Assembly (NCBI GenBank): GCA_022841365.1
Contig: JALHRP010000044.1
Span: forward strand, 1 to 33,410
Direction of reading: 5' to 3'
DNA: 33,410 nt
Source of the DNA: Chitinophagaceae bacterium
GTDB lineage: Bacteria; Bacteroidota; Bacteroidia; Chitinophagales; Chitinophagaceae
Part shown: one piece after another, positions 1-33,410 of the stretch
Layout: each line of letters opens with the position of its first letter
Numbering within the stretch: the stretch's first letter is position 1
The notes under the pieces: model-generated
Database searches by the model: none
What the model was told of the DNA's origin: nothing
Seen by the model: the letters and a program-made list of their open reading frames with translations, nothing else
Made by a program: the position numbers and the translations under genes

Positions 1-155
1 TGCACCAACAAGCGTCCAGCAGGTTGATAATAATGGTGCCCGGACGGTTCAATAATACCGATGTCGAGTGCTTTGTTTTTTCGCAGTAATTGTGCCGCAG
101 TTGAAATGCCTGCATTTCCGCCGCCAATGATGAGTATCTGGTAATGTTGTTTCAT
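1..155 (-). CDS. Sulfide:quinone oxidoreductase-like flavoprotein, N-terminal part, probable frameshift
   Basis: The gene starts with ATG at 155 and runs leftward out of the window. The first 45 or so residues show a dinucleotide-binding fold (IIGGGNAGISTAAQLLRK) and then IEPSGHHYYQPA, the N-terminus typical of sulfide:quinone oxidoreductases, which oxidise sulfide and pass electrons to quinone at the membrane. After QPA the frame reads GRLLV. Adding one T on the coding strand between positions 18 and 17 would give PAWTLVGA, the standard family continuation, so a one-base deletion or a sequencing error is likely. It has its own predicted promoter and operator just upstream and is the most downstream unit of the sulfur island. 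Family assignment is fairly secure from the N-terminus; whether the gene is intact is unknown. Confidence 0.8.
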   Translation of the reverse strand, partial: MKQHYQILIIGGGNAGISTAAQLLRKNKALDIGIIEPSGHHYYQPAGRLLV

Positions 156-171
156 AATCCTTTTATTGCAT

Positions 172-216
172 CAAATGTAAAATGCAGCAAAAGGTAATCA
201 GGTGATGAAAATCACC
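172..216 (-). promoter_or_regulatory. Crp/Fnr-type operator and promoter of the SQR gene
   Basis: Positions 201-216 read GGTGATGAAAATCACC, a perfect palindrome with TGTGA-N6-TCACA spacing. On the minus strand a perfect Bacteroidota -7 box, TACATTTG, covers 179-172. The operator centre is 36.5 bp upstream of the end of that box, which is about -41 relative to a start near 167. No TTG is present at the -33 position, as expected where an activator replaces that contact. The SQR start codon is at 155. Confidence 0.65.
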
Positions 217-272
217 AACTGACAGGAATCATTCCTGCGACTGATTTAATACCGCATGGAAGTACATAACAA

Positions 273-677
273 TCAGTTGGCTTTAATATAACTCCAGCCT
301 TCTTCCTGTTTCTTCACCAATTCCAAAATGGCTACCGGAACAATGATTGCTTCGGGAATTACACGTTCTGGTTTTATATTTCTGTTTCTCAACGCATTGT
401 TGCAAACAGCCATCACCACTCCCTTTTTATGAAAACCAAGTATCTGTTCTTTAAAATAACCGGTGTCTTTGAGTAAACCATAAATAGCCGGACCATGAAA
501 TACAATTTCAATCTTTGTATCGGGTGCTGCTGCAAGTACATTGCCCACCTGTTTAAACAGAATGCGTTGCTGGGCTGTATCGCCCGAAGCCATTTCCCAA
601 ACAATTTTTGATTGTGCTTTTAAAAAAGAAGAACTGATGAGCAGTGCTGAAACAAGCAAGAGTTTAATGGATTGCAT
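273..677 (-). CDS. Secreted DsrE/DsrF-like sulfur carrier protein
   Basis: 134 residues from ATG 677. The reading frame extends further upstream, but that part overlaps soxB. This start gives a clean signal peptide (MQSIKLLLVSALLISSSFLKAQ), so the protein is probably periplasmic. The mature part resembles the DsrE/DsrF fold: IEIVFHGPAIYGLL, then one conserved cysteine in VMAVCNNALRNR, then a C-terminal VPVAILELVKKQEEGWSYIK. Family members carry persulfide sulfur on such a cysteine. The gene lies 13 bp after soxB and ends the SoxB/cytochrome/YeeE transcription unit. A role as a periplasmic sulfur acceptor for SoxB or the cytochrome is inferred from its location. Confidence 0.8.
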   Translation of the reverse strand: MQSIKLLLVSALLISSSFLKAQSKIVWEMASGDTAQQRILFKQVGNVLAAAPDTKIEIVFHGPAIYGLLKDTGYFKEQILGFHKKGVVMAVCNNALRNRNIKPERVIPEAIIVPVAILELVKKQEEGWSYIKAN

Positions 678-690
678 ATGTGTTAATTTA

Positions 691-2478
691 TCAGATAAAT
701 GTATAATTATATCCTTCCAGTTGCGATAATAATGTAGAAGGAGCATCAGTTGCTGTTGCACGGCCTTCAATTTTTGGCGCAACCATTGGATGTGAAGCCA
801 GATATTCACGCATAATGCCATGTAATGTAAAACCAGGTTTACGGGGGTTCTTCACTTTTTCAAGCCTGCACAACATATCATCAGGATCGCCTTCACGTTC
901 GCAGGCAAGCATAGTATACAGTTTATTTTTATCCAGCGGTTGTCCGTTAATCTTAATGAAGTTTACCCGTTTGCCCAAATCATTGTTCATGGTAAAATTC
1001 ATTTCCATTCCTTTAAAGCGAACCACCCAGCCACCAAAGCGTTTTGCAGGATCTTTTGCAAATACATTGTGTAATTCTTTTTCCATCCATTCAAGTATCT
1101 GTGCACCGCTCACTTCACCCATCTTTACATCGCTTTCAACCGGCAGCATACTCCATAAAAAATCATTGGTGATTTCAGCATATCCTTTTTTAGGATCAAC
1201 TGCCAATGGCGGACAAAAACGAAAACCGTTACTCACTACAATATCAACGTTTGCATTTTTACATTTCCACATCAAAGCATCGGTGATCAAGTTGTCCATT
1301 GGATTTTCTATCACATAATAGCGAACCAATGTTGTTTTGGTTGTACCAATTATTTTGCTGAGTTCTTTTTTATGTGGAGCACTTACTTTTTCAACCAGCC
1401 GTTCCATGGCAGCATCCGGTTTGTATTTCAACGGATCTACATCGAGCAACTGATAGTTCTCATCTTTTATTTGTCCGTTTTCAATTACAATATCAAGTTT
1501 GGCAACAAAAGAACCGAATGCTCCGGGCTCTGTAACCTTTGCATACTTGCCTTGTATGGGCTCACGCACACGTTCATGTGTATCGGCACCAAGTATATAA
1601 TCAACGCCCTGCAGTTGCGGTTGGTTTGAAAGATCAACCTGTTGTGCCAAACCCATATGTGTTACTAAAAAAATCATGGCGCAGTTCTCATACTGTTTCA
1701 GCACATGAATATACTTCGCCACATTTATTTCAGGTTTTGTAAACGTAATGCCTTTACTGTAAGCAGGCGATTGACGTTTGGGTGTAAGCGGATCGTTATA
1801 ACCAATAAAACCAATCTTAACACCACCCAGCATTTTTGTCCAGTAGGGAGGAAAAATTAAATCGTTCTTATATTCATCTGCCGTATCATGAAACATATTG
1901 GCGCAGATCTTTGCACTGTTGTAGCCGCCCAGATCTTTCAGCATCATATCTTTTCCATACACAACTTCCCAGTTACCGGGTAAAATTAAATCGTATCCAA
2001 TATTGTTGATCAACGGTACAATCCCTTTTCCTTCTGTTAATGCTGCCACACCGCCACCCTGGAAACAATCCCCGCCATCAATAATTATAGTATTGGCAGG
2101 ATTTTGTGCTTTGAGTGTATGCAGCATTGTTTTCAATACGGCAAAACCACCACGCTTTTTATATACGGCTTTGTTGTTTTCAAAAAAGAATTCATCGTGT
2201 GTGTAAAGCTGGGCATGTATATCGGATGTGTGCAGAATAGTTATCAGTTTTGCTTTACCATCTTTCACTGCTTTATTGGTAAACAATTCGTTTGCATGAT
2301 AGGCATCGCCACTTACTGCATTTACAATAGAGGCAGGAAGTACTGCACCGGCTGCAATTGCAGAAGCTGATTTAAAAAAATCTCTTCTTGAGTTTTGTGT
2401 GATGGGTGTAACCGGCTGTTCTTCTGAACAACTGTTACAGGTGCAATTGTTCAGGTGAGTGATGTGTGTGTCTGGCAT
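691..2478 (-). CDS. soxB: SoxB-like thiosulfohydrolase (dimetal phosphoesterase fold)
   Basis: 595 residues. The N-terminus has a Cys-rich segment (CTCNSC) followed by a Tat signal (SRRDFFKSASAIAAGAVLPAS), so export of the folded, metal-loaded enzyme is expected. The metallophosphoesterase motifs are TSDIHAQL, IIDGGDCFQGG and PGNWEVVYG. In the last, Trp stands where 5'-nucleotidases have GNHEFD, which is typical of SoxB. The C-terminal nucleotidase-like domain carries the SoxB signature KELHNVFAKDPAKRFGGWVV. SoxB hydrolyses sulfate from a sulfur chain held on the carrier SoxYZ. No soxYZ is present in the window. The gene lies 9 bp downstream of the TsdA-like cytochrome gene in the same operon. 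Confidence 0.88.
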   Translation of the reverse strand: MPDTHITHLNNCTCNSCSEEQPVTPITQNSRRDFFKSASAIAAGAVLPASIVNAVSGDAYHANELFTNKAVKDGKAKLITILHTSDIHAQLYTHDEFFFENNKAVYKKRGGFAVLKTMLHTLKAQNPANTIIIDGGDCFQGGGVAALTEGKGIVPLINNIGYDLILPGNWEVVYGKDMMLKDLGGYNSAKICANMFHDTADEYKNDLIFPPYWTKMLGGVKIGFIGYNDPLTPKRQSPAYSKGITFTKPEINVAKYIHVLKQYENCAMIFLVTHMGLAQQVDLSNQPQLQGVDYILGADTHERVREPIQGKYAKVTEPGAFGSFVAKLDIVIENGQIKDENYQLLDVDPLKYKPDAAMERLVEKVSAPHKKELSKIIGTTKTTLVRYYVIENPMDNLITDALMWKCKNANVDIVVSNGFRFCPPLAVDPKKGYAEITNDFLWSMLPVESDVKMGEVSGAQILEWMEKELHNVFAKDPAKRFGGWVVRFKGMEMNFTMNNDLGKRVNFIKINGQPLDKNKLYTMLACEREGDPDDMLCRLEKVKNPRKPGFTLHGIMREYLASHPMVAPKIEGRATATDAPSTLLSQLEGYNYTFI

Positions 2479-2487
2479 TGCAATCGT

Positions 2488-3489
2488 TTAGTTTTTAGAT
2501 ACAGATTTTTTTTGTTTCTCCCTGTAATCTTTAATGGGACCGTAAGGACCAAATTTATGTTGCTGTTCACTAAATGTATCTGCATAAGGACCAAACGGAT
2601 GATCAACCGGTTTTTTTGAAACATCGGGCCAGTCATTGCTCAGGTCTTTTGATGGACGTGGTTGTGAGTTAACATATGCTGCCACATCCCATGCTTCTTC
2701 ATCACTTAACTGTGGTGCATGATAATCTGTTTCCTGCGGCATGTTATTTTTTACATAACCGGCGAATCTCGACAAACGAAATAATCCGGCGCCGGTATTA
2801 TAACTGTTCTTTCCCCATAAAGGCGGATAAGTGTAGGTGATCCCATCTATGTTTAACTGCCCCTCACCATTTGATGCATGACAGGTTTCACATTTTTGTA
2901 CAAATACTGTTTTGCCTTTAACAGGATCGGCAGCACGGTTGAGATAAGGAAGATCTGCAATGCCTGAGCCTTTTGGCTTTTCACCTTTGTTTATATCTTC
3001 GCCCAGCCATTTGATATATGCATACATGGCCTGTATTTCTTTTGAAGTTGTATCAAGTGCCGTTCCGTTTAAACTTCGTTCAATACAATCATTGATGCGT
3101 TTGTAAATTGTTTCAATACCACCGGAGCGATCTCTGAATTTTGGATAGGTACTGTACACCGCTGCATAGTTGTTACCCCATGGTTTTGTGCCCGCCTGTA
3201 AATGACAGTTCTGGCAGTTCATCCCATTGGTTATCTGCATCACCGAACCTTTTGGACCCAGATACTTTGCTGTGTTGGATATTAATTGATGACCATACCA
3301 GATGAGTTTCCCATCCGGCCTTGAATAATATGGAATTTGACCGGCGGATGGTCCAACCCAAACCGGTTGCTGAAAAATTGAATCAACAGATCCGGTTTCT
3401 TTTGTGGTTGATTCTTTGCAGCTATACTGAACAGAACTGATCAATAGCAACAGAACAATGAAAACTGTTATGGTTTTTTGCATTGTCAT
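2488..3489 (-). CDS. TsdA-like dihaem c-type cytochrome lipoprotein (thiosulfate dehydrogenase family)
   Basis: 333 residues. A signal sequence ends in SSVQYSC, so Cys24 is a likely lipidation site and the protein is probably membrane-anchored and periplasmic. Haem 1 motif is C92-QN-C95-H96 and haem 2 motif C200-ET-C203-H204. The stretch GMNCQNCHLQAGTKPWG and the later RINDCIERSLNG match TsdA proteins. Cys135 lies exactly 39 residues after the haem 1 histidine, the spacing of the unusual cysteine axial ligand in TsdA. Met in KNNMPQE is a candidate haem 2 ligand. TsdA enzymes interconvert thiosulfate and tetrathionate; a SoxA-like role in feeding SoxB is the alternative. The start at 3489 could also be Met3 at 3483. 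Confidence 0.8.
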   Translation of the reverse strand: MTMQKTITVFIVLLLLISSVQYSCKESTTKETGSVDSIFQQPVWVGPSAGQIPYYSRPDGKLIWYGHQLISNTAKYLGPKGSVMQITNGMNCQNCHLQAGTKPWGNNYAAVYSTYPKFRDRSGGIETIYKRINDCIERSLNGTALDTTSKEIQAMYAYIKWLGEDINKGEKPKGSGIADLPYLNRAADPVKGKTVFVQKCETCHASNGEGQLNIDGITYTYPPLWGKNSYNTGAGLFRLSRFAGYVKNNMPQETDYHAPQLSDEEAWDVAAYVNSQPRPSKDLSNDWPDVSKKPVDHPFGPYADTFSEQQHKFGPYGPIKDYREKQKKSVSKN

Positions 3490-3505
3490 TCAACAGTGCT
3501 TGTAT

Positions 3506-4060
3506 TTAATGCGGCAACTGATCTTTAAATTTACCATATACCCACGTACCTGCAATGGCACTTAACAATGTTACGGCAATAACTGTAGCGCCGTTTCCTA
3601 TCTGTGCAAATAACGGTCCGGGACAAGCGCCTGTTACAGCCCAACCTAAACCAAAGAGTAAGCCACCGTAAATCTGTCCTTTGTGAAATGATTTTTTAGC
3701 AAAACTAATGGGTTCGCCATAAATGGTTTTGATCTTGAATTTTTTGATGATCCATACACTGATGGCGCCTACAATAATGGCCGACCCAATGATGCCATAC
3801 ATGTGAAAGCTCTGTAACCTGAACATTTCCTGAATACGGAACCAGGAAATAATTTCTGCTTTTACAAAGATGATCCCAAACAGTAAACCGGTAAACGCAT
3901 ATTTAAAATTATGCCACCAGGGATGTGACAATTCTGAATCATTGGAGCAGGCAATTTCCGGAGAAGACATTTCAATAGCAGTATTTCTTTTCATCAGCTT
4001 AGTTTCTTGTTCTCCGGTATAATTGATATCTGTTATTTCGTTTTTTAATTGTTCCATCAT
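3506..4060 (-). CDS. YeeE/YedE family membrane protein, second half
   Basis: 184 residues from ATG 4060. The open frame continues upstream, but that part is antisense-like sequence inside the neighbouring transporter gene. A hydrophilic N-terminus of about 55 residues is followed by about four hydrophobic segments. The family motif GLLFGLGWAVTGACPGP carries the conserved cysteine used for substrate relay in YeeE/YedE (TsuA-type) thiosulfate transporters. It starts 7 bp after the preceding YeeE half stops, so the two are translated together and probably form one transporter. Substrate (thiosulfate or another small sulfur compound) is inferred from family and context. Confidence 0.85.
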   Translation of the reverse strand: MMEQLKNEITDINYTGEQETKLMKRNTAIEMSSPEIACSNDSELSHPWWHNFKYAFTGLLFGIIFVKAEIISWFRIQEMFRLQSFHMYGIIGSAIIVGAISVWIIKKFKIKTIYGEPISFAKKSFHKGQIYGGLLFGLGWAVTGACPGPLFAQIGNGATVIAVTLLSAIAGTWVYGKFKDQLPH

Positions 4061-4067
4061 TCGTGCT

Positions 4068-4637
4068 TTAAAGATTAAGAATAAATGGAAGTATGAGGTT
4101 GGCCATAATAAATCCACCTGCCATAAAGCTGATAGTTGCAACAAGTGATGGCCATTGTAACGTAGAGAGACCCATGATGGCATGTCCGCTGGTACAACCG
4201 CCGGCATACCGGGTGCCAAAGCCTACAAGAAAACCACCTGCCACCATCATAATAAAACCACGCAGTGTAAATAAATTGTTCCAGCTGAAAATTTCCGTTG
4301 GCATTAATGTATCATAGTTTGTAATGCCATATGTAGCAAGCTCTGCACTCAGATTTGGGTTTACTGTCATTGGCTCGGGGTTTTGTAAAAACAGAAAAGC
4401 AAGAAAGCCTCCTAAAAAAATTCCCGCTGCAAAAAATAAATTCCAGATTTCTTTTTTCCAATCGTAGCTGAAAAAAGGAATCTTTGCAGGCAAACATGCT
4501 GCGCAGATATGCCTGAGTGAAGAAGAGATGCCAAAGCTTTTGTTACCAATGAGAAGCAGTGTGGGTACTGTTAACCCAATTAACGGACCGGCTACATACC
4601 AAGGCCAGGGTTGCTTAATAAATTCAATCAGGTTCAT
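4068..4637 (-). CDS. YeeE/YedE family membrane protein, first half
   Basis: 189 residues, with about five hydrophobic segments. Conserved cysteine motifs are [10 protein letters not shown] near residue 45 and [19 protein letters not shown] near residue 140; these are hallmarks of YeeE/YedE sulfur-compound transporters. Together with the following 184-residue half it makes up what is one fused protein in some other bacteria. It is the first gene of a five-gene unit (YeeE half, YeeE half, TsdA-like cytochrome, soxB, dsrE-like), preceded by a predicted operator and -7 box. Confidence 0.87.
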
Positions 4638-4660
4638 GAATCATTTCGTTTATGTTTCTG

Positions 4661-4704
4661 CAAGTTAGTTAACCTGCTGCCGGAAATGTGTGATAAAAAT
4701 TACA
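4661..4704 (-). promoter_or_regulatory. Crp/Fnr-type operator and promoter of the YeeE-cytochrome-soxB-dsrE unit
   Basis: Positions 4689-4704 read TGTGATAAAAATTACA, one base from a perfect TGTGAT-N4-ATCACA palindrome. On the minus strand TAACTTG at 4667-4661 resembles the -7 consensus. The operator centre is 35.5 bp upstream of the end of that box, matching the SQR promoter layout. The first start codon of the unit is at 4637. Confidence 0.58.
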
Positions 4705-4751
4705 TTGAATAAAATGCTTCTGCATGCTGCAGAAGTACGAAGATTATTAAA

Positions 4752-4973
4752 TCAATTGTTGTTCGAAACTTCGTCCGGTTCTTTTGTTTGCTTTGGTTGA
4801 AACATCTTGTTCACCAATGCACCCATTACAGAAAAATACAGCATGCTTCGTACCGGACTTGAGGTAATTAAACAAGTGCCATCGCAGCCATAGAATTTCC
4901 AGTAAAAGAAACCGGCAATTGCTCCGGTTATTAAACCGGGTAAAATCCATTTCAGGTTTAATCGCTTCAACAT
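4752..4973 (-). CDS. DUF6132 family small membrane protein
   Basis: 73 residues with two hydrophobic segments. The motif YWKFYGCDGTCLITSSPVRS with two cysteines is typical of DUF6132, a family of unknown function common in Bacteroidota. Its ATG shares one base with the TGA stop of the upstream rhodanese gene (TGATG), so translation is probably coupled. It ends the thioredoxin-CstB-rhodanese unit. The two cysteines and the operon context suggest a role at the membrane in sulfur transfer or sensing, but this is only inference. Confidence 0.8.
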   Translation of the reverse strand: MLKRLNLKWILPGLITGAIAGFFYWKFYGCDGTCLITSSPVRSMLYFSVMGALVNKMFQPKQTKEPDEVSNNN

Positions 4974-5281
4974 CAGTTAAGTTTATTATTTAAAGATACC
5001 CATGAACCGCCATTGTATACCTCAACACCGGCCTGTTTCAGGATAGATGCAGCAGCACCGCTGCGCATACCGCTTGCACAGCAGGTAATCACAGGTTTTC
5101 CTTTCTTCTTGATATCGTTGATTTTTGAGCTGATCTGATCAACAGGAATATTAACAGCATCTTTTAAGTGACCACTACTGAATTCACCGGCAGTACGCAC
5201 ATCAATAATGACTGCTCCGTTTTGTTTGAGCGATTTAAAATCTATTCCTGCCCCAAATAGTTTTTTTAAAATATTGAACAT
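4973..5281 (-). CDS. Single-domain rhodanese-like sulfurtransferase
   Basis: 102 residues from ATG 5281. A TTG at 5320 would lengthen it but would overlap the upstream gene. The domain shows VIIDVRTAGEFSSGHLKDAVNIP and the active-site loop ITCCASGMRSGAAA, where the first or second cysteine sits at the persulfide position of the CxxGxRS loop. No signal peptide, so it is probably cytoplasmic. Rhodaneses carry sulfane sulfur from donors such as persulfide to acceptors. It lies 17 bp after the CstB-like gene and overlaps the DUF6132 gene by one base, so it is part of the same sulfur-handling operon. Confidence 0.88.
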   Translation of the reverse strand: MFNILKKLFGAGIDFKSLKQNGAVIIDVRTAGEFSSGHLKDAVNIPVDQISSKINDIKKKGKPVITCCASGMRSGAAASILKQAGVEVYNGGSWVSLNNKLN

Positions 5282-5298
5282 GTTTTTTGTTATTCGAT

Positions 5299-6720
5299 TT
5301 ATAAAAGTGTTGTTGGACAAACGTAATCAGTGAGGTTAAATTTGCCACTGTCTTTCATTGCTTTAAAACCACCACGCACATCAACGAGGTTATCATAACC
5401 ACGGGCACGGAGTATGGATGTAAAGATCATTGAACGGTAACCGCCTGCACAATGCACATAACAGGTTTTGTTTTTATCAACCTTTAACATGCTGTCGTTA
5501 ATAAAGTCTAAGGGTGTGTTTTCTGCATTCATCAGATGTTCGCTTTGATACTCACTTTCTTTCCGTACATCCAGAATAGCTGTATTGTTATTTTTTGATA
5601 CAATTTCTGCCAGCTCTTCTGCCGATACACGTTTAATCTGATCAATTTCTTTGCCCGCTTCTTTCCATGCATTGAAACCGCCTTTCAGATAGCCCAGTGA
5701 ATAATCGTAACCAACACGGGCCAAACGGGTCACCACTTCTTCTTCACGACCTTCGTCTGTAACCAATAAAATTTCCTGTTTTACATCCGGTATCATACTG
5801 CCCACCCATGGAGCAAAGCTTCCATCAATACCAATGTTGATGGAATTGGGTACAAATCCTTTTGCAAAAATTTCTGCATCTCTGGTATCGAGAATTAACG
5901 CACCTGTTTCGTTGGCAGCGGTTTCAAATGCTTCCGGACTAAGAGCCTGTGTGCCACGTTTCAATACTTCTTCAATACTGTCGTACCCATGAATATTCAT
6001 CATTACATTCAACGGAAAATATTGCGGAGGTGCAGTTAATCCTGTTGTTACTTCTTTGATGAATTCTTCTTTGGTCATGTTGGCACGCAATGCATAGTTG
6101 CTTGCTTTTTGATGACCTAGTGTATCGGATGTTTCTTTGCTCATGTTTTTACCACATGCACTTCCTGCACCATGTGCCGGATAAACAATTAACTCATCGG
6201 CCAATGGCATAATCTTGTTACGCAGCGAATCATACAAATAACCGGCGAGCATATCCTGTGTAAGATCGGTTGCAATTTTTTGTGCAAGATCGGGCCGGCC
6301 TACATCACCAATAAACAATGTATCACCTGTGAAAATGGCAATCTCTTTTCCCTGTTCATCTTTCAACAGGTAACAGGTACTTTCCATGGTATGGCCGGGT
6401 GTGTGCAACACTTTAAATGTAAGCTTACCTACTTTTAACTCTTCACCATCTTTTGCAGAGTGAAATTCAAAATCGGGTTGTGCATTTGGACCGTACACAA
6501 TTGTTGCACCTGATTGTTTTGCAAGATCAATATGGCCGCTTACAAAATCGGCATGGAAATGTGTTTCAAATACATACTTGATCTTTGCATTGTTACGTTT
6601 TGCTTTTTCCAGGTAAGGCTTTACTTCACGCAACGGATCAATGACCACTGCTTCACCATCACTTTCAATATAGTAGGCACCTTGTGCAAGGCATCCGGTA
6701 TAAATCTGTTCAATGTTCAT
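5299..6720 (-). CDS. CstB-like persulfide dioxygenase with two rhodanese-homology domains
   Basis: 473 residues. Residues 1 to about 245 form an ETHE1/persulfide-dioxygenase-type metallo-beta-lactamase domain: TH54-F-H56-A-D58 followed by FVSGH, then LHTPGHTMES and FTGDTLFIGDVGRPDL. A rhodanese-homology domain at about 265-355 has no cysteine in its loop (LLVTDEGREEE), so it is a pseudo-rhodanese. A second at about 370-465 has CYVHCAGGYRSM and is probably active. This three-domain order matches CstB, which oxidises persulfides to thiosulfate. The protein is cytoplasmic. It is the second gene of the thioredoxin-CstB-rhodanese-DUF6132 unit, 22 bp after the thioredoxin gene. Confidence 0.9.
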   Translation of the reverse strand: MNIEQIYTGCLAQGAYYIESDGEAVVIDPLREVKPYLEKAKRNNAKIKYVFETHFHADFVSGHIDLAKQSGATIVYGPNAQPDFEFHSAKDGEELKVGKLTFKVLHTPGHTMESTCYLLKDEQGKEIAIFTGDTLFIGDVGRPDLAQKIATDLTQDMLAGYLYDSLRNKIMPLADELIVYPAHGAGSACGKNMSKETSDTLGHQKASNYALRANMTKEEFIKEVTTGLTAPPQYFPLNVMMNIHGYDSIEEVLKRGTQALSPEAFETAANETGALILDTRDAEIFAKGFVPNSINIGIDGSFAPWVGSMIPDVKQEILLVTDEGREEEVVTRLARVGYDYSLGYLKGGFNAWKEAGKEIDQIKRVSAEELAEIVSKNNNTAILDVRKESEYQSEHLMNAENTPLDFINDSMLKVDKNKTCYVHCAGGYRSMIFTSILRARGYDNLVDVRGGFKAMKDSGKFNLTDYVCPTTLL

Positions 6721-6742
6721 AAGAAGATTTTTATTTTTTGAA

Positions 6743-7048
6743 TTACTGTTCGATTATTTTTTCAAGCTGATGTACTAACTGATGTGCCGGCACTACACCT
6801 GCCTGTCTCCAGATTATTTTCCCGTTTTTAAAAATAAGTAAAGCCGGTATACCTGTTACATGATATGCCTCAGCAGCAGCAGGATTAGCGTCAACATTTA
6901 TTTTGATGATTCTTGCATGATCTCCAACCTTTTGTTTTACTTCTTCCAGAATGGGTTTCATTGTACGGCAGGGCCCGCACCAGTCAGCATAAAAATCAAC
7001 TAAAACAGGTTTATTGCTGTTAATGATATCTGTAAATGTTTGATTCAA
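6743..7048 (-). CDS. trxA: Thioredoxin with TTG start
   Basis: 101 residues, the usual thioredoxin length. The active site WC24-GP-C27 lies in VLVDFYADWCGPCRTMKP, and the cis-proline motif is VTGIPALLIF. The start is TTG at 7048: upstream codons in this frame contain no ATG before a stop at 7076-7078, and the protein begins in family register. Thioredoxin could reduce the persulfides formed on the rhodanese, CstB or DsrE partners. It leads the four-gene unit and has a predicted operator 46 bp upstream. Because the gene symbol covers many paralogues, its exact role is inferred from context. Confidence 0.88.
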   Translation of the reverse strand: MNQTFTDIINSNKPVLVDFYADWCGPCRTMKPILEEVKQKVGDHARIIKINVDANPAAAEAYHVTGIPALLIFKNGKIIWRQAGVVPAHQLVHQLEKIIEQ

Positions 7049-7093
7049 GGTTTCTGATTTTTTGTAAAGCTCCCATCATTTGATGGAGTAAAC

Positions 7094-7109
7094 TATGACT
7101 TTAGTCACA
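7094..7109 (-). promoter_or_regulatory. Crp/Fnr-type operator upstream of the thioredoxin-CstB unit
   Basis: The sequence TATGACTTTAGTCACA is an imperfect palindrome with TGTGA-N6-TCACA spacing. Its centre is 53 bp from the thioredoxin start codon, almost the same as at the SQR promoter. No good TAnnTTTG box was found at the expected place (around 7059-7066 the minus strand reads TACAAAAA), so promoter strength may depend on the activator. Confidence 0.5.
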
Positions 7110-7112
7110 TAA

Positions 7113-7149
7113 CCTCACCCTCGTTCCCTCTCCTCCAGAGAGGGAGGCC
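7113..7149. repeat. Palindromic dispersed repeat (CCTCACCC / CCCTCTC hairpin class)
   Basis: CCTCACCC is followed by the hairpin CCCTCTC-CTCCA-GAGAGGG (7126-7144). It is the same class as the repeat inside asnB at 17386-17418, in opposite orientation. It lies in the 174-bp gap between the thioredoxin and TauE/SafE genes, just upstream of the operator. Confidence 0.65.
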
Positions 7150-7222
7150 AAACTAATGTATAACTATGTTCCAATTGCTGACACTTTAACAACATCACTG
7201 GAATTGACTTTGGTAAGTTTAA

Positions 7223-8020
7223 TTATCTAATGAGTAGTTCTTTCACAATAATGTAGATCCCCATTACCAATACAAACCAGCCAAACCCCTTTTTCAGTTT
7301 ATCGCCGGATATTTTTTTGCTGAGTGTGTTACCGATGAGGATACCTGTAATGGCCAGCAGGGTTACAATGATCAGGAGTTTCCAGTCAATTACCTGATGC
7401 CCCACATCGCCCAAAAAACCAATCAGTGATTTAGCTGCTATAATTAATAATGAAGTGCCAACTGCCTGTTTCATGGGTAATTTGCTGAGCAATACCAATG
7501 CAGGAATGATGAGGAAACCACCACCGGCACCAACCAATCCTGTTAAGATGCCAACAACAGCTCCTTCAACCAAAATCAAGGGATAATTAAATTGCTGTTC
7601 GCCTCCGTTGCTATTTTCATCTTCGTTCTTTCCTTTGATCATGGAGTACGATGCAAAAACCATCAGCACAGCAAACAGCAGCATCATTAAAATGGGTTTG
7701 GTTACTGTGAAACCTGCAAGGGTGAATACTTCATCAGGAATAGCCGGTACAATCCATTTTCTTGTAGCATAAACAGCGGCAATGGCGGGTGTGCCAAAGA
7801 TCACTGCTGTTTTTATATTCACCAGTCCCAGTTTGTATTTTGGAATAACGCCTGCGAGAGAAGTTGCACCCACAATAAATAATGAATACGCTGTTGCCAA
7901 TACCGGATTAACGCCAAACAGATACACCAATACAGGCACGGTTAATATGGAGCCGCCACCACCAATAAGCCCGAGCGAAATACCAATAACAACAGATGCG
8001 ATATAGCCGATTATTTCCAT
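7223..8020 (-). CDS. TauE/SafE (TSUP) family sulfite exporter-like membrane protein
   Basis: 265 residues with about eight hydrophobic segments and the internal duplication of the family: GISLGLIGGGGSILTVPVLVY near the start and VGILTGLVGAGGGFLIIPALV in the middle. TSUP proteins move sulfite, sulfoacetate or related anions across the inner membrane. In this island it probably exports sulfite or another oxidised sulfur product made by the CstB-like enzyme (inference). It is a single-gene unit with its own operator, between the thioredoxin unit and the regulator gene. Confidence 0.9.
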   Translation of the reverse strand: MEIIGYIASVVIGISLGLIGGGGSILTVPVLVYLFGVNPVLATAYSLFIVGATSLAGVIPKYKLGLVNIKTAVIFGTPAIAAVYATRKWIVPAIPDEVFTLAGFTVTKPILMMLLFAVLMVFASYSMIKGKNEDENSNGGEQQFNYPLILVEGAVVGILTGLVGAGGGFLIIPALVLLSKLPMKQAVGTSLLIIAAKSLIGFLGDVGHQVIDWKLLIIVTLLAITGILIGNTLSKKISGDKLKKGFGWFVLVMGIYIIVKELLIR

Positions 8021-8023
8021 GCT

Positions 8024-8069
8024 GCAAATGTGAAAGCAATTTCAGAGGCGGAAGGTGATACAAATCACA
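8024..8069 (-). promoter_or_regulatory. Crp/Fnr-type operator and possible leaderless promoter of the TauE/SafE gene
   Basis: Positions 8054-8069 read GGTGATACAAATCACA, a near-perfect palindrome. On the minus strand CACATTTG at 8031-8024 matches seven of eight positions of TAnnTTTG if the two free bases are counted. The operator centre is 37.5 bp from the end of this box and 41.5 bp from the A of the ATG at 8020, so transcription may begin at or very near the start codon. Confidence 0.58.
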
Positions 8070-8080
8070 CAGACGGGTAA

Positions 8081-8728
8081 TTATAAATTTTTCAGTTCAA
8101 TGGCATTGCGGTGAAGCTCTACTCTTCCTTTCTGCTCCATTTTTTTCAATAACCTTGAAACCACTTCTCTTGAAGTGTTAAGTTCCTGTGCAATTTCGTG
8201 GTGACTGATATTGAGCAGGGTTGTGCCTTGTGCTTCTTTTGCACGTTTCAGGTAAAACTCCAGGCGCTCATCCATGCTGCGAAAGGCAACATTGTCTAAC
8301 GTAATCAGTAATTCATCAAACCGGTTACGATAGGTTTCTATTACAAACTGGTACCAGCTTTTATACCTGCCCATCCATTCGCTCATTGTATCAACAGGTA
8401 CCATCATCACTTCCGTTTCAACAACTGTTTTTGCCATAATGGGACTTGCTTCGTGCTTTGCAGCACAAACAAGAGATAAGGCACAGGCTTCGCCGGGTTT
8501 TAAATAATACATGAGAAACTCGTTCCCCTCATCATCTTCCCTGTAAATTTTAATGAGCCCGTTCAGTACCAGCATGGTGCTGCGGATATACTGTCCTTTA
8601 CGCATGAGCACTTCATCGGCAGGAAAAGTTCTGAACTCCCCTTGCTCCTCAATTTCATGTACCAGTTGATCTTCGAATAACGGATAATTCTTTCGAAACA
8701 GATCGTCTTGTGTTTGTTGCGTAGCCAT
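8081..8728 (-). CDS. Crp/Fnr family transcriptional regulator of the sulfur island
   Basis: 215 residues from ATG 8728; a longer in-frame reading would translate the repeat upstream and is unlikely. An N-terminal cyclic-nucleotide-type beta-roll (about 20-120) is followed by a long helix and a winged helix-turn-helix near 165-210. The recognition helix TSREVVSRLL keeps the R-E-x-x-x-R pattern of Crp, which reads TGTGA half-sites, in agreement with the four operators found nearby. The phosphate-binding arginine of cAMP receptors is replaced (KHEASPIMAKT against ERSAWVRAKT in E. coli Crp), so cAMP is probably not the ligand. Cys82 and Cys88 in GEACALSLVCAAKH are candidates for sulfide or persulfide sensing (inference). 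A possible -7 box AACATTTG lies at 8739-8732. Confidence 0.88.
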   Translation of the reverse strand: MATQQTQDDLFRKNYPLFEDQLVHEIEEQGEFRTFPADEVLMRKGQYIRSTMLVLNGLIKIYREDDEGNEFLMYYLKPGEACALSLVCAAKHEASPIMAKTVVETEVMMVPVDTMSEWMGRYKSWYQFVIETYRNRFDELLITLDNVAFRSMDERLEFYLKRAKEAQGTTLLNISHHEIAQELNTSREVVSRLLKKMEQKGRVELHRNAIELKNL

Positions 8729-8763
8729 ATACAAATGTTGAACTTTATTTTGGATTTGAGAAG

Positions 8764-8815
8764 TCCCCTCTCCGGAGAGCTTGTCCCGCATTGGCGGGAG
8801 GATTTAGGGGTGGGT
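8764..8815. repeat. Composite palindromic repeat with a second hairpin nested inside
   Basis: TCCCCTCTCCGGAGAG is followed by a second hairpin (TCCCGC-ATTG-GCGGGA, 8784-8799) and then GGATTTAGGGGTGGG. The outer parts match the repeat inside polA (31481-31508), where the second hairpin is absent. The repeat sits in the 114-bp divergent region between the regulator gene and rnhB. Confidence 0.65.
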
Positions 8816-8842
8816 AATGAAGATGATCTTATTTTTGATGAA

Positions 8843-9445
8843 ATGTCACTTTTATCTTTTTACCAGGATGAACTTCTTGAAGCCGGTTGTGATGAAGCGG
8901 GGCGTGGTTGCTATGCAGGTCCTGTGTTTGCAGCAGCTGTGATTTTACCAAACGATTTTTATCATCCGCTGCTCAACGACAGCAAGCAGGTAAACGAAAG
9001 CAACCGGAATATACTTCGCTTAATTATTCAAGAACAGGCAACGGCGTATGCAGTGGCAAAAGTAGAAGTGGAAGAGATTGATGAGATCAATATTCTGAAA
9101 GCATCGTTCAAAGCCATGCACCTGGCCATTGACCAACTCAAACAAAAACCACAGCTGTTGTTGATTGACGGGAATCGGTTTATCAGATACAAACGCATTC
9201 CACACAAAACATTTGTAAAAGGCGATGGGCGATTTGCTTCTATTGCTGCCGCCAGTATTTTAGCCAAGACTTACCGTGATGAATACATGTACAATCTGCA
9301 CAAACAATTTCCGCAGTACAACTGGAAGAAGAACAAAGGTTATGGTACAGCCGAACACCGCAAAGCGATTGAAGAGCATGGGTTATGTGCACATCACCGA
9401 AAATCGTTTAATATTGATCCGGTGCGGTTGAAGGAATTGTTTTAG
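8843..9445 (+). CDS. rnhB: Ribonuclease HII
   Basis: 200 residues from ATG 8843. Upstream codons are open but come from the palindromic repeat, and the family N-terminus fits this start. Catalytic motif D17-E18-AGRG is in EAGCDEAGRGCYAGPV; further conserved parts are LLNDSKQVNE, LLIDGNRF, FVKGDGRFASIAAASILAK and TYRDEYM. RNase HII nicks RNA-DNA hybrids at ribonucleotides left in DNA. Length is normal. Its 3' end overlaps the convergent membrane-protein gene by 38 bp. Confidence 0.95.
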   Translation: MSLLSFYQDELLEAGCDEAGRGCYAGPVFAAAVILPNDFYHPLLNDSKQVNESNRNILRLIIQEQATAYAVAKVEVEEIDEINILKASFKAMHLAIDQLKQKPQLLLIDGNRFIRYKRIPHKTFVKGDGRFASIAAASILAKTYRDEYMYNLHKQFPQYNWKKNKGYGTAEHRKAIEEHGLCAHHRKSFNIDPVRLKELF

Positions 9446-10031
9446 CATCTTCTGATATAACTGCATTTGATCTGTTCTTTAATTGAGACAGGAATATCAT
9501 TAAATCTTCTTCTGCATAAAGTTCTTTTCGAATTTCAACTCGCTTATCATTTTTAAACAGGAGTATATACACATCTGTAAATTTGTCGAAATTGATTTTT
9601 GTTAATTGATCAATAGAATATTTTTTCAGAAACAGATCATTAAATGCAAGTTCCTGTTGGTTAATTGTAAGGTCAGGATAACTTTTGCTTTTTATTACTA
9701 AATACTGAATGAGATAAAAAACCAACTGTATTACCACAATTGAAAGAAAAAGAAAGAAAAACTTCTCCATATACAACTTAAAAAGTGTAAGTATTATTGT
9801 AATAATCAGAACTGAAATGATCCATTGTTTTTTAGTGGGCTCGCCATTTAATCTCACTAATGAAATTTCGTAATTTATTTTTCTGTTTGCAATAACATAA
9901 TCCGAAATAATTTGAATTAAGTTGTTTACTGCAAATACAAGAATAAAGTAGTTGTAAAAGCGATTTATATCAAGAAATATAATAATAATCAGTGCTGAAA
10001 AATAAATGGTTGTTGTTATTTTCTTCGTCAT
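9408..10031 (-). CDS. Hypothetical membrane protein
   Basis: 207 residues, not recognised. Four hydrophobic segments lie at about 8-30, 31-45, 70-87 and 90-112, followed by a soluble C-terminal half of about 95 residues with alternating charged and hydrophobic residues (DVYILLFKNDKRVEIRKELYAEEDLMIFL), similar in layout to PH-like domains of small bacterial membrane proteins. Base composition is visibly more AT-rich than the neighbours, which may indicate weak selection or recent acquisition. The gene overlaps rnhB tail to tail. Confidence 0.7.
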   Translation of the reverse strand: MTKKITTTIYFSALIIIIFLDINRFYNYFILVFAVNNLIQIISDYVIANRKINYEISLVRLNGEPTKKQWIISVLIITIILTLFKLYMEKFFFLFLSIVVIQLVFYLIQYLVIKSKSYPDLTINQQELAFNDLFLKKYSIDQLTKINFDKFTDVYILLFKNDKRVEIRKELYAEEDLMIFLSQLKNRSNAVISEDAKTIPSTAPDQY

Positions 10032-10125
10032 AAAATATTTTTAGCTAAGGCCTTTGTTGTGATTTGATATTTATCTCGCCTTTATTTCTGCTCACTTTGC
10101 CTATTACCTATTGCCAATTTATTAT

Positions 10126-10734
10126 TCAACCCACCCATTCACCCAAACCTTCTCTAATAACAATAGGCTCATCATCTGTACAATCAACAATCGTTGATGG
10201 AACCATACCGCCAATACCGCCATCAATTACAATATCTACAAGCTTATTAAATTTTTCATAGATCGCTTCAGGGTCGGTGTATTCTTCTACCATTTCGCCG
10301 GGTAAAGAAGCACTGAGGATGGGACGATTGAGTTCTTCTATAATCGTTCTTGCAATAGTGTTATCCGGTACACGCAAACCAATGTTATCTTTTTTACTCT
10401 TTAATATTTTCGGCACTTCTTTACTGGCTGGCAGAATAAATGTAAATGCACCGGGTAAATATTGTTTCAGCAAACGGTACAGCGGTGTGGAAATACTTTT
10501 GGTGTACGTGCTCAGATCACTGAGATCATGACAGATAAACGAGAGTTGTGCTTTTTGCGGATCAACATTTTTGATGCGGCAAATCCGTTCAACTGCTTTG
10601 TGTTGAAAGATATCACAACCCAAACCATAGATGGTATCTGTTGGATAAATGATGACACCGCCGTTTACCAGACAATCAATCACTGTCTTTATTTGTCTGG
10701 GTTGCGGATTATCCGGATGTATGTGCAAAAGCAT
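10126..10734 (-). CDS. Sua5/YciO/YrdC family protein (L-threonylcarbamoyladenylate synthase-like)
   Basis: 202 residues from ATG 10734; the only earlier candidate is a TTG at 10752. The fold signatures are GGVIIYPTDTIYGLGCD, RICRIKNVDPQKAQLSFIC, LPGAFTFILPAS, IGLRVPDN and PSTIVDCTDDEPIVIREG. TsaC/Sua5 enzymes make threonylcarbamoyl-AMP for the t6A base at position 37 of ANN-decoding tRNAs. The length and the MLLHIHPDNPQ start fit the YciO branch, whose members may be weaker in this activity. It diverges from the cupin-like gene at 10837. Confidence 0.88.
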   Translation of the reverse strand: MLLHIHPDNPQPRQIKTVIDCLVNGGVIIYPTDTIYGLGCDIFQHKAVERICRIKNVDPQKAQLSFICHDLSDLSTYTKSISTPLYRLLKQYLPGAFTFILPASKEVPKILKSKKDNIGLRVPDNTIARTIIEELNRPILSASLPGEMVEEYTDPEAIYEKFNKLVDIVIDGGIGGMVPSTIVDCTDDEPIVIREGLGEWVG

Positions 10735-10836
10735 AGGTCTAAAATTAAGCAATCGGTTGTATCAATTTTATGATATTAAGAAGAGTGAATCTCCATTAGT
10801 TCAATTATATTTGATTACCTGTCAACAGACTTTGTT

Positions 10837-11715
10837 ATGCAGTTACAAACGCTTGATACATTTGAGCATTTAAGCGCTGAACAATTTCATCGTGATTACT
10901 ACCTGCCGGGTAAACCCGTTATTATTAAATCAATTGCAAAAGACTGGCCGGCATATCAAAAATGGGATTGGGATTTTTTAAAACAAGTGGCGGGTCATCA
11001 CCGTGTGGGCATTTACAACAATATTAAAAGCGATGCTTACACACCCATTAATACTGCAGATGACTATAAAACCTTTGGTGAATATATTGACATGATTTCG
11101 CAGGGACCTGCCGGCTGGCGAATTTTTCTCTTTAATATTTTTGATCATTCTCCCCAACTCACCCGTGACTTTACATGGCCCGAAGCGTATATGAAGGGTT
11201 TCGTAAAAAAATATCCGATGTTGTTTGTTGGTGGTGCCACTTCCATTACACATCTGCATTTTGATATTGACCTGTCGCATATTCTGCATACTCAGTTTGT
11301 GGGGCGCAAACGGGTACTCCTTTTTCCGTACGAAGAGCAGTATAAACTATACCGAAAGCCGTTTGAAGTATTAAGTCTGGCCGATTTTAGCCATTACCAT
11401 CAGCAAAATGGCAACCCGGATTACAGCCGGTTTCCTGCAATTAAAAAAGCCCGTGGTTTTGAAGCTGTTTTGGAACATGGCGATACGCTGTTTATGCCTG
11501 CCGGTTATTGGCACCATATGGAATATATTGACAGTGGCTTTGCCATGAGCCTGCGGGCTATGCAACCCGGAGCATTCTCAAAACTAAAGGGGGCCTGGAA
11601 TTTATTCGGGATGCGGACTATTGATACGGTGCTGAAGAAAACAGTACCGCAATGGTGGTATGATTTTAAGAAACAAAAAGCATTTGCAGCCGCTCAAAAA
11701 GAACTTTCTTCCTGA
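10837..11715 (+). CDS. Cupin-like (JmjC-type, Cupin_8) 2-oxoglutarate/Fe(II) oxygenase
   Basis: 292 residues. N-terminal LPGKPVIIKSIAKDWPAYQKWDWDFL is typical of the Cupin_8 family. Iron ligands are visible as H-x-D in THLHFDIDLSHILH and a distal His in GDTLFMPAGYWHHMEY; a 2-oxoglutarate lysine candidate is in GRKRVLLFP. Relatives hydroxylate protein side chains or act in tRNA modification; the substrate here is unknown. The gene is monocistronic and ends before a bidirectional terminator at 11947-11981. Confidence 0.82.
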   Translation: MQLQTLDTFEHLSAEQFHRDYYLPGKPVIIKSIAKDWPAYQKWDWDFLKQVAGHHRVGIYNNIKSDAYTPINTADDYKTFGEYIDMISQGPAGWRIFLFNIFDHSPQLTRDFTWPEAYMKGFVKKYPMLFVGGATSITHLHFDIDLSHILHTQFVGRKRVLLFPYEEQYKLYRKPFEVLSLADFSHYHQQNGNPDYSRFPAIKKARGFEAVLEHGDTLFMPAGYWHHMEYIDSGFAMSLRAMQPGAFSKLKGAWNLFGMRTIDTVLKKTVPQWWYDFKKQKAFAAAQKELSS

Positions 11716-11946
11716 AAGTGCTTGCAAATATGAGATGGGCTTTCTATATTTATCCCATCACTTCTGGTTTTTTTCTGTCCCATTTCCAATTTCCGTTGCA
11801 GAGCTTACTTTGTTGCACCATATCCCGCTGATGAACTTCATGTTCTACCCCATTGTTAATTTATTTTCCCAGTGAAGATGGTTCATTCCATATAAATATC
11901 TGGACATAAAAAATCTATTTTTTTGTGGTTTCAGAGGTAAGCAAAA

Positions 11947-11981
11947 GGGCCCAGGATTTCTATCCGGGCCCAACTTTTTTT
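11947..11981 (+). terminator. Intrinsic terminator between convergent genes, probably bidirectional
   Basis: Stem GGGCCC-A-GGAT / ATCC-GGGCCC with loop TTCT and one bulged A, followed on the plus strand by seven Ts (11975-11981) and on the minus strand by TTTT. It lies between the cupin-like gene ending at 11715 and the hydrolase gene ending at 11999. The rest of the 283-bp gap shows no other clear feature. Confidence 0.8.
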
Positions 11982-11998
11982 AGTGCTGATATTATTTT

Positions 11999-13009
11999 TT
12001 AAGGAACCATCTGCATCTTTAATACATCAATCATAAACCTGGTGATCTCTGCTTCTACTCCCTGATAGTCGTTTGATTTAATATAACTACCCATTACATG
12101 ATCGCCGGTATTGGGCATGGCTGTTTTTCTTTTTTGATTGGCAGTTGTACCAAGTGCATCAAACATATTCAACATGGCACTTACTTTCACCACACTATCC
12201 TGATGCACTTCATCTTTATAATAGTAGAGCAGTTGCACAGGTTGTTTTATTTTTTGAAATGTTTCTTTGGTCATTGTTGTTTCTAAATATTCCTGCAGCG
12301 CCACAATACTTTCTAACCGGTATTTAGAGTACCAGTGTTTTTTATAAATCTCCCGTTGATCTTTGGTGATATTATAGTTTGAACCTTTTACCAGTCTTGC
12401 AATCTGTAAACCCCACGGGTTATTTGCAAGCCATGCATTGGGATCGTTGATTTCAATATTAGGTGATAATAATACCAATGATGCAATCTCAGGAAAATCT
12501 GCTGCAAGTTGTAAGGCATTGCTTCCACCGGTTGAAGTGCCCATGAGAATAACTTTATTGCCGAGTTGTTTTCCGATGGCATAAGCCAGCTTTGCGCTTT
12601 CCCAGTATTTTTCTGCAGTAAGATTGGCCATTGCATCAGAGGTATCAATGCCATGATCCGACAAACGGGCTAAGAATAAATTGCAGCCGAACTTTTTGGC
12701 GATGGCTGTATGAACGGGATCACCCTCTTCCTGCGAAGCAGAAAAACCGTGCAGATAAACAATGGCGTATGCTGTTTTTTGTTTGCTTGAATCGTTTGCC
12801 CAGATAATTCTTGCTTCGTTTTCCGGTTTTACTTTGTGCTGTGCTTCCTGTTGAGCAATGTATGTTTCTAATGCAGCTGCATCTGCAGGAACAACAGGTA
12901 ATGCGTTTGTATACGTTGGTGTGGATGGATTGGGGCCGAGAAAATAAATTACCGTGAGAACCAGCAGAAGAATCAGTATCCATTTCAGCAATCGTTTGAA
13001 AAAGTTCAT
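11999..13009 (-). CDS. Membrane-anchored alpha/beta hydrolase
   Basis: 336 residues. An N-terminal hydrophobic helix (LLKWILILLLVLTVIYFLG) suggests a signal anchor with an extracytoplasmic enzyme domain. The fold is shown by AIVYLHGFSASQEEGD (oxyanion region), the nucleophile elbow GTSTGG with Ser as nucleophile, a candidate acid in LLYYYKDEVHQDSVV and the catalytic His in NTGDHVMGS. The substrate, probably an ester or lipid, cannot be told from sequence. It appears to be transcribed alone. Confidence 0.82.
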   Translation of the reverse strand: MNFFKRLLKWILILLLVLTVIYFLGPNPSTPTYTNALPVVPADAAALETYIAQQEAQHKVKPENEARIIWANDSSKQKTAYAIVYLHGFSASQEEGDPVHTAIAKKFGCNLFLARLSDHGIDTSDAMANLTAEKYWESAKLAYAIGKQLGNKVILMGTSTGGSNALQLAADFPEIASLVLLSPNIEINDPNAWLANNPWGLQIARLVKGSNYNITKDQREIYKKHWYSKYRLESIVALQEYLETTMTKETFQKIKQPVQLLYYYKDEVHQDSVVKVSAMLNMFDALGTTANQKRKTAMPNTGDHVMGSYIKSNDYQGVEAEITRFMIDVLKMQMVP

Positions 13010-13094
13010 GAGCGGTTGGTTAATTGTTGATGCTTAAAGTTAATGGATTGTATTCTTTGTGCAACAACATACAGCAGCGAAAACAAATAATTTA

Positions 13095-13424
13095 TCACCA
13101 GCGTTCTGTATCATCATCCTCTGTTGCAGCGGAGCTGTGCTCTGCTCTTGATTTGACTTTTTGTAATTGCCGTTCAATTATCAGTTGGGTAATTAACTGT
13201 GCGGCATGTTCGCCACCCTGTTGCTGCAGCACTTGTTTCATTTTTGTTTCGTTTACATCAATACGGTAGAGATAATAGATCAGCTTTTCAAAATCTGTAT
13301 TAATGAGATGATTAATGTGATTGCTGAGCTGTTGTTCCAGTTCATTCATCGCTAGTTTTTCAGAAAGTTCCAATGAAAGTTCTTTGTTAAGCAATGGGAT
13401 GATATGCTGATGCGAATCACTCAT
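13095..13424 (-). CDS. Conserved hypothetical protein, helical
   Basis: 109 residues, no recognised domain, no signal or membrane segment. It is predicted to be mostly helical with many Gln, Glu and Leu residues (LSEKLAMNELEQQLSNHINHLI) and a disordered acidic tail (SSAATEDDDTERW). Its start overlaps the preceding small membrane-protein gene by 8 bp, so the two are probably translated together, and both follow the TIGR02757 gene. Confidence 0.75.
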   Translation of the reverse strand: MSDSHQHIIPLLNKELSLELSEKLAMNELEQQLSNHINHLINTDFEKLIYYLYRIDVNETKMKQVLQQQGGEHAAQLITQLIIERQLQKVKSRAEHSSAATEDDDTERW

Positions 13425-13626
13425 TCGTGTTGTCTTTTCGCTTATTGTAAAACGTAAACAGGATTGTCAGCACAATGGAAATGATTGCACTCTTTACCAA
13501 TACCGAACTGATGGTTGTATCCGGTTTATTGGCAACCCAAACCAAAAACGCATAGTTGATGAGCGCAACAATGATAAAGTTTACTACCAGCAGAATACAA
13601 AACTGAATGAGTTTTACAGGATTCAT
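13417..13626 (-). CDS. Small membrane protein, two transmembrane segments
   Basis: 69 residues with hydrophobic segments at about 7-30 and 42-60 and a charged tail (YNKRKDNTNE). Family not recognised. It begins 12 bp after the TIGR02757 gene stops and overlaps the following helical-protein gene, so these three form an operon. Confidence 0.72.
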   Translation of the reverse strand: MNPVKLIQFCILLVVNFIIVALINYAFLVWVANKPDTTISSVLVKSAIISIVLTILFTFYNKRKDNTNE

Positions 13627-13638
13627 TTGAAAGCGATT

Positions 13639-14400
13639 CTATAGTTTATGTTCCATAACACCGGTGCCAAATAATGCAAAATCATATTTCACGGGATCGT
13701 TCTTATCTAAGTTACGCAGATTGGCGGTGAGTTCCAACGCTGCTTCCCAATCGTCCTGTTTACGGTGAAGCAAACCATACTGACGGGCAATTCTTGATAC
13801 ATGCACATCCACCGGACAAATGAGATCAGCCGGAGAAATGTTTTTCCAGATGCCAAAGTCAACTCCTTTCTTGTCATCTCTCACCATCCAGCGCAGGTAC
13901 ATATTCAATCGCTTGCAGGTTGATTTTTGCATGGGTGCTGATACATGTTTCTCTGTTCGTTTTAAATGTTCAAAGGAGAAGAAATAGTTTTTAAACTGAT
14001 TTAAGCCCTGTTCAACCGTCATTCCTTTTGTTGGGAAGAAGGCTGTTTCCAGTGATTCATGTTTGTTGTAATGCTGATGAAAAAATTCAATGAAATAATA
14101 TAAGTCATCAGCAGTAAAAGTGCGGTGCTTGAAGCCGCTTAATTTTTTTAATGCAGCAGAAGTGTGATTGAGACAGAATTGATGCGGCTGCATATTCATC
14201 AACTGCATTAACTCTCTTGTTTTGTTGATGATGGTGGTGCGGTTGCCCCAAGCGAAGATGGCTGCAAAAAAACCTGCAATCTCAACGTCCTGTTGTTTGG
14301 TAAACAGATGTGGGATGCAGATGGGATCGTCTTTAATGAAAGAAGGTTGATTGTAAAAATCAACCTTCGTATTGAGGAGCTGTTTTAAATCTTTATTCAT
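13639..14400 (-). CDS. TIGR02757 family protein (DUF2400)
   Basis: 253 residues from ATG 14400; a GTG at 14403 is one codon earlier and less likely. The family is recognised from DPICIPHLFTKQQDVEIAGF, FAWGNRTTIINK, LNMYLRWMVRDD, CPVDVHVSRIARQYGLL and the C-terminal DPVKYDFALFGTGV. The family is widespread in Bacteroidota and related to HhH-GPD-type DNA repair folds, with no established function. First gene of a three-gene unit with the two small proteins downstream. Confidence 0.88.
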   Translation of the reverse strand: MNKDLKQLLNTKVDFYNQPSFIKDDPICIPHLFTKQQDVEIAGFFAAIFAWGNRTTIINKTRELMQLMNMQPHQFCLNHTSAALKKLSGFKHRTFTADDLYYFIEFFHQHYNKHESLETAFFPTKGMTVEQGLNQFKNYFFSFEHLKRTEKHVSAPMQKSTCKRLNMYLRWMVRDDKKGVDFGIWKNISPADLICPVDVHVSRIARQYGLLHRKQDDWEAALELTANLRNLDKNDPVKYDFALFGTGVMEHKL

Positions 14401-14440
14401 CACCTTTCATACTTAATGTAAGTCTTCTGTTTGTTGCTTG

Positions 14441-14494
14441 TATCTCGACTCCGCTCGATACTGCAAACACGCCCTTCGACTGACGCTCAGGGCT
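14441..14494. repeat. Pair of Bacteroidota-type dispersed short palindromes
   Basis: TATCTCGACTCCGCTCGATA (14441-14460) and GCCCTTCGACTGACGCTCAGGGC (14471-14493, shown here in parts GCCCTTCGAC and GCTCAGGGC) are two imperfect hairpins side by side. They fill the space between the TIGR02757 gene and the end of the cystathionine gamma-synthase gene; the stop codon of the latter (CTA at 14493-14495) touches the second repeat. Confidence 0.6.
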
Positions 14495-15632
14495 ACCCAA
14501 TCGCTTTCGCCAGATCTGCAATCAAATCATCAGCATCTTCAATGCCCACACTTAAACGGATAAGTGAATCGCTCAAACCATTTTTTATACGTTCTTCTTT
14601 TGGAATACTTGCATGCGTCATACTTGCCGGATGATTAATTAAACTTTCAACACCACCTAAGCTTTCTGCTAATGAAAATAAATGTGTAGATGATAATACT
14701 CTTCTTGCTTCTTCAATGCTGTCGTCTTTTAACTCAAAGCTGATCATGCCACCAAAACCACGCATCTGTTCTTTGGCAATGGCATAACCCGGATGATCTG
14801 TAAAGCCCGGCCAGTATACTTTTGCCACCTTTGGATTGGCTTTTAACCAATGAGCAATTTTTTCACCGTTTTCACAATGTGCTTTCATCCGCACAGCTAA
14901 TGTTTTAATACCACGGAGTACCAGAAAACAATCCATGGGCCCGGGAACAGCACCGCAACTTTTCTGGATGAAATATAATTTATCACGAAGGTCTTTATCA
15001 TTCATCACCAGACAACCCTGAATCACATCACTATGTCCGCCCAGATATTTTGTAGCTGAATGCATCACAATATCTGCACCCAGATCCAACGGATTTTGCA
15101 AATAAGGAGAAGCAAATGTATTATCAACACAAAGCAAAGCACCCGCTTGTTTTGAGATAGCGGAAATCGCTTTGATGTCGGTGATATTCATTAATGGATT
15201 GGTAGGCGTTTCAAGCCAGATGAGTTTTGTATTGGCAGTAACTGCCGCTTTTACATTTTCAGGATTGGTGGTATCAACATAAATAAATTTCAAACCAAAT
15301 TTTTCAAACACTTTCATGAACAGACGATACGTGCCACCATACATATCATTGGCTGCAATCACTTCATCGCCCGGAGCAAGTAATTTGATCACGGCATCTG
15401 TTGCAGCAACACCACTTCCAAACACCAAACCAAATTTTCCGTTTTCAATTACAGCAACAGCTTCTTCCAATGCAAAGCGGGTGGGGTTCTGACTGCGTGC
15501 ATATTCAAATCCTTTGTTTACGCCCGGTGCTTCCTGTACGTAGGTGCTTGTTTGATAAATGGGTGTCATGATTGCACCGGTTGAAGGATCGGGATGTGCA
15601 CCTGCGTGAATGACTTTTGTATTGAGGTTCAT
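14493..15632 (-). CDS. metB: Cystathionine gamma-synthase-like PLP enzyme of transsulfuration
   Basis: 379 residues, usual length for the Cys/Met metabolism PLP enzymes. The start has NTKVIHAGAHPDPSTGAIMTPIYQTSTY, then YARSQNPTR, VFGSGVAATDAVI, YGGTYRLF, LETPTNPLM and the PLP lysine in HSATKYLGGHSD. The C-terminal SLGGVESLINHPASMTH and LIRLSVGIED are typical. It could act as cystathionine gamma-synthase or gamma-lyase; the two cannot be safely separated by eye. The gene follows asnB on the same strand after a large inverted repeat, so it may be transcribed separately. Confidence 0.87.
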   Translation of the reverse strand: MNLNTKVIHAGAHPDPSTGAIMTPIYQTSTYVQEAPGVNKGFEYARSQNPTRFALEEAVAVIENGKFGLVFGSGVAATDAVIKLLAPGDEVIAANDMYGGTYRLFMKVFEKFGLKFIYVDTTNPENVKAAVTANTKLIWLETPTNPLMNITDIKAISAISKQAGALLCVDNTFASPYLQNPLDLGADIVMHSATKYLGGHSDVIQGCLVMNDKDLRDKLYFIQKSCGAVPGPMDCFLVLRGIKTLAVRMKAHCENGEKIAHWLKANPKVAKVYWPGFTDHPGYAIAKEQMRGFGGMISFELKDDSIEEARRVLSSTHLFSLAESLGGVESLINHPASMTHASIPKEERIKNGLSDSLIRLSVGIEDADDLIADLAKAIG

Positions 15633-15647
15633 TGTATTTATTTTATT

Positions 15648-15731
15648 CGTCAGACGCCCTCGTCGGACGAATTGTTGAAGTGTATGTTTTGATCATACAG
15701 TAAATGCCCCGTCCGACGAGGGCGTCTGACG
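15648..15731. repeat. Perfect 22-bp inverted repeat with 40-bp loop
   Basis: The left arm (15648-15669, starting CGTCAGACGCCC) and right arm (15710-15731, ending GGGCGTCTGACG) are exact reverse complements. Each arm itself contains two small CGTCnGACG palindromes. No T-run follows on either strand, so a mobile REP/MITE-like unit is more likely than a simple terminator. It fills most of the 119-bp gap between asnB and the cystathionine gamma-synthase start, ending 15 bp before that start codon. Confidence 0.85.
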
Positions 15732-15751
15732 GGGACTGCAAAGATGAGGAA

Positions 15752-17614
15752 TTACAAAAGATTTGCCGCATTGAAATAGCGCCATTCGTAATTATTAACA
15801 GCATGTGCTGCTTTTGCTGCAATGGGTTGTTTTACCACATCGGCATCAATAATTTTTTCTGCCACCAGCTTTTGGCGGCTTTCGTGCAACAGCGCCGTAA
15901 AAGCAGGCGTTTGCATCCACTGTTGTTGTGGAGGTTCATAACCAATTTTATCTGTGCGGTAAACTATGGAAGAAGGCAGCAACCCTTTCATACTTTCACG
16001 CAAAATGTATTTGGTAAACCCGTTCCGGATTTTATAATGCGAAGGCAGTGAAAAAATAAACTGTACCAAATCAAAACTCAGAAACGGCAAACGAACTTCC
16101 ACACCGTGCGTCATACTGTTACGATCGGCATAGCGGAGCAATTCTTCTAACCCAAACTGCATGGTATTGTAATACAGCAGATCATTTAGTTTTCGTACAA
16201 TGGGTTTGAAGATGGTTTGTTTGTTGATATGTGTTTTAAAATAATCAGGTTGAATACCGGCGTTGAATTTAATTTCTTTATACGCTTTACTTTCTAATTG
16301 TACAGCTGTTATTTCAGGAAACTTAGCAGCGAGTTTATTTCTCCAACTCCAGTCAAACGAAATATTATTTTGAGTGAAGGCCTTTGCTTCTACCTTATAC
16401 CCTCCACCTTTCAACTTCTCTTGTAAGAACCAATGAATGTATTTGTGATAACCGGCCAATGTTTCATCAGCACCTTGTCCATCGAGAATTACTTTAATGC
16501 CTTTCTGTTTCGTCAACTCATACACTTTATATTGAGCATAGATGCTGGCAGATTGAAAAGGCTCTTCCTGATGATGAATGAATTGTTGCCAATCGTTCAA
16601 TAACGATTCTGCAGTGGGTGCAACCAGATGATGTTGCAATTGAAATTGATCTGCAACTTGTTTGGCATAAGCTGTTTCATCTTTTTCAAAACCCGGAAAG
16701 GAAGAAGTGAAAGCTTGTAGTTTATTAGTTTGTAGTTGGCTGATTACAGCAACGATTGATGAACTATCTAATCCGCCACTTAAGCTTGTACCTACTTCCA
16801 CATCACTTCGTAATCTTCTTTTTACAGATGTATTGAAGAGTTGCTGAAACTGTTCAATAGCTTCTGTTTCACTGATATTTGCAACGGTTTCTTTATCCAG
16901 ATCCCGGTACTGTACAATTTCATTACTGCCGGTACGCAGGTTTAATTTGAGATAATGAGACTGTGGTAATGCAATGATGTGTTGATAAAAGGTTTGCGAC
17001 AGATCAACCGGATTTTTAACCCAGCCCAACCCAATATAGTTGAGCAACATGGTATGGTTGATGTTCTTTTTTACACCTGCTGCCCACAAGGCTTTCATTT
17101 CGCTGGCAAATAAAAACTGTTCGCCATCAAAAAAATAATAAAATGGTTTTTCTCCAAAACAATCCCTTGCTGCAAACAAGAGTTGTTCCTGTTCATCCCA
17201 GATAGCAAACGCAAACATACCATCAAACTGTTTCAGACAATCTTCTTTCCAGTAATCATATGCTGCAAGTATTACTTCTATATCAGATTTTGTATGGAAG
17301 TTGTATCCTTTTTTTTGCAGCTCTTCTTTCAGTTCAATATAATTATAGATCTCACCATTGTAAGTAATACTGTAACGGTGTTTTTCTCCCTCTCCTTTGG
17401 AGAGGGCTGGGGTGAGGTGCATGGGCTGTTTACCTCCATCCGTTAAATCAATAATGGCCAATCGGCGGTGACCAAAACCAACTGTATTATTTGAGTTGAT
17501 CCAGAAGCCTTCGCCATCAGGTCCACGATGAGCAAGTGCATCGGTCATTCGTTTCAACCGTTCGGTTGAAATATGTTGGGGGTTCATTGAAATAATTCCG
17601 GCAATACCACACAT
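15752..17614 (-). CDS. asnB: Asparagine synthase (glutamine-hydrolysing), with repeat-derived insertion
   Basis: 620 residues from ATG 17614, chosen because the N-terminal nucleophile Cys2 (MCGIAG) must be exposed after Met removal; longer reading is spurious. The glutaminase domain covers about 1-200 (AHRGPDGEG, GHRRLAIIDL, YNGEIYN) and the synthetase domain follows with the ATP-binding SGGLDSS at 279-285. The enzyme makes asparagine from aspartate, glutamine and ATP; the long C-terminal version is also used in surface-polysaccharide loci. Residues about 67-78 (LTPALSKGEGEKH) are encoded by a palindromic repeat and interrupt the usual link between GGKQPMH and RYSITYNGE. Confidence 0.93.
   Translation of the reverse strand: MCGIAGIISMNPQHISTERLKRMTDALAHRGPDGEGFWINSNNTVGFGHRRLAIIDLTDGGKQPMHLTPALSKGEGEKHRYSITYNGEIYNYIELKEELQKKGYNFHTKSDIEVILAAYDYWKEDCLKQFDGMFAFAIWDEQEQLLFAARDCFGEKPFYYFFDGEQFLFASEMKALWAAGVKKNINHTMLLNYIGLGWVKNPVDLSQTFYQHIIALPQSHYLKLNLRTGSNEIVQYRDLDKETVANISETEAIEQFQQLFNTSVKRRLRSDVEVGTSLSGGLDSSSIVAVISQLQTNKLQAFTSSFPGFEKDETAYAKQVADQFQLQHHLVAPTAESLLNDWQQFIHHQEEPFQSASIYAQYKVYELTKQKGIKVILDGQGADETLAGYHKYIHWFLQEKLKGGGYKVEAKAFTQNNISFDWSWRNKLAAKFPEITAVQLESKAYKEIKFNAGIQPDYFKTHINKQTIFKPIVRKLNDLLYYNTMQFGLEELLRYADRNSMTHGVEVRLPFLSFDLVQFIFSLPSHYKIRNGFTKYILRESMKGLLPSSIVYRTDKIGYEPPQQQWMQTPAFTALLHESRQKLVAEKIIDADVVKQPIAAKAAHAVNNYEWRYFNAANLL
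17386..17418. repeat. Dispersed palindromic repeat inside the asnB coding region
   Basis: The perfect hairpin CCCTCTCC-TTT-GGAGAGGG (17388-17406) is followed by CTGGGGTGAGG. The same class of sequence is present between genes at 7113-7149. Read on the coding strand it stays in frame and adds about 12 residues to the glutaminase domain. Confidence 0.75.
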
Positions 17615-17661
17615 GCTGTAAAAATCGAACTTTCGATGCAGATAAACCAAAAAGAAAAACT

Positions 17662-18183
17662 TTATATAGTTTTTGGTTTGCCTGAAATAAAGCGATTGAT
17701 TGGTTTTAAAAAAAATAGTAACAGGCCGATTATTAGTAACAATACCCCATTTAGCAGAAATTCAATAAACAAATTTTCAAATAGGCGACCAGGGTAATAT
17801 AAAACTGGTTTCAAATAATCCCAGCCAGTCAAGTTTGTTCTTATCATAAAAATAATACTGATAAAAGAGATTAATGTATTCAACCATAACCAATGTTTTT
17901 TTCGTGAGATTATGATTCCGATAATGAACGCAATGACCAAACCTACTATTGCTGAAAAGCCACTTTCTATTAATAGCGAAGTTATTTCTACAGGTCCAAT
18001 GCCATTTAGTTTTTGCATTTCCTCCATATTAGCGGGGGTTGCTCTTGTTGCTTGAATTGTTTTTAAATGAAGCAAATACGAAAGCGTTTCGAAGGAGTGC
18101 ATGAAGAACCAAAACGCTATTGTATAGACTAATATCTGTCGAAAGTTTATCCTTGCTACAAATTGTTTCATAGAAAAGCTCAT
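17662..18183 (-). CDS. Hypothetical membrane protein
   Basis: 173 residues from ATG 18183; ATG 18171 is an alternative. No recognised family. About four hydrophobic segments (ILVYTIAFWFFMHSF, then two in GFSAIVGLVIAFIIGIIISR and LWLNTLISFISIIFMI, and the C-terminal LLNGVLLLIIGLLLFFL). A soluble loop lies between the first and second segments. It lies 47 bp upstream of asnB on the same strand and downstream of an intrinsic terminator, so it probably has its own promoter. Confidence 0.68.
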   Translation of the reverse strand: MSFSMKQFVARINFRQILVYTIAFWFFMHSFETLSYLLHLKTIQATRATPANMEEMQKLNGIGPVEITSLLIESGFSAIVGLVIAFIIGIIISRKKHWLWLNTLISFISIIFMIRTNLTGWDYLKPVLYYPGRLFENLFIEFLLNGVLLLIIGLLLFFLKPINRFISGKPKTI

Positions 18184-18196
18184 GTGCAAGAATAAT

Positions 18197-18224
18197 AAAA
18201 AAAGCTCTGCAATTTTGCAGAGCC
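18197..18224 (-). terminator. Intrinsic terminator of the DUF2911 gene
   Basis: On the minus strand GGCTCTGC-AAAATT-GCAGAGC is followed directly by seven Ts. It lies 60 bp after the stop of the DUF2911 gene and just upstream of the next membrane-protein start. Confidence 0.85.
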
Positions 18225-18284
18225 AATAATTATCAGAGCCTATAAATTTAAGTTACATCGTACATCTAACTTCGTACATTTCGC

Positions 18285-18857
18285 TTACCAGCTAAACGGC
18301 ATCTTCACCATCACATCATCCCAATCCATAATCAGCACAGCACTTTTTTCGCTTGCTTTTTCAAACATCATGGTAAAGGACTCTGTAAAATCAGGAGTTT
18401 TTATCACAGGGCAATCAATACGTACCACATCTTTACCGGCATCATATTTAAAGGCTCCCCAGATATCGGTTTCTTTATTAATGATGATGGTCCACTTTAA
18501 CGGATTCTCAAATGCATACATGGTGTAACGGCCTTTCTTTACCAGTTTGCCGGCGATTTTTACATCACGGTAAAATTCAATTTCTGTTGCTTCGTTTGCA
18601 CCAAGTCGCCACACTTTTCCATCTTCAACCAGTTCGCCAAAAACTTTTCGTCCGCTTTTTGATGGCCGACTGTAAATAACTCTGGCGATCAAGGGCTCGG
18701 TTATTTTATTGGGCTGAATACGCAGGATGGGATAATTAACAGGATAATACGCCATATCCATGGGCGACTTATCTAAGGGTGGAAGTTTACTTCCGTTTTG
18801 AGCTGTTGCTGTAAACCCTGCTGCAACAAGTACAAGAATCATCAATACTGATTTCAT
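18285..18857 (-). CDS. DUF2911 domain exported protein
   Basis: 190 residues. Signal peptide MKSVLMILVLVAAGFTATAQ. The DUF2911 signature is RVIYSRPSKSGRKVFGELV, DGKVWRLGANEATEIEF, KKGRYTMYAF and the C-terminal half with WTIIINKETDIWGAF. The family is common in Bacteroidota and its function is not known. It is transcribed alone and ends at a clear terminator. Confidence 0.9.
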   Translation of the reverse strand: MKSVLMILVLVAAGFTATAQNGSKLPPLDKSPMDMAYYPVNYPILRIQPNKITEPLIARVIYSRPSKSGRKVFGELVEDGKVWRLGANEATEIEFYRDVKIAGKLVKKGRYTMYAFENPLKWTIIINKETDIWGAFKYDAGKDVVRIDCPVIKTPDFTESFTMMFEKASEKSAVLIMDWDDVMVKMPFSW

Positions 18858-19174
18858 GGTGCTGTTTTTTCTGTTTATTCTCTTTTAAGATGGTCGTCTA
18901 TAAGATCAACGCTTTTCATTGTCATTTCATCTTTTTTCAGACCGGTTTATTTTCCTGAAAGTTGTTTATAGAAACGCAAATTTAGCCGAAATGACCCGTA
19001 AAGTTTTCAGGCTAATTTATTGTGCAGGTCTGCAAAAAAATACAAGGCGAACCACACGGTCAGCTTCAACTGGAAATTTATGTGAAACAGGGCTGTTTAA
19101 AATCACTTTTTCCCCTGTTTATGAGCAGAATTGTACAGCTTATTGTAATTTAATATTGCACTTAAGAAAAGATT
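18858..19174. other. Intergenic region between divergent genes
   Basis: This 317-bp gap must hold promoters for the DUF2911 gene (minus) and the CoA-transferase gene (plus). For the latter, TTG at 19131-19133 and TAATATTG at 19151-19158 form a weak promoter candidate. No RNA gene or repeat was recognised. Confidence 0.4.
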
Positions 19175-20467
19175 ATGTACCAGCAAATCAATTATCAAAC
19201 AGCAGCAGAAGCACTGTCTATTATTCAAAGCGGGCAACGGGTATTTGTTCAGGGCAGTGCCCAGACGCCTTTGTTCCTGTTGAGGGAACTGGCCAAACAA
19301 GCCAACCGTTTAAACAATGTGGAACTGGTGTTTATTACCGTGCAGGGCGATATTACTGTTGATCAGCCGCAATACGAAGGCATCTTCAACATCAACTGCA
19401 TGTTTGTAAGTAACAGCATCCGTAAAGCAGTAAATGAAGGCAGGGCCGATTTTATTCCTGTGTTCTTGAGTGATATTCCCGATCTGTTTAAGAAAGGGTA
19501 TCTGCCAATTGATGTGGCATTGGTACAGGTATCGCCGCCGGATAAGCATGGCTATTGTTCGCTTGGTGTAAGTGTGGATATTGCAAGAAGTGCAGTAAAC
19601 ACAGCCAAATATATTATTGCGCAGGTAAACCCAAATGTGCCACGTACACATGGCGACAGTCTGATACATACAGAGCGATTCACTTCATTGGTTTATGCAG
19701 ATGAACCTTTGCCCGAAGTGGATTATGGAATTAAAGTGGGCGAAGATGAATTGAAGATCGGTCAATACATTGCAGAAATGATTGATGACGGAAGTACGCT
19801 GCAGATGGGCATTGGTACCATTCCTGATGCGGTGTTGAAATCGCTCCGCAATCATAAAAACCTCGGCGTGCATACAGAAATGTGCAGCGATGGTATTATT
19901 GATCTGGTAGAAATGGATGTGATCAATAATGTAAAAAAGAAAATCCATCCGTACAAAACTGTTACGGGTTTTGCAATTGGTACAAAACGATTGTACAATT
20001 ATGTAAACGATAACCCTGCGTTTGTGTTCCTTGATATTGATTATGTAAACGATCCGCATGTGATCAGAAGAAATCCAAAAGTGATTGCCATTAACAGCGC
20101 TATTGAAGTAGATATAACAGGACAGGTTTGTGCCGATAGTATTGGAACAACGCAGTACAGCGGTATTGGCGGACAAATGGATTTTATGCGTGGCGCAGCT
20201 TTGAGCGAAGGTGGTAAACCCATTATTGCACTTACATCACGTACCGCAAAAGGAATTAACCGCATTGTTCCGTTTTTAAAACAGGGAGCCGGTGTGGTAA
20301 CTACACGTGGGCATATTCATTATGTTGTAACGGAGTATGGTGTTGCACAATTGTATGGAAAAAATTTACGACAGCGGGCAAAGGCATTGATTGATATTGC
20401 ACACCCCGACGACCGAGAAATGCTGGAGCGTTGTTGTGTGGAAAGGTTTAAACATTTTCAGGTTTGA
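19175..20467 (+). CDS. Acetyl-CoA hydrolase/transferase family protein
   Basis: 430 residues, typical length for the Cat1/4-hydroxybutyrate CoA-transferase family. Landmarks are FVQGSAQTP, PPDKHGYCSLGVSVD, LQMGIGTIPDAVL, the catalytic glutamate in LGVHTEMCSDGIIDL and GGQMDFMRGAALSEGGKPI, with GHIHYVVTEYGVAQLYG near the end. The enzyme transfers CoA between acetate and other carboxylic acids, or hydrolyses acetyl-CoA, through a glutamyl-CoA intermediate in the cytoplasm. The exact acceptor cannot be told. It is a single-gene unit. Confidence 0.92.
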   Translation: MYQQINYQTAAEALSIIQSGQRVFVQGSAQTPLFLLRELAKQANRLNNVELVFITVQGDITVDQPQYEGIFNINCMFVSNSIRKAVNEGRADFIPVFLSDIPDLFKKGYLPIDVALVQVSPPDKHGYCSLGVSVDIARSAVNTAKYIIAQVNPNVPRTHGDSLIHTERFTSLVYADEPLPEVDYGIKVGEDELKIGQYIAEMIDDGSTLQMGIGTIPDAVLKSLRNHKNLGVHTEMCSDGIIDLVEMDVINNVKKKIHPYKTVTGFAIGTKRLYNYVNDNPAFVFLDIDYVNDPHVIRRNPKVIAINSAIEVDITGQVCADSIGTTQYSGIGGQMDFMRGAALSEGGKPIIALTSRTAKGINRIVPFLKQGAGVVTTRGHIHYVVTEYGVAQLYGKNLRQRAKALIDIAHPDDREMLERCCVERFKHFQV

Positions 20468-20498
20468 TGTCTGTTCACCCAATGGGTGACTGAACATC
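20466..20498. repeat. Imperfect hairpin after the CoA-transferase gene
   Basis: CACCC-AAT-GGGTG is the core of a longer stem running from GATGT to ACATC. It begins inside the stop codon region of the CoA-transferase gene. No T-run follows, so it may stabilise the mRNA 3' end or be a repeat unit. Confidence 0.6.
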
Positions 20499-20503
20499 AG
20501 TAG

Positions 20504-20569
20504 AAGGTATGCCATACCTTGAAACACGCTGATATATCTTTAACGGCTATCTCAGGTATGGCATACCTG
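20504..20569. repeat. Two near-identical 17-bp palindromes
   Basis: AAGGTATGCCATACCTT (20504-20520) and CAGGTATGGCATACCTG (20553-20569) are each perfect palindromes around one central base and are reverse complements of each other in their 15-bp cores. They lie between the convergent CoA-transferase and ACP phosphodiesterase-like genes and can form either two small hairpins or one large stem. Confidence 0.8.
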
Positions 20570-20577
20570 TAACAGCA

Positions 20578-21159
20578 TTATTGTTTCAACTTGCTTTGTA
20601 CAAATACCAGCAGTTCAGGAAAAAATTCATCATAACAGGTTTGCAACTCATCATAATGTTCTTCAAACAAAGCAAAGGCAGTGGCACTTTCGGTTAAATA
20701 AGTTGCACGACGGACAACACCATGTAAACTTTTTTCTATTCCCCATCGCTCACGGTAATTGTATAACCAGTTTTGTGTTTTCATGTAGGGGAACATCATG
20801 GCAAAGCGTTCAGGAAATACGGCACTATAAGGTTCTAATGTTTGATACGTTTCTTTTGCAAACTCCTGTAACGATTCATTGCTGAAAATGCTGTTATCAG
20901 ACGCCAGGTAATGATCATAAACAACATCAACAAACGCACCGGCATATAAACGATAGTGCGGACGAAAGATCTCTTTTGCTTTTTTGGTGACGGGATGTTC
21001 ATCCGTAAATGTATCAATGGCTCGGTGCAGGTCCATTCCCTGTTGAATGCCAGGCGAATAATCAAACTTCTTTTTTCCTTTTACATAATCACTGATCATA
21101 TTCCCGACCAATATCTCCGGATGATGAAAAGAAAGCCAGGCGTGGGCGAGATAGTTCAT
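20578..21159 (-). CDS. ACP phosphodiesterase-like protein (AcpH/DUF479)
   Basis: 193 residues from ATG 21159, the start that fits the family (MNYLAHAWLSFHHPEILVGN). Other family parts are MISDYVKGKK, GMDLHRAIDTFTDEHP and GAFVDVVYDHYLA with metal-binding His and Asp residues of an HD-like fold. AcpH removes the 4'-phosphopantetheine arm from acyl carrier protein. Length is normal. It converges with the CoA-transferase gene. Confidence 0.88.
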   Translation of the reverse strand: MNYLAHAWLSFHHPEILVGNMISDYVKGKKKFDYSPGIQQGMDLHRAIDTFTDEHPVTKKAKEIFRPHYRLYAGAFVDVVYDHYLASDNSIFSNESLQEFAKETYQTLEPYSAVFPERFAMMFPYMKTQNWLYNYRERWGIEKSLHGVVRRATYLTESATAFALFEEHYDELQTCYDEFFPELLVFVQSKLKQ

Positions 21160-21530
21160 TAGCGCAAGTTCGTGAAAGATCAGATTCAACTCCCCAGCAG
21201 GTACAAGTGTTTTAAAGCAGGATTGTAAACTTCAGTCCTCTTTAACCGCATACCAGCTTTGGTGAACCTTATTAAACAGCTTGGTGGCAGAATTTCCGGC
21301 GATGGATAAGAATATGTAAAATTTTGTAAAGCCTTTGAGTGCAAGACTGTGAAAGGCTATAAACTTTAATGACTTACTAACTGCCGACAACTGTTTTTTG
21401 TTCAAATTATTTTGCTGATCTGACAGTAAAGATTGGGCAAAAAGACGATCTTTTTAGATTAAAAAAAATAATATGTTTTCATTTGACTTTATAAAAAAGC
21501 TTTATATCTTACTCATTCAACTATTCAGAA
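21160..21530. other. Intergenic region upstream of the accessory operon
   Basis: 371 bp without a gene. It holds a 7-bp stem at 21330-21358 (AGCCTTT/AAAGGCT), a small AT-rich hairpin at 21439-21455 (AAAAAGA-CGA-TCTTTTT), and an AT-rich stretch next to the T9SS-protein gene with a weak promoter candidate (TTTG at 21482-21485, TATATCTT at 21503-21510). No RNA gene was recognised. Confidence 0.4.
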
Positions 21531-22424
21531 ATGAGAATTGCCTGTCTGCTATTATTTATCGGTTTCAGCTATTCGATACAAGCTCAAACAGTTACAGTTG
21601 GAGGGCAGTGTATGCCTAGCAACATCACCCTGAATAAAATAACAGATATTAATGGTAAGTCAGCTTATCAGGGAACAGGAACGGTTGATGGCATCCCCGG
21701 TGTAACTGTAAGTATTTACTGGATTGGAGCGCCGGATAATGTGTGGGTTCTGGATTTTGATGGTCAGCCTTATTATTTTGATGCATGTAACACAACTGAA
21801 CCTACTGGTACTGCCAATTCAAGTTGCCCCTGGAATGTGGTGGGTGGTACAAGTTGTACCGGAGCATCGGCTTTGTTTATTTCAGGAGTAGTAACCTTAC
21901 CGGCGGAAATGGTTAGTTTCTCCGCTCAAAAGAATAATAACGATATAGACTTAGTCTGGAAAACGGCATCTGAGAGTAATAATAAAGGGTTTGAAATTCA
22001 ACGAAGCATTGATGCGGTTAACTGGAAGGCCATTGGTTTTGTAAATGGAGCAGGTACCTCATCAGTTGAAAACACATACAGATTTACAGACAAAGCAGCT
22101 CTTGCCGGAAAAAATTACTATCGGTTGTTGCAAATTGATTTTGATGCAAACAGAAAGTATTCTTCTATAGTAAGTGTTGATCTGCCAAAGAAAGCGTACT
22201 ATTCAATCTTTAATAATCCGGGTAACGGAGTATTTCAGCTAAGAATACATACTCCTGAAAAAGTAGAATTTTCTGTACTTGATTTAAGCGGGCGCAGATT
22301 GATCAGTCAGGTTACGGGAACTGGTGTAATGGAGATAGATCTCAGTAAGCATCCTGCAGGAACCTACATTCTTCACTTAAGAAGAGGCAATGATTTTATC
22401 ACTGAAAAACTGATTAAGCAATAA
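21531..22424 (+). CDS. Secreted protein with type IX secretion sorting domain (type A)
   Basis: 297 residues. Signal peptide MRIACLLLFIGFSYSIQAQ, a Cys-containing N-terminal domain (about 20-125, four cysteines), then the common Bacteroidota linker fold starting LPAEMVSFSAQKNNNDIDLVW (about 125-220), and a C-terminal type A sorting domain of about 75 residues (YSIFNNPGNGVFQLRI, VLDLSGRRL, HPAGTYILHL). The protein is expected to cross the outer membrane by T9SS and be attached or released. The N-terminal domain is not recognised. First gene of a five-gene operon; the next start is 2 bases after its stop codon. Confidence 0.88.
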   Translation: MRIACLLLFIGFSYSIQAQTVTVGGQCMPSNITLNKITDINGKSAYQGTGTVDGIPGVTVSIYWIGAPDNVWVLDFDGQPYYFDACNTTEPTGTANSSCPWNVVGGTSCTGASALFISGVVTLPAEMVSFSAQKNNNDIDLVWKTASESNNKGFEIQRSIDAVNWKAIGFVNGAGTSSVENTYRFTDKAALAGKNYYRLLQIDFDANRKYSSIVSVDLPKKAYYSIFNNPGNGVFQLRIHTPEKVEFSVLDLSGRRLISQVTGTGVMEIDLSKHPAGTYILHLRRGNDFITEKLIKQ

Positions 22425-22425
22425 C

Positions 22426-23016
22426 ATGAAATTGAATCATAACAGCAGACGAAGTTTTTTAGCCAATGCAGCAATGCTTACGGCAGGGTTTGCAATTGCC
22501 TCTCCATCTCAACTTTTTGCACAACCTGCTGCAATCGATGATCTGAAGGAGAGCTGGAAAAATTTCTGTCAAACACAAAACGGGCAATTGTTTAATCAGC
22601 CAATGCAGTTACATGATCGGGCTCTTTCATTTGTATGTAAGGGTCATCATGTTTATACGGGTGAAATCATTTCTTTTGATGCAGAAAATATCATTGCACA
22701 GCCCATATGGATTTATTGGGGCGAAAAGAAGACTGTACCCAATGATGTGATCATCACATTCTTTTCAACAAACGGGAAAAAACTTTTCAGGATCAACCGC
22801 TTTGAGTTAGAGGGATTACAGCAACTGGCCAACGATGGAGGTCATGTGGATCTCATTTCTTTACTGCAAAGAGAGCGAACAGCTGTGTTACCAAAAAGTG
22901 AACAGCGATCATTGCTTGTGAAAACAGAAATCCGTAACAATCATGAAGTACGGATAAATAGCTTTTCAGGACAGCACATTTTTAAGATTGAAAAAAAACT
23001 AAACTATAACGCTTAA
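22426..23016 (+). CDS. Exported hypothetical protein with Tat-like signal
   Basis: 196 residues, not recognised. The N-terminus SRRSFLANAAMLTAGFAIASPSQLFAQ has a twin arginine and a hydrophobic stretch, so Tat export is likely. The mature part contains FVCKGHHVYTGEIISFDAEN and WIYWGEKKTVPNDVIITFFS, suggesting a beta-rich fold. It lies between the T9SS-protein gene (one-base gap) and the tail-collar gene (11-bp gap), so it is co-transcribed and may act on or with one of these. Confidence 0.78.
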   Translation: MKLNHNSRRSFLANAAMLTAGFAIASPSQLFAQPAAIDDLKESWKNFCQTQNGQLFNQPMQLHDRALSFVCKGHHVYTGEIISFDAENIIAQPIWIYWGEKKTVPNDVIITFFSTNGKKLFRINRFELEGLQQLANDGGHVDLISLLQRERTAVLPKSEQRSLLVKTEIRNNHEVRINSFSGQHIFKIEKKLNYNA

Positions 23017-23027
23017 ACTATTTTATT

Positions 23028-23552
23028 ATGCCTGCTGAACCGTTTATATCAGAAATTTTCATGGCCGGAATGAACTTTGCTCCCAGAGGATATTCCTTTT
23101 GTAATGGGCAAACCATATCAATTGCTACAAATACTGCGTTGTTTTCTCTCTTAGGAACAACCTTTGGCGGTAATGGCACCACCACATTTAATTTACCTGA
23201 TTTACGGGGCAGGGTTCCAATGGGACAAGGAAGCGGGCCCGGTCTTACACCCAGAACTTTAGGTGAAGTGAGTGGTACAGAAACGGTTACATTGTTAAGT
23301 ACGCAAATGCCTGCTCATACACATTCACTTCTTGCAGTATCTGATCCTGGAGATGCTTCTGCGCCACAGGGGAACTTACTTGCAAACAGTGGTGCGTTAG
23401 ACAAGGAATATAAATCAACAGGTACAGTTGTTGCCATGAGCCCTTCAGCTATTGGTATTGCAGGTGGTAGCCAGCCACATTCAAACATTCAACCTTACCT
23501 TGTTGTTAATTTTTATATTGCTACAGAAGGTATTTTCCCCAGCCGTAACTAA
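23028..23552 (+). CDS. Phage tail collar domain protein (MdpB-like)
   Basis: 174 residues. The tail collar signature is clear: FISEIFMAGMNFAPRGYSFCNGQ, LFSLLGTTFGGNGTTTFNLPDLRGRVPMG, then LLSTQMPAHTHSL and a C-terminal QPYLVVNFYIATEGIFPSR. Relatives occur in phage tail fibres and also as stand-alone bacterial proteins sometimes called microcystin-dependent protein. There are no other phage genes here, so this is probably a chromosomal, non-phage member. No signal peptide is present. Confidence 0.9.
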   Translation: MPAEPFISEIFMAGMNFAPRGYSFCNGQTISIATNTALFSLLGTTFGGNGTTTFNLPDLRGRVPMGQGSGPGLTPRTLGEVSGTETVTLLSTQMPAHTHSLLAVSDPGDASAPQGNLLANSGALDKEYKSTGTVVAMSPSAIGIAGGSQPHSNIQPYLVVNFYIATEGIFPSRN

Positions 23553-23564
23553 CAATATTATTAA

Positions 23565-24146
23565 ATGAATAATCCGTTGCAGGAATGGTGGCAACAACTG
23601 GAGCCCCAATGGCAAACTGCATTTTCAATCACAGTATTTCAACATAACAATGAGCCAACTCCGGAGGAGTTGGCTCAACTTTATGCCGCTCCTGCTTTAC
23701 GGTTTGCAGGGCCTTCTGCTCCCTATCCGAATATGAATTTTGAACTTACCAATTTATCGGGTGTTGCAGCATTACAACATCTTGAAACACTGGTAGCGGT
23801 ATTTCAAAAAATTGAAACTGTTCAGGAAGTAAAACATCTTAAAACATTAAAGCATTTATTTCTTTACAATAACCTCATTTCTTCTCTGGATGGTATTGAA
23901 GATCTTACAGCGCTTGAAATGCTGTATGTGCAGGATAATCAGGTCATCTCCATTCATCAGGTACAAAAACTGCAAAACCTAAAAGAGCTTTACATTAACG
24001 GCAACCGGATAGAAAATCTCGATGGTTTAACTGAAGAGCATGCAGATAAATTACAGATGTTCATTTGCAAACCTAACGATCTGTTGAAACAAAAAGAATT
24101 GCTTCGGGTTGAGCGGGAGCTGGGTATCCGTTGCAGAAGTTTGTAA
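23565..24146 (+). CDS. Leucine-rich-repeat protein
   Basis: 193 residues. About four SDS22-like repeats at roughly 65-160 (LKTLKHLFLYNNLISSLDGI, LTALEMLYVQDNQVISI, LQNLKELYINGNRIENLDGL). The N-terminal part (MNNPLQEWWQQLEPQWQTAF) with a Trp-rich start is typical of LRR proteins of this kind. No signal peptide, so cytoplasmic; a role in protein recognition is likely. It is 12 bp after the collar gene and 20 bp before the sulfotransferase gene, in the same operon. Confidence 0.85.
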   Translation: MNNPLQEWWQQLEPQWQTAFSITVFQHNNEPTPEELAQLYAAPALRFAGPSAPYPNMNFELTNLSGVAALQHLETLVAVFQKIETVQEVKHLKTLKHLFLYNNLISSLDGIEDLTALEMLYVQDNQVISIHQVQKLQNLKELYINGNRIENLDGLTEEHADKLQMFICKPNDLLKQKELLRVERELGIRCRSL

Positions 24147-24166
24147 AGAATTATGCAGTATTAGCA

Positions 24167-25135
24167 ATGAATAAACAGTATAACACTTTGTTGAAAGGCT
24201 GGATTCCGTGGAGGCTGATCAGAGAAGAAGAAAAGATGTACTGTGAATGGTTGTTCACCGGCTACAAATTATTTACTGAACCGTTTTTTGATGATACCAT
24301 CCGTGTTTGCCGCACAATGAACGAAAACCGGCAGAAATTCAAAGCAGTATCTGATCTTGAGTTCATCTCAAATTGTTGTTCACAGGATTATGCAGCGCAG
24401 ACAACTGCAGTTATTTTTCATGTTTCACGTTGCGGCTCAACATTACTTTCACAAATGCTCAGCTGTAATAACCGGCATGCAGTTCTCTCTGAAGTTCCTT
24501 TTATTGATCAGTTGCTTCGTTTACATTATACACATGAACATTATAAGGCGGAACAAATTGAACAATATGTAAAAGCATCTGTAGGTTTGTATCATTATCA
24601 GCCGCAACAAACACATCTTTTTGTGAAAACCGACAGCTGGCACCTGCATTTTTATGAACAGTATCGGAAACTATATCCTGATGCACTTTTTGTTTTACTG
24701 TACAGAGAGCCTGCAGCCGTTATTCAATCTCAACAAAAGCAAAGAGGACTTCATGCTGTTCCGGGATTAGTAGAGCCGCAATTATTTGGTTTAAATGTTA
24801 CAGAAAGAGAATACAGCAATTTTGATTTGTATATGGCCGATGTGCTGCAGACTTACTATCAGAAAATGATTGCCATTGCATCGGGCGATGTAAATGTATT
24901 GCTTGTTAACTACAGTCAGGGAATGCAATACATCATTGCTGAAATGTATCGCTTACTTAAACTTGATCTGGATACCGAAACTGAACATCTGTTTGAAGAA
25001 CGAAACCGGTTTCATGCAAAGCGCCCTGATCAGATTTTTACAGATGAAAAACTAACTGCTGAATTACCTCCATTTCTTACACGCTGCTATCAGTTATACG
25101 ACCGTTTGGAGGAGCTCCGTCTTGCAAAAGCTTGA
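24167..25135 (+). CDS. Sulfotransferase family protein
   Basis: 322 residues from ATG 24167; an earlier ATG at 24131 would overlap the LRR gene. The PAPS 5'-phosphate loop is FHVSRCGSTLLSQML at about 84-98 and the 3'-phosphate region is LLYREPAAVIQSQQK. Such enzymes move sulfate from PAPS to a hydroxyl or amino group of sugar, peptide or small-molecule acceptors in the cytoplasm. The acceptor is unknown. It is the last gene of the five-gene operon and its 3' end overlaps the convergent APS kinase gene by 59 bp; that kinase makes the PAPS donor. Confidence 0.85.
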   Translation: MNKQYNTLLKGWIPWRLIREEEKMYCEWLFTGYKLFTEPFFDDTIRVCRTMNENRQKFKAVSDLEFISNCCSQDYAAQTTAVIFHVSRCGSTLLSQMLSCNNRHAVLSEVPFIDQLLRLHYTHEHYKAEQIEQYVKASVGLYHYQPQQTHLFVKTDSWHLHFYEQYRKLYPDALFVLLYREPAAVIQSQQKQRGLHAVPGLVEPQLFGLNVTEREYSNFDLYMADVLQTYYQKMIAIASGDVNVLLVNYSQGMQYIIAEMYRLLKLDLDTETEHLFEERNRFHAKRPDQIFTDEKLTAELPPFLTRCYQLYDRLEELRLAKA

Positions 25136-25643
25136 TGCAATATTGAAGCAATTGCTGTACACAACTGTCTGCATCGGTGTTGGAAGTATCAATGATCAGG
25201 TCAGGATTTTCAGGCAATTCATACGGATCATTAATGCCTGTAAGATTCCTGATCTTCTGCGGGTCATCATCCGGCAACAGCGCTTTCTGATACAATCCTT
25301 TTGTATCCCGCTGAATGAGTACAGGAACACTGCATTTGATCCATATCAGTTTAGCGTTGTAATTGTGTTTCAGTTCCTGTCTTGTTTCCTCAAATGGATT
25401 AATCGCTGCAATCACAGCAACTTTCTGTTGTTTACAAACCTGATCAGCTACATGCCCCAGTCTCCGGATATTTTCTTTTCTGTCGGGAATACTGAAACCA
25501 AGGTCTTTGTTCAACGTCTTTCGGTATACATCTGCATCAATGACTTCTGCGGCAACGTTAATCTGCGTTAATTGCTGTTGCAATGCTGTTGCAAGGGTTG
25601 TTTTGCCGGCACCGGATAAACCTGTCATTTGCAGAATAATCAT
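25077..25643 (-). CDS. cysC: Adenylylsulfate (APS) kinase
   Basis: 188 residues. The P-loop is GLSGAGKTT (8-16); further motifs are VIDADVYRKTLNKDLGFSIPDRKENIRRLG, a mobile-lid region with KGLYQKA, and TGINDPYELPENPDLIID, all typical of APS kinase. The usual SPYR region reads NPFEETRQ here. The enzyme phosphorylates APS to PAPS, the donor for sulfotransferases. ATP sulfurylase genes are not present in the window, so APS must come from elsewhere. It is the third gene of the beta-hydroxylase/HExxH unit, 28 bp after the preceding gene. Confidence 0.92.
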   Translation of the reverse strand: MIILQMTGLSGAGKTTLATALQQQLTQINVAAEVIDADVYRKTLNKDLGFSIPDRKENIRRLGHVADQVCKQQKVAVIAAINPFEETRQELKHNYNAKLIWIKCSVPVLIQRDTKGLYQKALLPDDDPQKIRNLTGINDPYELPENPDLIIDTSNTDADSCVQQLLQYCIKLLQDGAPPNGRITDSSV

Positions 25644-25671
25644 GCGTTGTAAAATATGAAAAGTAAGAAAA

Positions 25672-26166
25672 TCAATCTCTCAACCATTTACACATGGCCG
25701 GATAATTTTCAGCTGAGTTGGGCGAGCCTGTAACCGTCATCCCCAGCCATTGCAACACAGGAACTCCGAAATAACGGCCTCCATCAAAGTCATCAATAAT
25801 TTGTTTGCCTCCGCCTTTATACCCCTTCTCATGAAACACAAATGCAGGATCTATTGCAAGATGTTTGCAGGCAGCATAGCTCCATGCAATGGCCATCATT
25901 TCTTCAGCAGCATCATCTATTCGTGTGGCGATATCTGAACCGGAGATCGTATTTCGCTCAGATGATGGAATAACAGCAAGATGAGCCGCTTCATGAATAA
26001 GATCACCGGGGTATTTCAGTATTGTTTTATCAATCAGAATTTTGCCATTGCTGATAAAAAGTCCGGGTAAAAAACATGCTTCATTCTGCAGATCACAGCA
26101 TATTACTTCAAGCCCGATAGTTTGAATGAATTGAATGGATGTAGAAAGCAGCAAATCGTTGTTCAT
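25672..26166 (-). CDS. Hypothetical protein with HExxH metalloprotease-like motif
   Basis: 164 residues, family not recognised. H58-E-A-A-H62 in DLIHEAAHLAVIPS is a zinc-peptidase-type motif, and E88/E89 in DAAEEMMAIAWSYAA, 26 residues later, could be the third ligand as in gluzincins. No signal peptide. A proteolytic function is possible but not shown. Its ATG overlaps the TGA stop of the beta-hydroxylase-like gene (ATGA), so the two proteins are probably made in coupled amounts and work together. Confidence 0.75.
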   Translation of the reverse strand: MNNDLLLSTSIQFIQTIGLEVICCDLQNEACFLPGLFISNGKILIDKTILKYPGDLIHEAAHLAVIPSSERNTISGSDIATRIDDAAEEMMAIAWSYAACKHLAIDPAFVFHEKGYKGGGKQIIDDFDGGRYFGVPVLQWLGMTVTGSPNSAENYPAMCKWLRD

Positions 26167-26915
26167 TCCGTTTCTTTTTCCATTTTATCTGCAAGTTCAA
26201 GTGAAGTTACAGTATTCAGTAAGCGCAGTTGGGCAATAATCATTTGTTTTTGTTTGCTTTGAAATACAGGTTGTTGTTCCTCTTCAACTTGTTTCGTGCA
26301 AAAAGTGTTTGTTGCGAATTGCTTGTTCAGCCAGTCATTAACTTTACAATCTAACACAAGATGAATTCTGTCTGTATGGCCGAAGTTATTGATACGGTGT
26401 TTCAGCGTAAGATTCAGATACCAGCACTCGCCTTCCTGCATCAGTATACGTTCATCAGAAAGAAAAAACTCAACAGCCGGATTAGTGCTTACAGGAATGT
26501 GAAACCGCACCTCTCCATCTTCAAAACTTAAATCATGATCGCTGTGTTCTTTAATAACTGCGCCTGCATCCAGTTTCATTAATCGTACAGATGTTTTTTC
26601 GCATTGAAAGAAATTTAAAACTGAACGGAGATAGGTACATTGTTTTAGCAAGACAGTATCCTCATATGAAGGGGTTGTTGTTGCAGCTGTTGCATGAATG
26701 GAAATGATATTATCCATACTTCCGTTAATGGAACGGAGAGGCAGAATGGTCCAACCACCTTCGTAATGGGCTTTGTTGTAGTGTGCTTTCCAAAAACCAC
26801 TTTCGAGCAATGCAACTTCCTGTTGCATTTTTTGCACATCAAACTGTTTGTTTAACTGTAAATACTTAATCAAAAAATGAAGGTTTTGGTTGCACTGTAA
26901 ATTAATCGTTTTCAT
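26163..26915 (-). CDS. Aspartyl/asparaginyl beta-hydroxylase-like 2-oxoglutarate oxygenase
   Basis: 250 residues. The N-terminus (YLQLNKQFDVQKMQQEVALL) and GGWTILPLRSING fit the family. Iron-binding His124 in IKEHSDHD, followed by EVRFHIPV, and His173 in LKHRINNFGHTDRIHLVLD form the double-stranded beta-helix core; Arg in the last motif can bind 2-oxoglutarate. Relatives hydroxylate aspartate or asparagine side chains or small amino-acid substrates. First gene of the minus-strand three-gene unit. Its start is only 16 bp from the divergent uvrB start. Confidence 0.85.
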   Translation of the reverse strand: MKTINLQCNQNLHFLIKYLQLNKQFDVQKMQQEVALLESGFWKAHYNKAHYEGGWTILPLRSINGSMDNIISIHATAATTTPSYEDTVLLKQCTYLRSVLNFFQCEKTSVRLMKLDAGAVIKEHSDHDLSFEDGEVRFHIPVSTNPAVEFFLSDERILMQEGECWYLNLTLKHRINNFGHTDRIHLVLDCKVNDWLNKQFATNTFCTKQVEEEQQPVFQSKQKQMIIAQLRLLNTVTSLELADKMEKETE

Positions 26916-26931
26916 TCGTAATTTGCATACG

Positions 26932-28968
26932 ATGCCTTTTAAACTTCAATCACCTTATACGCCTTCCGGAGATCAGCCGCAGGCGATTCAGCAGCTCACC
27001 GAAGGAATTCTCAACGGAGAAAAATACCAGACGCTTTTGGGTGTTACGGGTAGTGGTAAAACATTTACCATGGCCAATGTAATTCAGAATGTACAGCGCC
27101 CAACATTGGTGCTTACACATAACAAAACACTGGTGGCACAGTTGTATGGTGAGTTCAAACAATTTTTTCCCGATAATGCCGTAGGTTATTTTGTGAGTTA
27201 TTACGATTACTATCAACCCGAAGCATACATGCCCGTAAGCGGCACGTATATTGAAAAAGATTTGAGCATTAATGAAGAACTGGATAAACTCCGCTTACAT
27301 GCTACCAGTGAATTGTTAAGCGGACGCAGAGATATAATTGTAGTGGCGAGTGTGAGTTGTATCTATGGTATGGGTAATCCTGTTGATTTTGAAAACGGCA
27401 TCATCCGTATTCAAAAAAATCAAACCATTTCACGGCAGGGATTTTTGCATTCACTGGTAAACAGTTTGTACAGCCGTTCGCAAGGCGATTTTTCAAGAGG
27501 AACCTTTCGTGTAAAAGGCGATACGGTTGATATCAACCTGCCGTATGTTGATTTTGGTTACCGCATTACTTTTTTTGGAGATGATATTGAAGACATTGAA
27601 ACCATCGAAATAAAAACAGGCAAGCGCATCAGCAAAATGGAGAATGCCGCCATCTTTCCTGCCAATTTATACATTGCGCCAAAAGATCAGATGCAGCAGA
27701 TCATTTATGAAATACAGGACGAAGCTGCAGCACAGGAAGCCTATTTTAAAAGTGTTGGAAAATATATTGAAGCACAACGGATCAAAGAACGTACAGAGTA
27801 TGATCTGGAAATGATCCGTGAGCTTGGTTATTGCAATGGTATTGAAAACTATTCCCGTTTTTTTGACCGTCGCATGCCCGGCACAAGACCTTTCTGTTTG
27901 CTGGATTATTTTCCAAAAGATTATTTGATGATGATTGATGAAAGCCATCAAACCATTCCGCAGGTGAGTGGAATGTATGGCGGCGACAGAAGCAGAAAAC
28001 TGGTATTGGTTGATTATGGTTTCCGTTTGCCGAGTGCAATGGATAACCGTCCGCAGAATTTTCATGAGTTTGAAAGTTTACTCAATCAGGTAATATTTGT
28101 AAGTGCCACACCCGATGATTATGAACTGCAAAAGACCGGCGGTGTAGTGGTAGAGCAGGTTGTAAGGCCCACTGGTTTATTGGATCCGCCCATTGAAATT
28201 CGCCCAAGTGTAAACCAGATTGATGATCTGTTAGATGAAATTGACCGCCGTGTAAAAAAAGGTGATCGTGTATTGGTAACAACATTAACCAAACGGATGG
28301 CGGAAGAAATGGATAAGTATCTGAAGCGGATCAACATCAAATCAAAATACATACACAGTGAAGTAGACACATTGGAGCGGATTGAAATTCTGCGTGATCT
28401 CCGGCTGGGTGTGATTGATGTATTGGTGGGTGTGAATTTATTAAGGGAAGGATTGGATTTGCCCGAAGTAAGTTTAGTTGCCATTCTTGATGCAGATAAA
28501 GAAGGTTTTTTACGCAACGAGAAAAGTTTAACGCAAACTGCAGGTCGTGCTGCAAGAAATGTAGATGGTTTGGTGATCTTTTATGCAGATAAGATGACCG
28601 ACAGTATGCGCCGCACCATTGAAGAAACAAGCAGACGAAGAGAAAAGCAAATTCAATACAATATTGAGCATGGTATTACACCCAAAACCATCAAGAAAAG
28701 CATTGAGCAGGTGATGGGTCAAACTTCTGTGTTAGATATTAAGGGATATGATCTGTCGAAGCCTTATGCCATGTCGCCCGACGGTGAGTTGGTGGAGGCA
28801 GCAGAAGATCAGGAAGTGTATCAAAGCATACCTCAAATGGAACGGGCCATTGCTCAAACCAAAAAGCAAATGGAAAAAGCAGCCCGTGATCTTGATTTTA
28901 TGGAAGCAGCCCGTTTAAGAGATGAGATGTTCCGGATGCAGAAGGAACTGGAAGGGATGAAAGGCTGA
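26932..28968 (+). CDS. uvrB: Excinuclease ABC subunit B
   Basis: 678 residues from ATG 26932 (MPFKLQSPYTPSGDQP is the family start; an upstream ATG at 26890 overlaps the divergent gene). Walker A is GVTGSGKT at 37-44, the damage-probing beta-hairpin region is YYDYYQPEAYMP, helicase motifs include MIDESHQTIPQ, FVSATP and QTAGRAARN, and the C-terminal UVR motif is DLDFMEAARLRDEMF. UvrB verifies DNA damage handed over by UvrA and recruits UvrC in nucleotide excision repair. Complete and normal length. Confidence 0.97.
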   Translation: MPFKLQSPYTPSGDQPQAIQQLTEGILNGEKYQTLLGVTGSGKTFTMANVIQNVQRPTLVLTHNKTLVAQLYGEFKQFFPDNAVGYFVSYYDYYQPEAYMPVSGTYIEKDLSINEELDKLRLHATSELLSGRRDIIVVASVSCIYGMGNPVDFENGIIRIQKNQTISRQGFLHSLVNSLYSRSQGDFSRGTFRVKGDTVDINLPYVDFGYRITFFGDDIEDIETIEIKTGKRISKMENAAIFPANLYIAPKDQMQQIIYEIQDEAAAQEAYFKSVGKYIEAQRIKERTEYDLEMIRELGYCNGIENYSRFFDRRMPGTRPFCLLDYFPKDYLMMIDESHQTIPQVSGMYGGDRSRKLVLVDYGFRLPSAMDNRPQNFHEFESLLNQVIFVSATPDDYELQKTGGVVVEQVVRPTGLLDPPIEIRPSVNQIDDLLDEIDRRVKKGDRVLVTTLTKRMAEEMDKYLKRINIKSKYIHSEVDTLERIEILRDLRLGVIDVLVGVNLLREGLDLPEVSLVAILDADKEGFLRNEKSLTQTAGRAARNVDGLVIFYADKMTDSMRRTIEETSRRREKQIQYNIEHGITPKTIKKSIEQVMGQTSVLDIKGYDLSKPYAMSPDGELVEAAEDQEVYQSIPQMERAIAQTKKQMEKAARDLDFMEAARLRDEMFRMQKELEGMKG

Positions 28969-29056
28969 AATGCCCACCCTGCCTGCAAAAAACCGCTTCA
29001 TCTTACAGAACACCCCGGCCAATCGGCTATTTGGCAGTGTAGGTCCTGAAGGAGTT

Positions 29057-29084
29057 TTGAAATTCCCTGTATTTCCTTAACTTG
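29057..29084 (+). promoter_or_regulatory. Candidate promoter of the parA-like gene
   Basis: TTG at 29057-29059 (within TTTTG) and TAACTTG at 29078-29084 are separated by 18 bp and lie 24 bp before the start codon at 29108. The -7 box equals the one of the YeeE-soxB unit. The rest of the 139-bp gap after uvrB shows no clear terminator. Confidence 0.4.
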
Positions 29085-29107
29085 AAGCTCCTCAAAAACA
29101 ATCAGCC

Positions 29108-29848
29108 ATGTTCACATTCGCATTATTCAATCTCAAGGGTGGAGTAGGTAAAACCGCCAGCTGTGTAAACTTTGCCTATCTCGCAGCAAAAGACGGGTAC
29201 AAAACATTGTTGTGGGATATTGATCCGCAGGGAGCTACTTCGTTTTATTACAAAGTAAAACCCAAGCAGAAAGTAATGATGCGTGATCTGGTTGGGAAAG
29301 ATGCGGCATTGGTTGAAAACGTGATGACTACCGAATACGAAAACCTGGATATTATCCCTGCAGATGTAACTGCAAAAGCACATGATATTATGATTGACGA
29401 AATGCAGGGATCTAAAAAAAGACTGGCAACTATTTTAAAACAATTAAAGAGTGAGTACGATTTTATTTTTATTGATTGTCCTCCCGGATTAAGTTCACTT
29501 GCTGAAAATATTTTTAATGCGGCTGATATTGTATTGATGCCCATCATCCCCACAACACTTTCTGTACGCACCTATCAGATGGTCAAAGATTTTTTTAAAG
29601 AGAAGAGTATTGATCATAAAAAAATGACCTGCTTTTTTACCATGACTGATCTGCGCCGTAACATGCACAACGAAGTAATGGAAGAGCTGTATAAAGACAA
29701 ACGCTTTTTCGCCAACTATATACCTTACCTGAGTGATGTTGAAAAGATGGGTGTTCACAAAGCGCCATTAGAAGAATTTGCCCGCAGCAGTTATGCAGCA
29801 CAATGCTATCGTGAACTGTGGGAAGAAATCAAAGAGGGTGTGCTGTGA
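29108..29848 (+). CDS. ParA family ATPase, orphan
   Basis: 246 residues. Deviant Walker A KGGVGKT at 10-16, LLWDIDPQGATSFYY as Walker A' and FIFIDCPPGLSSLAENIF as Walker B; LMPIIPTTLSVRTYQMV follows the ParA pattern. These ATPases position DNA or protein complexes by dynamic binding to the nucleoid. There is no parB-like gene next to it in the window, so its partner is unknown and a chromosome-segregation role should not be assumed. Confidence 0.9.
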   Translation: MFTFALFNLKGGVGKTASCVNFAYLAAKDGYKTLLWDIDPQGATSFYYKVKPKQKVMMRDLVGKDAALVENVMTTEYENLDIIPADVTAKAHDIMIDEMQGSKKRLATILKQLKSEYDFIFIDCPPGLSSLAENIFNAADIVLMPIIPTTLSVRTYQMVKDFFKEKSIDHKKMTCFFTMTDLRRNMHNEVMEELYKDKRFFANYIPYLSDVEKMGVHKAPLEEFARSSYAAQCYRELWEEIKEGVL

Positions 29849-29936
29849 TCCAGTGCTGTAGAGGTTTTCGGGCGACCGTAAATTTACCAATACCTGTTTA
29901 AGTACTATTGCTGAATTTTACAAATTAGAGTAATTA

Positions 29937-29970
29937 TTGTTGTGTAATTCGAAAACTGTTTCTACATTTG
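29937..29970 (+). promoter_or_regulatory. Strong Bacteroidota-type promoter of the small membrane-protein gene
   Basis: TTG at 29940-29942 (repeated at 29937-29939) is followed by 20 bp and a perfect TACATTTG at 29963-29970. Transcription would start near 29976, giving a leader of about 40 bases before the ATG at 30016. Confidence 0.65.
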
Positions 29971-30015
29971 AGTTGTCCTAGCTATTAAGAAAACCAATAA
30001 ATAAATCCAATTATC

Positions 30016-30210
30016 ATGAAAAAACCATTGCGTTTCTTCTCGTTCGTATTTTTCCTTTTCGCCATTTATTTAAACGTGTTTTACAAAGAAGATTCATTTC
30101 TTGCACGTGTAGTTGCGGGTAAATCTGAAGTTGCAAAACAACAGACAGCTCAGCAAACAAAAGAGGCGAAGCCATTAGAAAATGAAATGGCAGAAAATAC
30201 ATCCAAGTAA
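30016..30210 (+). CDS. Small single-pass membrane or exported protein
   Basis: 64 residues, not recognised. The N-terminus has a lysine-arginine start and one hydrophobic stretch (FFSFVFFLFAIYLNVFY), followed by a polar, Gln/Lys/Glu-rich tail (AKQQTAQQTKEAKPLENEMAENTSK). It is supported as a real gene by its perfect promoter upstream and the strong terminator downstream, forming a single-gene transcript of about 370 bases. Its role is unknown. Confidence 0.7.
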   Translation: MKKPLRFFSFVFFLFAIYLNVFYKEDSFLARVVAGKSEVAKQQTAQQTKEAKPLENEMAENTSK

Positions 30211-30319
30211 TTTACTGTAGTTGTATTAAGATTTCGTAAAGCAGGTCAACGACCCGGCGATCCGTACCCTATACTTTTTATGCTGCCGGTGTTGAATTTT
30301 CTCATAATGTAAGTTTTGC

Positions 30320-30358
30320 GGAGGTGGTTTCAACCACCTCCTGTTTTTTCTTTTTTTT
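30320..30358 (+). terminator. Intrinsic terminator before polA
   Basis: A perfect 10-bp stem, GGAGGTGGTT-TC-AACCACCTCC (30320-30341), is followed by a T-rich run (30344-30358). It ends the small-protein transcript; the 109 bp between the stop codon and the stem show no other feature. Confidence 0.9.
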
Positions 30359-30434
30359 GCCACGTAATTACGGGGCTTTTGTTGTTTCGTAAATTTCTCT
30401 TTTATGCTTTAACAGAGGTGGTTAACTTAGCGGT

Positions 30435-33359
30435 ATGGCCGACGATAAAAAAGTATTCCTCCTTGATGCGCTTGCACTCATCTTTCGTGCATACTATGCA
30501 CTCATCCGCAATCCACGCAATACATCCAAAGGCAAAAACACCAATGCACAGTTTGGGTTTACCAACGCTTTGGTAGAGCTGATCAATAACCGAAAACCAT
30601 CTCACATGGCGGTTTGTTTCGATACCCAGGCCCCCACAGAAAGGCATACCGATTTTGCAGAGTACAAAGCCAACCGGCAGGAAGCACCCGAAGACCTGCT
30701 CTTAGCAATCCCCGATATTAAGCGGATTATTAAAGGCTTCAATATTCCCGTTATTGAAAAAGACGGATTTGAAGCAGATGATATTATTGGTACACTCAGC
30801 AAACAGGCAGAAGCAGCAGGTTACGAAGTGTTTATGGTTACACCCGATAAAGATTACGGACAGCTTGTAACTGAGAAGGTAAAAATTTATAAACCTGCTT
30901 ACCAGGGTGGTGATGTAGAAATTATGGGGCCTGCCGAAGTATGCGCCAAGTGGGGCATCAATGAAGTGAGTCAGGTGATTGATATACTTGGTATGATGGG
31001 TGATGCGGTAGATAATATTCCCGGCATTCCCGGTGTGGGCGAAAAAACAGCAGCCAAACTGCTGGCAGAGTATGGTACACTTGAAAATGTATTAGCCAAT
31101 GCAGCCAATGTAAAAGGAAAGATGGGTGAAAAAATTGCTGCAGGAAAAGATCTCGCCATCATGAGTAAAAAACTGGCGACCATTATTACCGATGTGCCGG
31201 TTGAATTTCATGAAGAAGATTTCAGATTAAAAGAGTGGAACAAAGATGTACTGAAAGAGGTGTTTACCGAGCTTGAATTTAAAACACTGAGCAAACGCAT
31301 ACTTGGGGAAGATGTCACGGCAACTCCATCTGCACCGGTGGGTGTACAAACAGATTTGTTTGGCAATGTGATTGACACTACCATGGGTGAAGTAAGAAAA
31401 GCAGATAAAAAGAAATCAGTTGATCAGGAAATAAACTTGAATGAGGATGATGTTACAGAAGAAAGTAGAGGGCTGCAAGTCCCCTCTTCCGGAGGGGATT
31501 TAGGGGAGGCCATAGCTGCTTCTAAAAACATCAACAATACGCCACATGAATACATTGCTGTTACAACAGATACAGAAATAAAAAAACTGGTGGCTGAATT
31601 GAGTCAGCAAAAAGAAGTTTGTTTTGACAGTGAAACAACCGGGTTAGATGCAAATGATTGTGAGCTGGTCGGGTTGAGTTTTTCATATGAGCCGCATAAA
31701 GCATGGTATGTTCCATGTCCTGCTGATCAGGCTGAAACCAAAAAGATACTGGCATTGTTTAAACCATTGTTTGATGATGCATCAAAAATATGGATCGGAC
31801 AAAATATTAAATACGATCTGCTGGTGTTAAAGTGGTATGATGTGGAGTTGAAAGGAAGTTTGTTTGATACCATGCTGGCACATTATGTAATTGAACCGGA
31901 AGGTAAACGCAGTATGGATCAGCTCAGCGATCAGTTTCTCGGATACGAACCCGTGCACATTGAAGAATTGATTGGTAAAAAAGTTCCAAAGAATTCTGCA
32001 TCCAAACAACAGGGTACTATGCGTGATGTGGAGCTGGAAAAAATTAAAGACTATGCAGCTGAAGATGCAGACATTACGTTGCAGTTAAAACATGCATTGT
32101 TTCCAAAGCTCAAAGAAAAAGAAGTGGAACGTGTGTTTTATGAAGTGGAAAATCCGTTGGTGAAAGTATTAACCAATATGGAGTTTGAAGGGATACGGGT
32201 AGATGTGGATTTTCTCAATGACTATTCCAAACAATTAGAAAAGGATGCAAAGGAAGCAGAAGAAAAAGTATATGCATCATCCGGATTAAAATTTAATCTG
32301 GCTTCACCAAAGCAATTAGGCGAAGTACTCTTCGATCATCTCAAACTTGATCCCAAAGCGAAAAAAACAAAAACCGGACAGTATGCAACGGGTGAAGATG
32401 TGTTGCTGAAACTGGCGCATACAAGTCCGATTGTAGAAGACATTTTAACCTTTCGTGAGTTAACCAAACTAAAATCAACCTACGTTGATGCATTGCCATT
32501 GCTTATTAACCGCAAAACCGGAAGAGTTCATACAACCTACGGGCAGGCGGTTGCAGTAACCGGTCGTTTAGCAAGTAACAATCCCAATCTCCAGAATATT
32601 CCTGTACGTACAGAAAGAGGAAGAGAAATTCGCAAAGCATTTATTCCCAGAGATCACAATCATGTGCTGGTAAGTGCCGATTATTCGCAGATTGAATTGC
32701 GTATTGTTGCAGCTATCAGCGGCGATCCTGCGATGTGTGATGCATTCATTAAAGGCAAAGACATTCATACTGCTACTGCAGCAAAAGTGTATAAGATTGA
32801 TGAGAAAGATGTAACCAAAGAAATGCGTTACAAAGCCAAGAGTGTAAACTTTGGAATTATTTACGGGCAAGGAGCCTTTGGCCTTGCTGATAATTTAGGC
32901 ATCAGCCGCACCGAAGCAAAAGAGATTATTGATAATTATAAACGGGAGTTTGCAGGTATCCAGAAATATATGGATGATACGGTGAACTTTGCAAGAGAAC
33001 ATGGTTACGTTCAAACACTCATGGGCCGCAAGCGTTGGTTGAGAGATATCAATTCCGGCAACTTTACTGTAAGAGGTTTTGCAGAACGCAACGCCATCAA
33101 CTCACCCATACAGGGAACAGCGGCTGATATGATCAAGCTGGCCATGATTAAAACACATGCGGCATTGCAAAACAGTAAACTGAAGAGTAAAATGATTTTG
33201 CAGGTGCATGATGAATTGGTGTTTGATGTAGTAAAAGAAGAGGTTGATGAAATGAAAGCGCTGATCATTGATTGTATGCAAACCGCTATGCCGTTAACAA
33301 ACAATGTACCTGTAATTGCAGAAGCAGGAACAGGCACAAACTGGCTTGAAGCACATTAA
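30435..33359 (+). CDS. polA: DNA polymerase I, with repeat-derived insertion
   Basis: 974 residues. 5' nuclease domain at about 1-290 (LLDALALIFRAYYAL, GFEADDIIGTL, IPGIPGVGEKTAAKLL), a 3'-5' exonuclease domain at about 375-560 with intact DEDDy residues (CFDSETTGLD, NIKYDLLVL, YAAEDADITL), and a family A polymerase domain (SADYSQIELRIVAA, RYKAKSVNFGIIYGQ, QVHDELVFDV). It fills gaps and removes primers during replication and repair. Residues about 347-360 (LQVPSSGGDLGEA) come from a palindromic repeat inserted into the linker between the two nuclease domains, in frame. Confidence 0.97.
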   Translation: MADDKKVFLLDALALIFRAYYALIRNPRNTSKGKNTNAQFGFTNALVELINNRKPSHMAVCFDTQAPTERHTDFAEYKANRQEAPEDLLLAIPDIKRIIKGFNIPVIEKDGFEADDIIGTLSKQAEAAGYEVFMVTPDKDYGQLVTEKVKIYKPAYQGGDVEIMGPAEVCAKWGINEVSQVIDILGMMGDAVDNIPGIPGVGEKTAAKLLAEYGTLENVLANAANVKGKMGEKIAAGKDLAIMSKKLATIITDVPVEFHEEDFRLKEWNKDVLKEVFTELEFKTLSKRILGEDVTATPSAPVGVQTDLFGNVIDTTMGEVRKADKKKSVDQEINLNEDDVTEESRGLQVPSSGGDLGEAIAASKNINNTPHEYIAVTTDTEIKKLVAELSQQKEVCFDSETTGLDANDCELVGLSFSYEPHKAWYVPCPADQAETKKILALFKPLFDDASKIWIGQNIKYDLLVLKWYDVELKGSLFDTMLAHYVIEPEGKRSMDQLSDQFLGYEPVHIEELIGKKVPKNSASKQQGTMRDVELEKIKDYAAEDADITLQLKHALFPKLKEKEVERVFYEVENPLVKVLTNMEFEGIRVDVDFLNDYSKQLEKDAKEAEEKVYASSGLKFNLASPKQLGEVLFDHLKLDPKAKKTKTGQYATGEDVLLKLAHTSPIVEDILTFRELTKLKSTYVDALPLLINRKTGRVHTTYGQAVAVTGRLASNNPNLQNIPVRTERGREIRKAFIPRDHNHVLVSADYSQIELRIVAAISGDPAMCDAFIKGKDIHTATAAKVYKIDEKDVTKEMRYKAKSVNFGIIYGQGAFGLADNLGISRTEAKEIIDNYKREFAGIQKYMDDTVNFAREHGYVQTLMGRKRWLRDINSGNFTVRGFAERNAINSPIQGTAADMIKLAMIKTHAALQNSKLKSKMILQVHDELVFDVVKEEVDEMKALIIDCMQTAMPLTNNVPVIAEAGTGTNWLEAH
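31481..31508. repeat. Dispersed palindromic repeat inside the polA coding region
   Basis: CCCCTC-TTCCG-GAGGGG followed by ATTTAGGGGAGG. The same unit, with a further hairpin nested inside it, lies at 8764-8815. The reading frame is kept and the position is a linker, so it is probably tolerated. Confidence 0.75.
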
Positions 33360-33362
33360 AGA

Positions 33363-33410
33363 ATGCTGAATAGAATTTACCTGTTGTTATTGTTCGTGTT
33401 TGTGCAGTTC
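33363..33410 (+). CDS. Start of an exported-protein gene, cut by the window end
   Basis: ATG at 33363, only 3 bp after the polA stop, followed by 15 more codons reading MLNRIYLLLLFVFVQF, which looks like the start of a signal peptide or membrane helix. The rest is outside the window, so no function can be given. Close spacing suggests co-transcription with polA. Confidence 0.5.
   Translation, partial: MLNRIYLLLLFVFVQF

Follow-up and report, generated by a model that had tools for sequence, protein, structure and literature searches.

The closest solved relatives of the oxygenase discussed here, L-proline cis-4-hydroxylase (4p7w) and proline 3-hydroxylase (1e5r), act on free proline and not on the end of a protein. 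In the RaxX-RaxST system of Xanthomonas, a tyrosine is sulfated on a small peptide, a dedicated exporter is present and no hydroxylase is known to take part. Part of the published description of that system presents RaxX as a bacterial peptide that is sulfated by an enzyme encoded in the same gene cluster (PMC6637879). Human AspH, a PF05118 enzyme with Asp/Asn as its target, binds its metal through two histidines, acts on an EGF-like domain, and uses Lys666 and Arg688 to form salt bridges with the carboxylate of the substrate Asp, according to portions of one report (PMC6817910). The collar domain is found in the short tail fibre gp12 of T4 and in phage collar fibres (1ocy, 8kec), and a collar-like fold is present in the Bacteroidota protein C24 of Bizionia argentinensis (6ov6), which the available part of its description assigns to a temperate phage as its receptor-binding protein.

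Here, we analyzed a 33,410-nucleotide stretch of Chitinophagaceae DNA (contig JALHRP010000044.1; hereafter, the window) that carries two convergent operons. All eight ORFs on which a sequence-only reading of this DNA was based were confirmed at their positions, and their features are as follows:

21531..22424, plus strand: T9SS cargo, 297 aa, with a Sec-type N-terminus (by eye), a conserved ectodomain and a C-terminal type A sorting domain
22426..23016, plus strand: TAT-signal exported protein (SRRSFL), 196 aa, fold unassigned (TIGR01409, 1.3e-3)
23028..23552, plus strand: tail-collar (MdpB-like) protein, 174 aa, proposed substrate (Collar PF07484, 8.5e-27)
23535..23549, plus strand: codons of the C-terminal FPSRN, with Asn174 as the proposed hydroxylation and sulfation site (column scans)
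23565..24146, plus strand: leucine-rich-repeat (LRR) protein, 193 aa, sub-type-specific partner (LRR_4, 6.1e-15)
24164..25135, plus strand: sulfotransferase (Sulfotransfer_3 PF13469, 8.4e-9, above cut-off)
25077..25643, minus strand: APS kinase, presumed PAPS supplier (PF01583, 2.7e-41; TIGR00455 above cut-off)
25672..26166, minus strand: zincin-like protein, 164 aa (HExxH and a downstream Glu)
26163..26873, minus strand: Asp/Asn beta-hydroxylase-like 2OG oxygenase, 236 aa (Asp_Arg_Hydrox PF05118, 2.7e-15)

The plus-strand genes are separated by 1, 11, 12 and 17 bp, in line with the gaps of 1-20 bp claimed earlier, given a sulfotransferase start at the ATG at 24164; its frame is open from a TTG at 24131, and relatives are better matched by the ATG. 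The 3' ends of the convergent sulfotransferase and APS kinase genes overlap (25077-25135), there is a 4-bp overlap between the genes for the zincin and the hydroxylase, and comparison with relatives suggests that the hydroxylase starts from the TTG at 26873 instead of the ATG at 26915 (250 aa). No RNA features were detected at Rfam gathering thresholds, nor any tRNA, and promoter and terminator scans gave no excess over shuffles. The sorting domain of the T9SS cargo matches TIGR04183 (9.8e-13; Pfam/NCBIfam profiles), and the close family of this protein occurs in 14 retrieved loci, some genomes appearing twice among them; the LRR protein is also found in 14 retrieved loci, with some genomes counted twice. 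For the TAT protein, there was no PDB match at E<=0.001 and the AF2 model was poor (pLDDT 63.5).

We propose that the two operons together produce a tail-collar protein and would then modify its C-terminal residue. The collar protein, presumably trimeric by analogy with T4 gp12, typically ends in FPSRN. The PF05118 2OG/Fe(II) oxygenase would hydroxylate the beta-carbon of the C-terminal Asn (...FPSRN-COOH), or of an Asp in its place in a minority of loci; the operon APS kinase would provide PAPS, and the sulfotransferase would move sulfate onto the new hydroxyl, leaving a C-terminus with O-sulfo-beta-hydroxy-Asn. We infer this Asn as the hydroxylated residue, the order of the steps and the sulfation site from comparative sequence evidence, and on balance we consider it probable that the enzymes of the operon pair beta-hydroxylate and then O-sulfate the last residue of the collar.

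The hydroxylase scores 57 bits against PF05118 (cut-off 22.6), and residues H124, D126, H173, R183, R137, H139 and R111 (numbered from 26915) are invariant in 36/36 sequences. The metal and 2OG ligands, as assigned by motif and spacing, are present (H124, D126, H173, R183, R137/H139). The enzyme shares with AspH the PF05118 domain, the RxH motif, the 2OG arginine and, as predicted here, the Asp/Asn target, and AspH Lys666 and Arg688 correspond by spacing and the RxH motif to the invariant R111 and R137. Unlike AspH, it has a single domain of ~236 aa with an HxD...H motif, and its proposed target is the C-terminal residue of the collar; no TPR domain or other Pfam match was found at E<=1. Because this single domain lacks the AspH-type architecture, we classify it as a PF05118 enzyme and not as an AspH orthologue. 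By profile comparison, its nearest solved relatives are the proline hydroxylases (4p7w, 7e-21; 1e5r, 1e-10).

In a scan of the collar columns, no other residue tracks the hydroxylase nearly as strongly as the C-terminal Asn (p=5e-33, vs 3e-7 for the best non-tail column, over 1108 column-residue tests; 9.6e-31 vs 3.2e-9 in an overlapping, identity-reduced collar set). Within 130 genomes with retrieved collars, at least one collar ended in -RN in 54/55 hydroxylase genomes vs 19/75 genomes without the enzyme, and at least one ended in N or D in 55/55 vs 39/75. This set holds complete retrieved collars of >=100 bits among the matches listed, other collar genomes being left out, and the window's own collar was entered by hand. 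Outside Bacteroidota, -RN ends were found in 21/21 collars with the hydroxylase in the locus vs 8/47 without it. On supported branches, a mean of 9.3 of 13 independent pairs pointed in the same direction and 0.0 in the opposite one (median p 0.004), with 22 duplicate, three low-scoring and one open-ended collar omitted; on all rows the test drops to 14 pairs, with a mean of 6.4 in the same direction (median p 0.031). A genome with weak hydroxylase matches (G045, 1.5e-8) was scored as positive in one collar table and as negative in the pair tests and column scans. The covariation of a predicted Asp/Asn hydroxylase with Asn/Asp fits the chemistry of this family. The sequence-only reading had proposed a protein side chain as the substrate and named no site; the side chain is retained here and is refined to the C-terminal Asn of the collar, the likely substrate.

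Asn or Asp also ends 50/176 collars of genomes without a detected hydroxylase, so a C-terminal Asn alone is no marker, and other ends occur in 16/137 collars of hydroxylase genomes, some of them from a second collar cluster. The phylum sample alone gives a weaker signal, with Asn/Asp ends in 41/53 collars with the enzyme vs 30/89 without it (7.5e-7; one long and one low-scoring collar left out), and its rows alone yield 6 independent pairs (p 0.5). There is also a contrary case within a genus, as G136, without the enzyme, has -RN in 2/3 collars, like its congener G208, which has it. In the collar model, the last four residues are the less ordered ones, with a mean pLDDT of 64 vs 92 for the preceding ten. 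The Arg before the C-terminal Asn is highly conserved, and the HxH of the collar (H97/H99), invariant in 50/50, aligns with the HKH of T4 gp12 and is a candidate metal site.

PF05118 includes enzymes for small molecules and lipids, and with proline hydroxylases as the nearest solved relatives, both enzymes could instead tailor a small molecule or lipid that the collar would bind or display, the Asn being part of a co-evolving binding tail. We regard this as improbable: the residue that covaries is Asn/Asp itself, just the class of substrate that this family uses, with a signal far above that of any other column, and the operons of the window hold no biosynthetic backbone gene.

To determine how far the gene set extends, we used 80 named genome loci retrieved via the hydroxylase. 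A collar gene lies within ~10 kb of the hydroxylase in 57 of these 80 loci, and the 56 loci scored separately for collar and hydroxylase belong to Bacteroidota (44), Pseudomonadota (10) and Verrucomicrobiota (2). The window-type arrangement, including the LRR gene, was found in 9/80 named loci. The T9SS cargo, TAT protein, collar and hydroxylase are present in 9/9 of these, along with the zincin in 8, the sulfotransferase in 7, the APS kinase in 6 and all eight families in 5. Loci with all eight genes include those of the cultured relatives Flavisolibacter nicotianae and Ferruginibacter paludis. A few genomes entered the analysis twice, as a G stretch and again as a named locus (e.g., L042 and L058), and are thus doubled in the counts of 14 retrieved loci given above and in one collar table. 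The eight-gene set is not due to chance and is conserved well beyond the genome of the window; conserved co-occurrence was one of the points on which the sequence-only reading had made itself refutable, and the set holds together in related genomes.

Collars were found in 30/32 hydroxylase genomes vs 47/212 others in a whole-genome sample (Fisher 2.6e-15), and in 23/25 vs 77/370 in the phylum sample (4.5e-13); this co-occurrence persists where the two genes are unlinked. Across the 80 named loci, the other partners are less frequent: zincin in 34, T9SS-type protein in 15, TAT protein in 9 and LRR protein of the window type in 9. Collar and hydroxylase co-travel without window-type LRR and TAT proteins in several phyla, and the LRR protein, read from the sequence as a recognition factor, finds no support in such a role as a general rule; it was found in one sub-type only. 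The same frequencies bear on whether the hydroxylase targets the T9SS cargo, the TAT protein or another collar residue, with the Asn kept for an unrelated cause such as trimer packing or secretion. An older role for the Asn would be in keeping with the -RN ends of genomes without the enzyme (19/75), but the two exported proteins are present in few loci and no second collar column comes near the C-terminal signal, and we consider this explanation quite unlikely.

The sulfotransferase scores 36.4 bits (cut-off 27) and carries SRCGST and LYRxPxxVIxS in 4/4 sequences, which we take to be its PAPS-binding motifs. It is the sole PF13469 match of the whole genome, as the operon APS kinase is the sole PF01583 match (both at E<=0.001). 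Strong sulfotransferase matches (E<1e-70) are nested in hydroxylase genomes (21/21; 1e-22), and the two enzymes are fused into a single protein in five genomes, namely Segetibacter (L098/L189), L179, L328, Duganella (L132) and Oceanospirillum (L128). The order is reversed in Oceanospirillum, whose sulfotransferase half matches our custom profile only and has no Pfam match. Fusion and nesting support the earlier proposal that a protein side chain would be hydroxylated and then sulfated from PAPS. Within hydroxylase-positive collars, the sulfotransferase gave no strong residue signal (best p 2e-5 of 843 tests), so it is only fusion and nesting that point to the predicted site of sulfation. Sulfation appears to be optional, since neither sulfotransferase nor APS kinase accompanies the collar and hydroxylase genes in the loci of two close kin of the window (L042 and L043). 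The locus of the cultured relative Lacibacter luteus has no sulfotransferase. Unlike in RaxX-RaxST, it is an Asn that covaries, and the acceptor hydroxyl would first be made by an oxygenase; no transporter was found by Pfam in the operons of the window.

Over-representation of kin genomes in our samples, together with the non-significant pair test on phylum rows alone, would be in keeping with collar, hydroxylase and sulfotransferase as co-inherited passengers without joint function. The fusion proteins of five genomes, with the enzymes in either order, co-occurrence of unlinked genes, the same rule in other phyla and the independent pairs all speak against shared ancestry alone, which we consider very improbable indeed.

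The zincin has no Pfam match above cut-off and no PDB relative (best E 0.89), and its HExxH and downstream Glu are invariant in 20/20 aligned sequences, including that of the window. It is fused to the hydroxylase in one genome (L096/L187). This co-encoded protein raises the possibility that the collar acts as a carrier, from which the zincin or some other protease would cleave the hydroxylated and sulfated C-terminal Asn behind Arg173, the active product being the amino acid or short peptide released with its modification. The modified residue would indeed be terminal, behind the highly conserved Arg, and the nearest solved hydroxylases use a free amino acid. However, RiPPs are made from a short precursor with a leader and a cleaved core, whereas the substrate proposed here is a folded domain of 174 aa; a carrier would not need so large and conserved a fold, with an HxH site of its own and structural relatives among phage fibres, the operons of the window hold no exporter or peptide ligase, and the zincin is present in only 34/80 named loci. 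This carrier role seems unlikely to us. Under the proposed modification of a retained C-terminus, a more speculative role for the zincin would be trimming or processing, with the LRR protein as an accessory.

The relationship of the collar to phage proteins was also analyzed. Foldseek matched it to T4 gp12 and the phage collar fibres, and weakly to Bizionia C24 (E 2e-3); unlike gp12, it is a 174-aa bacterial protein co-encoded with modifying enzymes. In PHROG, most of its matches belong to tail and tail-fibre families, with none for the four other proteins scanned, and no other phage structural match was found among 19 window proteins scanned. A prophage origin was rejected, as the window showed no tail module. 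A plasmid-borne collar (L349) does lie close to a tape-measure gene. A defence system was likewise rejected, PADLOC giving only weak APS kinase matches on the eight proteins.

More speculatively, the decorated collar could serve as a chemically tuned binding tip at the cell surface, together with the T9SS and TAT-exported proteins. No signal peptide is seen by eye in the collar, which leaves its route to the surface unexplained. As a wider and tentative idea, which we hold to be possible but rather doubtful, the last residue of the collar may be a dedicated, swappable chemical display site, diversified by cassette chemistry rather than by sequence: hydroxylase and sulfotransferase would act on Asn, hydroxylase and carbamoyltransferase on Asp, and elsewhere other 2OG oxygenases and GNAT or formyltransferase partners would add other groups. 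Among 156 hydroxylase-positive collars (set reduced at 85% identity), an Asp end was found in 6/10 with a carbamoyltransferase in the locus vs 1/146 without; in three genomes with a carbamoyltransferase beside an unlinked hydroxylase (G295, G599 and G607), no retrieved collar ends in Asp, and the carbamoyltransferase-Asp rule is only a hint. Standard proteomics would miss such a display site, since cleavage by trypsin behind Arg173 takes the modified residue away. The available part of one study (PMC5579227) records COG4675 proteins, including some attributed to Pedobacter, in the metaproteome of a soil, and a tryptic digest would lose the modified residue.

We found no description of this system or modification in the literature searched (for some topics, among the best-ranked matches listed). 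The hypothesis is specific as to the residue, the two enzymes and the two shifts in mass. If true, hydroxylation and then sulfation of a side chain at the C-terminus would add a new type to the known protein modifications, and would give a concrete biochemistry to collars recorded as tail fibre or microcystin-dependent protein (COG4675). If the display-site idea also holds, bacteria would be varying a phage-derived binding head post-translationally.

The eight genes that the sequence-only reading had assigned to two convergent operons were all recovered where it had placed them, and with the families it had named, by ORF analysis and Pfam/NCBIfam searches: a T9SS cargo, a TAT protein, a collar protein (PF07484), an LRR protein, a sulfotransferase (PF13469), an APS kinase (PF01583), an HExxH protein (hereafter zincin) and an Asp/Asn beta-hydroxylase-like 2OG oxygenase (PF05118; hereafter hydroxylase). 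The plus-strand genes almost abut; where the two operons meet, the 3' ends of the sulfotransferase and APS kinase genes overlap, and the reading frames of zincin and hydroxylase share 4 bp. Because relatives begin at the TTG at 26873, this is the probable start of the hydroxylase. The flanks encode an ACP phosphodiesterase and an acetyl-CoA hydrolase/transferase family protein (Pfam) and, by eye from the ORFs, UvrB, a ParA-like ATPase and DNA polymerase I. Candidate genes of sulfur metabolism (for a cytochrome c of SoxA/TsdA type, a rhodanese-metallo-beta-lactamase and a TauE-like protein) lie at positions 2488-8020 of the window, some 13 kb away from the sulfation operon.

Among the genome of the window (4.56 Mb, 326 contigs) and 58 relatives, the hydroxylase is present in 9/59 and the collar domain in 16/59. 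The arrangement is syntenic in three relatives, two without sulfotransferase or APS kinase in the locus (L042, L043) and one without APS kinase there (L044). Other relatives carry the same families in looser clusters of two or three collars each, and these clusters often include proteins of periplasmic-binding-protein-like and formyltransferase-like type. When the hydroxylase alignment was run against named genomes, Lacibacter luteus gave the closest match (78% identity) and 114 loci were confirmed; among the best 80, a collar lies within ~10 kb of the hydroxylase in 57, and a sulfotransferase is found in 41, a zincin in 34, a formyltransferase-like protein in 34, an APS kinase in 25 and all eight families in 5, counts that are lower bounds because several loci stop at a contig end. 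By separate scoring, 56 loci have both hydroxylase and collar: 44 from Bacteroidota, 10 from Pseudomonadota and 2 from Verrucomicrobiota. Zincin-hydroxylase pairs with no collar within 10 kb occur in Flavobacteriales (L097, L127, L129, L130). The periplasmic-binding-protein-like and formyltransferase-like proteins often accompany collars, in 73 and 70 fetched loci, respectively, with some genomes counted twice; the former has no evident signal peptide and a C-terminus resembling GWxNxYLC (nine aligned; L045-L055 and other Bacteroidota loci).

At the genome level, a same-family sample of 244 genomes held the hydroxylase in 32, the collar in 77 and both in 30 (Fisher, 2.6e-15), one of the two collar-less hydroxylase genomes having a weak hydroxylase match (4e-4). 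By reading of the listed coordinates, collar and hydroxylase lie within ~7 kb in 15 of these 32 genomes; in another 15 they are far apart or on different contigs, so that the link is more than one of neighbourhood. A phylum sample of 395 genomes, overlapping the first by a few, gave 25, 100 and 23, respectively (4.5e-13).

The collar tail aligns as G-I/V-F-P-S-R-N, and the identity of its last residue was found to depend on hydroxylase presence. In a first pass, Asn or Asp ended 35/36 collars with the hydroxylase in the locus, 44/52 with it elsewhere in the genome (five of the eight exceptions being collars of G045, a genome with only weak hydroxylase matches) and 20/82 in genomes without it; in named hydroxylase loci, whose genomes are partly shared with the other rows, the count was 99/100. 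Counted by genome, phylum sample included, at least one collar ends in -RN in 54/55 hydroxylase genomes versus 19/75 without the enzyme (4.6e-19); the remaining hydroxylase genome has -RD. For Asn or Asp the counts are 55/55 versus 39/75. Because such a pattern might otherwise be picked by eye, we scanned every column that had residues in 60% or more of the rows, testing each residue that occurred five times or more. Across 312 collars and 1108 tests, the strongest correlate was C-terminal Asn (5e-33); C-terminal Ser (a negative association, 1e-11) and penultimate Arg (1e-7) came next, and no column outside the tail did better than 3e-7. The same comparison in an overlapping set, with named loci included and redundancy reduced at 85% identity, came to 9.6e-31 vs 3.2e-9. 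The phylum sample alone gave a weaker signal (Asn/Asp in 41/53 collars with the hydroxylase vs 30/89 without; 7.5e-7), in part because some of its hydroxylase genomes carry an additional cluster of collars that end differently. Separately, a Gly near the collar N-terminus is associated with the formyltransferase-like gene (p 1e-9); the association is possibly phylogenetic and could hint at N-terminal formylation.

Shared ancestry was considered with a FastTree collar tree made without the last seven residues. Among 13 independent pairs differing in hydroxylase status across supported branches, Asn/Asp agreed in a mean of 9.3 and opposed in 0.0 (median p 0.004); omitting named genomes left 9 pairs (6.0 agreeing, median p 0.031), adding the phylum sample gave 14 (6.4 agreeing, median p 0.031), and phylum rows alone provided just 6, too few for the test. 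Within one genus, 3/3 collars end in Asn in G086, which has the hydroxylase, versus 0/18 in G171, which lacks it; contrary to this, G136 has no hydroxylase and still has Asn in 2/3 collars, resembling its hydroxylase-bearing congener G208. The eighteen collar genes of G171 (locus L148, contig positions 488980-500192; no hydroxylase detected in the genome) have widely varied C-termini.

The pattern extends beyond Bacteroidota: in hydroxylase loci of Pseudomonadota and Verrucomicrobiota, 21/21 collars end in -RN (18 from named loci and 3 from two Pseudoalteromonas records with identical tails, counted once), versus 8/47 in 18 further stretches in which no hydroxylase was found, drawn from 70 collar-matching plasmid records (2.3e-11; hydroxylase status per stretch). 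In none of the 18 does every collar end in -RN. Among these plasmid records (L333-L349; Pseudomonadota, Deinococcota, Bacillota), 10 of the 15 stretches with annotation have a GNAT protein close to the collars, and L349 has a phage tape-measure gene nearby. A collar triplet of Azospirillum (L342, L343) adjoins lasso-peptide-like genes (B2 protein, asparagine synthetase family) and 2OG oxygenases, and three Tateyamaria collars (L345; -RS, -RN, -RS; hydroxylase absent from the stretch) lie next to a carbamoyltransferase and an annotated sulfotransferase.

Sulfotransferase matches occur in 24/244 genomes. All 21 strong ones (E<1e-70) fall in hydroxylase genomes, and collar, hydroxylase and sulfotransferase are therefore nested, the pattern predicted for steps that each require the one before; the three weak ones are all in genomes without the hydroxylase. 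PAPS-site-like motifs are conserved in 4/4 sulfotransferases, and the operon genes are the sole PF01583 and PF13469 matches in their genome (E<=0.001). Hydroxylase-sulfotransferase fusions occur in Segetibacter aerophilus (L098 = L189), G265 (L179), G101 (L328) and Duganella (L132; Pfam sulfotransferase match slightly below cut-off), and the reverse order in Oceanospirillum (L128), whose sulfotransferase half matches our own profile (152 bits) and none in Pfam. These fused proteins show hydroxylase and sulfotransferase to belong together. Other fusions join hydroxylase to zincin (L096) and GNAT to hydroxylase (L091). A 630 amino acid annotated sulfotransferase of Diaphorobacter (L350, 7983-9875) matches the hydroxylase profile (94 bits) and is probably a further fusion; it adjoins an IPTL-CTERM protein in a stretch without a collar.

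The predicted collar model (mean pLDDT 78, pTM 0.52) matches the cyanophage A-1(L) and T4 gp12 fibres, its HxH aligning with the HKH of gp12. Mean pLDDT falls from 92 over ten residues to 64 over the last four, compatible with a free end. The nearest solved relatives of the hydroxylase are proline hydroxylases. Positions that bind the substrate carboxylate and 2OG in human AspH (PMC6817910) map by motif and spacing, not superposition, to residues invariant in 36/36 family members; Ser668 is the exception, with Met or Leu at the corresponding position. The mapping fits a carboxylate-bearing substrate and is no proof of one.

Evidence on conservation, co-occurrence, terminal residue, phylogeny, sulfation enzymes and structure leads us to propose that the collar, once translated, would fold with its FPSRN end exposed, that the hydroxylase would beta-hydroxylate Asn174, and that, with PAPS formed by the APS kinase, the new hydroxyl would be O-sulfated. 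We regard hydroxylation of Asn174 as highly probable and sulfation at this site as reasonably likely. The mainly openly accessible literature yielded no account of a collar-hydroxylase-sulfotransferase system; the enzyme folds have been described before and, as far as we have seen, the target and the system have not. The collar has no evident signal peptide, and the window's sub-type co-encodes a T9SS cargo and a TAT-exported protein. In other phyla, a large Ig-like, VCBS, FG-GAP, choice-of-anchor or DUF4347 protein lies near the collars in 10/15 annotated plasmid stretches, which suggests that collar systems are linked to secreted or surface proteins; a surface role for the system is proposed only tentatively.
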